A stretch of DNA of 64,000 nt from Phycisphaerales bacterium. GTDB lineage: Bacteria; Planctomycetota; Phycisphaerae; Phycisphaerales; SM1A02. The stretch is taken from assembly GCA_028278245.1 (NCBI GenBank), contig JANQEQ010000138.1, forward strand, positions 1 to 64,000, written 5' to 3'. The position numbers and the translations under genes were made by a program. The notes beneath the pieces were generated by a model. The model made no database searches and was not told the origin of the DNA. It was given only the letters and a program-made list of their open reading frames with translations. Shown in pieces: positions 1 to 64,000 of this stretch (positions within the stretch are counted from its first letter, which is position 1; the number at the start of each line of letters is the position of its first letter).

Positions 1-180
1 TTCTTTGGCGTTGACAGTGGCTTTGCAGGTGGCACCCTTGGCGATGAGGACTTTCCCCTGGGCGGAGATGGATCCTTCAAACTTCCCCAGAAGCTTGGCG
101 GCAGCGTTGAAGCTCAGATCGCCCTTGAAACTGGCGTCGGGACCGAGAATGGTGTCGTACTGTTGGTTGGTTTCTGCCAT
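1..180 (-). CDS. Bactofilin (polymer-forming cytoskeletal protein), 3' end outside window
   Basis: The first 60 residues are visible, read leftwards from an ATG at 178-180. The sequence goes from TILGPDASFKGDLSF to GKFEGSISAQGKVLI, the glycine-spaced beta-coil pattern of bactofilins (DUF583 family), which polymerise into filaments beneath the inner membrane and act in cell shape or envelope organisation. A GGAGAAG ribosome site lies about 6 nt before the ATG. The C-terminal part lies beyond position 1, so length and tail cannot be judged. It is divergent from the aspartate kinase gene. The family call is fairly secure from the repeat pattern; the cellular role is only inferred. Confidence 0.8.
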   Translation of the reverse strand, partial: MAETNQQYDTILGPDASFKGDLSFNAAAKLLGKFEGSISAQGKVLIAKGATCKATVNAKE

Positions 181-434
181 GTGAATCTTCTCCAATTGAA
201 AAGTGTCAGAATCATAGATGCCTGGCAGCAATGAGTCTGACCGGACTAGCTAGAAGGAGCAGCTGTTCTACCCGCTCCAGAGTCCTACTATGCTAACGAT
301 CTGGTTACCTTTCGGGGAAGGGGTGAGCGGAATCTCTTACCAAAATCGGTGTCCCTGGATCAAACCGTGATTATCTGCCTGGAGAAATTTTCATTGGCAT
401 CATCTTCAGTCCAAGGACGATAGAATCTCGGCCC

Positions 435-1700
435 ATGAGCGTAATTGTGCAAAAATTCGGCGGATCGGTCCTCCAGGACGCCCAATCCATCCGTCGCTGC
501 GCCCATGAGACGATGAAAAAGCACGAATCCGGGTACGGCGTTATTGCGGTCGTGTCCGCTCTGGGGATGACCACGGATCGATTATGTGATTTGGCTAATC
601 AGGTAGCATCGCGGCCTGATCCAAAGTTACTCGATCAGGTGCTGGCACGGGGTGAGCAGATTGCCTCTGGTCTGCTGGCAATAGCAATCAACGATCTGGG
701 GGGTGATGCCGTAAGCCTGGTCGGGGCTGATCTGGGAATCGTGACGGATAATCAGGCAGGAAATGCTCGGATCCTCCACGTCGATCGAACGGTATATGAC
801 ATTCACCTTCAGGCCGGCCGAATCATCGTGGCAGCCGGATATCAGGGTGTCTCTCAGGATGGCCATCTCACCACACTGGGGCGGGGCGGATCGGATCTCA
901 CCGCCGTGGCGTTGGCCATTTCCACCAACGGTCAGCCGAAGAACGGACGATGTGAAATCTACCGGGATGTTGACGGCGTTTATACCGCAGATCCTAAATT
1001 GATCGAACAGGCGCAACGCCTGCCCGCCTTATCGTACAACTCCCTGCTGAACCTGGTGAATCACAGCGAGGGAGTCGTACATCCACGCGCGGTGGATCTG
1101 GCTCGACGTCATCACCTGCCCCTGCACATACAGCATATCGAGGCGACTGAGGGAGGGACAGTGGTTGGTGATGCTACGCTGCCGGATTGTCCCTCGATGG
1201 AACAGACATCACTCCTGGCCTGCACACTCACCGAAAATTACTGCCGCCTCTCAGTCTGTCACCTTCCCGTTGATTTTCACAACATCAAACCTTTGTTGGA
1301 TCAACTGACCATGCAGGAGATCACGCTTCGTCATTTTGAGACAGTGAGGATTGCCGGGGGATCGATGCTGATGCTGACAGTGGAGCAATCGCATCGTGAG
1401 GCAGCGGCAGCTTGTGTAGGTCATTGGCTCGATGATATTGGATCAGGTGATCTGTCGGTTTCATCACCTGAATCGCGCCTCTCATTGATTGGCCAGGGAT
1501 TGCTTGATAATCCTGGAGATATTGCTTCAATGACCACCAGTCTGTCAGAGTCCGATTTCACAGTTGAGCATTTCACTGCCTCTTCTGATGTCTGCACATG
1601 GTATTTGCCTTCATCCCAGGCTCATGATGCGCTGCGACTCATCCACGATCATTTCCTTATACGAAATTCAATTGATATTCGTGCAGCAAGCGCATATTGA
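435..1700 (+). CDS. lysC: Aspartate kinase (monofunctional)
   Basis: Phosphorylates L-aspartate, the first step toward lysine, threonine, methionine and diaminopimelate. The 421-aa product has the kinase domain first: KFGGS at residues 7-11, GRGGSD at 149-154, and CEIYRDVDGVYTADP at 173-187. Two ACT-type regulatory segments follow (about 262-335 and 345-421), as expected for a feedback-controlled aspartokinase. No homoserine dehydrogenase domain is fused. One oddity: the usual KFGGTSV at the N-terminus is one residue shorter here (KFGGSV). The gene stands alone, divergent from the bactofilin gene and convergent with hpnE. I saw no lysine riboswitch in the 254 bp before it. Confidence 0.93.
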   Translation: MSVIVQKFGGSVLQDAQSIRRCAHETMKKHESGYGVIAVVSALGMTTDRLCDLANQVASRPDPKLLDQVLARGEQIASGLLAIAINDLGGDAVSLVGADLGIVTDNQAGNARILHVDRTVYDIHLQAGRIIVAAGYQGVSQDGHLTTLGRGGSDLTAVALAISTNGQPKNGRCEIYRDVDGVYTADPKLIEQAQRLPALSYNSLLNLVNHSEGVVHPRAVDLARRHHLPLHIQHIEATEGGTVVGDATLPDCPSMEQTSLLACTLTENYCRLSVCHLPVDFHNIKPLLDQLTMQEITLRHFETVRIAGGSMLMLTVEQSHREAAAACVGHWLDDIGSGDLSVSSPESRLSLIGQGLLDNPGDIASMTTSLSESDFTVEHFTASSDVCTWYLPSSQAHDALRLIHDHFLIRNSIDIRAASAY

Positions 1701-1716
1701 GCAGTTTGTGTTGTTT

Positions 1717-1750
1717 CCATGAAGCGCGGTATAGCCGCGGTACTTCATGG
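1717..1750. terminator. Bidirectional hairpin between convergent lysC and hpnE
   Basis: Two nested stems: CCATGAAG (1717-1724) pairs with CTTCATGG (1743-1750), and inside it CGCGG (1725-1729) pairs with CCGCG (1735-1739) around the loop TATAG. It lies between two converging genes, so it probably ends transcription or protects 3' ends from both sides. There is no strong T-run. Its core CGGTATAGCCG resembles the hairpin core CGGTGTAGCCG at 57689-57699. Confidence 0.6.
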
Positions 1751-1776
1751 GTAACGGCCTAACCACACAATCCGAG

Positions 1777-3180
1777 TTACAGATTCTTCAAACCCAGAAT
1801 GTTCGCCAGCCAGCCGGATTGGACATTCTCAATCTTTGCCGATTGCCCGGTGATCGCTTCTGCAGCGATATAACCACTTCGCACAGCACCTTCCATCGTG
1901 GCGGGCCAACCTGTATTACACCAGTCCCCTGCGATGAGCAGGTTAGGCACATCACCCTGCATCCCCATTGTGGTCGGGTGAATGCTCGGCCGATACTGAT
2001 CAACATCAGGAGTCAATGCAAGCGTAGCCCGTTTTTCTTTGATGACTCTGTTTGATGACGGCGTCAAGCCCTTTGATTGTGGCAAAACACTGTAAATGTC
2101 AGTGACCACACGCCGTTCAATTTCTTCTCCATTCATCTGCATCCAATCGTCGGCTGCGCTCATGACAGCAAGAATGTGCTGCCGACCGGTTTCGTCGGTT
2201 CCTTTATTGAAAAGCCAATCCAGATCGTGATCGACCATCGCAAGATGTGGAAGATCCATGATGGGTTGATCAAAATGCAAATGCACCCCAAGAATCGGGC
2301 TGAGCTGGAATTGATCCAGATGATGCAAACGGGAATCGCGCTGCTGTAGGGTTTCACTTACGAGTTTTTGCAATCGATCGTAGGGGACGGCTGATATCAC
2401 TGCCGCGGCTTCGACCATACCGTCATCAGTCACGACGCCTGTAATCCTGTTGCCATCGTATGCAATTGCGCGGGCTGATTTTCCCAGGAGGATTTCCCCC
2501 CCCACATCATTGAGAATTAATTCGATCGGATCATACAGCTGAACAAGCGGTACACGAGCGATACCCATCGTGGATGACCATCGATGAGACAGGAATCCCT
2601 CCTGGAAAACCTGCAGGGCATAGGTTGCATCAATCCGATCAACCGGCAGGTTGCATGCACTGACAATAATCGTGTTCCAGAACCTGTGGATGACGTGTTC
2701 CGGTTGATCACACGATGCCAGGAATTCACCAAACGCCCGTCCACTCCATTGATGTCGCGCAGCTATTCCGAGTCGGATAATGCGCCACATGCCACGTTGA
2801 ATGTGTCGTTTTTCCTGTCGGCTGAAGATGCTCATGCGTCGCAGTGCACCGGCCAAATGCAACGGTGCGGGCAGGTGGCCGGCTCGAAAAACGTCGATGA
2901 TTCCCTTCCCTGCGGTCCAGTAGAATTCGCGGTGCCAGTCGATTTGATCCAGCACGCCAAGGCGCTCATAGAAATCGATCAAGTGAGTAAAGCACCCCAT
3001 GAGCACATGCTGACAATTGTCCAGCAGCTTGCCGCTTTGCTGATCGAAAAAGCTACTCGCCCGCCCACCAAGTTGTTTACGGGTTTCGATGATGATGGGG
3101 CAGCAATCGTGTTTGGCTAATTGAACCCCAGCAGCCATCCCTGCCAGACCTCCCCCAATAATGGCAATGTTTTTCTTCAC
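1777..3180 (-). CDS. hpnE: Hydroxysqualene dehydroxylase (squalene-associated FAD-dependent desaturase)
   Basis: Last enzyme of the HpnCDE route, reducing hydroxysqualene to squalene. The N-terminus carries the dinucleotide-binding motif NIAIIGGGLAGMAAG, followed by the amine-oxidase/desaturase-like body; the C-terminal FAD motif (LLIAGDWCNTGWPATMEGAV) is intact. The GTG at 3178-3180 overlaps the hpnD stop by four bases (GTGA), which suggests translational coupling, and I use it as the start (467 aa). An ATG at 3205-3207 would add nine residues with no clear ribosome site. hpnC, hpnD and hpnE are read leftwards in that order as one operon. No squalene-hopene cyclase gene is in this window. 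Confidence 0.9.
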   Translation of the reverse strand: MKKNIAIIGGGLAGMAAGVQLAKHDCCPIIIETRKQLGGRASSFFDQQSGKLLDNCQHVLMGCFTHLIDFYERLGVLDQIDWHREFYWTAGKGIIDVFRAGHLPAPLHLAGALRRMSIFSRQEKRHIQRGMWRIIRLGIAARHQWSGRAFGEFLASCDQPEHVIHRFWNTIIVSACNLPVDRIDATYALQVFQEGFLSHRWSSTMGIARVPLVQLYDPIELILNDVGGEILLGKSARAIAYDGNRITGVVTDDGMVEAAAVISAVPYDRLQKLVSETLQQRDSRLHHLDQFQLSPILGVHLHFDQPIMDLPHLAMVDHDLDWLFNKGTDETGRQHILAVMSAADDWMQMNGEEIERRVVTDIYSVLPQSKGLTPSSNRVIKEKRATLALTPDVDQYRPSIHPTTMGMQGDVPNLLIAGDWCNTGWPATMEGAVRSGYIAAEAITGQSAKIENVQSGWLANILGLKNL

Positions 3181-4067
3181 GATTGTTTCTTGTTGCGGGT
3201 CGCCCATTTAGCCTGCAATGCGATGGCTCCCTTTTCCAGCGCGCTGAGTTGTACTCGCGGCCCACGAATAATCGTGGCAGGATCGCGCTTCATCTTCAGG
3301 AGCAATCGGTGATAGATGTTGCGCATTGCCCACAATGTTGGTCGACATTCATTGTCGATCATGGATTCCAGCGGTTCGGCTGAGGCGTAGTAAGATTCAA
3401 CACGTTGAATTTGATGGTGTAGAAATTCCTGCGCTCGGGTTGATACTTCGCCATCGAGAAGCTCGTCCGGCGTAAGTTGGAAACGATCAAAATCATCACT
3501 CGGCAGGTAGATTCTTCCCAGGGAATAATCTTCCTGAAAATCACGCAGGATGTTGGTGAGTTGAAAGGCAATTCCCAAATCTTCTGCCAATGGATATGCC
3601 TGATGATTGGTGGTTCCCCAGATTGCCAGACAAACCTTTCCGACAGAGGAAGCGACACAGCGGCAATACTCGCGCAGGTCTGCAAATGTCTGATAGACAT
3701 GATCTGACAGATCAGCTTGCTGGCCGTCGAGCATGTCGTGGAATGCCTGCTCCGGGAGTGTGTACTGCCCGGCAACTTCTCCCAGACCATGAAGAACGGG
3801 ATCATCATGGCCCGGCCTGCCTGACAATGCATTGATCGTTTCCTGACGGAAATCTTCTATTTGGTCGATCGCTGCGCTTCCGGCTTCGGAGTTCCCGTCG
3901 ACAAGATCATCTGCTTTGCGCATCCACGCGTAGATCACATACATTGCGGTACGGCGCGGCTCAGGTAGCAATTTCAAACCGTAATAAAAATTCTTCGCTT
4001 CACGGCGCGTAACATCCTGGCAGTGCTGTGTTGCATGGGATGCGAAGGATGTTTCAACTGCCGTCAC
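3177..4067 (-). CDS. hpnD: Presqualene diphosphate synthase
   Basis: Joins two farnesyl diphosphates head-to-head into presqualene diphosphate. The 296-aa product has both aspartate-rich motifs of trans-isoprenyl (squalene/phytoene synthase) enzymes: ADDLVDG near residue 52, and NILRDFQEDYSLGRIYLP in the second half. The position between hpnC and hpnE, with overlap into hpnE, supports HpnD rather than a phytoene synthase. Start at the ATG at 4065-4067, 24 bp after the hpnC stop. Confidence 0.9.
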   Translation of the reverse strand: MTAVETSFASHATQHCQDVTRREAKNFYYGLKLLPEPRRTAMYVIYAWMRKADDLVDGNSEAGSAAIDQIEDFRQETINALSGRPGHDDPVLHGLGEVAGQYTLPEQAFHDMLDGQQADLSDHVYQTFADLREYCRCVASSVGKVCLAIWGTTNHQAYPLAEDLGIAFQLTNILRDFQEDYSLGRIYLPSDDFDRFQLTPDELLDGEVSTRAQEFLHHQIQRVESYYASAEPLESMIDNECRPTLWAMRNIYHRLLLKMKRDPATIIRGPRVQLSALEKGAIALQAKWATRNKKQS

Positions 4068-4091
4068 GTTTCTGAACCTTGCCTTATCAAA

Positions 4092-5039
4092 TTAACGATT
4101 GAATCGCTTCAACTTAGTCATCAGACCAGCCTGGAAAAGCAGACCAAGTTTAGCAGGAATTGAGAGTTTCGGCCGGTGTAAAACCGTCTCATAATTCCAG
4201 AGTTCAATACTCCGCAACACGTGCTGACCACCGGCGGAAAAAAGCCAGATGATCGGGCGGCTGGTCGTTGAGATTTTTTCCAGTAATTTTGAACCGCGTT
4301 CATAGATCGGCCAGGTGCGCTCCACGAGGTTTCGTACCAGTTGGCAACTTTCTCCCAGGAATTCACGGTCAACTGCATATCCCTGGCGAGCACTTCCGAT
4401 TAATCGTTCCTCAAAACCCTCGATCTTATGGCATTCAGCGGGGATGTAGATTCGATCGCGCTTCATGATATCCCGATGGATGTCCTGCCAGTGATTTGTC
4501 AGTTGCAGAGCCGTGCAGATTTCATCACTCCTGTGGAACAGCGCATCTTCGCGTGGCTCATCCAGCAGCATGAGTACCAGCCGACCCACTGGATTGGCAC
4601 TCAAACGACAATAGCCAATCAACTGATCCCAGTTTTCGTATCGGAAGATCCTTTGATCCTGTTCAAACGCACAGATCAGGTCATCAAAAAGTTGCTGAGG
4701 CAGATCATGTCGCTCAATAACCGGATGCAGAGCAATGAACACCGGATGTCGAGGCTGGCCCCGGTAGCAATCCTCCAGTTCCGCACGCCACCACACCAGA
4801 AGATCCAGTGCTTTTTGTGGATCGGGAATCTCGTCACCAAGATCATCAGCCCAACGGCAGAAGGCATACACGGCAGCGAAGGAATCACGAAGTTGACGTG
4901 GGACAAACCAACTCAACACGCTGAAGTTTTCGTAGCGTCCCAGTGCGAGTTGACGACACATCTTTTGTGCCTCATCCAGCGAACATGGCCGGCATTGATC
5001 CGGGCCGTAGTGTTCGAGTTGTTCAACCGGATTGTGCAT
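4092..5039 (-). CDS. hpnC: Hydroxysqualene synthase
   Basis: Converts presqualene diphosphate to hydroxysqualene. The 315-aa protein belongs to the squalene/phytoene synthase fold: RWADDLGDE near residue 65, and NHWQDIHRDIMKRDRIYIP as the second metal-binding motif. The N-terminal stretch LALGRYENFSVLSWFVP is typical of HpnC. First gene of the hpnCDE operon and divergent from ispH with about 127 bp between starts; both genes serve isoprenoid metabolism, so a shared regulatory region is plausible. Confidence 0.9.
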   Translation of the reverse strand: MHNPVEQLEHYGPDQCRPCSLDEAQKMCRQLALGRYENFSVLSWFVPRQLRDSFAAVYAFCRWADDLGDEIPDPQKALDLLVWWRAELEDCYRGQPRHPVFIALHPVIERHDLPQQLFDDLICAFEQDQRIFRYENWDQLIGYCRLSANPVGRLVLMLLDEPREDALFHRSDEICTALQLTNHWQDIHRDIMKRDRIYIPAECHKIEGFEERLIGSARQGYAVDREFLGESCQLVRNLVERTWPIYERGSKLLEKISTTSRPIIWLFSAGGQHVLRSIELWNYETVLHRPKLSIPAKLGLLFQAGLMTKLKRFNR

Positions 5040-5166
5040 ATGGACTTTTGGGGATCATTGGGTCAGGAATCCCTCACTGTAACGTGAACTCGCACAACCG
5101 GCCAGATCGTGTTTGTTTCTCCCGGAACCGGTCAGGAACGAAACACTAAGCTATCATGGAACAACG

Positions 5167-6222
5167 ATGAAATTGATTCTTGCCAATCCGAGAGGTTTCT
5201 GCGCGGGCGTTTACATGGCGATTGATGTCGTCAACCAGCTACTCAGCATCGCAAGGGGGCAATCGATCTACGTTCATCATGAAATCGTGCATAACCGACA
5301 CGTAGTCGATCGTTTCCGTCAGCAAAACGTCCAATTCGTTGATGACATCACAGAAGTGCCGCACGATTCAATCGTCGTTTTCAGCGCACATGGTGTGAGC
5401 CCTTTCATACGTCAGCAGGCACTGGAGCGAAATCTCGTTGCCATTGACGCAACCTGCCCACTGGTGACCAAGGTCCATGCCGAAGCAATCCGATATGCTC
5501 GTAAGGGATATCAGATCCTGCTCATCGGACATACCTCGCACCAGGAGGTCATCGGAACCCGAGGCGAGGCACCGGACGCCATCCAGGTCGTTGAATCGCC
5601 GGATGACGTGCCCAACCTGATAATCAAGGATCCGGAAAAGCTGGTCTATCTGACACAAACGACTCTCAGTCGTGATGATGCCAGCAGGATTATCAGTGCG
5701 TTGAAGGATGCATTTCCGAGGATCAAGGATCCACCCAGCGATGATATCTGCTATGCCACGACCAACCGCCAGAGTGCTGTCAGTGCTTTGACGCCGCAGT
5801 GTGATCTGGTGCTGGTTGTGGGATCAAGTAACAGTTCCAATTCCCAACGACTCACGGAAATTGCCCAGGCATTCGACAAGCCCGCCAAACTCATTGATGA
5901 TGCCAGCGAACTTGTGGATAATTGGTTTGATGGTGTGGAAACCGTCCTCATCACCGCTGGAGCAAGTGCACCGGAGGATCTGGTCAAGGACTTGATTGTG
6001 GAACTCATCACTCGCTTCGGCGGAGAGGTGGAACTGCACGATATTCACCATGAGTCGGTGGAGTTCGGATTACCCGGTACGCTCAAGGAATTCATGCGAG
6101 AACAGGGAATCGATCCCACCGGTCGACGTATCAGTATGGATACGGCAGCGGCGATCGAATCGTGGCTGACGCAGCAGAATGTTCCTCATAAGGTCATCGA
6201 TCTGACTGTGGGGAAAACGTGA
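5167..6222 (+). CDS. ispH: 4-hydroxy-3-methylbut-2-enyl diphosphate reductase
   Basis: Iron-sulfur enzyme making IPP and DMAPP, the last step of the MEP pathway. I start at the ATG at 5167 (351 aa), because the family begins with the short strand ahead of RGFCAGV. The three cluster cysteines are C12 (FCAGV), C97 (DATCPLV) and C195 (DDICYATTNRQ). Active-site histidines sit in VHHEIVHN and SAHGVS. A longer reading frame starts at 5113 but adds residues not seen in the family. The divergent hpn operon uses its downstream products. Confidence 0.95.
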   Translation: MKLILANPRGFCAGVYMAIDVVNQLLSIARGQSIYVHHEIVHNRHVVDRFRQQNVQFVDDITEVPHDSIVVFSAHGVSPFIRQQALERNLVAIDATCPLVTKVHAEAIRYARKGYQILLIGHTSHQEVIGTRGEAPDAIQVVESPDDVPNLIIKDPEKLVYLTQTTLSRDDASRIISALKDAFPRIKDPPSDDICYATTNRQSAVSALTPQCDLVLVVGSSNSSNSQRLTEIAQAFDKPAKLIDDASELVDNWFDGVETVLITAGASAPEDLVKDLIVELITRFGGEVELHDIHHESVEFGLPGTLKEFMREQGIDPTGRRISMDTAAAIESWLTQQNVPHKVIDLTVGKT

Positions 6223-6283
6223 TCATGCACTGTCACGGGTTGTTTGTGCCTCTTGAAGAAACAGATTCAGAGGGGGGAGTGCC

Positions 6284-7363
6284 ATGATTGACCCGTTTTC
6301 ATTTTTTGATTGCCAGCTCGATGAACTGAAGACATGGTGCAGTCAACAGGGATTTCCCAGTTACCTGCCCCAACAATTATGCCAGTGGGTGTATGAGCGC
6401 GGCGTCGTCGATCCGAGTCTTATGACCAACATTTCACTGCAGAATCGTCAGCAACTGGCTGATCACATACGGTTTTACACTGGTACCGTCTTATCATCGC
6501 AGACGGCAAGTGACGGCACAGAGAAGTTGCTGCTTTCCTGGGACGATGACAAATCAACTGCATCGAATGAATCCACGGAGCAAAAAGCCTGGCAGGGAAC
6601 TGAATGTGTCATGATTCCGACGGATGCACGCAGGACGGTGTGTGTGTCCAGCCAGATTGGATGTCCAGTGGGGTGTCGATTCTGCGCATCTGGTATCAAT
6701 GGATTGAACGGTCAACTCACCGCAGGCCAGATTGTGCAGCAGGTGCATCGCCTTCAATTTTCATCGGATGCACGACGCATTTCAAACGTCGTGTTTATGG
6801 GGATGGGTGAGCCGTTAGCGAATCTTGAAGCTGTGACCCGTGCCATTCGCATCCTCAATGCCTCGTGGGGATTCGGAATCAGCGCACGTCGTATCACGGT
6901 ATCAACCGTGGGATTACCCTCTGCGATACGTAAATTCTCGCAGTTTGAACTTCCGGTGACGCTGGCATTGAGTCTGCATGCACCAAATGATCAATTGCGT
7001 CGCCAACTCATTCCCTGGGCGGAATACGCCACGATTGATGAAATCCTTGATGCATGCGACGGCTACTTCACAAAGACCGGCCGGGAGATCACACTCGAAT
7101 ATCTGCTGCTTCGTGGCGTCAACGATCAACTGGAGCATGCAGAACAGTTGGCGGGAATCGCCAGGAAAATCCGAGCAAATGTCAACTTGATCCGATTCAA
7201 TGAGGTCAAGGGGATTCCGTTTGATCGCCCGACTTCAGATGATGTGTATGCATTCCAAAATACATTACGTCAGCACGGAATTAACACACACCTGCGCGCG
7301 AGTCGGGGGCGTGATATTGCAGCGGCATGCGGACAATTGCGCCTCGAACAGGCAAACAGATGA
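6284..7363 (+). CDS. rlmN: 23S rRNA (A2503-C2)/tRNA methyltransferase, radical SAM
   Basis: Methylates C2 of adenosine in 23S rRNA, and A37 in some tRNAs. The 359-aa protein carries the radical-SAM motif as C127-x3-C131-x2-C134 (CPVGCRFC). The C-terminal cysteine that forms the methyl-carrying adduct is in GRDIAAACGQL, about 10 residues from the end. GMGEPLAN, the SAM-binding glycine segment, is present. Ribosome site GGGGGAG lies 5-8 nt before the ATG. It lies 61 bp after ispH on the same strand and could be co-transcribed. Confidence 0.95.
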   Translation: MIDPFSFFDCQLDELKTWCSQQGFPSYLPQQLCQWVYERGVVDPSLMTNISLQNRQQLADHIRFYTGTVLSSQTASDGTEKLLLSWDDDKSTASNESTEQKAWQGTECVMIPTDARRTVCVSSQIGCPVGCRFCASGINGLNGQLTAGQIVQQVHRLQFSSDARRISNVVFMGMGEPLANLEAVTRAIRILNASWGFGISARRITVSTVGLPSAIRKFSQFELPVTLALSLHAPNDQLRRQLIPWAEYATIDEILDACDGYFTKTGREITLEYLLLRGVNDQLEHAEQLAGIARKIRANVNLIRFNEVKGIPFDRPTSDDVYAFQNTLRQHGINTHLRASRGRDIAAACGQLRLEQANR

Positions 7364-7426
7364 ATCACACCAATCGTTCGTGTGGGAGAGGATGATCCAC
7401 GCAGCACAAACCTGTATACTGCCCTC

Positions 7427-8344
7427 ATGAGTTTACTTGTTACCGGAACCGTTGGCATTGATACCGTCCAGACACCCACCCAGGAAGTCACAGGTGTTCT
7501 TGGCGGTTCATGTTCTTATTTTGCTGCAGCAGCTTCATTTTTCTGCCCGGTGCGCATTGTCGCAGCAGTGGGGGGAGATTGGCCGAGCGAACATCGCAGC
7601 ATGATCGAACAATTTGACAACATCTGCCTGGAGGGTTTGGAGCATCGGAGCCAATCCAGCACATTTGCCTGGGGCGGAAAATACCTCGACAACATGAACG
7701 AACGCGAGACACTATTCACCGATCTGAATGTACTGGAGGAAGATCCGCCGCCGGTACCTGAATCGTATCGGGACAGTCGTTACATCTTTCTCGCCAACAC
7801 GCATCCCACGGAGCAGAAGGCGTTTCTGGAGAATTTTCCCAATCGTGCTATCTCCGTGGTGGACACAATGAATCTGTGGATCAACATCGCTCACGATGAG
7901 TTGATCGAACTGCTGCGTCTGGTGGATGGGATTGTGCTCAATGACTCGGAAGCAGAAATGCTCACTGGATCACGAAATGCAGTTACCGCGGCAGAAAAGA
8001 TTCTGGATTTCGGTCCGAAGTTCGTCGTTGTGAAAAAAGGAGAACACGGGTGCCTCTTGCGTCATCACAACGATCTTGCGGTACTCCCGGCCTATCCTGC
8101 TGAACAGACCCAGGTAATTGATCCGACGGGTGCGGGTGACAGCTTTGCCGGCGGGATGATGGGGTACCTGGCAGCGCAGGATCGGGTGGATTTTACTTCG
8201 CTGCAGACCGCACTTGCCTGGGGAACGATCATCGCCAGCTTTACCATCGAATCATTCTCCCTGGACAGACTCTCAAATCTAACCCGAGGGAATATTGATG
8301 AGCGAATGGTGAATTTCCAGACCGCCTGTCGTGTGGGAGCGTAA
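7427..8344 (+). CDS. PfkB-family sugar/nucleoside kinase
   Basis: Ribokinase-like kinase of unknown substrate, 305 aa from the ATG at 7427; an in-frame start at 7382 would add 15 residues lacking family similarity. The C-terminal signature DPTGAGDSFAGGMMGYL contains the anion hole and catalytic Asp. The N-terminal GG box is GGSCSYFAAAASF. The substrate pocket cannot be named from sequence; related proteins in other genomes are annotated as adenosine-, fructose- or aminosugar kinases. The gene is convergent with murQ, with only 22 bp between stops. Confidence 0.85.
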   Translation: MSLLVTGTVGIDTVQTPTQEVTGVLGGSCSYFAAAASFFCPVRIVAAVGGDWPSEHRSMIEQFDNICLEGLEHRSQSSTFAWGGKYLDNMNERETLFTDLNVLEEDPPPVPESYRDSRYIFLANTHPTEQKAFLENFPNRAISVVDTMNLWINIAHDELIELLRLVDGIVLNDSEAEMLTGSRNAVTAAEKILDFGPKFVVVKKGEHGCLLRHHNDLAVLPAYPAEQTQVIDPTGAGDSFAGGMMGYLAAQDRVDFTSLQTALAWGTIIASFTIESFSLDRLSNLTRGNIDERMVNFQTACRVGA

Positions 8345-8366
8345 TGCGGTTTTGTTTTCTGTTTGA

Positions 8367-9287
8367 TTACGACTCTTCAATGATCGGGCGCAATTGTCCA
8401 TCGTGCTTTTTGAGCAGCAGCTCCGCTTCACCAAAATCGATCTTACGATGAAACATCGCAATGGCGGTCTTGAGTTGCATGTGTGCCTGTTCCAGCAATT
8501 CGGCAGCTTCTTGACGCATCAAACCCGGGCATAACTCCATCAGAATTCGCAGCGCGCGATCCGTCAGCTTGTCGTTCGTTGCCCGGAGGTCCACCATGAG
8601 GTTGCTGTACACTTTCCCCAATTGAACAAACGTGGTTGTGGTAATAATGTTCAATACAAGCTTGGTTGCCGATCCTGCCTTGAGACGTGTCGATCCGGTC
8701 AGAAGTTCCGGCCCGGTATTGAGGCAAATCACGTGATCACAATCAGGTATTTGTTCCGCAAGGGGGACACAGGTGAGAAGGCCGGTCCTGGCTCCGCACT
8801 GCTTAGCATATTGAATCGCACCCAGGACGTAAGGCGTCGTGCCGCCGGCAGCAATTCCCAGTACCGTATCGTGAGCCTGCAATGACAGTTCTAAAAGAGT
8901 GTCGTGCGCTCCGCAGGGATCGTCCTCCCGGGACTCTGATGAGCGCCTGAGCGATGTATCGCCGCCTGCAATAATTCCAATGACCTGTTCGGGATCAGAT
9001 TGAAAAGTGGGGGGGCATTCGGATGCATCAAGAACACCGAGGCGGCCGGACGTTCCCGCGCCGATATAAATCAATCTCCCGCCTTCTCTCATGTGTTGCA
9101 CGAGATTGCCAATGAATTCAGAAATCTGATTGCGCGAATCATGGACTGCATCATAAACACAACGATGATCTTCAATCATCAGCTCCACGCAATGTTTGAT
9201 ATTCAGCGCATCAAAATTCTTTGATGACTCGTGACGGTGTTCGGTGCGCAGGTGTCCGCGATCTGCAGGAAGTGAAGAATTGTTCAT
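8367..9287 (-). CDS. murQ: N-acetylmuramic acid 6-phosphate etherase
   Basis: Cleaves the lactyl ether of MurNAc-6-phosphate to give GlcNAc-6-phosphate and D-lactate, in cell-wall sugar recycling. The 306-aa protein has the SIS (sugar isomerase) fold with GAGTSGRLGVLDASECPP, the hallmark of MurQ, then IIAGGD, LGIAAGGTTPYVLGA and the helical C-terminal UBA-like tail. The presence of murQ fits an organism that makes or salvages peptidoglycan. No anmK or MurP homologue is adjacent. Partner enzymes must lie elsewhere. Confidence 0.94.
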   Translation of the reverse strand: MNNSSLPADRGHLRTEHRHESSKNFDALNIKHCVELMIEDHRCVYDAVHDSRNQISEFIGNLVQHMREGGRLIYIGAGTSGRLGVLDASECPPTFQSDPEQVIGIIAGGDTSLRRSSESREDDPCGAHDTLLELSLQAHDTVLGIAAGGTTPYVLGAIQYAKQCGARTGLLTCVPLAEQIPDCDHVICLNTGPELLTGSTRLKAGSATKLVLNIITTTTFVQLGKVYSNLMVDLRATNDKLTDRALRILMELCPGLMRQEAAELLEQAHMQLKTAIAMFHRKIDFGEAELLLKKHDGQLRPIIEES

Positions 9288-9340
9288 GATGAAATTTCAG
9301 GGAAGATACACATGAGTTGTTGCATCGTAACAATAAATTG

Positions 9341-9371
9341 AAAACCGCCGAATCCCGAACGAATACGGCGG
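9341..9371 (-). terminator. Rho-independent terminator of the HU-like gene
   Basis: Reading leftwards, CCGCCG (9371-9366) pairs with CGGCGG (9350-9345) around a 15-nt loop, followed by a run of four T (AAAA at 9341-9344 on the plus strand). It sits about 80 bp after the HU-like stop codon and before the murQ start. Confidence 0.75.
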
Positions 9372-9453
9372 CTTTCATTGTTGTGTCGTGTCGGCTTGCA
9401 CCGCACCCCCATAAAAAGGTATGCAACAGGCCGATACGGAAGCACGAGTGAAT

Positions 9454-9804
9454 TTACTTTGCCATCTCCTTGAGTCCCTTGAGCGGCAAGACCTTGACAA
9501 CATTGTGAGCCGGTTTGGCTTTGAACATCATCTCTTCACCAGTGAATGGGTTGATGCCTTTGCGTGCAGCCCGTCGTGGTTTGTGTACCTTTTTGATTTT
9601 CATCAAACCGGGTACGGTAAATGTTCCGGGGCCGCGCCGACCAATGTCCTTCTTGATGAGTCCGGCCATTGCGTCAAACACGTTGGCAACATCTTTTCGG
9701 GTGAGGTCTGTTTGTTCAGCGATTTCACCGACGATTTGGGATTTCGTTCGTGCTTTCAGTCCAGTCTTTTTGGTGACCTTTTTCTTGGTCTTCTTCTTTG
9801 CCAT
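9454..9804 (-). CDS. HU-family DNA-binding protein with basic N-terminal extension
   Basis: Histone-like nucleoid protein, 116 aa. The body matches HU/IHF: TKSQIVGEIAEQTDLTRKDV (dimer helices), then the beta-arm region ending in RRAARKGINPFTGEEM. It is about 20-25 residues longer than standard HU because of a lysine-rich leader (MAKKKTKKKVTKKTG) that could add non-specific DNA or RNA contacts. The beta-arm KIKKVHKPRRAARKG has the usual proline position shifted. Transcribed leftwards with its own terminator. Confidence 0.9.
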   Translation of the reverse strand: MAKKKTKKKVTKKTGLKARTKSQIVGEIAEQTDLTRKDVANVFDAMAGLIKKDIGRRGPGTFTVPGLMKIKKVHKPRRAARKGINPFTGEEMMFKAKPAHNVVKVLPLKGLKEMAK

Positions 9805-10072
9805 CGCAGAGATTCCTTTCGTAGTATGGCAGGCCGATGTGGCACTGTCTTTTTGAGACTTTACTGCTGCATTATCGGATCTACAAGCGCTTTCGACCTA
9901 TAAAAATAGGGTTTTTTTTACTACGATGAAGATGTTCCGGAACGGGTGATTTCTCAGCATGTTTGGCCCCATGTCAGTACCCATATCAAAATCACCCGGA
10001 TCGGCACCTGACATGGTCGATGATTGATGGTTGACGACGGTCATTTTGCATGGGAATATGCGTGGATATCGA

Positions 10073-10161
10073 GGACAGGTGGCCGAGCGGCTGAAGGCAC
10101 CGGTTTGCTAAACCGGCGTATCACGCAAGTGGTACCGCGGGTTCGAATCCCGCCCTGTCCG
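10073..10161 (+). tRNA. tRNA-Ser (anticodon GCU)
   Basis: Full class II cloverleaf, 89 nt. Acceptor GGACAGG (10073-10079) pairs with CCTGTCC (10154-10160), and the discriminator base is G, the serine identity base. The anticodon loop TTGCTAA gives GCU, reading AGC/AGU. A long variable arm and the T-arm GCGGG-TTCGAAT-CCCGC follow. CCA is not encoded. It lies immediately upstream of the selenocysteine genes, whose own tRNA is charged by the same seryl-tRNA synthetase. Confidence 0.96.
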
Positions 10162-10362
10162 TTACCCTTGTGAGAGGTATTTGACCCTTCAATACTACAT
10201 TCCCTCACTTCATTTCATCATTTTGATATTGATCGCAACGATAGATTCCACTGCCAGATAGCAGTTTCTGGCTATCCAGCAGACCTTTTCCCTTTTCCAC
10301 CGGCAACCAGGACCGATGAATAAACAGCATAAGTCATTTCACGATAAGAAGGTGGGAATCGC

Positions 10363-11436
10363 GTGAATCACAGGATCCGTACATTATCCGGCAAGGAAAA
10401 GCGTCTCCTGGATTATGCCAACTGTGCCGGCTGAGCGGGGAAACTCCCCATTGGGGAGATTGCACAGGTCGTGCAGCGATTATCCACGCCCCAGCATCCT
10501 GACCTGCTCATCGGAGTGGAACACTTCAGTGATGCAGGAGTGTACCGGCTGAATGAACATCAGGCTTTGGTCCAGACACTCGATTTCTTCGCACCGCTGG
10601 TTGAAGATCCTTTCGTGTTCGGGCAGATTGCCGCCGCAAACTCGTTGAGCGATGTCTATGCCATCGGCGGGCAACCCACTACGGCGCTCAACATCGTCGG
10701 ATTTCCCGATGGTGATTTGAGCCTGGATATCCTGGCAGAAATCCTCAACGGAGGATCAGAACGCGTAGAAGCGGCTGGAGCGGTCGTGGTCGGCGGACAT
10801 TCGGTTCGGGACAGCGAAATCAAATACGGCATATCAGTCACCGGCATCGTCGATCCCCAGCAGATGATGACCAATACCCAGGCCCGTGCAGGGGACGTGC
10901 TTGTGCTGACCAAGGGGCTGGGTACGGGATTCATCACCACCGCGATCCGTAAGGAGAAATGCCCGGAGGAGACCATCTCGACTGCATGTGCCAGTATGAC
11001 GCAACTCAATCAGAATGCGTCGAAAATGGCTTTGGCGTGCAATGCCAAGGCGGCAACTGATATCACCGGATTCGGCCTGGCAGGTCATGCCTGTGAGATG
11101 GCGCAGGCAAGCGGTGTGTGTCTGGAAATCCAGTTGAGCACACTTCCCCTGCTTCCCGGAGCTTTGGAGCTTGCCTGCCAGGAGCATTTCACGGGCGGTT
11201 TCAATGCGAACCGTCAGTACGTTCTTCCGTTAGCAGATGTAGCAGAAGGAGCTGAGCAAGCCGAATCGTACAATTTCCTCTTCGATCCACAGACTTCAGG
11301 GGGTTTGCTCGTGGCGGTGCCGCATCATGCTGCAGATGAATTGATCACCCGCTGCCACGATGTTGGTGAAACCGCAGCCACAATCATCGGACATGTCGTC
11401 GAGCGGGTTGACGCAGATCTTCACATACGACACTGA
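10363..11436 (+). CDS. selD: Selenide, water dikinase; itself a selenoprotein (in-frame TGA = Sec24)
   Basis: Makes selenophosphate from selenide and ATP, the selenium donor for SelA. Conventional reading would start at the GTG at 10471, leaving a protein without its active site. In the same frame, a GTG at 10363 opens 23 residues ending in NCAG, then TGA at 10432-10434, then AGKLP. Aligned with the E. coli SelD N-terminus (GAGCGCKI), the TGA falls exactly on catalytic Cys17 and K27 on Lys20. Read-through gives 357 aa. The rest matches the family (TLDFFAPLVEDPFVFGQIAAANSLSDVYAIGG; this long family segment spans the metal and ATP sites). First gene of the sel island. Confidence 0.93.
10432..10458 (+). 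promoter_or_regulatory. Sec TGA codon with bacterial SECIS-like hairpin
   Basis: TGA (10432-10434) is followed after nine bases by a perfect stem CTCCCC (10444-10449) / GGGGAG (10453-10458) with the small loop ATT. The position of the loop, about 16 nt after the UGA, is where bacterial SECIS elements are expected for recognition by the C-terminal winged helices of SelB. The hairpin lies wholly inside selD coding sequence. Confidence 0.8.
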
Positions 11437-11540
11437 GCACATCATTATCAGCATAATCTCGATTTGGAACCGATCTGATCATGGACTACCATAGGTGCTC
11501 CATTTACGGGGTGTGGGTTTTTCATGATTGAAAGGACATA

Positions 11541-11867
11541 ATGAATACTGTGCTGGCTCTCAACAATGATCACATGGGACATGGGGATACTGAACTGGGG
11601 CGTCAATTACTCGGTACATTCCTTGCCAAGACCGGAGCGTTGAAAGGCCTGGACGCCATTGTGTTTTACAACTCAGGCGTCAAGCTTGTCGCAAACGGAT
11701 CACCGGTTCTGGCATTGCTGGATCATCTCCACGAAGATGGAATTGATCTGCTCCCATGCGGAACGTGCCTGAATCATTTCAAGCTGGAGCCTGTGGTGGG
11801 AGAGGTTTCGGATATGGATTCAATTATACGTCACCTCAGCGATGCAAAAAAAGTGATTACACTTTAG
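11541..11867 (+). CDS. YedF-like DsrE-fold selenium-metabolism protein (no TusA domain)
   Basis: A 108-aa protein matching the C-terminal, DsrE/DsrF-like half of YedF: LNNDHMGHGDTELGRQLL at the start and LPCGTCLNHF near residue 75, where the two cysteines are candidates for carrying sulfur or selenium. YedF proteins usually also have an N-terminal TusA/SirA domain, which is absent here. Ribosome site AAAGGA precedes the ATG. It sits between selD and selB, and this family is known to co-occur with selenium utilisation, so a role in delivering or handling reduced selenium is likely but unproven. Confidence 0.85.
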   Translation: MNTVLALNNDHMGHGDTELGRQLLGTFLAKTGALKGLDAIVFYNSGVKLVANGSPVLALLDHLHEDGIDLLPCGTCLNHFKLEPVVGEVSDMDSIIRHLSDAKKVITL

Positions 11868-11948
11868 ATCCTGTTATGTTGATGCGGATTATTTATTGAT
11901 CTGTTGTATCAACCCCCCCGGCCGCATCCAGTCCTGAGGAACCTTCCG

Positions 11949-13859
11949 ATGTCCCATCAACTCATTCTGGGAACTGCGGGACACATTGATCACGGTAAGA
12001 CCGCGCTGATCCAGGCGCTGACGGGGGTCAACACCGACCGATTGCCTCAGGAACAGGAACGAGGCATCACCATCGATATTGGCTTTGCCCATCTGGATCT
12101 AGGTGATCATCAACTGGGAATTGTGGATGTGCCCGGCCACGAAAGATTTATCAAAAACATGCTCGCCGGAGCAGCGGGGATGGATATCGCCATGCTGGTG
12201 GTAGCGGCCGACGATTCGGTCATGCCTCAGACCGTTGAGCATCTTGCGATCCTACGACTTCTCAAATTGAAAACCGGGCTTATCGCGGTCACGAAAACTG
12301 ATCTGGTCGATGAAGATTGGCTCGCGCTGGTTGAAGACGACATTGAACAAATGGTGGAAGGCACATTCCTGGCCGGAGCTCCGATTGTGCGAACGTCTGC
12401 AACAACCGGTGAGGGCCTCGATAAACTCAAAGAGTCACTCCAAATACTCGCAACTCAGATCCAACAGGATCGTGATGAAGATGAGCCGTTTCGACTGGCG
12501 GTGGATCGCTCGTTTGCAGTCAAGGGCAGGGGAACGGTCGTGACGGGAACCGTGTGGTCCGGCTCTGTGTCACAGGGAGGTGGAATTCAATGGCTTCCGT
12601 CGGGTAAGCCGGTGAAATTGCGCGGTCTGCAATCACACAATCAGGAGACTGATACAGTCCGGCGGGGTCAGCGAGCAGCGTTGAATCTGGCTGATGTACA
12701 CCATACGGACATACACCGTGGGCACGAACTTGCAGACGTCGGTTATCTGCAGGCAACCCGATGTCTCACCGTGCTCCTGGATATGCTTCCCGCAAGTCCG
12801 CAGCCGCTCAAACACCGTGCACGCGTGAGGCTACACCTGGGGACGCAGGAGGTCATTGCAAGTGTCCGATTGCTGCGGGGTACCAGTGTCGAACCGGGTG
12901 AACGCGCGTATGCCCAGTTGATTTGTGCAGAACCGATTGTGGCAACCTGCCGACAACCGTTCGTGCTGCGTCGGGAATCGCCCTTGGATACGATCGGAGG
13001 AGGGGAAGTTCTGATCCCCGTGAGTAAGCTTATATCACGGCGAGATCCTGAAAAGATCAAAAAGCTGGATTGTTTACATCATGAGGATGATTTGATCCGG
13101 GCCGAAACGGCAATCTTCTTCAAGGCAGACGATCCGTGGTCCGACTTTGATCTATGTCGGGATGCTGATCTGTCACCCGGCACGATTTCATCCATACTCG
13201 AGCAACTGGAGCAGCAGGGGACGGTGATCACACTCGATGAACAACAGCGTAAAACCCTGCGACTCCACCGGGATGTGTTGACACCGATCCGGGATGAAGT
13301 GTTGCGTGCCGTTGAGAGGCTCCATGCGGATACACCACTTGCACGCTCTATTCCACGGCAGCGTATTGCCAAACATCTTCATTACAGTCGAAAAGAGACC
13401 ATTGAAAAGGTCATCGATTCAATGATTGCAGATTCAGTGCTGATCGGAAATGAGCAGAATGTCGCCCATCCCAAGCACGAGCCGAAGTTGACTGAAGATC
13501 AGAAGATGTTGAAGAATCGTGTGATTGATGCTTTTCATCGAGCGAAATTCCAACCGCCGACGGTTGATGCCCTGGTGAGCGAAATGTCCTCATCCAGCGG
13601 TGAAATTTTGGCACTGATCGAGCTGGGGATGAGCGAGAATCACTTGGTTCATATTCACGAAAAACTGTTTCTCCACATGGAATGGGAACGGGAATTGCAA
13701 AAAGTCATACACGCAGCCATGCAGGACGGGCAGGGATTGACCGTCAGCCAAATCCGCGAGTTGCTGGATACATCCCGGAAATTTGCGGTACCTATCTGTG
13801 AATATCTCGATCGAATCGGACTGACTCGACGGGAAGGCGATATTCGCCTGCTAAAATAG
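11949..13859 (+). CDS. selB: Selenocysteine-specific translation elongation factor
   Basis: Carries Sec-tRNA(Sec) to the ribosome at UGA codons marked by a SECIS. 636 aa from the ATG at 11949 (GAGGAA ribosome site 7 nt upstream); an upstream in-frame ATG at 11904 adds 15 residues before the invariant start. The GTPase motifs are [16 protein letters not shown] and VTKTDLVD, followed by two EF-Tu-like beta-barrels and a C-terminal part rich in winged-helix segments that bind the SECIS hairpin. The stop is 22 bp before selA. It should be the reader of the selD hairpin. Confidence 0.95.
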
Positions 13860-13881
13860 AACGGAACATCAGAAAACAATA

Positions 13882-15339
13882 TTGAGTAACACAATGGCAG
13901 ATGGCGGATCCCAAACTGGTTCTTCAAACACCGATGCAAATGAGAAACTTCGACAACTGCCTCCGGTCCACGCCATAGTCGAACAACTCATGCAGCATGA
14001 TGGGATTCAATCCGTTCCACAGCAGGTTGTGACGGACGCTGCACGTCGCATTGTCGAACAATATCGCTCTGCTGTTTTATCCGGCGAACCAGGTGGGATT
14101 GAGATTCCATCACTGGAGCAGCTTGTTGAAGAAGCAACCAGGATCATTGACGCTGCGGAAAGGTTTCCGCTTCAGCCAGTCATCAATGCAACCGGGATCG
14201 TGATCCACACCGGTTTGGGGCGTGCTCCACTGGCTGAGAACGCAGCCCAGGCAGTCGTTGATGCAGCTCGACATTACGTCCCGGTTGAGTTGAATATGAC
14301 AACCGGTGAACGCGGCCAGCGCAGCGATCTTGTCCGGGAATTATTACAACATTTGACCGGCGCTGAATCAGCCGTCGTCGTGAACAACAATACTGCTGCT
14401 CTTGTGCTGGTTCTGTCAGCATTGGCGCAGGATCGAAATGTCATTGTATCCCGCGGTGAGTTGATTGAGATCGGTGGAAGCTTTCGGTTGCCGGACATCA
14501 TTCAGGCAGGGGGCGCAATCCTGCGGGAAGTGGGAACAACCAACAAGACGAAGTTGGCAGATTTCGAGCAGGCTATTGATGATCATGCAGCCGCCATAAT
14601 CAAAATTCACTCGTCCAATTATCGCATTGAGGGATTTACCGAATCGGCTTCGATCGTATCACTCGTGCAGCTTGGTCAGAAATGTGGCTTGCCCGTGATC
14701 CATGATATCGGTTCGGGCCTGCTGAAACCGGCACTCGATCATGCCATGCTCCTCGATGAACCTGATGCGACCTCATCAATCGCAGCGGGAGTGGATCTCG
14801 TCCTTTTCAGCGGGGACAAGCTCCTCGGGGGTCCACAAGCTGGAATCATTGTCGGCAAACGGCAATACATTGAATGTATTGAAAAGCATCCTCTCATGCG
14901 CGCCATGCGCGTCGACAAGCTCACGTTGGCAGCACTGATTGCCACGCTTCGATTACACCGAAATGAGCGGGCTTCAGCAGAAATTCCAGTTCTGCAGTTC
15001 GCTTATCAGTCGGTTGACCAGTTAAAACAGCGCGCTCAATCGATTGCTGATCGCCTCTCAGGCGTGGAGGGGATCAAAAAGGTGTGCTGCGAACCAACCT
15101 CGGCTTACCTAGGGGGTGGTTCGGTACCGACTCAGGAGATCCACAGCGTCGCTGTGGTCATCCAAACCCGGTCAAAGACGGTTGATGAACTGGCAGAGAT
15201 TCTCAGACAGAGTGATCCGCCGATCATTGCCCGGATTCGTCAGGATTCCCTCTGGCTCGATCTACGAACGGTTTTTCCAACTCAGGATAATTTCATGCCG
15301 GATGCCATCATCCGGGCATGCAGTTCATCCCAGTCCTGA
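13882..15339 (+). CDS. selA: L-seryl-tRNA(Sec) selenium transferase
   Basis: PLP enzyme that turns Ser-tRNA(Sec) into Sec-tRNA(Sec) with selenophosphate. 485 aa from the TTG at 13882; the ATG at 13894 is an alternative giving 481 aa, and neither has a strong ribosome site. Family landmarks: INATGIVIHTGLGRAPL, VVNNNTAALVLVL, and FSGDKLLGGPQAG with the PLP lysine at about residue 313. Last protein gene of the island, followed 87 bp later by the tRNA it acts on. Confidence 0.95.
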   Translation: MSNTMADGGSQTGSSNTDANEKLRQLPPVHAIVEQLMQHDGIQSVPQQVVTDAARRIVEQYRSAVLSGEPGGIEIPSLEQLVEEATRIIDAAERFPLQPVINATGIVIHTGLGRAPLAENAAQAVVDAARHYVPVELNMTTGERGQRSDLVRELLQHLTGAESAVVVNNNTAALVLVLSALAQDRNVIVSRGELIEIGGSFRLPDIIQAGGAILREVGTTNKTKLADFEQAIDDHAAAIIKIHSSNYRIEGFTESASIVSLVQLGQKCGLPVIHDIGSGLLKPALDHAMLLDEPDATSSIAAGVDLVLFSGDKLLGGPQAGIIVGKRQYIECIEKHPLMRAMRVDKLTLAALIATLRLHRNERASAEIPVLQFAYQSVDQLKQRAQSIADRLSGVEGIKKVCCEPTSAYLGGGSVPTQEIHSVAVVIQTRSKTVDELAEILRQSDPPIIARIRQDSLWLDLRTVFPTQDNFMPDAIIRACSSSQS

Positions 15340-15426
15340 ACATTATTTAATGAGTTGTGTGTGCCTTGAACCGAAGGTACAGTGATTGAGATAACTCTGG
15401 GGGAGGGGAGACAATCCAGAGCTTTC

Positions 15427-15523
15427 GGGAGTGTCAGCACGCCTGGTGGCGGCCACGGGCTTCAAACCCGTTGTGGGGCTTGGAGATCAGGTCCCAGGTG
15501 GGTTCGATTCCCATCCACTCCCG
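15427..15523 (+). tRNA. selC: Selenocysteine tRNA (anticodon UCA)
   Basis: 97-nt tRNA with anticodon loop CTTCAAA (anticodon UCA, reading UGA), stem ACGGG/CCCGT, an extended D-arm, a very long variable arm and T-arm GTGGG-TTCGATT-CCCAT. Acceptor GGGAGTG (15427-15433) pairs with CACTCCC (15516-15522), discriminator G. With the T-stem this gives the unusually long coaxial arm typical of bacterial tRNA-Sec; the expected eighth acceptor pair is a T-C mismatch. Its location next to selA fits. Confidence 0.95.
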
Positions 15524-15778
15524 CTTTTCGTGATCTCATCAACTGCACTGACGACTTTTCTGCCGATTGGAGGTCATAACATGATCAGATTACCCAGAGT
15601 GACATAGGTGGCGATAAAGTCGTTTCTCAGGAGCCACAGGTCTACATTGCGAGGTTTTAATATTTTTCATTGCCATTTTACTGTCCAAGTCGGTATCTTC
15701 GGGGAGATACAAGAGCTATCGGCTCACCGATGCACGGCTGTAGGTGTGCTCACTATCTTTCTAACCAGGAGAAGTTGA

Positions 15779-18700
15779 ATGATGCGTATGGTTCAAAACC
15801 GGAAATGGTTTAAAACAACGGTAATTCCGGTGTTGCTGTGCGGGGCTATGGGGATGTTTGGAGCTTCGGCTTCAAACAATGAGGCAACATCAGGACGTGT
15901 TATCCACGTCCCCAACACAAATGTTTCTGTACAACTTTGGGAAGGAGCTGATGTCAGCGGTCAAATAAAACCGCACTACTCCATCAGTCTTGATGGGAAA
16001 AATTACTCTCGTGCGAGAGCAACCTCTTACGATATCAAATTGCGCTATGCACAGTTCGATCCACTATCAGATCAGAAAACACGATCGATTCGGCCCGAAC
16101 TCATGGCGGGTGATGACACAAACCTGTACATCGTTCAGTTCGTGACGCAACCGCTGGAAGTGTATCGCCAGGGTATCCGTGAGCTTGGGGGTGTTGTTTA
16201 CAAGTATCTCGCGCATCACAGTCACATCGTCAAGATGAACGCTGATGTCAAGGATGCTGTTTCACAATTGCCTTACGTTCGCTGGGTTGGTCAGTATCAC
16301 CCCGCGTATCGTTTGGAAGAATTCATGCTCAACAATGTTGATCGCGCTCAGTCGATGTATCCATCACAGCGCTACAACATCATGGTGATGGAATCGGGGA
16401 TGAGTCAGAAAGTAGCGGTCACCGAAGCCATCGCATCCTTTGGCGGATACGTTGATCAGGTTGATGGCGGCAAATTCCTCCTCGTCGCCACGCTCACACC
16501 CGAGCAACTGTTTGCTACTGCCCGGCTTGATGAAGTCCTGTTCATCGACCGCTGGGGGCCATACGAAGTCGATATGGACAAGTCACGTATTGTCAGTGGG
16601 GCAAACTACCTGGAAACCGTTGCCGGCTACACCGGTGAGGGTGTTCGGGCTGAGATCTTCGACAACGGCTTCAACCTGAGTCATGTTGACTTTAATCATC
16701 ACCCGCTGATCCAGCACGGTGCCGTCGGAAGTGCTTCCCATGGAGCCGCCACATCAGGAATCGTTTGTGGTGACGGCACTGGTAATCCAGTTGGGCGAGG
16801 CATCATGCCCGACGCTCAGGGTATCGTGGCTGACTACAACACGATCGGTCTGGAAGGCCCCACGCGCTATCAGCATACCGGCGAGTTGGTTGATCCCAAC
16901 CTTCCCTACAAAGGCATATTCCAAACTGCCAGTGTAGGAAGCCCCCGTACGACAGAATATTCAACGATTTCTGCAGACACCGATGCTTCACTGTTTGAGT
17001 TCGATGTCGTGCACTGCCAGTCACAAAGTAATGCGGGTGATCCGATGTCACGTCCCCAGGCCTGGGCAAAGAATATCATCTCAGGCGGCGGTATCTATCA
17101 CTACGACAACACGAACCCAAATGATGATTGCTGGTGCAACGGCGGATCGACCGGTCCGGCAACTGATGGTCGTATCAAACCTGACCTTTGCCATTTTTAC
17201 GATAATATTTTCACCACCACGTCAGGAAGTTCTACGTCCTACACGTCAAGCTTCGGCGGAACCAGTGGTGCTACTCCGAACATCTGCGGCTATACCGGCC
17301 TGTTCTTCCAGATGTGGGCTGATGATAATGGCACAGGATATGGTGCAGTCTTCGGTAATCAGCTTGCTGTTCCCGGTGGCACGGTCTTTGAGAACAGAGC
17401 TCACATGACCACCGCCAAAGCGATGATGATCAATACCGCAAACCAGTATCCCTTCACGGGTCTCAATCACGACCTCACGCGTACCCATATTGGCTGGGGT
17501 ATGCCGAGCGTTCAGAATATTTACGACATGCGGGAAAAGATGCTGATTGTCAATGAGGAAGACATCCTGACAAACCTCAGCTCAATTTCATACGTGGTTG
17601 CGGTTCCGTCAGATGAACCACAACTGAAGGCTACGCTTGTTTATGCTGATCCTGCAGGTAATCCCGGTGCCCAGATGCACCGCATCAACGATCTTTCTCT
17701 CAAGGTAACGTCACCTTCAGGTACTGAGTATTGGGGCAACAACGGCCTGCGGGAAGGGAACTGGTCAACTCCCGGCGGTTCCTCGAATATCGTGGACACC
17801 GTGGAGAATGTTTTCGTTGAGTATCCTGAAAGTGGAGCATGGACGATCGAAGTCTTCGCTGATGAGATTATTGAAGACAGCCATGTGGAAACACCTGAAC
17901 TTGATGCCGACTTCGCCTTGATCGTCAGCGGTGGCGAACAGGGGCCAGGATTTGGCCTTTCCGTCGATCCCTGGAGTCAGGATATCTGCGCTCCAGCGAA
18001 CGCTGTGTATGACATCGAAGTCCTGCAGTTCCTCGGATTTGACGAACCTGTAACGCTCAGCGTTACAGGTAATCCACCTGGAACGACCGCATCCTTCTCT
18101 ACCAATCCCGTTATTCCTCCGGGAACAACCACCCTCACCATCTCCAATACTTCAGGTGGCACCCCTGGCGATTATCTGATGCAGCTTGACGGTGACACCG
18201 TCTCACAGGAGCGAACCGTAGGCATCGGCCTGGGGCTCTCCACTGCGATTCCGGGCGCTGCTAATCTCGTAAGCCCAGCCGACGGTGCAACTGAAATCGC
18301 ACGAAAACCGCTTTTGGATTGGGATGCTGCGACACAGGGCACGAACTATGACCTTGAAATATCCACGAATTCAAACTTCACGAACGTGGTCTACGCGGCA
18401 TCAACCAGCGACACCAGCCACACAGTTCAGACAAATCTGGATGTCTTCACGCTTTATTACTGGCGTGTCCAGGCAGACAACGGTTGCGGTGTCGGTCCTT
18501 ACTCTGATGTATTCAGCTTCACAACACTGGACCAGCCTGATTACTTCACTGAGGAGTTTACCGCATTCGATCTCAACGGCTTTGCGGTAGCTATTATCCC
18601 CGACGGCTCGGGCGATTACTATCAGATTTGTGGTTGGGAAATTGATGAATTACCAACTGATCCAACCGGTGGTACAACCCTGCCGCTCAGCGATGATGAC

Positions 18701-19309
18701 TATGAGACCGTGACACCCGGCAAGCCAGTTTCGCTGTATGGGACTTCATACAACTCCTTCCACGTCGGCTCCAATGGCTACATCACCTTTACTGCTGGTG
18801 ATACTGACTACAGTGAGACACTGGAAGAACATTTCGAGATGCCACGCATTTCAGGTATGTATGACGATCTCAATCCAAGTACAGGTGGGCTCGTCTCCTG
18901 GAAGGTTGATGCAGACCATGTTGCCGTTACCTGGGACGGTGTGCCGGAGTATTCCGCCACGGGTGCCAATACTTTCCAGATTTCGATGTACTTCAACGGT
19001 GAAATCCACATCGCCTGGCTGAACTTGACCGCATTGGATGGCATCTGCGGCTTGTCCAACGGCGGTGGTGTCCCGGCAGACTATATCGAATCTGATCTGT
19101 CGGCTTCTGGCCCCTGCTCTGAACCATGCCCGGCTGACCTGACTGGTGATGGGATCGTTGATATCAATGATGTCTTTGCTGTTCTGGGTTATTGGGGTGA
19201 TTGCCCCGATCCGTGCCCGCCCTATTGCACGGCTGATGTAAACGAAGATTGCATCGTTGACGTCGATGACATCTTTGCAGTCCTCGGTATGTGGGGCCCA
19301 TGTGAGTAA
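15779..19309 (+). CDS. Secreted subtilisin-like (S8) protease with FnIII-like and dockerin-like domains
   Basis: Exported 1176-aa serine peptidase. Order: signal peptide (about 1-33, with basic RKWFK then a hydrophobic run), N-terminal pro-like region, S8 catalytic domain with Asp295 (EIFDNGFN), His321 (GSASHGAATSG) and Ser496 (GGTSGATPNICG), then a beta-sandwich (INDLSLKVTSPSG) like that after KP-43-type subtilases. A fibronectin-III-like domain (about 820-920), another beta domain, and two EF-hand-like dockerin repeats at the end (LTGDGIVDINDVFAVLGYWG and its partner) follow. AGGAG ribosome site before the ATG at 15779. Likely an extracellular or surface degradative enzyme; the dockerin pair may anchor it, which is inference. 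Confidence 0.9.
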   Translation: MMRMVQNRKWFKTTVIPVLLCGAMGMFGASASNNEATSGRVIHVPNTNVSVQLWEGADVSGQIKPHYSISLDGKNYSRARATSYDIKLRYAQFDPLSDQKTRSIRPELMAGDDTNLYIVQFVTQPLEVYRQGIRELGGVVYKYLAHHSHIVKMNADVKDAVSQLPYVRWVGQYHPAYRLEEFMLNNVDRAQSMYPSQRYNIMVMESGMSQKVAVTEAIASFGGYVDQVDGGKFLLVATLTPEQLFATARLDEVLFIDRWGPYEVDMDKSRIVSGANYLETVAGYTGEGVRAEIFDNGFNLSHVDFNHHPLIQHGAVGSASHGAATSGIVCGDGTGNPVGRGIMPDAQGIVADYNTIGLEGPTRYQHTGELVDPNLPYKGIFQTASVGSPRTTEYSTISADTDASLFEFDVVHCQSQSNAGDPMSRPQAWAKNIISGGGIYHYDNTNPNDDCWCNGGSTGPATDGRIKPDLCHFYDNIFTTTSGSSTSYTSSFGGTSGATPNICGYTGLFFQMWADDNGTGYGAVFGNQLAVPGGTVFENRAHMTTAKAMMINTANQYPFTGLNHDLTRTHIGWGMPSVQNIYDMREKMLIVNEEDILTNLSSISYVVAVPSDEPQLKATLVYADPAGNPGAQMHRINDLSLKVTSPSGTEYWGNNGLREGNWSTPGGSSNIVDTVENVFVEYPESGAWTIEVFADEIIEDSHVETPELDADFALIVSGGEQGPGFGLSVDPWSQDICAPANAVYDIEVLQFLGFDEPVTLSVTGNPPGTTASFSTNPVIPPGTTTLTISNTSGGTPGDYLMQLDGDTVSQERTVGIGLGLSTAIPGAANLVSPADGATEIARKPLLDWDAATQGTNYDLEISTNSNFTNVVYAASTSDTSHTVQTNLDVFTLYYWRVQADNGCGVGPYSDVFSFTTLDQPDYFTEEFTAFDLNGFAVAIIPDGSGDYYQICGWEIDELPTDPTGGTTLPLSDDDYETVTPGKPVSLYGTSYNSFHVGSNGYITFTAGDTDYSETLEEHFEMPRISGMYDDLNPSTGGLVSWKVDADHVAVTWDGVPEYSATGANTFQISMYFNGEIHIAWLNLTALDGICGLSNGGGVPADYIESDLSASGPCSEPCPADLTGDGIVDINDVFAVLGYWGDCPDPCPPYCTADVNEDCIVDVDDIFAVLGMWGPCE

Positions 19310-19345
19310 TTCACCATTGTGATCTTATTTCATTCTGATACCCCA

Positions 19346-19374
19346 GCCCCCGGCTCACGTCGGGGGCTTTTTTT
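19346..19374 (+). terminator. Rho-independent terminator of the subtilase gene
   Basis: GCCCCCG (19346-19352) pairs with CGGGGGC (19361-19367) around an 8-nt loop, followed by seven T. It lies 36 bp after the stop codon. Confidence 0.92.
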
Positions 19375-19450
19375 CTCTCAACCTGATTCTGGATCAAAGG
19401 GAATGTTCAACAGTGATCGACGCTTTGCTGTGATTTGAAAGGCGCATAGG

Positions 19451-20764
19451 ATGTGCTCAATGGAACCCATGCAGTCCAAGCAAGCCGCCATCCTGTCCAT
19501 AGGCGATGAACTGATCCTGGGTCAGTCTTGTGATACCAACAGTGCATGGCTTTCCTATGAATTGTTGAAACACTCCATCATCACCGCTGAGCATCGTACT
19601 GTTGCGGATGATCGCAGTGCCATCTCGTTGAGTATCCGGTCGCTGGCAGAGCAATATGATCTCCTGCTCATCACGGGTGGATTGGGGCCAACGCAGGATG
19701 ATATGACCAGAGAGGCATTGGGAGATGTGCTCAATCCCGGTGAGTTGCTGGTAGAGGATCTGCAGGCCCGTGATGATCTCGTGCAGTGGTTTTCTGATCG
19801 GGGACTGGAAATACCGGAATCAAATTTCCGCCAGATCCTTCGACCGAGCGACATGAGGATGCTTCATAACCCAAATGGCACAGCGCCTGGATTATCTGGT
19901 GTACATAGTAGTTGCCAAATCTTCGCGCTACCTGGTCCTCCACGGGAAATGCAACCTATGTTCCTGAACCTGGTGGTTCCTGAGATACCGAAAGTTGATG
20001 AGGCATTTTCCGTGCGGATGGCTGAGGTCCATGAGTATGGAATGGGAGAGGCGGAAGCGGCACAGAGGTTGGGGGAAATAACCGATCGCAATCGGAACGA
20101 TCGTGTCGGAACCACGGCAAGTGAAGCCATCATCACCGCTCGCATCCGGGCACATGGCTCTAAAGAACATGCACAGCAAAGTTGCACGGAGATTGCCGAT
20201 ACTGTGGATCGACTCTGGCATCCGTATTCATTTGGCAGAGAAGGTGTCACCCTGGCCAGTGCAGTGGGAACTCTTTTACGTGATCTTCAACTCACATTGG
20301 TGACAGCAGAATCGTGTACTGGCGGCTGGTTGAGTAAGACAATTGTCGATGTGCCGGGATCAAGTGATTACTTCCTCGGCGGTTGGATCACCTACGCAAA
20401 TTCGATGAAGCAGGACAATCTGCATATATCCGAAGAACTACTCAAGCAGCATGGTGCGGTTTCAGAGCCGGTTGTTCGTGCCATGGCTGAAGGTGCGCTT
20501 GGTTCCTCTCAGGCTGATCTGTCCGTTGCCGTCACGGGAATCGCAGGTCCGGGAGGCGGCACAGCAACAAAACCTGTCGGAACAGTGTTTATTGCTGTTG
20601 GACAACGGAACTCACGCGGAGAACTATCTTCATTTGTCAGACGATTCAAATTCCTGGCTGAACGATCTGTCGTACGAGACCGTGCGGTCAAATCTGCCCT
20701 TCAAATGCTCAGATTTACGATATTAAACGTAACAGAAGATATCCCACTTTTATGGCAGGTATAA
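19451..20764 (+). CDS. cinA: CinA: ADP-ribose pyrophosphatase/nicotinamide-nucleotide amidase family
   Basis: Full-length CinA, 437 aa: an N-terminal MoCF-like domain (ILSIGDELILGQ, LLITGGLGPTQDDMTREAL, ALPGPPREMQPMF) and a C-terminal PncC domain (VTAESCTGGWLSKTI, AVTGIAGPGGGT, KPVGTVFIAV). The C-terminal domain deamidates nicotinamide mononucleotide in NAD salvage; both domains together occur in the two-function enzyme. Starts at 19460 and 19469 (ATG) are also possible. Precedes folK by 43 bp on the same strand. Confidence 0.92.
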   Translation: MCSMEPMQSKQAAILSIGDELILGQSCDTNSAWLSYELLKHSIITAEHRTVADDRSAISLSIRSLAEQYDLLLITGGLGPTQDDMTREALGDVLNPGELLVEDLQARDDLVQWFSDRGLEIPESNFRQILRPSDMRMLHNPNGTAPGLSGVHSSCQIFALPGPPREMQPMFLNLVVPEIPKVDEAFSVRMAEVHEYGMGEAEAAQRLGEITDRNRNDRVGTTASEAIITARIRAHGSKEHAQQSCTEIADTVDRLWHPYSFGREGVTLASAVGTLLRDLQLTLVTAESCTGGWLSKTIVDVPGSSDYFLGGWITYANSMKQDNLHISEELLKQHGAVSEPVVRAMAEGALGSSQADLSVAVTGIAGPGGGTATKPVGTVFIAVGQRNSRGELSSFVRRFKFLAERSVVRDRAVKSALQMLRFTILNVTEDIPLLWQV

Positions 20765-20807
20765 ACTACGTAATGCTGCTAAGACAACAAAGCAGGAGAA
20801 TCGCACC

Positions 20808-21329
20808 TTGACTGAAATTGCCTACATTGGATTAGGCTCAAACATCGGTGATCGCAGAAAGACCTTCGATGCAGCGCTGTTGACGCTGGACCGTGCGGAT
20901 GGAATCTCAGTTGAAGCGGTAAGCCGGTACATCGAAACTGAACCTATCGGCCAACCGGATCAGGATCGATTCCTCAATGCCGCGGTCAAACTCGAAGTTG
21001 ATATTACCGCTCGACGATTACTCAAACTGTGCCAGAGTATTGAAGAGCAACACGGTCGGCAACGATCGGAGGATATCGTGTGGGGACCACGCACACTTGA
21101 TCTGGATATATTGTTGTTTGGTTCTCTCATCTGCGATGAGCATGATCTGATCGTACCACATCCACACCTGCCTACCCGCCGTTTTGTTTTAGGACCGTTG
21201 GCGGAAATCGCACCCAACGCCATTCATCCGGTACTCAATCTCACCATTGGCGAATTGAACGAACGGGTTTTAGCTTCTGAGAACAGGGAATATTCACCCT
21301 CGGTATCGTGTTCTTCCAGCAAGCCCTGA
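20808..21329 (+). CDS. folK: 2-amino-4-hydroxy-6-hydroxymethyldihydropteridine diphosphokinase
   Basis: Transfers pyrophosphate to hydroxymethyl-dihydropterin in folate synthesis. 173 aa, the usual HPPK length. Motifs: YIGLGSNIGDR at the start, ETEPIGQPDQDRFLNAAV, and GPRTLDLDILLFG, with HPHLPTRRFVLGPLAEIAP. Start is a TTG at 20808 with an AGGAG ribosome site upstream; no ATG fits. folB and folP are not adjacent. Confidence 0.93.
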   Translation: MTEIAYIGLGSNIGDRRKTFDAALLTLDRADGISVEAVSRYIETEPIGQPDQDRFLNAAVKLEVDITARRLLKLCQSIEEQHGRQRSEDIVWGPRTLDLDILLFGSLICDEHDLIVPHPHLPTRRFVLGPLAEIAPNAIHPVLNLTIGELNERVLASENREYSPSVSCSSSKP

Positions 21330-21402
21330 CCCTGCCTCACACACGTACAATATCCTTTTCCGATTTCATCAACGAATGTAGAAGTCACATCTGGAGCACA
21401 CC

Positions 21403-22671
21403 ATGACTCGCGTTTTATCCATTTTTCTGCTGGCACTCCTGGCCATCTCCATCACCAGTTATTCTCTGGTTACTGCCGGTCAACCCGCAGATACTGGTTC
21501 ACAAACCAGCACGAATCCTGAAGCAGCAGCCATTCTGGAAAAAACTGCACTTACCTATCAACAAGCTCCAACGATTACCGACACCCTGACCCTTGAGTTC
21601 ATCAGCCCCTTTGGGAATGAGAAGGAAACGCTGGAGATGATCATGGGCAAGGAGGGTAGCAGTCGATTTAACGCCGGGGGAGCAGTGCTCACTACGCTGG
21701 ACAATCAGTTATACATCGAAATGGAAGAGGTCGAGGACAAATATCTTCAGAAGGAAATCAAAACCAGTGTCGTTGCTACGATGACTGACGTCCTTGGTGC
21801 AAACGGCAGTATGCCTTTTCATTACCTAATGCGAACTCCCGGGAACGAAGATCAATACATCGATTGCCTCTGTCTGGGTATGCTGCAGGATCCGGTGCTC
21901 AGTGAAGTCAAATCCGTTCAGAATTCAGACAACCAGACGATGCATGAATTGGTGATCAATGCCAGCGACGGCGTTGCCAAAGTCCACATCTCCCCGGGGC
22001 AGTTTCTTATCAGGGGTCTTGATATCACCTTCAAGCCACCTGCTGCTCCAGACAGCGAGAAATTCACGATCAAGGCAGCGTTCAATCCCCAGATCGCAGA
22101 TGAATTAGACAACCCAATTACGTTTTCGCCGGGGAAGCGGATGCGTGTCCATACTCTCGATGATCTTGAACCCGCGATGGAGGAAGCACCCCCGGCTGAA
22201 ACTACCTCGCGATCATTCCCTAAAGCAGGTGACGTTGCCCCTGAGTTCACATTGAAAACTCCCAGCGGCGAAGTTGTGAAACTGTCTGATCTCAAGGGCT
22301 CCGTAGTCGTCATCGACTTCTGGGCAACGTGGTGTGGATGGTGCATCAAAGGAATGCCTTTGCTACAAAATTTTTACAACTGGTCCCTGACGCAGGATGA
22401 TTCGATCAAGGTCTTTGCGATAAACAGTTGGGAGCGTAAGTTCAGCGTCGAGGAAAGACCCCAGAAGATTGCTGAATACTGGAAGAACAAGGGCTGGACT
22501 ATCCCCGTCCTGCTTGATCTGGATGGATCCTACATCGGGAAGTATGGCTTTGGTGGCATTCCGGCAACTGTGATCATCGGCCCGGATGGTAGGATTGTTA
22601 AAATTCACAACGGGTATAGCCCGCAGATGGAATCAATGCTCAAGAATGATGTTGCCAAAGCACTGGAGTAA
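21403..22671 (+). CDS. Exported TlpA-like thioredoxin-fold protein with N-terminal lipoprotein-carrier-like domain
   Basis: 422 aa with a signal peptide (about 1-26) and two parts. Residues about 40-240 look like the DUF2092/LolA-type half-barrel seen in planctomycete exported proteins. Residues about 270-422 are a TlpA/ResA-like thioredoxin domain with FWATWCGWC as the CxxC redox site, and GIPATVIIGPDG containing the cis-proline loop. Probably a periplasmic or membrane-side thiol oxidoreductase; the redox partner is unknown. Its stop is six bases before the start of a paralogue of the same architecture, so the two are an operon and likely a tandem duplication. Confidence 0.85.
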   Translation: MTRVLSIFLLALLAISITSYSLVTAGQPADTGSQTSTNPEAAAILEKTALTYQQAPTITDTLTLEFISPFGNEKETLEMIMGKEGSSRFNAGGAVLTTLDNQLYIEMEEVEDKYLQKEIKTSVVATMTDVLGANGSMPFHYLMRTPGNEDQYIDCLCLGMLQDPVLSEVKSVQNSDNQTMHELVINASDGVAKVHISPGQFLIRGLDITFKPPAAPDSEKFTIKAAFNPQIADELDNPITFSPGKRMRVHTLDDLEPAMEEAPPAETTSRSFPKAGDVAPEFTLKTPSGEVVKLSDLKGSVVVIDFWATWCGWCIKGMPLLQNFYNWSLTQDDSIKVFAINSWERKFSVEERPQKIAEYWKNKGWTIPVLLDLDGSYIGKYGFGGIPATVIIGPDGRIVKIHNGYSPQMESMLKNDVAKALE

Positions 22672-22676
22672 TCCAT

Positions 22677-24005
22677 GTGCGTGTAATGATGAAGACAGGT
22701 TATTTCCAGCTTGGTTGGCTATTCCTTGCTTCGACATGCTTGCCAACTCAGGCACAACCAGAGCCGGATCTAGTTGCCAGTAAAGCGTTCGCAGACGTGC
22801 TGAACAGCTACCGCCAGTCGGATGCACTGCGTATCCAGGGCACGCTGGACATACAGATCACATCAGTCGACGGCACGGTCAAAAATACAAATAAGACAAT
22901 CGATCTGCTTTACGTCAAAGGTGGTGATGGAGTTATCAAATTTGATTCCCGCCATTGCTATCTGAATCGTGGGCAGATGTATGTCGTCCATCAGGATGTT
23001 GATCATTCCTACTATGTGGAAGCATTCGAAGATTCTCCATTTTGGGCATTGCTCATTGCTTTCCAGGATATTCCCTATCCACACCTTGCTCTGCTATGGG
23101 GTGAGCAAGAGCCGACAGATGTGTGGATGCAATTGATGCCGCAGAATCCTGAGATTGCCCCGACGCAGGTAGCAGAAATCAGGATTGACGGCCAGACCTA
23201 TCAGCAAATTACATTTGAAGGACCGGACGGCCGACTTCAGCTCAATATCGATCCGACTACCTCCCGTATTCATTCCATCGAACACGTTATGACCAGTGGT
23301 GCATTTCTCGCAGGGGGAAGCACCAGCACCACCAGATATCAATACACCTATTCAACGTTCGACAAACCACCTCCGGCTGAGGAATACACATTCTCTCCCG
23401 GTGACCGTCAACAGGTGTCACATCTTGCATCTCTATCACCTCCACCGCCGCCACCACCTCCCACGCCCCCCGCAGCGCAGCCTGGAACACCTGCGGTGGG
23501 CAAGCATGCACCGTCAATTATCCTGGCAACCGCAGATGGCGGAGCGATCGATCTGGAAGATCATCGTGGGGAGGTCGTTGTGCTGGATTTCTGGGCCACG
23601 TGGTGCATGCCCTGCCGACATGCTCTTCCTCTGCTCCATCAGGTCGCTGCCTGGGCCGAGGATGAACAACTTCCCGTCAAGATCTTTGCGATCAACGTGT
23701 GGGAAATTTGTGACGCTCAGGAAAATAGCCCCCAATCCCGTTTGGATGCGGTCAATAAATTCTGGCAGGAACAGAAATTCACCCTCCCGGTCGCAATGGA
23801 TTACAGCGACCAGACCGCAGCGGCTTACGGTATCTCAGGCATCCCGACCACGGTCATCATTCGAGGTGATGGTACGATCCACGCAATCCACGTGGGAGCG
23901 GGAGATGATTACATCAACTCACTCCGCCGAGATATCCACGCAGCGGTTGATCTCCTGCAACAAGTTGGGAAGTTGTCAGACGAAGATCCACAGTCGGACC
24001 CGTAA
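22677..24005 (+). CDS. Second exported TlpA-like thioredoxin-fold protein (tandem paralogue)
   Basis: 442 aa: signal peptide, a divergent N-terminal carrier-like domain (about 30-240), a polyproline linker (SPPPPPPPPTPP near 260), and a thioredoxin domain with FWATWCMPC and GIPTTVIIRGDG. The GTG at 22677 is used because GGAG lies eight bases upstream; ATGs at 22686 and 22689 also keep the signal peptide. The same layout as the gene before, but the N-terminal halves have diverged far more than the thioredoxin domains, suggesting different client specificity. Probably exported, function unproven. Confidence 0.83.
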   Translation: MRVMMKTGYFQLGWLFLASTCLPTQAQPEPDLVASKAFADVLNSYRQSDALRIQGTLDIQITSVDGTVKNTNKTIDLLYVKGGDGVIKFDSRHCYLNRGQMYVVHQDVDHSYYVEAFEDSPFWALLIAFQDIPYPHLALLWGEQEPTDVWMQLMPQNPEIAPTQVAEIRIDGQTYQQITFEGPDGRLQLNIDPTTSRIHSIEHVMTSGAFLAGGSTSTTRYQYTYSTFDKPPPAEEYTFSPGDRQQVSHLASLSPPPPPPPPTPPAAQPGTPAVGKHAPSIILATADGGAIDLEDHRGEVVVLDFWATWCMPCRHALPLLHQVAAWAEDEQLPVKIFAINVWEICDAQENSPQSRLDAVNKFWQEQKFTLPVAMDYSDQTAAAYGISGIPTTVIIRGDGTIHAIHVGAGDDYINSLRRDIHAAVDLLQQVGKLSDEDPQSDP

Positions 24006-24021
24006 ATGATATGGTGACAGT

Positions 24022-27000
24022 ATGGCTGCCTGTCATCCACACGGATTTCATCCCCGGATCATCGATTCACTCAAGGACAAGAAGAGGAATCTTGTCACCG
24101 AGCTTGCTGATTCGATAGCAGGCGAGGTGCGATTCAGCCATCACGACCGCATGCTCTATGCTACAGACGCCAGCATGTACCAGGTTGAACCGCTCGGCGT
24201 TGTGATTCCCAGAAATACTGATGACATTCAGACGACAATCCGCTGGGTGGTAAAACATGACAAGCCACTGCTGGCACGAGTGGGGGGGACATCCCTTGTC
24301 GGGCAGGCTGTCAATGCGGCAGTGATCATCGATCTAAGCCGGCATTGCAATCGCTTTCTGGAAGTGGATCTGGAGAATAGAATCGCAACCGTCGAACCGG
24401 GTCTGGTGTTGGATCACCTCAATCAAAAGTTGCAGCCGCATGGTCTGATGTTTGGACCTGATGTTGCTACCTCAACCCATGCAGGTATCGGGGGAATGAT
24501 CGGTAACAACTCATCCGGCGCTCATTCCATCCTGTATGGTCGAACCGTCGATCACCTGCGCAGCGTCGATGTGATCCTCGCTGACGGTTCAAAAGTCACA
24601 CTTGCAGAGGGATCTGCAGTTCATGATTCAAAGGTTGGTGAACTTACTCGCAAAATTGTTGATGTCATCACACCTCTGCGTGATGAGATACGCAAACGCT
24701 TCCCCCAAACTCTCCGTAGAGTCAATGGCTACAACCTCGATCTGATACTGGATCAACTTGAGAACAGCTCCCCCGGTACATTTGATCGGGTCAACCTCGC
24801 ACATCTGATCTGCGGGAGTGAAGGAACACTTGGAGTCATGACCAAGGCAACTCTGGACCTGGTCGAGATTCCTCCACATAAGGGTTTAGGCATCATTGCA
24901 TTTCCTCAGGTGGATGATGCACTCCTGGCGGTCAACGAAATCCTGAAAATAAAACCCGCTGCGGTTGAACTGATTGACAACATTGTTCTGGATCTGGCTC
25001 GGCAAAATCGCGAACATCGACATCACGTTGAACTGCTCCCCGATCTGAATGGTACATCTGCTGGAGCTGTCCTGTACGTCGAATATTTCGCACAAAATGA
25101 AGCGGAAATCGCAGATCAACTCTCAAATCTGACCCGACAGTTTGGTGAATCAGCGACGCACATCTACACCGGCACACAGGAAATGGCCAACGCCTGGGCC
25201 TTGCGAAAAGCAGGTGAACCATTATTGCACGGCCTCATCGGAAAACGAAAACCCGTTGCCTTCATCGAAGATACCGCAGTCGAACCACAGAACCTGCCGG
25301 AATACATCACCGAACTTCGTGAATTGATCAGCAGGCATGGAACCAAAGCCGCGTTCTATGCTCATGCATCGGTGGGGTGCCTGCACGTGCGACCGCTGTT
25401 GTGTCTTCATGAAGATGTTGATCGCCAAACGATGCAGGCAATCGCGGAAGATACGACCGATCTTGTTAAACACTACGCCGGTGCATTGTCAGGAGAACAT
25501 GGTGACGGCCGCGCAAGATCACACCTGTTGAGACGTTTCTACGGCTCACAAATTTGCGATGCCTTTGCCCGCATCAAGAAAATCTTTGATCCCGATAACC
25601 GTTTCAATCCCGGCAATATCGTCGATCCGCCTGCAATGACGCATCATCTGCGTGTTCATCCAAACGAAAATAAACTTATCTTCCCCGAAGCTGATACCGC
25701 CTTTCGCTTCGATGATGGATTCAATGATGCGATCGAACGATGTAATGGTGCGGGATTATGTCGAAAAGCACGCATGGAAGATGATCCCGATGATAGTGTG
25801 GGAGAAAAAGTGTGGGGGGGTGGGGAGGTGATGTGTCCATCGTTCCGTGCTACCAGGGATGAACGCCACTCGACCCGTGGCCGAGGCAATGCTTTGCGTT
25901 TGGCAATCACCGGCCAGTTATCCTCCCCGGGCGGATCGGAGCCGTGGCTTGACCAGCATACCCTGGACACACTTGATCTGTGTTTGTCGTGCAAAGCGTG
26001 CAAGCGGGAATGCCCCAGTAATGTCGACATCGCTAAGCTCAAAGCGGAGTACATTCACCAGGGACACAAAGCCAAACACCATATCCCCTGGCAGCGACGA
26101 CTCATGGGAAACGTTCGTCGCATCAATTCGATTGGTTCTGCGGTCGCACCACTGGCTAACCTGACACTACGCCACACTCCGTTTGGTTCCATTGCGAAAC
26201 AAGCACTTGGAATACATCCAGAACGCAGACTACCCCAATTCCACAAATCGCTCTTCCGCTGGTTCAATAAGCGTAAGCAGCCAACGGTATTGGATCCCAG
26301 CGCACCGGCAGTAATCCTCTTCCCCGATTGCTTTACCATCTACCAGGAACCGCACATCGGCCAGGCTGCGGTGCATGTACTGGAATCGCTTGGGTACAGG
26401 GTCATCCTCCCCTGCGTCGGCTGTTGTGGGCGATCTTACATCAGTTCGGGCATGCTCGATCACGCAATCACCGTATGCTCACAAACCGCGCAGCAACTGC
26501 ATCAGATCATGCAGAATCATCAGGTCGATGCGATCGTCGTCTGTGAACCAAGCTGTGCCAGTGCCATGCGTGACGACTGGCTGGATCTGAAATTAACCTG
26601 CGATGATTCAGTGGTGAGCGATGTCAGCCGAAATGTGATGATGATCGACGAGTTCATCGAATCAAGCCAGCACCCCACCCCCCCACACACTATCGAGATC
26701 ACACCAGAGCGGGAAAGTACAGTGCCGATTCTTCTCCACGGCCACTGCCATCAGAAAGCGCTGTGGGGGATAGATGCGACCGTGAAACTGCTGCAACGCT
26801 TCCTGAAACAGGATATCACCGTGCTCGACTCCAGCTGTTGTGGCTTGGCCGGCGCCTGGGGTTATGCGCACCATCGGCATGAACTCTCCCTGCAAATCGG
26901 TGAACAATCACTGTTTACCACGTTTCGTCAAAATCCCGAGGCAATAGTGGCTGCCACGGGCACAAGCTGTCGCCAACAGATTTTAGATGGCCTTCAACGC

Positions 27001-27054
27001 AAGGCATTTCATCCGATCGAGCTGATTGCCCAATCTGTGCGATTCGAAAATTAA
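24022..27054 (+). CDS. FAD-linked oxidase / Fe-S (GlcD-GlcF fusion) dehydrogenase, YdiJ-like
   Basis: 1010-aa oxidoreductase. N-terminal FAD_binding_4 domain (about 50-230; PRNTDDIQ, GGTSLVGQAV, GMIGNNSSGAHS), FAD-oxidase C-terminal domain (about 280-540, ending SGEHGDGRARS), then a Fe-S segment with CNGAGLCRK, MCPSFRATRDERHSTRGR and the ferredoxin motif CLSCKACKRECP, then two cysteine-rich CCG domains (LPCVGCCGRSY; SSCCGLAGAWGY). Same layout as E. coli YdiJ, a D-2-hydroxyglutarate dehydrogenase, so a D-2-hydroxyacid is the probable substrate; lactate or glycolate remain possible. Two GC-tract expansions interrupt loops: VWGGGE (about 595) and QHPTPPHT (about 887). Stop overlaps that of the convergent dacB. 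Confidence 0.9.
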   Translation: MAACHPHGFHPRIIDSLKDKKRNLVTELADSIAGEVRFSHHDRMLYATDASMYQVEPLGVVIPRNTDDIQTTIRWVVKHDKPLLARVGGTSLVGQAVNAAVIIDLSRHCNRFLEVDLENRIATVEPGLVLDHLNQKLQPHGLMFGPDVATSTHAGIGGMIGNNSSGAHSILYGRTVDHLRSVDVILADGSKVTLAEGSAVHDSKVGELTRKIVDVITPLRDEIRKRFPQTLRRVNGYNLDLILDQLENSSPGTFDRVNLAHLICGSEGTLGVMTKATLDLVEIPPHKGLGIIAFPQVDDALLAVNEILKIKPAAVELIDNIVLDLARQNREHRHHVELLPDLNGTSAGAVLYVEYFAQNEAEIADQLSNLTRQFGESATHIYTGTQEMANAWALRKAGEPLLHGLIGKRKPVAFIEDTAVEPQNLPEYITELRELISRHGTKAAFYAHASVGCLHVRPLLCLHEDVDRQTMQAIAEDTTDLVKHYAGALSGEHGDGRARSHLLRRFYGSQICDAFARIKKIFDPDNRFNPGNIVDPPAMTHHLRVHPNENKLIFPEADTAFRFDDGFNDAIERCNGAGLCRKARMEDDPDDSVGEKVWGGGEVMCPSFRATRDERHSTRGRGNALRLAITGQLSSPGGSEPWLDQHTLDTLDLCLSCKACKRECPSNVDIAKLKAEYIHQGHKAKHHIPWQRRLMGNVRRINSIGSAVAPLANLTLRHTPFGSIAKQALGIHPERRLPQFHKSLFRWFNKRKQPTVLDPSAPAVILFPDCFTIYQEPHIGQAAVHVLESLGYRVILPCVGCCGRSYISSGMLDHAITVCSQTAQQLHQIMQNHQVDAIVVCEPSCASAMRDDWLDLKLTCDDSVVSDVSRNVMMIDEFIESSQHPTPPHTIEITPERESTVPILLHGHCHQKALWGIDATVKLLQRFLKQDITVLDSSCCGLAGAWGYAHHRHELSLQIGEQSLFTTFRQNPEAIVAATGTSCRQQILDGLQRKAFHPIELIAQSVRFEN

Positions 27055-28556
27055 GGCGATGGAGAAGCTGGAGTTGCAGTGTTCTCAACAAGGTTTTTCG
27101 CAATCGCCGAGACGATCTTTTCCTGCATACGTTTCGCAGGATAAACGGTTTTATGTGCTGGCAGGTTGTTCACCATGATGCTGAAAGCTGCGCACTTCCC
27201 GTTGGGCGCAGTGACATAACCGCTCAAGCAGCTCACCCCGTTGATGTAACCTGTCTTTGCTTTGACTTGTGCTCGATGCAGATTAATGTTGCCAAAGCGT
27301 TTGGCCAGTGTTCCGGTTTCTGCCGCGTCCGCCATGCTGTCGATAAACACTGGTCCCAGTTTTTCATCAGTGTAAAATGAACCGAGCCACATCGTCATTG
27401 TTCCCGGGGCAATGCGGTTATCACGACTCAAACCCGAACCGTCTGCAATCACTACCTGTGCAGCCAGTTGACGACTTTCCAGTCTTTCAAAGAGAACCGC
27501 TCGAATCAATGCTGCTCCCTGGCTCCACGATCCAGGCTGTTGAGTGCGGGCTGGTACAATGCGCTTCAGCAGGCATTCCGCATAGATATTCTTGCTGTCC
27601 CGATTGCAGCGGGTCAATACGGTAAAAAGTGGCGTTGTAATGATCGGCTCCAGTAACTGCCCCCTTTGGAGCGGCGCAGTTGGTTCGAGAACACCAAACT
27701 TGTCGACCGTGATGCCCGCCCGACGGAGTCGATCCGTCAGCAGATGTGAAAAGAACGTGGGCATGTCATGCACGGTGACCGGTACCATGACGGAATACCG
27801 ATCACTTTTGACATTGCCGTAGATTGTCAGTTTATTTGTTCCCAGTTGTCGGGAGATCCACATATCGTTTCCGTCGTGTGGACCCGTGCGGCAGGTTGCG
27901 CGGTTTGTCGGAATGAGCCACCCTGCCTTGGGTTGAAAATTCGAGATGTTGGGGCGGCTTCCCTTGTTCACCTTCGGATAAAAACGCAGAACATTGAGGT
28001 GAAAATTCAGCCCGGAAATCTCAGCAAATGACCGCTGATTGAGCTGCTCTATCGGCCAGGATTCATGGATAAACTCCCGATCGAAAATACGATCATCGAC
28101 CACCACCTCGCTGAGATGCGTCACCTTTGCATCCGCCACCGCCTGCACCCACAGATCGAGAAATGATTCGACATCAAAGCCTTCCTCGCCGTTGACCGTC
28201 ATGAGCCGCAAGAGATCCGGATCACCGAACGCAGGATCGCCGTCTCCCACCACGATGAGCCGATCGCCATCCAGGAAGAGCTTTGTCTGGAATGTAAAAT
28301 CCGCACCCAGTGTATGGAGGGCGGCTCCGCTGGTAATCAATTTCATGTTGCTGGCAGGAATCATCTTCCTCTCAGCATCAATCGAGACCAGTTCCTGGCC
28401 GGTCTGCGCATCCCGCACACTTACCGCCACATCACCACCTGACAGGGCAGTCGTCTGGATTGCCCGGTCCACATCCTCCAACATACCCGCCTGGGTAATG
28501 GTGGCCCAGAGCAGCAACGTCAGGAAAATCGTTGGCAGGTGGTGTATTCGTTTCAT
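27051..28556 (-). CDS. dacB: D-alanyl-D-alanine carboxypeptidase/endopeptidase, PBP4 type
   Basis: Periplasmic peptidoglycan peptidase, 501 aa from the ATG at 28554-28556, which has a GGAGG site 9 nt upstream and begins a clear signal peptide (MKRIHHLPTIFLTLLLW). Active-site motifs: SxxK as S69-N-M-K72, the SxN region as SGLSRDN, and KTG in VKAKTGYINGV. The large insert domain between SxxK and SxN, typical of class C PBP4, is present. The stop codon shares four bases (TTAA) with the stop of the FAD/Fe-S gene on the other strand. Confidence 0.93.
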   Translation of the reverse strand: MKRIHHLPTIFLTLLLWATITQAGMLEDVDRAIQTTALSGGDVAVSVRDAQTGQELVSIDAERKMIPASNMKLITSGAALHTLGADFTFQTKLFLDGDRLIVVGDGDPAFGDPDLLRLMTVNGEEGFDVESFLDLWVQAVADAKVTHLSEVVVDDRIFDREFIHESWPIEQLNQRSFAEISGLNFHLNVLRFYPKVNKGSRPNISNFQPKAGWLIPTNRATCRTGPHDGNDMWISRQLGTNKLTIYGNVKSDRYSVMVPVTVHDMPTFFSHLLTDRLRRAGITVDKFGVLEPTAPLQRGQLLEPIITTPLFTVLTRCNRDSKNIYAECLLKRIVPARTQQPGSWSQGAALIRAVLFERLESRQLAAQVVIADGSGLSRDNRIAPGTMTMWLGSFYTDEKLGPVFIDSMADAAETGTLAKRFGNINLHRAQVKAKTGYINGVSCLSGYVTAPNGKCAAFSIMVNNLPAHKTVYPAKRMQEKIVSAIAKNLVENTATPASPSP

Positions 28557-28623
28557 ACGCGACGCCTCCAGCATAAAGCAGAACCGGTCAACATGGTATC
28601 GGCTGAGGCTTGTGAGAATCTGA

Positions 28624-30762
<2,139 letters not shown>

Positions 30763-30827
30763 TACAACAGGGATCTGTCCGAACTGAATTCACCCACGGA
30801 TGTATTCCTCCGCTACAATCTCCGACC

Positions 30828-31352
30828 ATGGGACTTGCTGCTCTGGGATTCCGTAATCTGCTGATCAAGCTGTCAATCTTCTTCGTCATGGCGGCTCTAT
30901 TGGCTTGGGCACTGGGGGGGACACTCTGGCCTCGGGCGGAGACGGCAGACTTCCCAGCCGTCCAATTCAACGGCAAATCGTGGTTCTGGCGTTTGAGCGT
31001 GGGGGGACGGATCAAAGGGCAATTGCACTGGCAGCTCATGTATATCAATGCAGAGCAATCACCACAGCCGTTCAGTGATCAACTCTGGGCACAAGTGGTG
31101 GAGTTGGTGGCCGCACCGGAAGGCTTGTACTACGCAGCTTGTGACTCACTCAAATCCACTGCCCCCTGGCAAATCACCCGGATCGATCAAAATAACCAGG
31201 CCGATACGATTGTGACTCTCCCCGATCGCCTGGCTGTGGAGCGGCAGTTGGTACGTATCCGAACCGGATTACCCATCGAATCGCTTGAAGCAATCGAAAA
31301 TGAACGTCCGATTGTGCTTGATCCAGCATCATCGACCGCATCAGACAACTGA
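30828..31352 (+). CDS. Unknown protein with one N-terminal membrane segment
   Basis: 174 aa. One hydrophobic stretch at about 13-30 (LSIFFVMAALLAWALGG) suggests an anchored or exported protein. The remaining soluble part has no motif I recognise and ends in an acidic/serine tail. It ends 20 bp before the CYTH gene on the same strand, and both sit after ligA, so it is probably a real gene in a small operon. No function can be given. Confidence 0.65.
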   Translation: MGLAALGFRNLLIKLSIFFVMAALLAWALGGTLWPRAETADFPAVQFNGKSWFWRLSVGGRIKGQLHWQLMYINAEQSPQPFSDQLWAQVVELVAAPEGLYYAACDSLKSTAPWQITRIDQNNQADTIVTLPDRLAVERQLVRIRTGLPIESLEAIENERPIVLDPASSTASDN

Positions 31353-31372
31353 TCCTCCGGCAGCAGAATCCC

Positions 31373-31897
31373 ATGCAGAACATTGAATTCAAAGCGGAGC
31401 TGCGAGACCTTGATGCAGCCCGCACGCAATGTCAAATCCTCAACGCTCAACACATCGGGTTTCTGCGCCAGACCGACACGTATTTCAAGTTGCCCGATGG
31501 CCGCCTGAAAATACGAGAAGCTCCCGGCGAACCGATCGAATGGATTTACTATCACCGCAGTGATCAGGTATCGCCCAAGGTCAGCAACTACACGATCCTC
31601 AGCGATGACCAGGCCCGTCGACGATGGGGAACACACTCCTTACGAGAGTGGCTCATTGTCCGCAAGATCAGGGATTTGTGGATGCTGGAGAATACCCGTA
31701 TCCATCTGGACGAAGTGGATCGCCTGGGAGACTTTTTGGAACTGGAAGCAGTTGTCAGCAGGGAGCACGACCAGGCGGAGTGCCGACTTATTGTCGAGGA
31801 GATCCGTTCAGTTTTTGCCCCGATTCTGGGAGAGCAGGTCGCTGTGAGCTATTCCGATCTCATGGAACAGTGGCTTGAACAGCAGGAACAAGCATGA
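31373..31897 (+). CDS. CYTH-domain protein (CyaB/thiamine-triphosphatase fold)
   Basis: 174 aa. The N-terminal NIEFKAELRD is the metal/phosphate-binding signature of CYTH enzymes, followed by DTYFKLPDGRLKIRE and, in the second half, RIHLDEVDRLGDFLELEAV, the paired acidic residues of the triphosphate tunnel. Family members are class IV adenylate cyclases or triphosphatases acting on inorganic triphosphate or thiamine triphosphate; sequence alone does not say which. Co-directional with the unknown gene upstream. Confidence 0.85.
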   Translation: MQNIEFKAELRDLDAARTQCQILNAQHIGFLRQTDTYFKLPDGRLKIREAPGEPIEWIYYHRSDQVSPKVSNYTILSDDQARRRWGTHSLREWLIVRKIRDLWMLENTRIHLDEVDRLGDFLELEAVVSREHDQAECRLIVEEIRSVFAPILGEQVAVSYSDLMEQWLEQQEQA

Positions 31898-31963
31898 TCT
31901 CATAACAAGTCATGGGTTGAGTACAAATTCAATTCACAAGTTCCGTTTCCTGAGCGCCCACTC

Positions 31964-32042
31964 TTCAACGAGCCGCGACCGTGAGGGAGCGGGTAAAGCG
32001 TACAACACGGGTATGGCTCCGTGGACTTCGCCCTACCCGTGC
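31964..32042. repeat. GC-rich intergenic inverted repeat (possible dispersed repeat)
   Basis: Between the CYTH and uppP genes. It holds GAGCCGCGACCGTGAGGGAG (31970-31989), then a larger inverted repeat: CACGGGTA (32007-32014) against TACCCGTG (32035-32042). It lies between convergent genes and may act in 3'-end formation. From memory, similar GAGCCGCGACCGT-AGGGAG strings recur in planctomycete genomes. It also resembles the GAGCC-GCGACTGTG string of the composite repeat at 53315. The family assignment is tentative. Confidence 0.45.
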
Positions 32043-33073
32043 CACCCACCAGATGTAATGTCATCTTCATGAAAAGATGCAGTCTCAGTGGTTAAACTTG
32101 TTGGAGAACTCCCAACAACGTGGTCTTCATGCGATGAGGGAGAAGTTTGTGTTGGGGGAGAAGTGTGGGGGGGTGGGGGGGGAGTGATAGTGAGTTTTCC
32201 TTGCCAGATCAGGATTCCCAAAAAGGCGCAGAGTGCGATTCGGTACCAGCCAAACACTGCCACACCGTGTCGGGAGAGATATCCCACGAGCCATTTGATT
32301 GCGATCGCTGCTGATAAGGTCGCCACGAGAATTCCCACGATTGCGGGGGCGACCCCGAGAGTGTCAAAGAGATTCGCACCATCACCGGTGATGTTTTTAG
32401 CCAATTTGTAAACACATGCACCACCCAGTGTCGGCAGTCCCAGCAGGAAGCTGAATTCAGCCGCCTGCCGTGGCCGAAGCCCCATCACCATGCCGCCCAC
32501 AATCGTCATCATTGAGCGGCTTGTGCCCGGCCACATCGCAACACACTGGAGCAGGCCGATGATTAATGCCCTCCCCCACGTCAGATTTTCCATGTCAACA
32601 TAATTATGTCCCAGAGCAGATTCGCCCGACTCAGCCTCGTGAAAGTGTTTGCGTTGCCAGGGTGTGAGCAAAATCATCAGCACCCCTCCCAGCGCCAGCG
32701 CCAGGATCACCGGCAGTGGTCTGAACAACAATCGCTCAATAACTTCATCCAGCAACAGGCCTAGTACGACAGCAGGCAGGAATGCGATAAGAAGATTTCG
32801 CATAAGCCTCAACCCAACCGCATCCCGTCCGAAAATCCCCAGGATCATTTGCCGGACGCGCTGCCAGTACAGCCCGAGCACTGCCAGAATCGCCCCACCT
32901 TGAATGATGATGTTGAACGCATCAACAGCCTCTTTCTGTTGTGGAGTTTCATCCAATCCCAGCAAGGATGAGGTGATGATCAGGTGGCCGGTCGAACTAA
33001 TCGGCAGATACTCGGTGATCCCCTCCACAACTCCGAGAATAACTGCCTGCCAGATGGTTAGTTCTGTAATCAA
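32033..33073 (-). CDS. uppP: Undecaprenyl-diphosphatase with a disordered C-terminal tail
   Basis: Recycles undecaprenyl diphosphate for peptidoglycan and LPS synthesis. The multi-pass body has the BacA signatures EGITEYLPISSTGHL (E17, E21, H30) and WPGTSRSMMTIVGG. The normal family protein ends near residue 290; here about 55 more residues follow, starting at TITPPPPPHTSPPTQTSP, encoded by a C-rich tract that is the complement of the GTGTGGGGG repeat. The tail then turns acidic and His-rich and ends GGWHG. Enzyme call is secure; the tail is probably a neutral extension caused by the repeat. Confidence 0.92.
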   Translation of the reverse strand: MITELTIWQAVILGVVEGITEYLPISSTGHLIITSSLLGLDETPQQKEAVDAFNIIIQGGAILAVLGLYWQRVRQMILGIFGRDAVGLRLMRNLLIAFLPAVVLGLLLDEVIERLLFRPLPVILALALGGVLMILLTPWQRKHFHEAESGESALGHNYVDMENLTWGRALIIGLLQCVAMWPGTSRSMMTIVGGMVMGLRPRQAAEFSFLLGLPTLGGACVYKLAKNITGDGANLFDTLGVAPAIVGILVATLSAAIAIKWLVGYLSRHGVAVFGWYRIALCAFLGILIWQGKLTITPPPPPHTSPPTQTSPSSHEDHVVGSSPTSLTTETASFHEDDITSGGWHG

Positions 33074-33141
33074 GAAAGTTCCAAACGATGAGTAAAGGTG
33101 TGATGGATAGACGATCAGTTCAGGTTACATACATACATCGG

Positions 33142-34146
33142 TTATGTACGCTTTTCAAACCACGGAAACAACGAACGTACATCTTTACCGGCTTGCTCAA
33201 TCGGATGACTGGCAAGTTCATCGTGTTGCTTCCTGAACCAGGTAAAGCCGGATGTTGCATCTTTCCCGAGTGTTTCTGCAAAGTGCCCGTTTTGTATGTC
33301 CTTCAGAATCATCTGCATTTTTTCACGCAAGGATTCGTCAATGAGTTGCGGGCCAACATGATAAGTGCCGAACTCTGCCGTGTTGCTGATGGCGTTCATC
33401 ATGCCTTCCAGCCCGCGTTCATACATCAGATCCGCCACCTGTTTGACTTCCTGGCAACACTCCAGGTAAGCCATTTCAGGTGGATATCCGGCCGAAACGA
33501 GTGTTTCAAAGGCAGCCAGCATCAACCAGGTCATACCGCCACATAAGACGGTTTGTTCGCCGAACAAGTCCGTCTCTGTCTCATGGGCAAATGAGGTGTA
33601 CACAATCCCGGCACGAGCGCAACCAATTGCCCGCCCCCATGCCAACCCGATCGCTTCTGCATCACCAGTCTGGGTATCCTGATGCACCGCAAAGAGGCAG
33701 GGAATGCCCAGTCCCTGTTCATATCGTAGGCGCAATGTGTGTCCCGGTCCCTTGGGGGCAACCAGCACGATGCCGAGATCCGAAGATGGTTTGATGAGTT
33801 GATAATGGATTGAAAAACCGTGCAAGAATCCAACCACGCTTCCCGGCCTGAGATTCGAGGCGCACTCATCCCGAAAAACTTCGCCCTGAATCTCATCCGG
33901 AAGCGCCATGATGAGCAGATCCGCAATCTCAGCCCCTTCTGAGATCGTTGTCGGTGTGAAACCGTCCTGCACCGCCTGCTCAAATCCTCCTGTTCCTGAC
34001 CGTGCAGCAACCCGACAATTCACCCCTGAATCACGCAGATTCAGCGTGTGCGCCCTTCCCTGATTGCCATAACCCACGACGACGACTGTCAGGTTATCAA
34101 GCGGGGTTAGCGGTATGGAATTCTCGCCGCGGATGATTTTCATCAT
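33142..34146 (-). CDS. ilvC: Ketol-acid reductoisomerase (NADP+)
   Basis: Isomerises and reduces acetolactate in valine, leucine and isoleucine synthesis. 334 aa, class I length. Rossmann motif VVVVGYGNQGRAHTLNLRDS, then the PKGPGHTLR segment and the acidic metal site ETDLFGEQTVLCGG. The C-terminal knotted domain contains the second glutamate set (YLECCQEVKQVADL). Start ATG at 34144-34146 or the next codon. The usual ilvB/ilvN neighbours are absent; the gene stands alone. Confidence 0.95.
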   Translation of the reverse strand: MMKIIRGENSIPLTPLDNLTVVVVGYGNQGRAHTLNLRDSGVNCRVAARSGTGGFEQAVQDGFTPTTISEGAEIADLLIMALPDEIQGEVFRDECASNLRPGSVVGFLHGFSIHYQLIKPSSDLGIVLVAPKGPGHTLRLRYEQGLGIPCLFAVHQDTQTGDAEAIGLAWGRAIGCARAGIVYTSFAHETETDLFGEQTVLCGGMTWLMLAAFETLVSAGYPPEMAYLECCQEVKQVADLMYERGLEGMMNAISNTAEFGTYHVGPQLIDESLREKMQMILKDIQNGHFAETLGKDATSGFTWFRKQHDELASHPIEQAGKDVRSLFPWFEKRT

Positions 34147-34275
34147 GATAGATCCTCTTACACCGGGTGCATTAGATTGATAATGAATCTCAATGGACTG
34201 AGAAGTACATGAGAACTATTCTAATCTGGTCGATACTTCAAGTGAGCTTTTCCGGGTACTTAGGAGCATGTTATC

Positions 34276-34698
34276 TTGACTGATACCCGAGATCTCTTCA
34301 GCCAGCATAATCTACGTTGTACTGCTCAACGACTCGCGCTGTACGAGACGCTGGCGGAACGTCATGATCATCCTACGGCTGAGGAGCTGTATCGGATCGC
34401 CAAGTCACGCACAGAAAAGCTCAGCCTGGCAACCGTTTACAACACATTGGACGCGTTGTGTATGGTAGGCCTCGTGCGGAAACTCCCCACAACCAACGGC
34501 TCCTGCCGCTACGACGCTGATACGAGTATCCACCCGCATATCCGCTACCGTGATACGGATGAGATTGAAGATGTCCCTGAGAAGCTCGGGGCAAAACTCC
34601 TGGAACTGGTACCCGATGAAATGATCGAGCAGATCGAATCGGAGTTGAACATCCATGTCACCGGCATGAATTTCCAGATCATCGCCCAAAGGCACTAA
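34276..34698 (+). CDS. Fur-family transcriptional regulator
   Basis: 140 aa with the Fur/PerR winged helix (LRCTAQRLALYETLAERHDHPTAEELY region) and dimerisation domain. The helix SLATVYNTLDAL is the DNA-recognition segment. No Cys-x2-Cys pair is present, so a structural zinc is unlikely; PerR-type metal-sensing or irregular regulation is possible. Starts at a TTG at 34276, with TAGGAG nine bases upstream; no in-frame ATG fits. The target genes are unknown; divergent from ilvC. Confidence 0.87.
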   Translation: MTDTRDLFSQHNLRCTAQRLALYETLAERHDHPTAEELYRIAKSRTEKLSLATVYNTLDALCMVGLVRKLPTTNGSCRYDADTSIHPHIRYRDTDEIEDVPEKLGAKLLELVPDEMIEQIESELNIHVTGMNFQIIAQRH

Positions 34699-34894
34699 AA
34701 CACCCATAGATTCCGTATGAAATGCCGTCATTTTTCGTGGATATGAAGCGCCTCAGCTTGCCGCGCTCTCCTCTTCATCCGAACGAATCATCACATTACT
34801 CGAATAATCCCACTCAAGTCCGATATATCACCGGCCGATACGCTCAGCAGGCAATCGTGTTCTGATTGCACAACAGGGTCAACAGGGCAATACC

Positions 34895-35293
34895 ATGAAC
34901 ACCACACCCAACGAAAATCGAAGGCATCACGAGAGAAGTACACTCCCGCCAATGCTCACTTCCATCAGTGTGCAGTACATACAGGGGCGGGCCGACGATG
35001 AGGGCTTTATGCTCAAACGTTGTGATGGTCATGCGTATGATCTCAGCATAAGTGGAGCCCGTATTGAAATCGATGAACCGCTGGAACAGGGGCAGATGAT
35101 CGCTGTTTCCCTGACACTTCCTGAAGGATGGGGTGATGTCTTCACCTCCGCCCGTGTGGTCTGGGTCAACGATCAGGATGATGATCCCGGTCCCCGGCGG
35201 ATGGCAATCGAATTTACTGATTTCCTTGCCACACAGGATCGCGACATTCTGAAGAAGTTCCTGCGGCTCGGCACCATCCGACAAGCTGCGTGA
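34895..35293 (+). CDS. PilZ-domain protein (cyclic-di-GMP binding type)
   Basis: 132 aa. The N-terminus has RRHHERS, the arginine-rich half of the c-di-GMP pocket, and YDLSISGARIEI supplies the D-x-S-x-x-G half. The remaining sequence is a beta-barrel typical of stand-alone PilZ proteins (RMAIEFTDF near the end). Likely a c-di-GMP receptor that controls a motility or surface process through an unknown partner. Next gene is aroK, 43 bp on, with no functional link. Confidence 0.87.
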   Translation: MNTTPNENRRHHERSTLPPMLTSISVQYIQGRADDEGFMLKRCDGHAYDLSISGARIEIDEPLEQGQMIAVSLTLPEGWGDVFTSARVVWVNDQDDDPGPRRMAIEFTDFLATQDRDILKKFLRLGTIRQAA

Positions 35294-35336
35294 TCAGTCA
35301 ATCTCACGCTGATCCTGTTCCGGTTACAATCGATCC

Positions 35337-35879
35337 ATGCACATTCTGCTCATCGGTCCCCGCGCCTCCGGCAAAACCACAATTGGCCGTGAATTAGCCG
35401 ATCGAATCAATCACCCACTCATTGACCTGGATGATGCCGTTCTTGATGCTTTTTCAGAAAAGAGTGTCAGTGAAGTATGGGAAGTGCATGGTGAAAGTGC
35501 TTGGCGTGAAGCAGAACTGAAAACACTCCCTCAAGTCCTGCAAGGTAAGACGGCTGTGATTGCCTTGGGTGGAGGGACACCCGTTATCCCCGCCGCGTTC
35601 GATATGATCGAGGATTGCCGCTCAAATGGGCAAGCTCGCGTGATCTATCTGCAATGTTCGGTGAATGAACTCACGCGCCGATTGAAAAGTGAGTTGGGAG
35701 ATCGGCCGAGCCTGACCGGAATCAATCCAGCTGACGAAATCGGCCAGGTGCTCCAATTACGAGAGGCCATCTATCTGGCGCTGGCAGATATCGTACTCGA
35801 CACGACGACCAATACACCGCTCCAATTGACGGATCAATTGCTCCAGGATTTCCCGGATTTGAGTGTAAACCACACCTGA
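35337..35879 (+). CDS. aroK: Shikimate kinase
   Basis: Phosphorylates shikimate in aromatic amino acid synthesis. 180 aa. Walker A motif GPRASGKTT at residues 7-15, the shikimate-binding DLDDAV, the lid region beginning ELKTLPQVL, and the glycine-rich GGGTPV. An R in LGDRPSL serves ATP binding. Length and motifs are standard. Its 3' end abuts the G-rich repeat that follows. Confidence 0.93.
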   Translation: MHILLIGPRASGKTTIGRELADRINHPLIDLDDAVLDAFSEKSVSEVWEVHGESAWREAELKTLPQVLQGKTAVIALGGGTPVIPAAFDMIEDCRSNGQARVIYLQCSVNELTRRLKSELGDRPSLTGINPADEIGQVLQLREAIYLALADIVLDTTTNTPLQLTDQLLQDFPDLSVNHT

Positions 35880-35882
35880 CGA

Positions 35883-35967
35883 GCAGGATGCGGATATGTG
35901 TGGGTGTGGGGGGGTGATTCGGTAACTGTGTCACCGATTGAGTACGTGGGGGGAAGTGTGTGGGGGG
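35883..35967 (+). repeat. Composite G-tract/palindrome repeat, copy A
   Basis: Structure: GCAGGATGCGGAT (35883-35895), G-tract GTGTGGGTGTGGGGGGG (35898-35914), palindrome CGGTAAC-TGT-GTCACCG (35920-35936, six of seven pairs), then two more G-tracts (to 35967). The last G-tract runs into the rpmH stop codon. Copy B (53290-53376) shares the same order and the same TGT loop. The 13-mer GCAGGATGCGGAT recurs at 36229-36241. Confidence 0.75.
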
Positions 35968-36102
35968 TTACACGGCGCTGAGGCGTCGTCCCAGACGGCG
36001 TTTACGATTGATGAGCTTGCGGCCGTTCTTGGTCTTCATTCGTGCCCGGAAACCGAACTTGCGAATCCGTTTAATTTTGCTGACGCGGCGAGGATAATGC
36101 AT
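35968..36102 (-). CDS. rpmH: 50S ribosomal protein bL34
   Basis: A 44-aa basic protein read leftwards from the ATG at 36100-36102. Its core FGFRARMKTKNGRKLINRKR fits bL34, which has the pattern HGFR-RM-TK-GR and a run of arginines at the end. Usually rpmH neighbours rnpA and dnaA; neither is here. A good promoter lies 60-90 bp upstream. The gene is bracketed by two copies of the 13-mer GCAGGATGCGGAT that begins the composite repeat. Confidence 0.92.
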   Translation of the reverse strand: MHYPRRVSKIKRIRKFGFRARMKTKNGRKLINRKRRLGRRLSAV

Positions 36103-36160
36103 GACGGTTATCCGATCTCAAATACGAAGTACTCAAAGCTGAAAAAGGTTGGAATCTCGT

Positions 36161-36188
36161 ATTATACCCTGAATCTCACATTTGCCAA
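36161..36188 (-). promoter_or_regulatory. Sigma-70-like promoter of rpmH
   Basis: Read leftwards: -35 TTGGCA (36188-36183), 16-nt spacer, -10 TATAAT (36166-36161). The -10 is a perfect consensus, and the -35 matches 5 of 6 bases. It would start transcription around 36153, giving a leader of about 50 nt before the rpmH start. Confidence 0.75.
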
Positions 36189-36228
36189 CTCCCCCCAATC
36201 CGAACCTCGTTGATTTGAGTAGGAGGCG

Positions 36229-36285
36229 GCAGGATGCGGATGGGGGGTGGCCGCGAATCTCGACTCTCCGAGCCCTGAAACTGTC
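36229..36285. repeat. Partial copy of the composite repeat (copy C)
   Basis: GCAGGATGCGGAT (36229-36241), then GGGGGGTGG, then CTCTCCGAGCCCTGAAACTGTCACC, which resembles GAGCC-GGCGACTGTGTCGCC of copy B with a shortened stem. It is the second 13-mer bracketing rpmH. Partly degenerate, so the assignment is by resemblance. Confidence 0.45.
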
Positions 36286-36315
36286 ACCACTCAGAGATAC
36301 GACTATTCACCTTGT

Positions 36316-36387
36316 CCCCCAGTGTATTCACTGGGGGCTAACTACTTCGCACCATTAATATTTAGCCCTCGGTGAATACACCGGGGG
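36316..36387 (-). terminator. Two similar hairpins after the Asp-box lipoprotein gene
   Basis: Distal hairpin: CCCCCAGTG-TATT-CACTGGGGG (36316-36337), a perfect 9-bp stem. Proximal hairpin: CCCTCGGTG-AATA-CACCGGGGG (36366-36387), 9 bp with one G-T pair. They share the plan (C/A)GGTG-tetraloop-CACC(G/T)GG. They lie 11-80 bp past the stop of the lipoprotein gene read leftwards and probably terminate it or protect its 3' end. No T-run follows, so the mechanism is uncertain. They may be another dispersed repeat family. Confidence 0.6.
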
Positions 36388-36397
36388 TTCTTCCAGA

Positions 36398-38746
36398 TCA
36401 CTCACACGGTCCCCATTGACCGAGGATTGCGAAAATGTCGTCGATGTTGATGAGGCAATCTTCCGTCAAGTCGCCAGTGCAATACGGCGGGCAGGGATCC
36501 GGGCATAAACCCCATAATCCAAGCAAGGCGAAGATATCATCGATGTTGACGTAGTCGTCACCAGTAATATCAGCAGAGCAAGGAGGGTTGGGAAGCGCTG
36601 CTCGCCATGTACCGCGGCCGTATGTACCAGCGATTATCGTATTGCGCTGGGTGTCGATCTGGAGATCCCCGATGTTAACATTAGGTAGATCGTTCTCATC
36701 CTTTATCCAGGTCACTCCACCATCGGTAGAGGACCAGACGCCTGCGCCGGTCCCGATGTAAAGACCGGGGGGATTGCTTTGCCAATCCACGGCCAGGGCA
36801 GTAACGCTCGTGCCGTAGGGCAGGTCGCCCGTGATGTCGGTCCAGTCGACGCCGTAGTTGTTGGTGACGAATACTCTTCCCCCACCCTGCTTGCTATAGC
36901 TCACATACGCGTTGGCCGGTTCATCCGGATTGAGAACAATGTCACTGATGTTGCTGGGGGGCAAACCAACGGAACGTTGGTGCCAAACGTCTGCATCAGT
37001 GGTCACCCACACAGTTCCCACGGATGACCCGGTGTAGATGGTATCCGGAGCACCGAGGGCAACAGCGAGTGTGTTGAGTGTGCCACCATTGGCGACATCG
37101 GTGGAGCTTATGGCAGTCCAGTCAGCGCTTGTGTGTGCGTTCTTTGTTCGCCAGACCCGGTTCGTTCCGCCAAACAGTGTGTGCGAATCGTTGGGATCCA
37201 TGACCAGTGGAGCAATGAAGTTCTTGGGATCATTATCCCACGGCCCGGTGATATTAGAATAATTGCCGTTGATCCATCGCTGGACGGACAGGTATACGTA
37301 AGTCGTGTATTTGATGTTCGGATTGTCAAAGTCATAGGCAAGAAAGCCGCCGTCACCGCCGATGACCTGGGGCCAATCTTCATCGTCAACAACTCGTTCG
37401 ATGGAACCGACGTCCTGCGTACCACCCAGGATCTGCGCTTCGTCTTGTGGATTTCCTCCTACCGTGTAGTTCTGGGTGATGGTAAGGGTGGCGTTGGTGT
37501 TGATCCAGGTCATCCCATCATTGTGACTCTTCCATACACCACCGTCGTTCGCTTCCCAGATGATGCCAGTTGGCCCGAAGGCCATGAAGTGATGATCCGG
37601 ATGGGTTTGCCCTCCCTGTGGACCCGCACTGATCTCGGTCCAGCTTGCACCACCATCAGTGCTTTTGATGATGCCGGCTACGGCGTAAATCGGGGAAACA
37701 CCCCCGCAATACACAGTATTCTCATTGGTCGGATCAACTGCAATGTACATGTCGTACCATGCCTGTGGAGTGGCAAAATTCGGCGTGTTGGTGAGTTCGA
37801 TCCAGGTATCGCCGCCGTCTGATGTTCGGTAGGTTCCGTACACGCTTGAACCGGTAGACATGGCTGTGTAAAGGACATCCGGATTGCTGGCACAGATGGT
37901 TATGAGAATGCGATTTACGCCGCTGGAGGGCAGGCCGTTGGATAACCGCTCCCAGTTGTCGCCGCCGTCGGTGGAGCGATATACGCCGTCGTTATGTCGA
38001 CCGATGTAGACTATCGAGGGATCGACTGGATTCAGCGCGACTGCGGAAGCGATGCCCATTTTTTTCCGCACCCAGTTAATTCCACCGTCGTCAGAGCGGT
38101 AGTAGCCGTAATTGCCGGTGAGGTGAATGATGTCGGGATTTGTGGGATCCACGACGATACCGCTGCAGAGTGCACCAACTTCGGTGGCGCTGGCGAGGCG
38201 CTCCCAGGTCATGCCTCCATCAGTGGATCGGAACACGCCATCACCAATACTGTAGGTAGTGTACTCTCCGGTGCCCGCGTAAATGGTGTCGGGATTGCTC
38301 GGGTCGGTAGCAATCGCTCCATGGTTGAGGTTGGACATCTCATCAGTCAGGGGTGTCCACAAGCCGCCGCCGTCTACGGTCTTCCACACGCCTCCTGAGG
38401 CCGAGCAGATGTAGCAGATATCCGGATCAACTGGATGCGGAGCGATGCCCACGACTCTGCCGCTGGCATCATCATTGCCCGACCAATACTCACCTGTAAT
38501 GGGACGCGGACCCAGCGGCTCCCAGGCCAACGGACTTCGAGGGCCGGGGCGCAGGCCGTGCATATGCTCGGGACGCCAGCCGGGCACCGATCCACCGACG
38601 ATCTTCCAATAACCGGGCGGAGGCGGCCCCATGTCAATCGACAACCGACCTTCGGACACTGGTTTTGGAGAAACAGCAGGCTGTGACTGACATCCAGCTA
38701 TGGAACTGACCAGTACGACTGCGAACATCATATATTGAATTTTCAT
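36398..38746 (-). CDS. Lipoprotein with Asp-box (sialidase/VPS10-like) beta-propeller and dockerin-like end
   Basis: 782 aa. Lipobox SSIAGC at residues 14-19 predicts a membrane-anchored lipoprotein. The body is full of Asp-box motifs (STDGGMTWE, SDDGGINWV, STDGGDNWE, TSDGGDTWI, STDGGASWT, STDGGVTWI), the signature of sortilin/sialidase-type beta-propellers. The last 60 residues are two dockerin-like EF-hand repeats (SADITGDDYVNIDDIFALLG and its partner). Such proteins are often called glycosyl hydrolases, but the active-site residues cannot be fixed here. Exported carbohydrate- or protein-binding is likely. Confidence 0.85.
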   Translation of the reverse strand: MKIQYMMFAVVLVSSIAGCQSQPAVSPKPVSEGRLSIDMGPPPPGYWKIVGGSVPGWRPEHMHGLRPGPRSPLAWEPLGPRPITGEYWSGNDDASGRVVGIAPHPVDPDICYICSASGGVWKTVDGGGLWTPLTDEMSNLNHGAIATDPSNPDTIYAGTGEYTTYSIGDGVFRSTDGGMTWERLASATEVGALCSGIVVDPTNPDIIHLTGNYGYYRSDDGGINWVRKKMGIASAVALNPVDPSIVYIGRHNDGVYRSTDGGDNWERLSNGLPSSGVNRILITICASNPDVLYTAMSTGSSVYGTYRTSDGGDTWIELTNTPNFATPQAWYDMYIAVDPTNENTVYCGGVSPIYAVAGIIKSTDGGASWTEISAGPQGGQTHPDHHFMAFGPTGIIWEANDGGVWKSHNDGMTWINTNATLTITQNYTVGGNPQDEAQILGGTQDVGSIERVVDDEDWPQVIGGDGGFLAYDFDNPNIKYTTYVYLSVQRWINGNYSNITGPWDNDPKNFIAPLVMDPNDSHTLFGGTNRVWRTKNAHTSADWTAISSTDVANGGTLNTLAVALGAPDTIYTGSSVGTVWVTTDADVWHQRSVGLPPSNISDIVLNPDEPANAYVSYSKQGGGRVFVTNNYGVDWTDITGDLPYGTSVTALAVDWQSNPPGLYIGTGAGVWSSTDGGVTWIKDENDLPNVNIGDLQIDTQRNTIIAGTYGRGTWRAALPNPPCSADITGDDYVNIDDIFALLGLWGLCPDPCPPYCTGDLTEDCLINIDDIFAILGQWGPCE

Positions 38747-39050
38747 AGTTATTCTCCCGCCGCCAATTCTAGTGATCGATCAACTACCAGGAACATCATG
38801 CATTAGTAAACATGCCCACGATGACATTGCTCACCTCTACCATCGAGTGTGTCTTCCCTAAATATATATGGATCCCGTCTTCGATACTTAAGGAAAAAGT
38901 CCATTTATTGCCAAGACAGGCGATAAATACTGAATTTGTGAAGGTCGGATCAAGCTAAACATCGATCACATTCAGCACATTGATTCAAAACACCCCGTAT
39001 GCAACTGAATACGATACACTGTTGGACTTCCCATTTTCAGGAGTGGAAAC
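38747..39050. other. 304-bp divergent intergenic region, no gene seen
   Basis: It lies between the leftward Asp-box lipoprotein gene and the rightward endonuclease/phosphatase gene. No ORF over 40 codons fits, no tRNA-like fold was seen, and no convincing sigma-70 promoter pair with normal spacing was found. It presumably holds both promoters. Confidence 0.6.
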
Positions 39051-40115
39051 ATGAGAATCCGCAGAATTTGTCTCATCGTGCTGGCTGTTTTGATCCTGCT
39101 GCCTGTCTGTCAGGCATGTGCAAAGGAAGAGGGTTCCAGGGCAGGTGGCGATAAGGCGCGGAATAAGTTCGGTCGATCGACGCCCAAACCACGTACGCCG
39201 GGGACGATCCGAGTCGCCACGTACAACGTGCTGAACCTGTTCGATCATGTCGACGATCCCAAGCTTAGCGGAGAGCATGATGACATCGATATGGCTACAT
39301 CAGATGACCGTTGCCGGGGGATTGCAGCTGCAATACTGAAAATCGATGCGGATATCATCGCACTGGAAGAAATGGAATCAGAGGAATGTCTCCGCTGGTT
39401 CCGGGATACGTATCTCCCTGATGCCGGCTATCAATATCTGGCTTCAGTCGATGTCGGCTATTACCGGGGAGTCGAGCAGAGCGTTCTCAGCCGGTTCCCG
39501 ATTACCAAGGTGGAAGTGTATCCCGAGTATTCACTGGATGATCCTGAAAGAGAAGGCCCCGGCTGGAGCAAGGTTTCACGGGAAAAATTGAGAGATCTGC
39601 GTTTTCAACGGAGTCCTCTGCGGGTGGATATCAAGATTTCCGATGAATATGAACTCACCCTGTTTGCGTTGCATCACAAATCGGGAGGGAGTAATCGATG
39701 GCAGCGAGAAGCGGAAGCAATCGGTGTCATTGATCTGGTCAATCGTGTCCGGGAGAAAGATCCTGCAAGGAACCTGGTCATTCTTGGTGACTTCAACGCT
39801 GCCCCCTGGGATAAATCTCTGCGGGTCTATCTGGAAGCAGGTTTCATTGATACGTTAGCCCATCGAGTCATCCCACGATGGAAGGATTTCGATCCGACGG
39901 AGCCGAACCTGTACAAAACACATGAGTCCGGCCGCGTGCTCGACTACATCCTGCTCAACTCGGCTGCTCATCGTGAACTAGTCATCGGTAGTCCGCAGGT
40001 ATTGGGGACGTTGTACGATGAGGATTACGACTGGCGTAAGGATCCCTTCCCAAAGGGGTATGCTGCTGACCATTATCCGGTCGCGATTGATCTTATTCCA
40101 ACCGATCAGCCATAA
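39051..40115 (+). CDS. Exported endonuclease/exonuclease/phosphatase-family protein
   Basis: 354 aa with a signal peptide (LIVLAVLILLPVCQAC, possible lipobox VCQAC) and one EEP domain. Catalytic landmarks: RVATYNVLNLFD at the start, a metal-binding Glu in ALEEMESE, HHKSGG, LGDFNAAPWD, and the closing DHYPVAIDL. Members include nucleases, phosphodiesterases and sphingomyelinase-like enzymes. The substrate is unknown. A terminator-like hairpin is 218 bp downstream, in front of the next gene. Confidence 0.85.
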   Translation: MRIRRICLIVLAVLILLPVCQACAKEEGSRAGGDKARNKFGRSTPKPRTPGTIRVATYNVLNLFDHVDDPKLSGEHDDIDMATSDDRCRGIAAAILKIDADIIALEEMESEECLRWFRDTYLPDAGYQYLASVDVGYYRGVEQSVLSRFPITKVEVYPEYSLDDPEREGPGWSKVSREKLRDLRFQRSPLRVDIKISDEYELTLFALHHKSGGSNRWQREAEAIGVIDLVNRVREKDPARNLVILGDFNAAPWDKSLRVYLEAGFIDTLAHRVIPRWKDFDPTEPNLYKTHESGRVLDYILLNSAAHRELVIGSPQVLGTLYDEDYDWRKDPFPKGYAADHYPVAIDLIPTDQP

Positions 40116-40449
40116 ACGATTTCGACGACCATATCTTGATTATCGTTTCTTCTTATCCCCTTTTACAGGTAGGATTTGTACGATTCATATTGATGTTGGT
40201 TATTACGAATAATGCCGAACAATTACCTAGCGGTTGCTTTTTCAGACGTTGTATTTTTGTAAATGTATGAAAAAAACATTTATTCTTGAGATTTGTTCTA
40301 GCACTTTCCAGTTGATGGGCTATATTTTCCGGAACTCGTCCTTGGAGAGGGCGAGTTTTTATTCAAGTCCAGGGCAGGGGTCTCACAGTGAGATTTCCTG
40401 GCATGACTCAACGAGAAAGAAAGTCACAGGAAAGATTGGGAACACTCCA
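40116..40449 (+). other. 334-bp AT-rich leader with terminator-like hairpin
   Basis: No gene fits, though an in-frame extension of the next ORF reaches 40234. Contents: AT-rich stretch, inverted repeat AAATGT/ACATTT (40261-40281), and a strong hairpin AACTCGTCC (40333-40341) / GGGCGAGTT (40349-40357) with loop TTGGAGA followed by TTT. It lies about 90 bp before the PEP-CTERM gene start, so it may terminate the upstream gene or attenuate the downstream one. Confidence 0.6.
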
Positions 40450-41238
40450 ATGAAATTAAATCAGAAGGTAGCAATCGCTGTCGTTGCAGCGTTCGGCTTG
40501 TCAGGAATTACACAAGCCGGTTCTTACACGGATGTGCTCGACACGACTTTTCCCGCTGAAGAAAGCGTTCAGGACATCCTGTCCATGGTCTTTGCTGACA
40601 ATGGCTGGGGTACACCGGCTGCCAGCACTTTTCTTCCCCTCTTGGGATCGGGCGGCGTTGGTCCGCTACGTGCTGTAACCACAGGTGGTTACACGATCAC
40701 ACGCGTATTCGACGACATTGCAGGCAGTGCCAACATCAGTCTCGATGGCAGCAACTTTGCCACTGCTGACGACACGAACTGGACCGATGGAACGGTTCGA
40801 ACTTATGCCAAGGCTCATTACGCCTCATGGGATCAAACCTTCGGCTGGAAGGACAATACTGCCGGCGGTACCAGCACAGAACTCTTTGATGTACTCGGTT
40901 GGGGATATAATCCCGGTCAAACTGACTACGGCCCATTTCCAGTCATGAGCACTGACTTTGAGTGGGAACGCTCAGGCGACAAGGGGCCGACCTGGAGTTC
41001 AGATCCTGATGACAACGGTGGTGAGGACCACATGATCACCTTCTTCGTTGAAGGTCATGGGATCGATCCAACCTGGTTGGTGTTCTGGGAAGACGCACCA
41101 TACGGTGCAATCGACTTTGACTTCAACGATATGGTTGTCCAGGTTGGTGTGTTGATCGTTCCTCTGCCCCCGGCTGCAATGATGGGTATTGCTAGCCTCG
41201 GCGGTCTGGCTGTGCTCCGCCGTCGACGCATCAGGTGA
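40450..41238 (+). CDS. Secreted protein with PEP-CTERM-like sorting tail (DUF4114-like)
   Basis: 262 aa from the ATG at 40450, which begins a good signal peptide (MKLNQKVAIAVVAAFGLSG). The mature part is a predicted beta-rich domain containing GAIDFDFNDMVVQV, a DUF4114-like motif. The C-terminus is VPLPPAAMMGIASLGG then LAVLRRRRIR, a PEP-CTERM-type sorting signal: short motif, hydrophobic segment, basic end. The in-frame start at 40234 is rejected because it would bury the signal peptide. Probably a surface or matrix protein. Confidence 0.85.
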   Translation: MKLNQKVAIAVVAAFGLSGITQAGSYTDVLDTTFPAEESVQDILSMVFADNGWGTPAASTFLPLLGSGGVGPLRAVTTGGYTITRVFDDIAGSANISLDGSNFATADDTNWTDGTVRTYAKAHYASWDQTFGWKDNTAGGTSTELFDVLGWGYNPGQTDYGPFPVMSTDFEWERSGDKGPTWSSDPDDNGGEDHMITFFVEGHGIDPTWLVFWEDAPYGAIDFDFNDMVVQVGVLIVPLPPAAMMGIASLGGLAVLRRRRIR

Positions 41239-41266
41239 TAGCCTGCTGAACATTCATCAATAAGAT

Positions 41267-42487
41267 CTACGAGGAAGCCTCCAGTAACCGGGAGGCTTCC
41301 TGTACATCCTTATCGCCTCGGCCGGAGAGATTGACGATCAGAATGTCGTCCCGCCTCATCGCAGCAGCACATTTCACCGCTTCGGCTATCGCGTGAGCGG
41401 TCTCCAGAGCGGGGATGATCCCTTCAAGCTCCGCCAGCAATCTGAACGCATCGAGCGCTTCCTGATCCGTCACGCTGGTATACAGGACGCGTCCCGTATC
41501 CTTCCAGTATGAGTGTTCAGGACCGACACCGGGATAATCCAACCCGGCACTGCATGAATGGACCGGTGACGTCTGGCCGAACTCATCCTGGAGGACGTAG
41601 CTGAGCGAGCCGTGGAGCACGCCGGGTTCACCGAGACACAACGGGGCAGCATGATCGCCGATGTGAGGTGAGAGTCCACCTGCCTCCACACCCACCATTT
41701 GCACATCCGGATCGCCGATGAATGGATAGAAAAGTCCCGCAGCATTTGAGCCGCCGCCGACACAGGCGACGAGACAGTTGGGTAGACGATCAGCCATATG
41801 TAGGATCTGCTCGCGACATTCTTTTCCGATGACAGCTTGGAAATCGCGCACGATCATGGGGAAAGGGTGCGGGCCGACAACCGATCCGAGGATGTAATGG
41901 GTATCCTCGACACTGCTCATCCAATCGCGAAGAGCTTCGTTGGTTGCATCCTTCAAAGTGCGTGAGCCGCCTTCCACAACGTTCACTCTCGCTCCCATGA
42001 GTTTCATGCGAAAGACGTTGAGATTCTGACGTCGAACATCCTCTGCGCCCATGTAGATCTCACAATCAAGTCCGAAGTGTGCGCACGCAGTTGCCGTCGC
42101 CACACCATGCTGCCCCGCGCCGGTTTCTGCAATCACGCGATGCTTACCCATACGTTTGGTGAGTAGTGCTTGGCCGATTGTGTTGTTGATCTTGTGCGCC
42201 CCGGTGTGACAAAGATCTTCCCGCTTGAGATAAATGCTTGCTCCGTTATCCGGCGATTGATTCCGGACGTATTCAGTGAGGCGCGTGGCGAAAGTAAGCG
42301 GGGTCGGACGCCCTGCATATCGCTTGAGTAATTCATCGAATTCAGCCTGAAATGAAGGATCCTCAACGGCTTTTTTATATTCCTCGTCGAGCTGATCGAG
42401 GGCGGCGATCAGTGTTTCCGGAACGTAACGGCCGCCATACGGTCCAAAACGCCCGGCTGTGTCGGGAACGGGGGAATTCATGCTCAT
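41267..42487 (-). CDS. trpB: Tryptophan synthase beta subunit
   Basis: Joins indole and serine to tryptophan. 406 aa. PLP lysine K99 in HTGAHKINN, phosphate-binding [10 protein letters not shown], and [14 protein letters not shown] (here [14 protein letters not shown]) around the substrate site. No trpA is adjacent. It lies 52 bp after the PflX-like gene on the same strand, so the two may be co-transcribed though unrelated in function. Its 3' coding end forms a strong hairpin (GGAAGCCTCC / GGGAGGCTTCC) facing the convergent PEP-CTERM gene. Confidence 0.95.
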
Positions 42488-42539
42488 AACAACAGCATAC
42501 CGCTATCAAGTAACTCCAGCGAATGAAAGATTGATTTGA

Positions 42540-43508
42540 TCAAATGGAAAAACCAGTTCGTTGGTCGAATCGCCACAAACCGGCGCTTCGAGCCGCGTCA
42601 TATACCTGATCAACCTCATCATGAGTGGGGGGGCGGTTGATCTCAGCATATCGCGCATCACCTCTCACATCATGAGCAGGTCGATATTGAGGCATGATGT
42701 TGATGAACGTGTCCTTTGAAATCTCCGTGGCAAGCCAGTTCATGATTGCAGCACTCTGACTGACCTGATTCGGCATAACGAGGTGTCGGACGAGCAACCC
42801 ACGGCAGGCCAGTCCATCTCGCTTCATCTGGAGATCGCCGACCTGTCGATGCATCTCCCTGATCACTTCGCGCGCTCGCTGGGGATAATCCTCAGCATTG
42901 CAAAGACGTTCGGCTGTGTCGCTCTCCCAGAACTTGAAATCAGGCATGTAAATGTCGATCAGGCCATCAAGCTGACAAAGTGAAGTCAGCGAGTCATACG
43001 CACTTGTGTTGTAAACAACGGGCAGGTTCAAGCCGCGGTTGATCGCAACGGCCAGCGCTTCAACGGTTTGGGGAACCACCTGCGATGGGGTGACGAGATT
43101 GATGTTGTGACATTCAAGCTCCTGTAACTTTAGCATGACTTCGGCAATGGCTTTTGCATCAAGTTCCTGTCCTGCTGAATAGTGCGAGATATCCGAATTC
43201 TGACAAAACACGCAGCGCAGGTTGCACGATGAAAAAAAGATGGTCCCCGAACCGCGCCAACCACGAAGACAATCCTCCTCACCCAGATGGGGGAAGGCGG
43301 AAGAGACAAAAGCATGTCGACCGATGCCACAGAAATGTGAATCATCATTCAGGCGATCTGCTGCGCAATCACGAGGGCACATGCTGCAGTTGGAAAGTGC
43401 CTTCAATGCCTGCTCAACCCGCGCTGTCAGTGTGTCCCCGACTGACGATGCCAAATAGCACGGCTGGAAGTGATCAATGCGGAATGTTTCCTCGTGTGCT
43501 TCGGTCAT
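42540..43508 (-). CDS. Radical SAM protein, PflX-like
   Basis: 322 aa. Radical-SAM motif FSSCNLRCVFCQN (C-x3-C-x2-C) near residue 95. An upstream Cys cluster CSMCPRDCAADR probably binds a second cluster or zinc. This is the family of uncharacterised pyruvate-formate-lyase-activase-like proteins (PflX). Substrate unknown; no glycyl-radical enzyme gene is nearby, so an activase role is doubtful. Upstream neighbour (12 bp away, same strand) is a protein of unknown function and downstream is trpB. Confidence 0.85.
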   Translation of the reverse strand: MTEAHEETFRIDHFQPCYLASSVGDTLTARVEQALKALSNCSMCPRDCAADRLNDDSHFCGIGRHAFVSSAFPHLGEEDCLRGWRGSGTIFFSSCNLRCVFCQNSDISHYSAGQELDAKAIAEVMLKLQELECHNINLVTPSQVVPQTVEALAVAINRGLNLPVVYNTSAYDSLTSLCQLDGLIDIYMPDFKFWESDTAERLCNAEDYPQRAREVIREMHRQVGDLQMKRDGLACRGLLVRHLVMPNQVSQSAAIMNWLATEISKDTFINIMPQYRPAHDVRGDARYAEINRPPTHDEVDQVYDAARSAGLWRFDQRTGFSI

Positions 43509-43520
43509 CGACCACCAGTT

Positions 43521-44411
43521 TCAATGCCCCGTCCCCATGACGTGACGGTACATCAGTGCAGACCAGCGGGAGTAAAATGCAAAAGCCGGGTCATCCTTGT
43601 TGATCTTCATCATCGGGATCTTGATGAGCTTGTATCCCGGTGGTGGCTTCCAGAATGAGAAATAAGGATCGACGACGGCCTCGGGATTCAGATGCGCAAA
43701 GAGTTCGCACATATGGTCGATGTTGACGTTGTCGCTGTGTCCACGCTGATCCCCGAGGATGCGATAGCCGAACTTGTCACCATCAACTTGGAAAACGCGG
43801 CCATCCTTTGCGTGTATATCCAGCTTGTGAGAAATGGTCGTGATTCTATCGCTTTCTCTATATGCCACGTAATTTGCAGCCACGGTAGCGTAAACTGCGA
43901 GAGAGGCTCCATAAGCTCCGCCCATTCCCCAGCTGTAACTACTACTGAATAATGTTGGATTCGTATAACTGAGAGATGAAGGTAGAGTTTGAAATTGTGG
44001 AGGTGCGGTACTTGCATCACTCAGATGCACCCGGATGAGAAAATCAATATCCGTTGTGACGAGCGTAATGGTCGGACCACGCCAAAGATCAAAAACCACT
44101 CCTCCGGATTCCAGGCGCATGTCCTTGATTTTCAATGTTGGGCCGAGCGATTCGATATCCGCCATCGACGGGGCAAAGCCGTCACCCCCGTGAGCCTTCA
44201 GTGCCGCCAGAGCTTCTCGGGCGACAACAGCCGGCACGCGACTGATGATGCACGGGGGCGTTTTCTTCAACGCATAACGCATCGTCCTGGTGTCAAGTGA
44301 ACTCTCCCGGCCGACAATCTCTGCCGCTTCCTCAGCCGACATACCTTCCGGAAGAGAGATCAGGGATAGAAAGACCGGATCAGAACAAGATTGTCCCGCG
44401 CCACTCGCCAT
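43521..44411 (-). CDS. Unknown protein with a ribosomal L7/L12-like N-terminal segment
   Basis: 296 aa, soluble. Residues about 20-75 (AAEIVGRESSLD to LKAHGGDG, including LKKTPPCIISRVP) resemble the alpha/beta segment of the L7/L12 C-terminal domain, a pattern also seen in stand-alone bacterial proteins. The rest includes DRITTISHKLDIHAKDGRVF, a membrane-tinted but short stretch near 165-185, and an ending KPPPGYKLIKIPMMKINKDD. No function recognised. Stop lies 12 bp before the PflX-like start, so it may form an operon with it. Confidence 0.6.
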   Translation of the reverse strand: MASGAGQSCSDPVFLSLISLPEGMSAEEAAEIVGRESSLDTRTMRYALKKTPPCIISRVPAVVAREALAALKAHGGDGFAPSMADIESLGPTLKIKDMRLESGGVVFDLWRGPTITLVTTDIDFLIRVHLSDASTAPPQFQTLPSSLSYTNPTLFSSSYSWGMGGAYGASLAVYATVAANYVAYRESDRITTISHKLDIHAKDGRVFQVDGDKFGYRILGDQRGHSDNVNIDHMCELFAHLNPEAVVDPYFSFWKPPPGYKLIKIPMMKINKDDPAFAFYSRWSALMYRHVMGTGH

Positions 44412-44487
44412 GAATCAGACCCCCTTGTGTGAATACTGAAATCATCATAACAGTTCACGATTGCATTGGCATGTCAGAATCGGTGGT

Positions 44488-45294
44488 TTACGAGACGTGC
44501 CGAGGTGCATTATCGATAAGTTGTTTCATAAAAAAGTCACGTTGACGGTTTTTTGCATCGGCTGCCATTTTGCCGAAGCCTGCATGTTCATACGGCGCTC
44601 CGGTTCGGTCATATTCGATCCACTCGACGAGGTTGGGTTGCTGATATTGGCATTTGAGCTTGTCAAGAAATTCTCTTTGCCCTTCGATCGATACCCACTC
44701 ATCATGTCGGGCGTGAATTGCTTGCAGGGGAATCTCGCGCCAGTGTTCGAGGTGTGAGACAGGATCGAGCTTTTCAATTTCATGCCTGGCCTGACTTCCA
44801 AACATGGGTTGGCAGTGTTGATTCATCCAGGAACCGCTCGTTGCTTCGACCGATGCGCAGACAAACGGATGATCGCGACACATGCGGGCAAGTGTGACCA
44901 TACCACCTGCGGAAATTCCTCCGATTCCCAGATGCTGCATGGAAAAAATCTTCATCTTTGCCACGGCGTCGAGAACGGAATCCAACTCACCCAGCATCTG
45001 CGTGATCAGATCAAAGCTGCGGTTGGGTTTATGGAGTGACGGAACATACCGTTCACCGTGACCCGGCAGATCCAGCGCACAGGTGCCGATCCCAGCCCGC
45101 ATCCAGCGGAGGTATCGCCCCGGATCAATTTCCTTCTTTGCGGTCCGGCCATGCATCCACAGGACGAGTGGTACCTTTTGTCCACCTGCCCAATCCGGAT
45201 GAACAACCAGTGCAGGGGTCTTGTGCTCGCCCAGCGGAAGCCAGCGTGCGTTGGCTTTGAGAGCGGATGGCATGCGTTGGAAGCGATCGATCAT
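44488..45294 (-). CDS. Alpha/beta hydrolase (dienelactone-hydrolase/esterase-like)
   Basis: 268 aa from the ATG at 45292-45294; a longer frame to 45444 would cross the rsmD start and is rejected. Oxyanion/strand pattern VPLVLWMHGRTAKKE, a dienelactone-type DLPGHGERY, nucleophile Ser in IGGISAGGMVTL, Asp in ARHDEWVS, and His in GAPYEHAGFG near the end. Substrate unknown; may be an esterase or deacetylase. Divergent from rsmD, with 66 bp between starts. Confidence 0.82.
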   Translation of the reverse strand: MIDRFQRMPSALKANARWLPLGEHKTPALVVHPDWAGGQKVPLVLWMHGRTAKKEIDPGRYLRWMRAGIGTCALDLPGHGERYVPSLHKPNRSFDLITQMLGELDSVLDAVAKMKIFSMQHLGIGGISAGGMVTLARMCRDHPFVCASVEATSGSWMNQHCQPMFGSQARHEIEKLDPVSHLEHWREIPLQAIHARHDEWVSIEGQREFLDKLKCQYQQPNLVEWIEYDRTGAPYEHAGFGKMAADAKNRQRDFFMKQLIDNAPRHVS

Positions 45295-45360
45295 GCATAA
45301 ATCATAACTGGTTTGCGATTGGGGATTGACTCGGAACGGTCCCAGAGCGATCCTCAGGGC

Positions 45361-45954
45361 ATGCTGAAGATCATCTCTGGTGAATTTCGCTCCCGCAGGT
45401 TGCAGACGCCGCCGGACGATCAGAACACGCGGCCGTACCCCCATCGTGTTCGGGAGGCAGTGTTTAATCGTCTGCGAGAGTGGTTTGAGGGTGCCCGTGT
45501 CCTGGATCTGTTTGCGGGTGTCGGGTCGATGGGACTGGAAGCAGTGAGCCAGGGAGCGACTGAAGTGCTCATGGTGGAACAGAATCGCATGGTTTTCAGG
45601 ATTCTTCAGCAGAACATTGCGACTTTGGATTGCGCTGATCGAGCGCAGGCGATGTGTGGCGACGCCCTCTCATCAGTCTGCCTGGCTCGTGCACCAGGCC
45701 CTGTCGATATCGTATTCATAGACCCTCCCTATAAAATGATGGAGCGTGAAGAATCACGTCAACAGATCCTCACACAAATGTCGCGCTGCCGATCTGTGAT
45801 GGGACCAGAGGGATTTCTCATCCTGCGCAGTCCGTTTGGCATGAACGAAAAATCATGTGAGGTTGATGGATTGGTCGGCCCAGAGGAACATGCCTATGGA
45901 AAGGGTATGTTTGTTCTCTTTTATGAACCAGAGAAGATGGATTCAAGCGGGTGA
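45361..45954 (+). CDS. rsmD: 16S rRNA (guanine966-N2)-methyltransferase
   Basis: 197 aa from the ATG at 45361; the reading frame extends to 45313 but the family begins with LKIISGEFRSRRL. SAM-binding DLFAGVGSMGLEAVSQGA, catalytic FIDPPYKMM. An earlier RPYPHRVREAVFNRL is the family's conserved N-terminal segment. Tight with the next gene (12 bp). Confidence 0.94.
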   Translation: MLKIISGEFRSRRLQTPPDDQNTRPYPHRVREAVFNRLREWFEGARVLDLFAGVGSMGLEAVSQGATEVLMVEQNRMVFRILQQNIATLDCADRAQAMCGDALSSVCLARAPGPVDIVFIDPPYKMMEREESRQQILTQMSRCRSVMGPEGFLILRSPFGMNEKSCEVDGLVGPEEHAYGKGMFVLFYEPEKMDSSG

Positions 45955-45966
45955 TCGAGTTACAAA

Positions 45967-47232
45967 ATGACTGATCCGAGTTCGTCGACATCACGGAAAC
46001 CACAGTGTCATACGCAGCTTGAAGCAGCGACGTGGATTGTGCAATGTCTGGTCGATGAAAATCATGTTGCGTACTTTGCGGGTGGTTGTGTTCGCGATCG
46101 TCTGATGGGCATACCGGCAAAGGATTACGACATTGCCACTAGCGCCAGGCCGGATGAAATCAGGAAGATTTTCCCGCACGCTCACAGTGTCGGCGAATCG
46201 TTCGGCGTGATGCTCGTGCGAAAGTGGGGGTACACCATTGAAGTGGCAACGTTTCGTACCGATGGGATCTATTCCGATTCACGCCATCCTGACGAAATTG
46301 TTTTTACCGATGCCCAGCATGACGCTGCACGACGCGATTTCACGATTAACGGCCTGTTTGAAAATCCCCTCGATCAGACAATCATTGATTATGTGGACGG
46401 CCAGTCTGATCTGGAAGCAGGTGTAATTCGAGCAATTGGTGATCCATCTGCCCGGTTGAAGGAAGATTATCTTCGGATGTTGCGGGCGGTGCGATTTGCT
46501 GCGCGGTTCAGCTTCGCCATCGATCACGATACTGCGGAAGCAATCCGTTCAGCTGCGGGAGATCTACAGGGCATCAGCCGGGAGCGTGTGGGACAGGAAG
46601 TCAAATGGATGTTGAACGATCGCAATCGGGCAGTTGCAGCCTGGGAGTTGCAATACCTCGGACTTGATCAGTATGTGCTTGACGAACCAAATGTCATTGT
46701 CGCGCCAGTACGGTTGGGTCAGCTGCCGGACGACATTGCCTTTCCGACGGCTCTCATGGCATGGCTACTCGATCGGCATACGGACAGGAGTGAAGCGCTC
46801 ACTTCAATCGCAAGAGAGTGGAGCCGTTCACTCATCCTCTCCAACGAAGAGAAGCGGGCATGTCTGGGATGCCTGGGCGTGTATCAGGATCTCCAGGATT
46901 CCTGGACAAAGATGGGCGTGGCCCGGCAGAAACGGTTGGCGGCTGATACTGCCTTTAGGGAAGGATTAGCGTTGCTGAAAACGGAGGATCTGGATCTGTT
47001 CATCGAGATCAAACGACATATCGTGGAACTGGAAAAAACAGGCATTGCACCTGAGCCTCTGATCGACGGCGATGATTTGATCGAGGAAGGTTTCACGCCC
47101 GGCCCGGCATTCAAGCGGATCCTGGATGCTGTCTACGATGCTCAGCTCGAAGGAAGCATCAGCAACCGCAATGAGGCGATTCAGTTGGCAAATCAACTGA
47201 ATAATCAGGGTGATCTGGATTTACTGCCCTGA
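45967..47232 (+). CDS. CCA-adding/poly(A) polymerase family nucleotidyltransferase
   Basis: 421 aa class II nucleotidyltransferase. GGCVRDRLMG at about residue 39, metal-binding DYDIAT, RRDFTINGLF, and the ribose/base-binding DYVDGQSDLEAGVIR and RLKEDYLRMLRAVRFAARF. Either tRNA CCA-adding enzyme or poly(A) polymerase; the two cannot be told apart reliably by eye. It follows rsmD on the same strand. A long C-terminal helical part ends near NQGDLDLLP. Confidence 0.88.
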   Translation: MTDPSSSTSRKPQCHTQLEAATWIVQCLVDENHVAYFAGGCVRDRLMGIPAKDYDIATSARPDEIRKIFPHAHSVGESFGVMLVRKWGYTIEVATFRTDGIYSDSRHPDEIVFTDAQHDAARRDFTINGLFENPLDQTIIDYVDGQSDLEAGVIRAIGDPSARLKEDYLRMLRAVRFAARFSFAIDHDTAEAIRSAAGDLQGISRERVGQEVKWMLNDRNRAVAAWELQYLGLDQYVLDEPNVIVAPVRLGQLPDDIAFPTALMAWLLDRHTDRSEALTSIAREWSRSLILSNEEKRACLGCLGVYQDLQDSWTKMGVARQKRLAADTAFREGLALLKTEDLDLFIEIKRHIVELEKTGIAPEPLIDGDDLIEEGFTPGPAFKRILDAVYDAQLEGSISNRNEAIQLANQLNNQGDLDLLP

Positions 47233-47348
47233 AAATCTCCACCCAGACCGGTTTTATGCAGTTCGGGAACTTTTCGGCGTAACCAACGTCGAATACAGTA
47301 TCACTGGAAGCCGTTATACCTGTATAGATCCAGGTGAGACCATCCATC

Positions 47349-47369
47349 CATACCCCATCGTGGGGTATG
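47349..47369. other. Perfect 9-bp hairpin in the leader of the 47413 gene
   Basis: CATACCCCA-TCG-TGGGGTATG (47349-47369), ending 43 bp before the ATG of the next gene and 115 bp past the previous stop. No T-run. Could terminate the upstream gene or act in the leader. Confidence 0.5.
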
Positions 47370-47412
47370 TAGGAGCGACTGACACACTGGTGGATTCAAG
47401 CGAGGATAATCC

Positions 47413-48882
47413 ATGTTGACCCGAATCAGAATACTCTGGAGCTTGGCCTTCATCGCTGTCGTGGTATTGGGTTTATCGAACTCTCTGATTGTGGCGGGCG
47501 ATGACGATACCCAGGCCACCGAAGATATCCTGTATATGATCGACGGCCGCATTCTGCACGGCCAGATCATCAGTGAAGAAGATGGCATAGTGGTATTTGA
47601 ATTTATCGATCGCAACATCAATATCAAAACCACGTTGAAGATCAGGAAAAATGAGATTGAGAGAATTGATAATGATGTCCCTCTGGAAGACGCATCAGCT
47701 TCCGATGAAGAGGAAGATGAGGATGTTCCCGATGTCACTTTGAAGTCGCGTCAGGATGATCTTGATGATGAGGCAAAGAAAAGTCGCTTTGGACTCCGCC
47801 GATTCGAGTCGGACAATGAGAATGCCACTCGCTTTTATATCATTCCGATGAGCGGCCAGATGGGAACGGATGTCAATCCGGAAATCTACCAGAAAATGGA
47901 AGATGACATCCGCGCTGCGGATCCTGATTACATCATCATTGAAATGGATTGCCAGGATGTTGGATCAAGTCCGCTGGAGTTTCTCCCGGAGGCTCAGGAA
48001 GAAAACAAGGACGAGCGCGGACTCTACGCGATCAATGAATACCGTGAGATTGCCAGTTTTTTCCATACTGATCTAGAGGATATTCCTCAGGTCATGTGGA
48101 TTCAGGATTCGTTTGGATTCAGCTCGATGGTCGCCCTGTCCTGGGAGAACATGTACTTCAAACCCGAAGCTCGACTGGCGGGTCTGGGGCAGCTGAATTC
48201 AATGTTCGAAAGCTTCGGTGATGAAGATATCCAGGGGAAAATGCGCGAAGCCCACATGGCCTTGATTCGAGGATTTCTGGAACATGGCAATTATTCACCG
48301 GTACTGGCCGATGCCATGTGCCGACCGGAGTTTGCCCTCAGTGGTACCTGGAAAGGCAGACAGGTTGACTGGAGCCTGAATAACCGCGGTGAATATATCG
48401 TTGACAACAGTGATGAACACACCACGAGCTTTACCGCCAAGACGGCGGAAAATCTCTGTCTCAGCAAGGGAACCGCGGATTCGGTTGAAGATCTCGTGTT
48501 GTTGATGGGTGTGCGCGAATACACCATCGTGGGTGAGAAAGGCGAGCAGATTTTCAATAAGTACAGTGAAGACTGGCGCCGTAGTTACGAAAGATGCCTT
48601 GATTACTGGAATGAATACGGCAAGTTCAGTAATTGGGCCAGTGGAGGCGATGCACTCAAATATCTTGGTCAGGCCAAGAAGCAACTTGAGCGCATACTCG
48701 CCGCCATGAACCGATACAAAGCTGTCGAAATCAGATTTAATATGCAAGGCTTGTCGAAATTTGGCCTGGAGATCATGATTGAGCAGCTAAAGGAACAAAT
48801 CCGTGCCTTGCGCCAGGGACAGCGTGGAGGTGGCGGTGGTGGTGGAAGACCCCCGGGAGGTACTGGTTCCGGCGGCGGCTGA
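47413..48882 (+). CDS. Secreted protein, divergent ClpP/NfeD-like paralogue
   Basis: 489 aa. Signal peptide (about 1-27), a small beta domain (DGRILHGQIISEEDGIVVFE, about 45-90), an acidic linker, then a ClpP/crotonase-like segment (FYIIPMSGQMG, IIIEMDCQDVGS, VMWIQDSFGFSSMVALSWE). Compared with the next gene, the Ser-Ala-Gly that carries the nucleophile is not preserved (GFSSMVALSW), so it may be an inactive paralogue. Ends in a Gly-rich tail GQRGGGGGGGRPPGG. Exported; function unknown. Same domain order as the neighbour, so probably a partner. Confidence 0.7.
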   Translation: MLTRIRILWSLAFIAVVVLGLSNSLIVAGDDDTQATEDILYMIDGRILHGQIISEEDGIVVFEFIDRNINIKTTLKIRKNEIERIDNDVPLEDASASDEEEDEDVPDVTLKSRQDDLDDEAKKSRFGLRRFESDNENATRFYIIPMSGQMGTDVNPEIYQKMEDDIRAADPDYIIIEMDCQDVGSSPLEFLPEAQEENKDERGLYAINEYREIASFFHTDLEDIPQVMWIQDSFGFSSMVALSWENMYFKPEARLAGLGQLNSMFESFGDEDIQGKMREAHMALIRGFLEHGNYSPVLADAMCRPEFALSGTWKGRQVDWSLNNRGEYIVDNSDEHTTSFTAKTAENLCLSKGTADSVEDLVLLMGVREYTIVGEKGEQIFNKYSEDWRRSYERCLDYWNEYGKFSNWASGGDALKYLGQAKKQLERILAAMNRYKAVEIRFNMQGLSKFGLEIMIEQLKEQIRALRQGQRGGGGGGGRPPGGTGSGGG

Positions 48883-48958
48883 ATTAAATCCTCCGCTTTC
48901 TCGAGACTGCTGGATTGACTACTTATTGCTACGAATCATTGAAAAGACCTATTGATCG

Positions 48959-50272
48959 GTGAAAAAGATGATAAATCGAATTTCTTTCCTGCTGGTAGCA
49001 TTTCTCACATTGTTGTTTGCTTCGGCTGCACTTGCCGGATCATCTGTAGAACTCCAACTCAAAGATGGTTCCAAGTGGCGCGGCCAAACCGGAACCACCA
49101 TCCAGGTCACTTTCATGCAGCAAGGCGTGGAAGTAACCATGGAAGGGAAGTTGACTAAGGTGGCTTCTTTGTTCATCCAGGTCGACGGCTTTCTCGCCGG
49201 GAAGCGCGTTAAGAAAACCATTTTCAAATCTGATATCGTTTCGATCAAAACCATTGACGATGGGGGTTTAACTGAGTCTGATGATGAACCGGACACACCC
49301 GCCAGCCGCGGGCCGTCGCGCGATTCCGATGACGAGCAAGCCTCAAAAACCGATGATGATTCACCCGGTGTTTTTCTGTTACCCCTGGAAGGAACCGTGG
49401 GAACGTATCTGCGCCACGAAGAGATCGAGGAAATCGGAAAGCACGCGGATAAATTCGGCCCGGGACAGATCATCGTTTTGAAAATTAGCTCCGACGGTGG
49501 ACTGGTGAGTGAAGCAGAGCAGATCAATGAAACCATATTCGACTTGCGGAAACGTCATCGAGTCGTCGCGTGGATTCACAAGGCTCTGTCCGCAGGCTGT
49601 ACCACGGCCATGTGTTGTGAGGAGATCTATTTCATGACACACGGCGTGGCTGGTTCAGTGACAACGATTATGGGTAGCTCTGCCATTCAGGGTGAGGAGC
49701 AGGAGTTGTATATTCAATCTATGGTCGATTTAGCTGATCGGGCCGGTTACAGCGAACACATTGCCCGGTCGATGAAAGCCAGCCGATACCTGTGCTCGTA
49801 CGACAAGGATCCGGAAACCGGTGAAGTCACTTTTTACGGTGACCTTTCCGGTGAATTCATTCTCTCCGATGAGCACAGCAATCTTTGCTTCAACTCTTCC
49901 AACGCTCTTCACTGTGGTTTTTCCGATGGTATTGCAGATACAGAAGAGGAATTGGCGAAATTACTCCAATTGCCTAAATGGCGCGAAATCGACGGTTATG
50001 GACAAAAGATCCATGATGATTGGACCAAACTCGTCGAGCGTTGTGAAGATGAGGTTCCGAAAATCCTTGCTCGTCTGAGCTATAAGAATGCTTCGGGATC
50101 GGCTCAACAACGCATTGGTACCACCATTTCACTCTACAAGGATTTAATCAAGTGGCATGATCGTTGTCCCTGGCCTTGCCGACTCATGGGCGTACCTGAA
50201 CCGGAAGATCTGGAACGCCTAATCGAGGAACTCAGAAAACAATTGGCTGATATGAGACGTGGCGGCGGTTGA
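48959..50272 (+). CDS. Secreted ClpP/NfeD-like serine protease
   Basis: 437 aa from the GTG at 48959 (alternative ATG at 48968). Signal peptide MKKMINRISFLLVAFL, a small beta domain (LKDGSKWRGQTG, about 28-100), acidic spacer, then a ClpP-fold segment: LKISSDGGLVSEAEQI, IHKALSAGCTTAMCCEEIYF, GVAGSVTTIMGS. The Ser of LSAG is in the place of the NfeD/SppA nucleophile. Likely a periplasmic or surface peptidase or scaffold, paired with the protein before it. Followed by a strong terminator. Confidence 0.78.
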   Translation: MKKMINRISFLLVAFLTLLFASAALAGSSVELQLKDGSKWRGQTGTTIQVTFMQQGVEVTMEGKLTKVASLFIQVDGFLAGKRVKKTIFKSDIVSIKTIDDGGLTESDDEPDTPASRGPSRDSDDEQASKTDDDSPGVFLLPLEGTVGTYLRHEEIEEIGKHADKFGPGQIIVLKISSDGGLVSEAEQINETIFDLRKRHRVVAWIHKALSAGCTTAMCCEEIYFMTHGVAGSVTTIMGSSAIQGEEQELYIQSMVDLADRAGYSEHIARSMKASRYLCSYDKDPETGEVTFYGDLSGEFILSDEHSNLCFNSSNALHCGFSDGIADTEEELAKLLQLPKWREIDGYGQKIHDDWTKLVERCEDEVPKILARLSYKNASGSAQQRIGTTISLYKDLIKWHDRCPWPCRLMGVPEPEDLERLIEELRKQLADMRRGGG

Positions 50273-50302
50273 ACATTTCCTTTCTGATAACCGAACGATT
50301 CA

Positions 50303-50332
50303 ACGCCCACTCAAATGTGGGCGTGTTTTTTT
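50303..50332 (+). terminator. Rho-independent terminator of the ClpP-like gene
   Basis: ACGCCCAC (50303-50310) pairs with GTGGGCGT (50317-50324) around TCAAAT, then G and seven T. It also faces the convergent FHA gene. Confidence 0.92.
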
Positions 50333-50367
50333 GGATCAATTGTAGAAACCTGGGAGATGCGATCGGT

Positions 50368-50667
50368 TCAAATATCGTTATCAAAGAATTTCAAAATGGC
50401 CGGCCCAACCTGGAGTTCCATTCCATCCTGAAGTCGTACCTGATCGATGCGTTCCCCCTTCATCATCGTGCCTCGAGTGGATCCGAGATCCTTCAGGATC
50501 AGATCCTGGCCGTCCGCTTCAATGGAACAATGTTCACGGGAAACGGCCTTGGCATCAATGCGAATATCACAGGACATATCCCGGCCGATGATCAACTCAC
50601 TACTGTCGCCCAGTGCAAAGGCGCGAAGGACCGATCCTTTCGAATTGCATACGTGGACTTCCATCAT
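50368..50667 (-). CDS. FHA-domain protein
   Basis: 99 aa, one forkhead-associated domain: IGRDMSCDIRID, SREHCSIEADG and DLGSTRGTMM, the phosphothreonine-binding loops (the last is STRGT where STNGT is usual). No enzyme domain. Probably a phosphopeptide-binding adaptor. Start ATG at 50665-50667, or the next ATG at 50662-50664. A longer ORF on the opposite strand (50269-50928) covers the same bases but has no family features and is rejected. Confidence 0.9.
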   Translation of the reverse strand: MMEVHVCNSKGSVLRAFALGDSSELIIGRDMSCDIRIDAKAVSREHCSIEADGQDLILKDLGSTRGTMMKGERIDQVRLQDGMELQVGPAILKFFDNDI

Positions 50668-50991
50668 GATCGCTGCAACCTCCTTGTCATGCTCACCGAA
50701 TGGAAATGCGGGTGTCTCATGATTGACTGCCGTTTCAATTCCAGAGTTATTGTGACAGAAGAGGGCGGGATTGCCAAGGACAATCCGGGAGAACCGGTCC
50801 TAAATATATCCGTGGGAAGGGTTTGGGTGGTTGCCCTCATTCCCTTTAATGAAGAACGCACCACAATTGCTACCTATCAAAATGTATCGCTGGGCGACCA
50901 AACTTGTTTCATGTACTCAGGTCAATAACTCCAATCGATTGTTCGTATTCCAAAGCAGCAAAGCTCAGTGTTCGCTGTACACTGCATCTCT
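50668..50991. other. 324-bp intergenic region, no gene seen
   Basis: Between the leftward FHA gene and the rightward waaA gene. I find no ORF with family features and no RNA fold. It presumably contains two divergent promoters. Confidence 0.55.
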
Positions 50992-52230
50992 ATGTCCCTC
51001 GTCGTCGATGTGATCTACCTTGTTGTCGCGTTGCTCAGCAGCCCGGTGTGGCTCTATCGACTCCTGCGGACAGGGAAGTACAAAACGGATTGGAAAGGCC
51101 GGTTCGGATTCCTTAACGAGATTCCAACCACGAACCGTCCACGTATATTGCTCCATGCCGTGTCGGTAGGGGAGGTAAATGCTGCCCGTCTGCTGATAGC
51201 GCAATTGAATTCACTCCCGGATAATCCAGAGATCGTTATCGCCAGCACAACGAATACGGGATTTGCCCGGGCCGTTCAACTCTTTTCTGAAAAGCATCGA
51301 GTGGTTCGTTACCCGTTTGATTTTTCATTCTCAGTCAGGCGTTTCCTCAAAGCCGTCAATCCCAATTTCGTTCTGCTGATGGAACTGGAAGTGTGGCCGA
51401 ACTTCACCGCTATCTGCACCAGACACAACATACCGATAGGTGTCATCAATGGTCGTCTCACCCAGCGCAGCACTCGTCGATATCGCCATCTGGGTGCTTT
51501 GATCCGTCCTAGTTTTCGTCGACTTAGTCTCGTCGCAGCACAGGATCATATGTACGCAGATCGGTTTCGTGAACTGGGAGCTGAAAATATCACCGTCACC
51601 GGAACCATGAAGTGGGACACAGCACAAATCACAAACTCAATTGATGGCGCAGAAAAGCTAGCATCTGATTTGGGTATTGATCGCAAGCGCCCGTTGATCG
51701 TGGCCGGTTCGACCGCTCCCGGTGAGCACGAATTGCTACTTCAATCACTGCCCGATGGCGCACAGCTTCTCTGCGCGCCGCGTAAACCGGAATGGTTCGA
51801 TCAGGCTGCCGAAGTGATGCACCAGTGTGCTCGCCGATCGCGCGGAGACCACGGCAGCCCGACCGGTCTCTTCCTTCTCGATACGATCGGCGAATTGCGC
51901 GCTGCATATTCTCTGGCTGATATCGTGGTCATCGGGCGCAGCTTCGGCCATTTACACGGATCGGACATGATGGAACCGATCGCACTGGGGAAAGCAACAG
52001 TTGTGGGCCCGGCCGTTGCTGATTTTCAACAAACGATGGATGCACTACTCGCAGGAGATGGAATACTACAGGTAACCGCAGGTGATCTTGCATCCACACT
52101 CAGGGATCTGTTAGATCATCCCGACCGCCGAGTCGAGTTAGGTGAAAACGGCAGAGCCGTTATCCGCTCAAATCAGGGAGCCACTGAACGCCACGTGGAA
52201 ATGATCTCAGCACTTCTGCAGTCCTGCTGA
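50992..52230 (+). CDS. waaA: 3-deoxy-D-manno-octulosonic acid transferase
   Basis: Adds Kdo to lipid A, which indicates an LPS-bearing outer membrane. 412 aa from the ATG at 50992; the start at 50968 would add eight residues. N-terminal anchor (LVVDVIYLVVALLSSP), catalytic Glu61 in HAVSVGEVNAARLL, and NGRLTQRS, then C-terminal donor-binding part (IVAGSTAPGEHEL, FGHLHGSDMMEPIALGK). Monofunctional or bifunctional transfer cannot be told. No other LPS genes adjoin. Confidence 0.93.
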   Translation: MSLVVDVIYLVVALLSSPVWLYRLLRTGKYKTDWKGRFGFLNEIPTTNRPRILLHAVSVGEVNAARLLIAQLNSLPDNPEIVIASTTNTGFARAVQLFSEKHRVVRYPFDFSFSVRRFLKAVNPNFVLLMELEVWPNFTAICTRHNIPIGVINGRLTQRSTRRYRHLGALIRPSFRRLSLVAAQDHMYADRFRELGAENITVTGTMKWDTAQITNSIDGAEKLASDLGIDRKRPLIVAGSTAPGEHELLLQSLPDGAQLLCAPRKPEWFDQAAEVMHQCARRSRGDHGSPTGLFLLDTIGELRAAYSLADIVVIGRSFGHLHGSDMMEPIALGKATVVGPAVADFQQTMDALLAGDGILQVTAGDLASTLRDLLDHPDRRVELGENGRAVIRSNQGATERHVEMISALLQSC

Positions 52231-52267
52231 TCAACTGCTCAACAAGACGCAGAACGGGGAAACCGCC

Positions 52268-52780
52268 ATGCCGAAACTCCCGGAAATCATCGTGGGTGAT
52301 ATCACAAAACTTGAAGTTGATGCCATTGTCAATGCAGCCAACAGCCAGCTTGCGCCGGGTGGTGGCGTGTGCGGCGCTATTCACAATGCAGCGGGCCCGG
52401 CATTAGCCCAGGCGTGTCATTCCATCGCTCCCTGTCCGACTGGTGAAGCGAGAATCACCGATGGTTTTCGATTATCTGCTCGCTATGTCATCCACGCCGT
52501 TGGGCCGACCTATCGAGAAGGTGCGCCCGCCCAGGGCGATCAACTGGCATCGTGCTATAGAAACAGTCTGCAACTGGCGCAGAATCATCTGGCAGAATCA
52601 ATTGCCTTCCCTTGTATCAGCACGGGTATCTATGGCTTCCCATTTCAGGAAGCGACTGATATTGCCCTGTCTGTGATATGCAGTTGGCTTGCTGATAATG
52701 TGCAACCGCGACGTATCATCTGCTGTTGTTTTCAGGAGAGCGATGCTGTTGCGTATCGAGAAATCCTGAGTACAAGATAG
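52268..52780 (+). CDS. Macro-domain protein (O-acetyl-ADP-ribose deacetylase type)
   Basis: 170 aa, one macro domain. VDAIVNAANSQLAPGGGVCG is the ADP-ribose-binding loop, and ISTGIYGFPFQEA the second. Near YmdB in length and motif content, so deacetylation of O-acetyl-ADP-ribose or removal of ADP-ribose is the likely activity. Follows waaA by 37 bp on the same strand without functional link. Confidence 0.9.
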   Translation: MPKLPEIIVGDITKLEVDAIVNAANSQLAPGGGVCGAIHNAAGPALAQACHSIAPCPTGEARITDGFRLSARYVIHAVGPTYREGAPAQGDQLASCYRNSLQLAQNHLAESIAFPCISTGIYGFPFQEATDIALSVICSWLADNVQPRRIICCCFQESDAVAYREILSTR

Positions 52781-53427
52781 AGTGGACAGATGTGGTGTGT
52801 CTTAAATAATCTCGCCGTCCCAGCGGTAACCAGGACGGCGAAGGAGGAGAAAGAAGAAAGGAGGAAAGAAGTAGGGACTGGGGTAATTACTATGTGGGGT
52901 CTAATCCAGACGAAGTTTACCCATTTAACCATAATATTTGCCAAATGATGGCTCTTTGGCCGTGTTGATGGAGCGGCGACACTCCTCTTGTTTTGAATCC
53001 GTTCAATTGGCATATGCGCTGACACATGCCGTCTCTCCTCAAGACAATCTCACTTATCCATGTATGTCTATCGGCGTACACTGTGCGGTTTCTTCACTGC
53101 TGTCAAATTGAAATGCTTCCACGACAACACTCAGATTTCTGAGAATAATACGTAAATCACTGATAATAAACAGATTACAAGAACACATTAAAATCCACAT
53201 TCTGGATAAATTTGACAGCTAGATCATGCAAAGAACATTCTCGGATTTGGCATGTTTGCATTCTGTGAGCGTCGAATATGTGCGGTGAAGTGTGTGGCTG
53301 TGTGGGGGGGAGCGAGCCGGCGACTGTGTCGCCGCTTTCGTGTGGGGGGCGTTGTGGGGGGGTAGTGTGGGGGGTCACCACATCACGCTGTTTTTCGTCT
53401 AACGCAGATCTGCATAAACTTACACTG
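52781..53427 (+). other. 647-bp intergenic region: hairpin, purine tract, composite repeat
   Basis: Between the macro-domain gene and thiL. Contents: hairpin CGCCGTCC / GGACGGCG (52813-52840), a purine-only tract (52836-52872), an AT-rich central stretch, and the composite G-tract repeat (53290-53376) just before the thiL start. No convincing gene; one small leftward frame (53020 region, MCQRICQLNGF) has an AGGAG site but no homology I can name. No TPP riboswitch motif seen. Confidence 0.6.
53290..53376 (+). repeat. Composite G-tract/palindrome repeat, copy B
   Basis: G-tract GTGTGTGG-GTGTGGGGGGG (53290-53310), GAGCGAGC, perfect palindrome CGGCGAC-TGT-GTCGCCG (53318-53334), then GTGTGGGGGG (53340-53349), TTGTGGGGGGG and GTGTGGGGGG ending near 53374. 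Same order as copy A at 35883-35967. It ends 50 bp before the thiL ATG; an ORF frame running through it is coincidence. Confidence 0.75.
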
Positions 53428-54351
53428 ATGCGAGAATTTGATTTGCTGAAAAACATCTTTGCTCATAATCAATCGCTGGGCGATGCCGTAGTCATTCCGC
53501 CGGGTGATGATATGGCTGAGTTGACATGGTCCGGCCGAAATCTACTCGTTGCAGTAGATCAGATCGTTGACGGTCGTCACATCAACCTATCGACCACTCC
53601 GCTTGAACTGGTCGGCCGAAAAGCCATTGCCCGCAGTGTGAGCGACATCGCAGCGATGGCAGCAAAGCCGGTCGCAAGCCTGGCAGCAGTCGTGTTGCCA
53701 AAGAATTTTCAGACACAGCAGGCGCAAACTTTGAGTAAAGCGATGATCGAATCTGCTCGCGAATTTGAATGCCCGCTCATCGGCGGCGACCTGGCATTCC
53801 ATAACGACCCAGCGCATCCACTGATCTGTTCCGTAACTGTGCTGGCCGAGCCTATGGGGAAAGGAGAGGCACAGTCGATTACACGATCAGGAGCTAAAAC
53901 AGGCGATGCAGTATACATCACAGGTCAATTGGGAGGCGCAATACAAATCGACGGCTCAGGAAAGCACCTGACATTCTCTCCACGTGTGAAGGAAGCGCAA
54001 CTTCTCCTGAGCAAACTGGGATCACACCTTCACGCAATGATCGACATCAGCGATGGTCTGGGACGCGATGTATCGCACATTGCGGAACTATCCAATGTTC
54101 AAATTCATCTCGATGCAGCAGCGATTCCCTGCACCAACGGATTGCCCTGGCAAAATGCACTATCCGACGGTGAGGATTACGAACTCTGCTTCACTACCGA
54201 TCGAGATCCACCATCAACATTGGCAGGCCTGCCCGTAACCGAGGTCGGCCGAGTGGAAGAACGCGCCAACGCAGATGATCCATACGTACTCGTTCACGAT
54301 GCCGGTCAAACGCACATCGGCGATGAATCAGGGTGGCAACACGAATCATGA
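53428..54351 (+). CDS. thiL: Thiamine-monophosphate kinase
   Basis: Phosphorylates TMP to TPP. 307 aa from the ATG at 53428. ADP/TMP-site motifs: PPGDDMAEL, DQIVDGRHINL, GRKAIARSVSDIAAMAAKP, GGDLAFH, and MIDISDGLGRDV. An in-frame extension into the repeat (from 53278) lacks homology. Stop overlaps the next gene's start by four bases (ATGA), so the next gene is translationally coupled. Confidence 0.94.
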   Translation: MREFDLLKNIFAHNQSLGDAVVIPPGDDMAELTWSGRNLLVAVDQIVDGRHINLSTTPLELVGRKAIARSVSDIAAMAAKPVASLAAVVLPKNFQTQQAQTLSKAMIESAREFECPLIGGDLAFHNDPAHPLICSVTVLAEPMGKGEAQSITRSGAKTGDAVYITGQLGGAIQIDGSGKHLTFSPRVKEAQLLLSKLGSHLHAMIDISDGLGRDVSHIAELSNVQIHLDAAAIPCTNGLPWQNALSDGEDYELCFTTDRDPPSTLAGLPVTEVGRVEERANADDPYVLVHDAGQTHIGDESGWQHES

Positions 54352-54992
54352 TCATTGACTGCATCACCCATGGCGAACAGGAAACCACAGCTCTGGCTGC
54401 TTCGTTTGCCCGTTCCCTGAAAGGTGGTGATGTGGTGGCACTCAATGGTGCGCTGGGTGCAGGGAAAACAAGCTTTGTGCGGGGTCTTGCCCAGGGCTTG
54501 CAACTTGATCCCGCTGCCGTCTCCAGCCCGACATTTACCTTGAGCCAGGTTTATTCAGCTCCGACCACTACAAAAACGACCTGCTCGCTCACGCATATCG
54601 ACGCCTATCGCATCAACGATATGCAGGAACTGGAGCACCTGGGGTGGGATGAACTGCTTGAATCCACCGACACAATCATCGTTCTGGAATGGGCGCAACG
54701 AATTGCCGATGCACTTCCCCCCCAGCGAATCGACATCGATTTTGAACATCTCGATCAGCAGAAACGCAGCCTGCGCTTCACGATCCCCGATGCGCTTATC
54801 AGCAGATTTACTAACTGGATTTCAACAATCACATCAGATCAAAACAACTGCCCCGTCTGCCACAAACCCGTACCGCCTGCATCATTATCTTTTCCATTCT
54901 GTTCATCGCGTTGTCGTTACGTTGATCTGGGCAAGTGGTTTGATGAATCGTATCGAGTGCCGGAAGCGCAGAAAGAAAGTGAAAACAAATAG
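54348..54992 (+). CDS. tsaE: TsaE-YacG fusion: t6A synthesis ATPase plus gyrase-inhibitor zinc domain
   Basis: 214 aa from the ATG at 54348 (4-bp overlap with thiL). Residues about 1-150: TsaE, the ATPase of tRNA threonylcarbamoyladenosine (t6A) synthesis, with Walker A GALGAGKTSFVRGL, SSPTFTLSQVY and HIDAYRINDMQELEHLG. Residues about 165-205: NCPVCHKPVPPASL, FPFCSSRCRYVDLGKW and YRVP, the four-cysteine zinc domain of YacG, a small DNA gyrase inhibitor protein. In other bacteria TsaE (about 150 aa) and YacG (about 60 aa) are separate. A fusion this tight is unusual. Confidence 0.92.
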   Translation: MIIDCITHGEQETTALAASFARSLKGGDVVALNGALGAGKTSFVRGLAQGLQLDPAAVSSPTFTLSQVYSAPTTTKTTCSLTHIDAYRINDMQELEHLGWDELLESTDTIIVLEWAQRIADALPPQRIDIDFEHLDQQKRSLRFTIPDALISRFTNWISTITSDQNNCPVCHKPVPPASLSFPFCSSRCRYVDLGKWFDESYRVPEAQKESENK

Positions 54993-54995
54993 AAG

Positions 54996-55022
54996 CTGCG
55001 TCTGAGCAAAGCGAAGACGCAG
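54996..55022. terminator. Hairpin after the tsaE-yacG gene
   Basis: CTGCGTCT (54996-55003) pairs with AGACGCAG (55015-55022) around an 11-nt loop, four bases after the stop. No T-run on the plus strand, so it may protect the 3' end or act weakly. Confidence 0.55.
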
Positions 55023-55057
55023 ATTGAACTGGGGAAAAACTGTTAATATCAATCTTG

Positions 55058-55177
55058 GGGGGTGGGGGTGGTGGGGCGGATCGAAACGGACACGACCTAA
55101 CACTTCTCCAACATGATTTGGAAAGGTACGCGTATTTACTAATCGTGTGGGGGGGTGGGGGTGTGGGGGGGGTGAGC
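55058..55177 (+). repeat. Two G-tract clusters around the 3' end of the Fur gene
   Basis: Cluster 1 GGGGGGTGGGGGTGGTGGGG (55058-55077), cluster 2 GTGTGGGGGGGTGGGGGTGT (55145-55164) then GGGGGGGG. The second overlaps the last codons of the leftward Fur gene and encodes AHPPHTPTPPHD on the minus strand. Same simple pattern as the G-tracts of the composite repeats, without the palindrome. Confidence 0.6.
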
Positions 55178-55639
55178 GTAGATTTGGAAGCGATGTCCGA
55201 TCGGTTCCCAACCTCGTTCCTTGCAGATGCGATTGCGCAGCTCGACGAGTTCCGGGCTGGTGAATTCCTGATGCTGTCCCGTTTTCATACAGACAAGGTA
55301 ATCTCTCGCTTCCTTGCCGTAGATAAGTTGGTAGTGTGCTTGTTTATTTTCAAAGAGTGCCTGGGTGATGATGCCCGCATCCTGGAGCAGTTTGATTGTG
55401 CGGTAAACGGTGGCTTTGGAGACTCGATAGCCGTGCTGTCTCAATTCCAGCAGCAGTTCTTCAACCTCAAACAGATCATCCCGTTCGATGATGACATTGA
55501 GTATGTCCGCCCGTTCCGGTGTATATTTCAGATCGTTGGTTTTGAGATAGCGTCGAAAGACCGCACACAGCGGAGCCATCGCGAGATTCTCATGCAGAGG
55601 TGGAGATGCAGAAGATTCCGGTTCAGTAGCACTGGTCAT
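55139..55639 (-). CDS. Second Fur-family regulator
   Basis: 166 aa (55639 start; an alternative ATG at 55577-55579 removes 20 residues of a Ser/Pro-rich leader). Winged helix LKYTPERADILNVIIE and VSKATVYRTIKLLQDAG, then dimerisation domain YLVCMKTGQHQEF. In Fur, HDHLICxxCG appears here; this protein keeps one Cys and lacks the CxxC and the paired histidines, so the metal site is altered. The end AHPPHTPTPPHD comes from the G-tract repeat. Targets unknown; divergent from the next gene. Confidence 0.85.
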   Translation of the reverse strand: MTSATEPESSASPPLHENLAMAPLCAVFRRYLKTNDLKYTPERADILNVIIERDDLFEVEELLLELRQHGYRVSKATVYRTIKLLQDAGIITQALFENKQAHYQLIYGKEARDYLVCMKTGQHQEFTSPELVELRNRICKERGWEPIGHRFQIYAHPPHTPTPPHD

Positions 55640-55695
55640 ACTGGGAGTTTATCCTCTATTCGCTCATTTTTCATCACAATTGAGAAGTAATCTCA

Positions 55696-56880
55696 GTGTT
55701 AGATCATACACAAAAATTGAGGATCCTGGCTTTTGAGCCGTTTGACTCCGGTTCACACTGCGCTATTCGGGAGTCAATCACCCAGCACTCACACCACCAG
55801 TGGACCTGGCTGACGCAGCCCGGCCGGAATTGGAAGTGGCGAATGAGGACCGCAGCCCTGGAGATGATTGAGGATGGTAAGAAGAAAGGGCTGCTGATCA
55901 GTGAGGATGGGGAGAGCGTGGGGGGATGTGGGGGGTTTGAGTTGATTTTCACCACGTCATTGCTCAGTGCCGCTGATCTGCGGGCAAACCTGCCCCGTGG
56001 TCTGTGGGACCTGCCCCTGATCCTCTCCATGCACGAAAACCAGGTGGCGTACCCGTATCGTTATTCTGAGGGCGAGGAGAATGGTGGGGGATCGGAATGT
56101 GTGGGGGGGCGAGACAGCCATTTTGCATTGACGAATTTGACTTCACTGTTGACCGCTGATCTGGTCATCTGGAACAGCAACTGGAACCAGGATTCGTTTC
56201 TCCTCGGCATCCAGGACATCCTGAAACACCATCCGGACAACAAACTCGGCAACTGCAACGAAACCATCAAAGCAAAAAGCACAATCATCTGGCCCCCCAC
56301 ACAAATCCCGGAACTTGATTCTTGTGTGTACTCTGCCGCTGGATCAGATGAAAGTGTGGGGGGTGGGGGTGGGGGAATTTTACATAACTCCGTCAGAGTC
56401 GTTTGGCCACACCGGTGGGAGCATGACAAGGGGCCGGGCGAATTGCTGGAAATCGCCGACCGTTACACGGAGCAATACAACCTGCGGTGGATCCTGCTGG
56501 GGGAGCAGTTCCAGACTATCCCCACCGAAATGCAGCAGTTCATTGAGCGCTGGTCAGCCCGCATCGACCACTACGGCTACGTCAAAGATCGCGCGGAGTA
56601 CAACCACTGGCTCACTCAGGCAGACTGGGTGCTCTCCACCGCTCAACACGAGTTCTTCGGCATAGCCGTCGTCGAGGCGCTCCTGGTCGGCTGTTTACCC
56701 TGGCTGCCGAACCGTCTTTCCTATCCAGAGTTGTTGCCGGAGAGTGCGCGCGGTCTGAGTCCGATGCATCCGCCGGATGATCCTGATGCGGTGAAGCAAG
56801 CGATCAGGGAACACCTGCAGCCGGCCCTGGCGCATCATTCCGTTGCCAAACTCGATACAATTTTGAGCACCGTCAAGTAG
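55696..56880 (+). CDS. Glycosyltransferase like tRNA-queuosine alpha-mannosyltransferase (GTDC1/DUF3524)
   Basis: 394 aa from a GTG at 55696. Similar to QTMAN, which adds mannose to queuosine of tRNA-Asp: FEPFDSGSHCAIRESI and NWKWRMRTAAL at the start, LILSMHENQVAYPY, VVWPHRWEHDKGP (here VRVVWPHRWEHDK), and ISTAQHEFFGIAVVEAL (here LSTAQHEFFG). Animal members act on tRNA; the bacterial function has not been shown to my knowledge. Three G-tract expansions insert Gly-rich bits in frame: SVGGCGGFE (75), GGGSECVGGRD (131) and SVGGGGGGI (220), all at loops. Confidence 0.82.
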   Translation: MLDHTQKLRILAFEPFDSGSHCAIRESITQHSHHQWTWLTQPGRNWKWRMRTAALEMIEDGKKKGLLISEDGESVGGCGGFELIFTTSLLSAADLRANLPRGLWDLPLILSMHENQVAYPYRYSEGEENGGGSECVGGRDSHFALTNLTSLLTADLVIWNSNWNQDSFLLGIQDILKHHPDNKLGNCNETIKAKSTIIWPPTQIPELDSCVYSAAGSDESVGGGGGGILHNSVRVVWPHRWEHDKGPGELLEIADRYTEQYNLRWILLGEQFQTIPTEMQQFIERWSARIDHYGYVKDRAEYNHWLTQADWVLSTAQHEFFGIAVVEALLVGCLPWLPNRLSYPELLPESARGLSPMHPPDDPDAVKQAIREHLQPALAHHSVAKLDTILSTVK

Positions 56881-56891
56881 GGGGTGTCACC

Positions 56892-57311
56892 ATGGCACTG
56901 AGTGCGTTTGATAACAAAGACAAGAAACCCACCAAGGCTCAGCTTACCAAAGTCCTGGGGCGTTCCAGCAGCGCGTGGGATGATCTGGTTGATTTTGTCA
57001 GCAGAGAGTTTCCCCCCATTGCAGAAAACTGGCAATACTCCGGCTCAAACTGGGGCTGGTCGCTGCAGTTCAAGCAGAAGAAACGCGCGGTGGTGTATCT
57101 CACGCCGTGTGAAGGTTTCTTTTATGCAGGGTTTGCGTTGGGAGAAAAGGCTGTCAAAGCCGCACGCGATGCAGAACTTCCCGCTGAGATATTGACCATC
57201 ATTGACAGTGCGAAAAAGTACGCCGAAGGCCGGGCGCTTCGCATGGAAGTGAAATACAAAAAAGACCTGGCAGGGTTGAAGAAGCTGATGAAGATCAGGA
57301 CACTAGTTTGA
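56892..57311 (+). CDS. DUF3788-like small protein
   Basis: 139 aa, soluble. Landmarks: SSAWDDLVDFV, WQYSGSNWGWSLQFK and AVVYLTPCEGFFYAGFALG, with a lysine-rich end. This pattern is that of the DUF3788 family, which has no fixed role. It follows the mannosyltransferase-like gene by 11 bp, with a G-rich ribosome site, so the two may be co-transcribed. Confidence 0.8.
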   Translation: MALSAFDNKDKKPTKAQLTKVLGRSSSAWDDLVDFVSREFPPIAENWQYSGSNWGWSLQFKQKKRAVVYLTPCEGFFYAGFALGEKAVKAARDAELPAEILTIIDSAKKYAEGRALRMEVKYKKDLAGLKKLMKIRTLV

Positions 57312-57361
57312 GATGAAACTTTACCATAGGCATTTCATTAACATTTCACAAAACACTGGCA

Positions 57362-57496
57362 ATGAAGACATTATCCCAACTTAAAAAGGTGTTAAGTGAG
57401 TTGAATATTGAATTGGAACCTAGGATCATTGTGCCTGAGGGGATAGAGGAATCAGATATGATCGTCTTCAGGAATCTGATCATATCTACCTATTGA
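57362..57496 (+). CDS. Possible 44-aa small protein or gene remnant
   Basis: ATG at 57362, TGA at 57494-57496. Amphipathic start MKTLSQLKKVLSELN then ELEPRIIVPEGIEESD. No ribosome site and no homology I recognise. It may be real, or the end of a lost gene in an AT-rich patch. Confidence 0.25.
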   Translation: MKTLSQLKKVLSELNIELEPRIIVPEGIEESDMIVFRNLIISTY

Positions 57497-57586
57497 TTTT
57501 AATGATCCTATTACCTCAACTTGGTATTGCAGAAAACGAGATAATCAAATATACTTATGTAATCCTGTGACGAATGACTTTCGATC

Positions 57587-57740
57587 GCTCGTACACAGTG
57601 AGGCGGTTTGACTCGCCAAAGGCGAGGAAACTGTGCGGGTTAAACCCCACTGCAGGGGGTGATAGCCCCGTAGCAGCCTTGGATAACCCGGTGTAGCCGG
57701 GTAATGCTGGGCTCCCCCGATGGATTTGCCTGAGGGGGTT
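57587..57740 (+). other. Structured leader with four or more hairpins
   Basis: In order: outer stem CACAGT (57594-57599) / ACTGTG (57630-57635) enclosing CTCGCC-AAA-GGCGAG (57612-57626); ACCCC (57644-57648) / GGGGT (57656-57660), or alternatively GGGG / CCCC at 57656-57669; ACCCGG-TGTAG-CCGGGT (57686-57702) with CAGC / GCTG flanking pairs; and CCCCC / GGGGG (57714-57737). All stems precede the unknown gene's start. Could be a structured RNA, a leader or a repeat cluster; no known RNA family recognised. Confidence 0.5.
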
Positions 57741-57764
57741 TACCATTTTTGTGGGAGTGTTCTC

Positions 57765-59252
57765 TTGTTGGTAACGTTTCAATTTCCGATAGCGGATGCA
57801 CGACCATTCATCCCAGCGCTGGACCTAAATATGCCCGTACCAGATTGGCCCGAACCGAGCACGGCAATTGATCCTCAGTTCGTGCATTATTTTGGCAAGA
57901 TATGTGAGCGAATTCGAGATCCTGATGAGGCTTGGCCGGATGAGAGCAAGTACTGCCGTGCCCGACGAGGACTTCGGTTCGATCGACTGGAAACGCGTCA
58001 TGCCGGTCTTCCAAATCGTAGATTTTGCCCGCAATGCGCTTTTCGCAGACTCTTCTGTGATGGACAAGCCGTCGTGCGAATTGAGATTGGCATCGCACAT
58101 AAACACTCGGAATATCCACTTGAATACCTGGGAATCGAGGAAGTAATTACTATTGCTCAAGAGATTGCGGAAATACCAACCATTGTCCACGATCCGCTTG
58201 GAGATGCGAGGTTTCGGCCGATTTTAGCACAGGGCAAGCATCTTGCTCGACTATACACGCACGCCTCGGTAGCTCGAGACACGGCCGAACCATCTCTTGG
58301 ATTACAGTTGGTTGAAGCAGGCGACCCAATAATCTTAGTTGAACTGAAACCACACGAAGCAAATCTTACGGTCGAAGCTCTTAGGAGCGAAGGCTTGATT
58401 GAGATTGACAAAACCAGCGTCAATGGTGCCATTGCGCTCTTTTGCCGTCTCAGTACCAGTGCTGGATTTGCACCGATGTGGATTCTGCAAAAGGGCACCG
58501 CTACGGTCGGTCAACTCCGTAGCCTACGGCTATGTCTGACTCGCCTTCATGCCGAGAGAGAAGTTCTCGACTTGATTCTCAAACAAATTCATCGTCGGAG
58601 GTTGTTGAATCCACCTACCGAGGAAACTGTCGACTTGCTTGATCGGTACTTCAATGAACGCCTCAAACTCATCAATCGTAAAAATTGGGGTGGGATGAAG
58701 CAATCTGAGATTCTCGCAGCTTTCGATGCGACGCGTGAGGTGATTCAGCCCGCAGCACAGGCTCAGTTGATCTCAAGGTATCAAGGGTGTCGGAAACAGG
58801 TCTGGAAGAAAATCGAAAGATTTCAGGAACAGCGGCGCGCAATACGTATTGTCCCTGTGGTCTCATTCGAAGAAGGAGCAATCGACATGAGCAAGCATGT
58901 GAATGTCAGTGGTACAGGTAACATAGTTAATGTTGCAGAATACATGACAGGTGTTAAGAACACAGTCAACAACAACCTTGCTGAATCGGAAACGGACCCT
59001 CAGATCAAGGCGTTGATCAAACAGCTCAGCGAGGAGATTCAGCGTGTCGCGCCAAAGGTTGATCCGGGACAAATCAAGAAGATGGGCAAGAACCTCGAAG
59101 CGCTCAGCAAGGAGGTTGCCAGTGACGAGCCTGAACGCCGGTGGTATGAAGTTAGTCTTGATGGAATCAAGGAAGCCGCGGTGGCGGTAGGCGAGATCGC
59201 TACGCCAATTCTGACGACAGTCGGCAAGCTGGCTTCTATCCTGTTAGCCTAA
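57765..59252 (+). CDS. Unknown 495-aa protein with a motif-like 'SGTGNIVNV' tail
   Basis: TTG at 57765 (or 57768) with a GGGAG site 7 nt upstream; the ATG at 57720 lies in the hairpin and is rejected. Residues about 20-130 carry ARPFIPALDLN, DEAWPDESKYCRARRGLRF and a Cys motif FCPQCAFRRLFCDGQ that may bind zinc. Middle part is helical. A basic helical stretch (KQVWKKIERFQEQRRAIRI) leads to HVNVSGTGNIVNVAEYMTG and NTVNNNLAESE, then an amphipathic helix and a hydrophobic C-terminal helix (VGEIATPILTTVGKLASILL). Tails like this occur in uncharacterised bacterial conflict-type proteins, so a defence role is conceivable but not shown. Confidence 0.6.
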   Translation: MLVTFQFPIADARPFIPALDLNMPVPDWPEPSTAIDPQFVHYFGKICERIRDPDEAWPDESKYCRARRGLRFDRLETRHAGLPNRRFCPQCAFRRLFCDGQAVVRIEIGIAHKHSEYPLEYLGIEEVITIAQEIAEIPTIVHDPLGDARFRPILAQGKHLARLYTHASVARDTAEPSLGLQLVEAGDPIILVELKPHEANLTVEALRSEGLIEIDKTSVNGAIALFCRLSTSAGFAPMWILQKGTATVGQLRSLRLCLTRLHAEREVLDLILKQIHRRRLLNPPTEETVDLLDRYFNERLKLINRKNWGGMKQSEILAAFDATREVIQPAAQAQLISRYQGCRKQVWKKIERFQEQRRAIRIVPVVSFEEGAIDMSKHVNVSGTGNIVNVAEYMTGVKNTVNNNLAESETDPQIKALIKQLSEEIQRVAPKVDPGQIKKMGKNLEALSKEVASDEPERRWYEVSLDGIKEAAVAVGEIATPILTTVGKLASILLA

Positions 59253-59390
59253 CGCAGAGCTCAGATTACATAGTTAACAAGATGCACAATTAGCTTAGAG
59301 ATCACTTTGGATGCAAAGTCTCATAATATATGTTATGTAAAATTGGCCTGAGAGTGAGAATGAGGGAGATTCTGCCCAAAACGGCATAGC

Positions 59391-59418
59391 GAAAAGCACC
59401 ACATTACCATGCGGTGCT
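59391..59418 (-). terminator. Rho-independent terminator of argF
   Basis: Read leftwards: AGCACCGCAT (59418-59409), loop GGTA, ATGTGGTGCT (59404-59395), then TTTT. Ten-bp stem with one G-U pair, 29 bp past the argF stop. Confidence 0.88.
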
Positions 59419-59446
59419 CGGGGAAGTTTTGATTTGTTCGTCCAAC

Positions 59447-60385
59447 TTACACGGCCCCTACGAGAACCATCAGTGCTTTCTGGGCGTGCAGGCGATTCTC
59501 CGCCTGGTCGAAGATGGCGGAGTTGGGCGTGCGGGACACGCCGTAGGTGATCTCCTCATCGTAATGAGCCGGCAGGCAGTGCAGGACAATACAATCATCG
59601 TCCGCCACGTCGAGACATTTCTCATTGAGCTGGTACGGCATGAAGAATGCTTTGCGCTTTTCCTGCTCATCTTCCTGCCCCATCGACGCCCAGACATCGG
59701 TGTAGATGACGTCCGCTCCTTCGCAGGATTTCATGAGATCGGTGCTGTGTGTGATCTCACAGCCGTTGGCATCGGCGAGCGCTTGTGACTCAGAGAGGAT
59801 TGTGGCGTCGGGTTCGTACCCGGGAGGCGTGACGACGGTGAGATTCATCCCCAGGCTGGCCGCACCGTACATGAGAGAGTGTGCGACGTTGTTGCCATCA
59901 CCGCTGTAGACGGCATTGAGGCCGGTGATAACGCCCTTCTTCTCGTAGATGGTCTGGAGATCAGCGAGAATTTGGCAGGGATGTTCCATATCAGACAGGC
60001 CGTTGATAACCGGCACGGAAGAGTACTTGGCCAGGTCGACGACGATATCGTGGCCGAACACACGGGCCATGATGATGTCACAGTAACGACTGAGCACCAT
60101 GGAGATATCTTCGGTGGTTTCGCGCTTACCCAGGCTGATGTCAGACGGCGCAAGGTAGATTGCATGTCCGCCGAGCTGGGTCATCCCCACTTCAAAGGAC
60201 ACGCGCGTGCGCAGGGACGGCTTCTGGAAGATCATGCCCAGTGTGCGCCCGGCCAGGAGATGATGTTGCTGGCCCCGGGTCGTTTCCAGTTTGAGCGTTT
60301 CAGCGGTTTTGAGGACCTGCCAGAGCTCTTCGGTGTTGAAATCGGTGATGGAGACGAAGTGTCGGCCACGCAAATTGACTGCCAT
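59447..60385 (-). CDS. argF: Ornithine carbamoyltransferase
   Basis: 312 aa. Carbamoyl-phosphate motif FQKPSLRTRVSFEVG, HPCQILADLQT, DVWASMGQED and HCLPAHYDEEI. Transfers carbamoyl to ornithine, either in arginine synthesis or backward in arginine breakdown. With rocD just upstream and arcC divergent nearby, a catabolic role is possible. Followed by a good terminator. Confidence 0.94.
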   Translation of the reverse strand: MAVNLRGRHFVSITDFNTEELWQVLKTAETLKLETTRGQQHHLLAGRTLGMIFQKPSLRTRVSFEVGMTQLGGHAIYLAPSDISLGKRETTEDISMVLSRYCDIIMARVFGHDIVVDLAKYSSVPVINGLSDMEHPCQILADLQTIYEKKGVITGLNAVYSGDGNNVAHSLMYGAASLGMNLTVVTPPGYEPDATILSESQALADANGCEITHSTDLMKSCEGADVIYTDVWASMGQEDEQEKRKAFFMPYQLNEKCLDVADDDCIVLHCLPAHYDEEITYGVSRTPNSAIFDQAENRLHAQKALMVLVGAV

Positions 60386-60426
60386 GCTGCATACCCTTTC
60401 TTGACGGTTGCCGAGTTATGTAAAAT

Positions 60427-61644
60427 TCAATGACCTTCGGTGAGAACTTTTTCGATACGGGGGAAGGCCCAGTCCAGGTCTTCCGTGGTGATGACCAGAG
60501 GCGGCGCGATGCGGATCACGTGATCGTGTGATTCCTTGCAGAGGATGCCTTCGTTCATCAGTTTCTTGCAGAATTGCTTGGCGCCACCCGCTTCGGGTAC
60601 GAGTTCGATGCCGATGAGGAGCCCGCGGCCGCGCACTTCCTTGACCAACGGCGACTTGATGGTTTTCAGTTTCTCGATGAAGGGCGTCCCCACTTCCAGA
60701 GCGCGCTCGGGAAGCTTGTCATCGACAAGAAGATTGAGTGCGGTTTGAGCGACGGCACAGGCCAGCGGGTTGCCACCAAAGGTTGAACCATGATCGCCTG
60801 GATTGAATACACCCATGATTTCCTTGTTGGCCAGAACGGCAGAGACAGGCATGACTCCCCCACCGAGCGCCTTGCCCAGGATGAGTACATCAGGCTTGAC
60901 GTTTTCATGATCACAGGCGAGCAGCTTGCCGGTACGACCAAGACCGGACTGAATTTCGTCTGCCATCATGAGGATGTTGTGCTTGGTGCAAATCTCGCGG
61001 ACCTTGGTGAGATAACCGTCGGGGGGAATGATGATGCCACCTTCACCCTGGATCGGTTCGACGAGGAAGCCGACGGTGTTGGGGGTGATGGCTTTTTCCA
61101 GGGCATCGGGATCGCCGTACTGCACAATCTTGAAGCCGGGAGTCATCGGACCGAACGGTTTGTTGCAGGGATCATCGGAAAAGCTGATGACGGTGATGGT
61201 GCGGCCGTGGAAGTTGCCGGTGCAGCAGATGATTTCTGCCTGGTTCGGTGCGATGCCCTTGACGTCATACCCCCACTTCCGGGCGGTCTTGAGTGCGGTT
61301 TCTACCGCCTCGGCACCGGTGTTCATGGGGAGCACCATGTCGTAACCGAAAATGCTGGTGATCAGATCGCAGAAGGGGCCGAACTGATCGTTGTTGAAGG
61401 CGCGACTGGTTAGTGTGAGCGTGCGCACCTGGTTGATGAACGCTTCAGCGATGACGGGATTCTGGTGGCCGAAGTTCACGGCGGAATAAGCGCTGAGAAT
61501 ATCAAGATACTTTTTTCCATCGACATCGGTGACCCAGCAGCCCTCGCCGGTGGCGATGACAACAGGCAGCGGGGCATAGTTGTGCGCGCTTTTTTCCGAG
61601 ATTGTCGCGAGATGTTGATCGGTGTTTGAACCCAACTGTGTCAT
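60427..61644 (-). CDS. rocD: Ornithine aminotransferase
   Basis: Transfers the delta-amino group of ornithine to 2-oxoglutarate, giving glutamate semialdehyde. 405 aa from the ATG at 61642-61644, with AGGAG 8 nt upstream; an upstream frame to 61761 adds residues with no homology. PLP lysine in ILGKALGGGVMPVSAVLA, NTGAEAVETALK, DEIQSGLGRTGK and GGNPLACAVAQTAL. Read in the same direction as argF with 41 bp between, so likely one operon. Confidence 0.93.
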   Translation of the reverse strand: MTQLGSNTDQHLATISEKSAHNYAPLPVVIATGEGCWVTDVDGKKYLDILSAYSAVNFGHQNPVIAEAFINQVRTLTLTSRAFNNDQFGPFCDLITSIFGYDMVLPMNTGAEAVETALKTARKWGYDVKGIAPNQAEIICCTGNFHGRTITVISFSDDPCNKPFGPMTPGFKIVQYGDPDALEKAITPNTVGFLVEPIQGEGGIIIPPDGYLTKVREICTKHNILMMADEIQSGLGRTGKLLACDHENVKPDVLILGKALGGGVMPVSAVLANKEIMGVFNPGDHGSTFGGNPLACAVAQTALNLLVDDKLPERALEVGTPFIEKLKTIKSPLVKEVRGRGLLIGIELVPEAGGAKQFCKKLMNEGILCKESHDHVIRIAPPLVITTEDLDWAFPRIEKVLTEGH

Positions 61645-61947
61645 GGTGGTGCTCCTGTTCCGTTTGCTCCGATCGCCAGTGTCACTAAACGAAGTGTCAC
61701 TCAACTGACGGATACGGGTTGAATGAGGACGGGCAATCCGGGGTGTTCCGGTTGGTTGCACGTCGGAACTTGTTTACGCAGTGATCCCCGATCGCTTAAG
61801 GATCCTCTGCGAATGGTCGATTTTCCCCCTCGATGGGGCTAGGCAAGGATATTCCTGGCCCCAGATGAAGGCAAGTTGAGAAACCGGAGGGAAAGGTTTT
61901 CCGCCTCTGACAGTGGAACTTCGCGAAGTGATGTGGATAATTATCTC

Positions 61948-62910
61948 ATGAAAGATCCCGGCTTACCCATCGTCGTGGCGTTGGGGGGGAATGCTATTTC
62001 TCCCCCCGGAGAAGACGGCAATATCACGCAACAATTTACCCAGACGCGCGCCACCTGCAAAGTGCTCGCTGACCTTATCGAACAAGGGAAACGCATCATC
62101 ATTACCCACGGCAACGGCCCGCAAGTAGGTAATGCCGTACGCCGCGTTGAGCTGTCCGCTCACGAGGTGCATCCGCTGGACCTGGGTATATGCGTGGCTG
62201 ATCTGCAGGGGGGTATGGGCTACATGATCTCCCAATGCCTGAACAACGAATTGCATCATCGGGGTCTCAAAAACACCGTCAGCACATTGGTGACCAGCGT
62301 GTTGATTGATCCGAATGATCCGGCCATGGTGAATCCAACCAAGCCGATAGGTCTGTTTTACTCACAGGAAGATGCAGAAGAGCGCATGGAGGAGTACGGT
62401 TGGAATATGGTTGAAATGCCCAACCATGAGTTTCGGCGGGTTGTGCCATCTCCTTTACCCCGAGAAATCATTGAAATCGAAACGATCCGCACTTTGCTGG
62501 AAGCTGATCACATTCTCGTGACTGCGGGCGGCGGGGGTGTGCCGGTGTATCGCGATCATCAGGGTGATCTCCAAGGTCTGGAGGCGGTGATCGACAAGGA
62601 TCTGGTCTCAGCGCTGCTGGCTCAGGAGATCAACGCAGAAACATTCATCATTCTCACGCCTGCCGATGCAGTGTGCCTGGATTATGGCAAAGAAACCCAG
62701 CGAGAGTTACGGAATCTCACCATCAATGATGCACAGAAATATCTTGATGAAGGACATTTCCCGCCCGGTTCGATGGGGCCGAAAATTGAAGCTGCAGTAG
62801 AATTCCTCAAAGCCAGCAATCTGGAACAGGCGCGAGCCGTTATATGTGACATCGATGATTGTGCCGCAGCTCTGGCCGGCAATGCGGGTACGACGATCAC
62901 GCGTGGATAA
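61948..62910 (+). CDS. arcC: Carbamate kinase
   Basis: 320 aa from the ATG at 61948. ATP/carbamoyl phosphate sites: VVALGGNAI, ITHGNGPQVGNAV, TAGGGGVPVYRD, DKDLVSALLAQEI and LTPADAVCLDYG. Makes ATP from carbamoyl phosphate in arginine deiminase-type or other carbamoyl routes. Divergent from rocD-argF, and arcA is not present here. Together the three genes handle ornithine and carbamoyl phosphate. Confidence 0.94.
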   Translation: MKDPGLPIVVALGGNAISPPGEDGNITQQFTQTRATCKVLADLIEQGKRIIITHGNGPQVGNAVRRVELSAHEVHPLDLGICVADLQGGMGYMISQCLNNELHHRGLKNTVSTLVTSVLIDPNDPAMVNPTKPIGLFYSQEDAEERMEEYGWNMVEMPNHEFRRVVPSPLPREIIEIETIRTLLEADHILVTAGGGGVPVYRDHQGDLQGLEAVIDKDLVSALLAQEINAETFIILTPADAVCLDYGKETQRELRNLTINDAQKYLDEGHFPPGSMGPKIEAAVEFLKASNLEQARAVICDIDDCAAALAGNAGTTITRG

Positions 62911-63068
62911 TTTGCGTTTTCGATATGCCGGTTCACTTTTTGTCGGGCGGCGCTGCGACGATTGTCGACTCTCATTGATGTGCTCTGCACGGATTTTTCG
63001 AGTAGTCTGATTGACTGCAGGATCCAAACTCAATTCATCATTCGTCGATTGAATTCAGGATAAACCAA

Positions 63069-64000
63069 ATGAACCACCACGATCAGAACGAACTCCTCGC
63101 GCAACTTGATTCACGCATCGGACTGCTGGAAAAAGAAGCAGCGCAGTGGCGCAGGAAAACGACGCAATATCGTCTCCTGGCAGGTATAACAACCCTGCTG
63201 TTGATTGGAGCATTGGTCATTACCGCTCCGCCTCCATTTTCACCCCCCCACTCTTTCGCTGATGATTCCACTGTCGAAAAAGGTGAAAATGCACCAGAAA
63301 TCGCAGATGTGATCCGGGCCCATCGTCTGGAAATCGTCGGAACGGATGGAACGCTGGTACTGTCAGCAAGCGGTAATCCAAGCGGCGGGCAACTGGATGT
63401 ATGGAACGCGCAAGGCCATAACCTGATGCGTCTTGGGGCAAATCAACATGGTGGAGATATCGCGTTGTGGAACACTCAGGGGATGAACATCTTTGGTGCA
63501 TTTGCATCGGAAGCCGGAGGCGAAACAGCCGTATGGAACGCGCAGGGGAAACGATGCTTCAGGGCATACAGTGAATCAGAGGGCGGGCGATTAACAGTTC
63601 ATGCTGCAAATAATCAGCCTGCAATTACTGCACAAGGAAATCCACGGGGGGGATCACTGCAGATCATGAGTGAGAATGGCCAAACGATGGCATCGATCGA
63701 ACCGGCTGAAACCGGCGGATCATTTTCGCTCAACAACTCTCACGGTAAGCCGGTCATCATGGCGGATATCGACCAGGCAGGCGGTGGATTGTTTATGGTG
63801 GCAGATGTCGGCGGGAACCCACAATTCATTTCAGGTGTGGGATCACAGGGCGCTATATCGCAATGGTTTAATCAACAGGGAACGGCTGTAGCAACGGTTG
63901 GTGCAAGTGATGACCTGGCCGGCGGACACTTAGCCCTGTTCAACCCCGAAGGGCACCGCGTTTTCGGCGCATCATCATCTGATGATCAGGGCGGTCGCAT
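63069..64000 (+). CDS. Membrane-anchored 22-residue repeat protein (cut by window end)
   Basis: Opens at the ATG at 63069 and is still open at 64000 (310 residues seen). Short hydrophilic N-terminus with a coiled-coil-like stretch (LLAQLDSRIGLLEKEA), one membrane segment at about 38-56 (TTLLLIGALVIT), then from about residue 100 tandem repeats of close to 22 residues, each with a GG at the start, then a two-to-three strand unit (GGDIALWNTQG, GGETAVWNAQG, GGSLQIMSENG, GGHLALFNPEG). Suggests a beta-solenoid projecting from the membrane. No family recognised. Confidence 0.8.
   Translation, partial: MNHHDQNELLAQLDSRIGLLEKEAAQWRRKTTQYRLLAGITTLLLIGALVITAPPPFSPPHSFADDSTVEKGENAPEIADVIRAHRLEIVGTDGTLVLSASGNPSGGQLDVWNAQGHNLMRLGANQHGGDIALWNTQGMNIFGAFASEAGGETAVWNAQGKRCFRAYSESEGGRLTVHAANNQPAITAQGNPRGGSLQIMSENGQTMASIEPAETGGSFSLNNSHGKPVIMADIDQAGGGLFMVADVGGNPQFISGVGSQGAISQWFNQQGTAVATVGASDDLAGGHLALFNPEGHRVFGASSSDDQGGR

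Follow-up and report, generated by a model that had tools for sequence, protein, structure and literature searches.

Together with the leader directly upstream of it, the gene described here probably forms a defence or toxin-antitoxin cassette that is controlled by an RNA and has no description so far. We propose that it is a mobile RNA-protein conflict cassette encoding an RNA-controlled receptor, and on this reading our judgement is evenly balanced. The gene lies in a 64,000-nucleotide stretch of a Phycisphaerales genome (contig JANQEQ010000138.1, positions 1 to 64,000), referred to below as the window. Its features are collected in Table 1.

Table 1. Features of the candidate cassette, in window coordinates.
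Feature	Position	Strand	Basis
Promoter-like sequence, TTGCAG, 17 nt, TATACT	57527..57555	+	-10-like hexamer at a spacing of exactly 8 nt from hairpin 1, shared with L004, L005, L006 and L048
Leader RNA hairpin 1, loop CTTTCGA (57578-57584)	57564..57598	+	covariation; loop in all seven close leaders
Variable hairpins of leader RNA	57599..57713	+	predicted fold; number and sequence differ among relatives
Leader RNA hairpin 3, terminator-like, then T-rich stretch	57714..57738	+	hairpin and loop conserved in close relatives
Coding sequence, 495 aa, TTG start	57765..59252	+	ten relatives with the N-terminal domain
N-terminal part, putatively receptor-like, residues 1-357	57765..58835	+	found in every member, the TIR fusion L026 among them
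Possible internal ribosome site and start, GAAGGAG ... ATG (58887)	58872..58889	+	Shine-Dalgarno-like site at boundary
C-terminal exchangeable module, ~120 aa, five helices	58887..59249	+	model pLDDT 89; also on Roc-COR and AAA proteins; PDC-M14B match

A rare, horizontally transferred gene family

The open reading frame is real, and a mechanical call placed it at 57720-59252. Because homologues begin at the LVTFQFPIADARPF position, TTG 57765 is the most likely start of the protein, which bears out the start proposed in the preliminary description; the upstream in-frame ATG at 57720 falls within the loop of a conserved hairpin. Searches with the whole protein gave no real match in Pfam, NCBIfam or PDB sequences and, fold searches included, no described family was matched, in agreement with the earlier proposal of an undescribed system.

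Ten further members with the N-terminal domain were found in Planctomycetota, KSB1, Marinobacter, Nitrosomonas, Streptomyces and Rhizobium, plus one truncated copy. Among full-length relatives, identity to the window protein was ~69% for L004 and L005 (Planctomycetota), 57% for L006 (Marinobacter algicola), 50% for L048 (from the window's own class), 43% for L008 (candidate division KSB1) and 34% for L025 (from a search of the genus Marinobacter), and plasmid copies in Nitrosomonas, Streptomyces and Rhizobium were 22-28% identical. The planctomycete protein L026, whose sequence is cut by a contig end, has only the N-terminal domain in common (29% identity). The truncated copy (L007, 7400-8360, Marinobacter) is a remnant with neither leader nor N-terminal half, but its tail frame is still open. 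The family is rare: beyond the known carriers it was present in 0 of ~397 Pseudomonadota and 0 of 81 further KSB1-phylum genomes, and phage records and viral contigs held no relatives.

In the tree, Marinobacter L006 branched among the planctomycete members, and nearer to the window than L048 did (support 100/99). Judged from this nested position, we therefore conclude that the gene has been transferred horizontally, which supports the acquisition suspected in the preliminary description. No convincing flanking repeats marking an insertion were found.

Defence-type genes occur near several relatives, given here as a plain listing and not as an enrichment. These are a type I methyltransferase-like gene near L005; an MkoA-like helicase gene directly upstream of L007, ending just before the remnant; PDC-S19 and a methyltransferase, a GajB-like helicase and a TnsA-type nuclease near L009; a HamB-like helicase and PDC-M58A near L011; and, divergently transcribed near L026, a patatin phospholipase matching CBASS-type effectors. 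Ordinary genes, and not defence-type ones, surround the copies in the window and in KSB1. The preliminary description's remark that functional neighbours are lacking is thus true in the window but untrue for several relatives. It had also named constant company of housekeeping genes, or a match to a known enzyme, as what would speak against its proposal; instead, five relatives lie beside or near defence-type genes.

The gene directly upstream in the window (56892-57311) encodes a DUF3788 protein (7.3e-29). Clusters of G runs such as GTGTGGGGGGGTGGGGGTGTGGGGGGGG stand just upstream, between and inside genes (53290-53380, 55050-55175, 55907-55941, 56100 and 56343-56377), some of them in frame within a glycosyltransferase-like ORF (55696-56880), and these dense runs look like G-quadruplex-prone inserts. 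ARAGORN called a tRNA-SeC (TCA) at 15427-15524, and the organism may use selenocysteine.

A conserved RNA upstream of the gene

When the upstream DNA of relatives was aligned, conserved blocks were confined to the region from ~57564 through the start codon. Over seven sequences, hairpin 1 had a covariation score of 0.498 compared with 0.228 ± 0.053 after shuffling (0/500), in shuffles that take no account of relatedness among the seven; 8 of its 11 pairs changed on both sides, and 74% of cells were paired, against no more than 39% when slid. The covariation was also seen in a hand-made alignment of five leaders. The seven-nucleotide loop has the consensus C[AT]T[CT][CA]G[AT], and the loop with three closing pairs was found in 7/7 close leaders, from three phyla, with five further occurrences across ~180 kb of scanned loci, the chance expectation in leaders being about 0.05.

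In five of the seven, a hexamer resembling a -10 element stands at a distance of exactly 8 nt upstream of hairpin 1 (TATACT, TATGCT, TAGAAT, TATTTT and TACACT), and this fixed spacing places the predicted transcript start at hairpin 1; a consensus promoter scan returned a promoter-like site at the place of the hexamer in L005 only. Hairpin 3 follows the pattern CCCCC..GG-NTTNN-CC..GGGGG and is succeeded by a T-rich stretch and then the ribosome-binding site. The T-tract is weak in the window, interrupted in most members and seven T in a row in L048, and a simple terminator scan misses the hairpin because its loop is long. The window leader folded with a z of -3.7 relative to shuffles, compared with -0.4 to +1.0 for controls around the gene; values for L004, L005, L006 and L008 were -2.1 to -5.1, and those for L025 and L026 were weaker (-1.4 and -1.6). 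Rfam gave no match for the leaders of the window, L048 and L026, and no repeat array was present in 57300-57765.

The comparison of leaders establishes, at the level of sequence, a conserved RNA with covariation that is co-inherited with the gene. The preliminary description had spoken of an AT-rich leader, which holds for 57312-57563, but the 200 nt directly before the gene are GC-rich (0.57) and fold strongly, and the conserved structured RNA at 57564-57738 had been overlooked.

The four most distant members lack hairpin 1, and the family as a whole does not share a single homologous RNA. Two of the plasmid copies have a tRNA-like RNA on the strand of the gene. The Rhizobium one (Rfam tRNA match of 54.8 bits) ends 49 nt before the start codon and has acceptor-stem mismatches and an intact anticodon arm; the Nitrosomonas one (29.3 bits, gathering score 29) ends 55 nt before the start, and its anticodon loop is 4 nt long. 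Identity between the two proteins is about 26%, and DNA similar to either RNA was found nowhere else in 72,556 plasmid records. A tRNA-like RNA was not seen in the Streptomyces and TIR members, leaving two cases in all, and such an RNA as a feature common to all members was rejected, the close clade having none. No described system joining a tRNA-like RNA with TIR or antiphage function was found in the openly accessible literature.

Transfer RNA genes are common insertion sites, and in these distant members the tRNA-like sequences could be ordinary tRNA genes that served for integration and have nothing to do with the protein. The intact anticodon arm of the Rhizobium sequence and an integrase gene nearby speak for this explanation. 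Against it, strand is the same and distance nearly the same in two unrelated plasmids, the Nitrosomonas anticodon loop has 4 nt, and nothing similar occurs elsewhere in the plasmid collection; we consider it somewhat unlikely.

N-terminal part and exchange of the C-terminal module

The model of the N-terminal ~357 residues shows mixed beta strands and, after them, long helices (whole-chain pLDDT 75.8); the last ~120 residues were modelled as a separate five-helix module of high confidence. Structure searches of PDB and viral structures (E <= 0.001) gave no fold match for either part, and no known RNA-binding fold was recognised in the window protein by Pfam and fold searches. The N-terminal domain, which is undescribed, is putatively receptor-like. 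The window protein does contain both FCPQC and RRLFC, to which the preliminary description had drawn attention as a Cys motif, but relatives have FRPRC, FHPIC or MVPRV at the Cys site; the pattern is therefore no signature of the family, and a Cys-based metal site was ruled out. A HEPN reading of R255-x6-H262 is disfavoured, with the His lost in L011 and no supporting fold match.

The same tail ends the LRR-Roc-COR GTPases L027, L029, L035 and L050, the AAA ATPase L031 and a Caballeronia protein (L012), and it occurs in L049, a protein with a different N-terminus. L026 carries a TIR domain (PF13676, 2.6e-11) instead of the tail, and the window protein has no TIR domain. From the tail on other proteins and the TIR in L026, we therefore suggest that the C-terminal slot carries exchangeable effector or adaptor domains; module swapping at the C-terminus is established by these domain comparisons. 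PADLOC matched only the tail, and weakly (3.8e-5), to positions 151-262 of the phage-defence candidate profile PDC-M14B, whereas the N-terminal half of that profile (about 1-140) is unrelated to the window protein. In the same genome, a 322-aa protein (L041 1501-2469, G000:C177) matches the N-terminal half of PDC-M14B, and its end looked nuclease-like by eye.

Bacterial AP-GTPase systems have a C-terminal slot with exchangeable effector or adaptor domains (PMC8195603). Like effector-associated adaptor domains and AP-GTPase (Roc-COR) systems, the present module is small, non-catalytic and helical, ends diverse receptors and occupies a slot that can also hold TIR (PMC7159879, PMC8195603), a likeness at the level of class. 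As expected of an adaptor domain, this small module is common to conflict receptors and effectors (Roc-COR, AAA, L012 and L049). Unlike in those systems, the module is joined here to an undescribed N-terminal partner that is linked with a leader RNA, and no second gene bearing the tail, and hence no partner protein with the same domain, was found in this 89%-complete genome. The preliminary description had called the tail amyloid-like or adaptor-type. The position of the module, which Roc-COR GTPases, an AAA ATPase and PDC-M14B also carry, sustains the adaptor-type reading; HVNVSGTGNIVNV and NTVNNN, on which the description had remarked, both occur, show good conservation within the close clade and lie inside the modelled five-helix domain.

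At the tail boundary, an ATG or GTG with a Shine-Dalgarno-like site (anti-Shine-Dalgarno duplex energy of -6 kcal/mol or better) was found in 15 of 17 tail genes, compared with 39 of 416 control windows from the same genes (p = 5e-13, a value affected by the 17 genes not all being independent). L049 (416-2032), a 538-aa planctomycete protein, has a Shine-Dalgarno-like sequence before the Met of its tail. When synonymous codons were redrawn, the combined p was only 0.024, and the signal is weakened because Gly/Glu/Lys-rich residues, through amino-acid composition, explain most of it. This control weakened the internal start as a firm claim, and a separate tail product from such a start is plausible.

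Proposed mechanism and alternative readings

In the AbiF (Abi_2)/RCd22 system of Clostridioides difficile, a promoter, a structured RNA of ~100-130 nt, a terminator hairpin and the protein gene follow one another, the transcript starts 168 nt before the start codon, and the RNA acts by binding the protein, which it silences both in cis and in trans (PMC12373285). The order here is the same, with a terminator-like hairpin and a predicted transcript start ~200 nt before the start codon, but the window protein lacks an Abi_2 domain (Pfam) and the leader lacks the abiF RNA motif RF03085 (Rfam). Type III toxin-antitoxin systems (ToxIN, CptIN and TenpIN) likewise have an RNA gene before the protein gene, with a terminator between the two for which the terminator-like hairpin 3 is a candidate here, but no ToxN-type protein was recognised here (Pfam, PDB sequence and fold searches) and the leader has no tandem-repeat array. 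On protein and RNA features, the candidate cassette falls outside both the type III toxin-antitoxin and AbiF families, and the likeness is one of working principle only.

By analogy with the AbiF/RCd22 gene order, we infer that the N-terminal part binds the leader RNA and is silenced by it, and the RNA as off-switch, an antiphage or toxin-antitoxin role and internal translation are proposed in the same spirit. The promoter would drive a structured RNA of ~175 nt ending in the terminator-like hairpin, and read-through past that hairpin would express the receptor-like protein. The N-terminal part would bind its own RNA, which would keep the protein inactive or limit its synthesis. Infection or another insult would disturb the RNA, allowing the C-terminal module to act, this module being the signalling or effector tail common to Roc-COR and AAA conflict proteins, or TIR in one relative. 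The tail may also arise alone via the internal start. Counted in favour of the cassette were the covarying hairpin 1, the fixed -10-like hexamer, the terminator-like hairpin, leader folding, the tRNA-like RNAs, the TIR swap in L026, the tail on Roc-COR and AAA proteins, the nesting of L006, the defence-type neighbours and the gene order in common with AbiF/RCd22. Counted against it were the absence of hairpin 1 from four distant members, the restriction of tRNA-like RNA to two, the fact that no known RNA-binding fold was recognised, the window and KSB1 copies without defence neighbours and the fact that no second tail gene was found in the 89%-complete genome.

The main rival is a purely cis-regulatory leader, which would serve a conflict gene as an attenuator or an autogenous translational operator and play no part as an RNA of its own. 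The leader does stand directly before the start codon, with hairpin 3 near the ribosome-binding site, and termination may be partial given a T-tract interrupted in most members; a separate RNA better accounts for the terminator-like 3' end, which is conserved, and for the tRNA-like bodies of distant members, and we regard cis-control alone as rather unlikely. It is unlikely, in our estimate, that the family is a class of immune receptors gated by a tRNA mimic or other structured decoy RNA from the protein's own leader, in which phage-caused loss, cleavage or modification of the RNA would free the N-terminal sensor and so fire the exchangeable tail or TIR.

That the protein is an ordinary one, with a metabolic or regulatory role and a regulated 5' UTR, would suit the genes around the window and KSB1 copies, but sparse presence, cross-phylum transfer, the TIR fusion and a tail common to Roc-COR and AAA proteins make this improbable. 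We judge it very improbable that the tail signals by amyloid templating, the protein being an effector or receptor switched by prion-like contact. Strings of the form G-N-x-[IV]-N are conserved at the start of the tail, and the full-chain model is disordered just before them. BASS motifs, however, are described as 20-40 aa long and as lying at the C- and N-termini of Bell and NLR proteins that neighbour each other (PMC8086366), whereas the motif here is not a terminal peptide of that length but runs into a folded helical domain of ~100 aa; moreover, the window has no adjacent NLR gene, and the genome, at the completeness given above, no second carrier of the motif.

Only a few defence and toxin-antitoxin systems work with an RNA partner, and several of these brought a new control principle. 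The present family brings an undescribed N-terminal domain, a covarying RNA that travels across phyla and a C-terminus exchanged with TIR, and its analysis identifies a tail common to Roc-COR and AAA conflict proteins. If the proposed RNA-controlled cassette is correct, the family would offer a concrete, minimal cassette for asking whether bacteria gate immune effectors by structured or tRNA-like RNAs.
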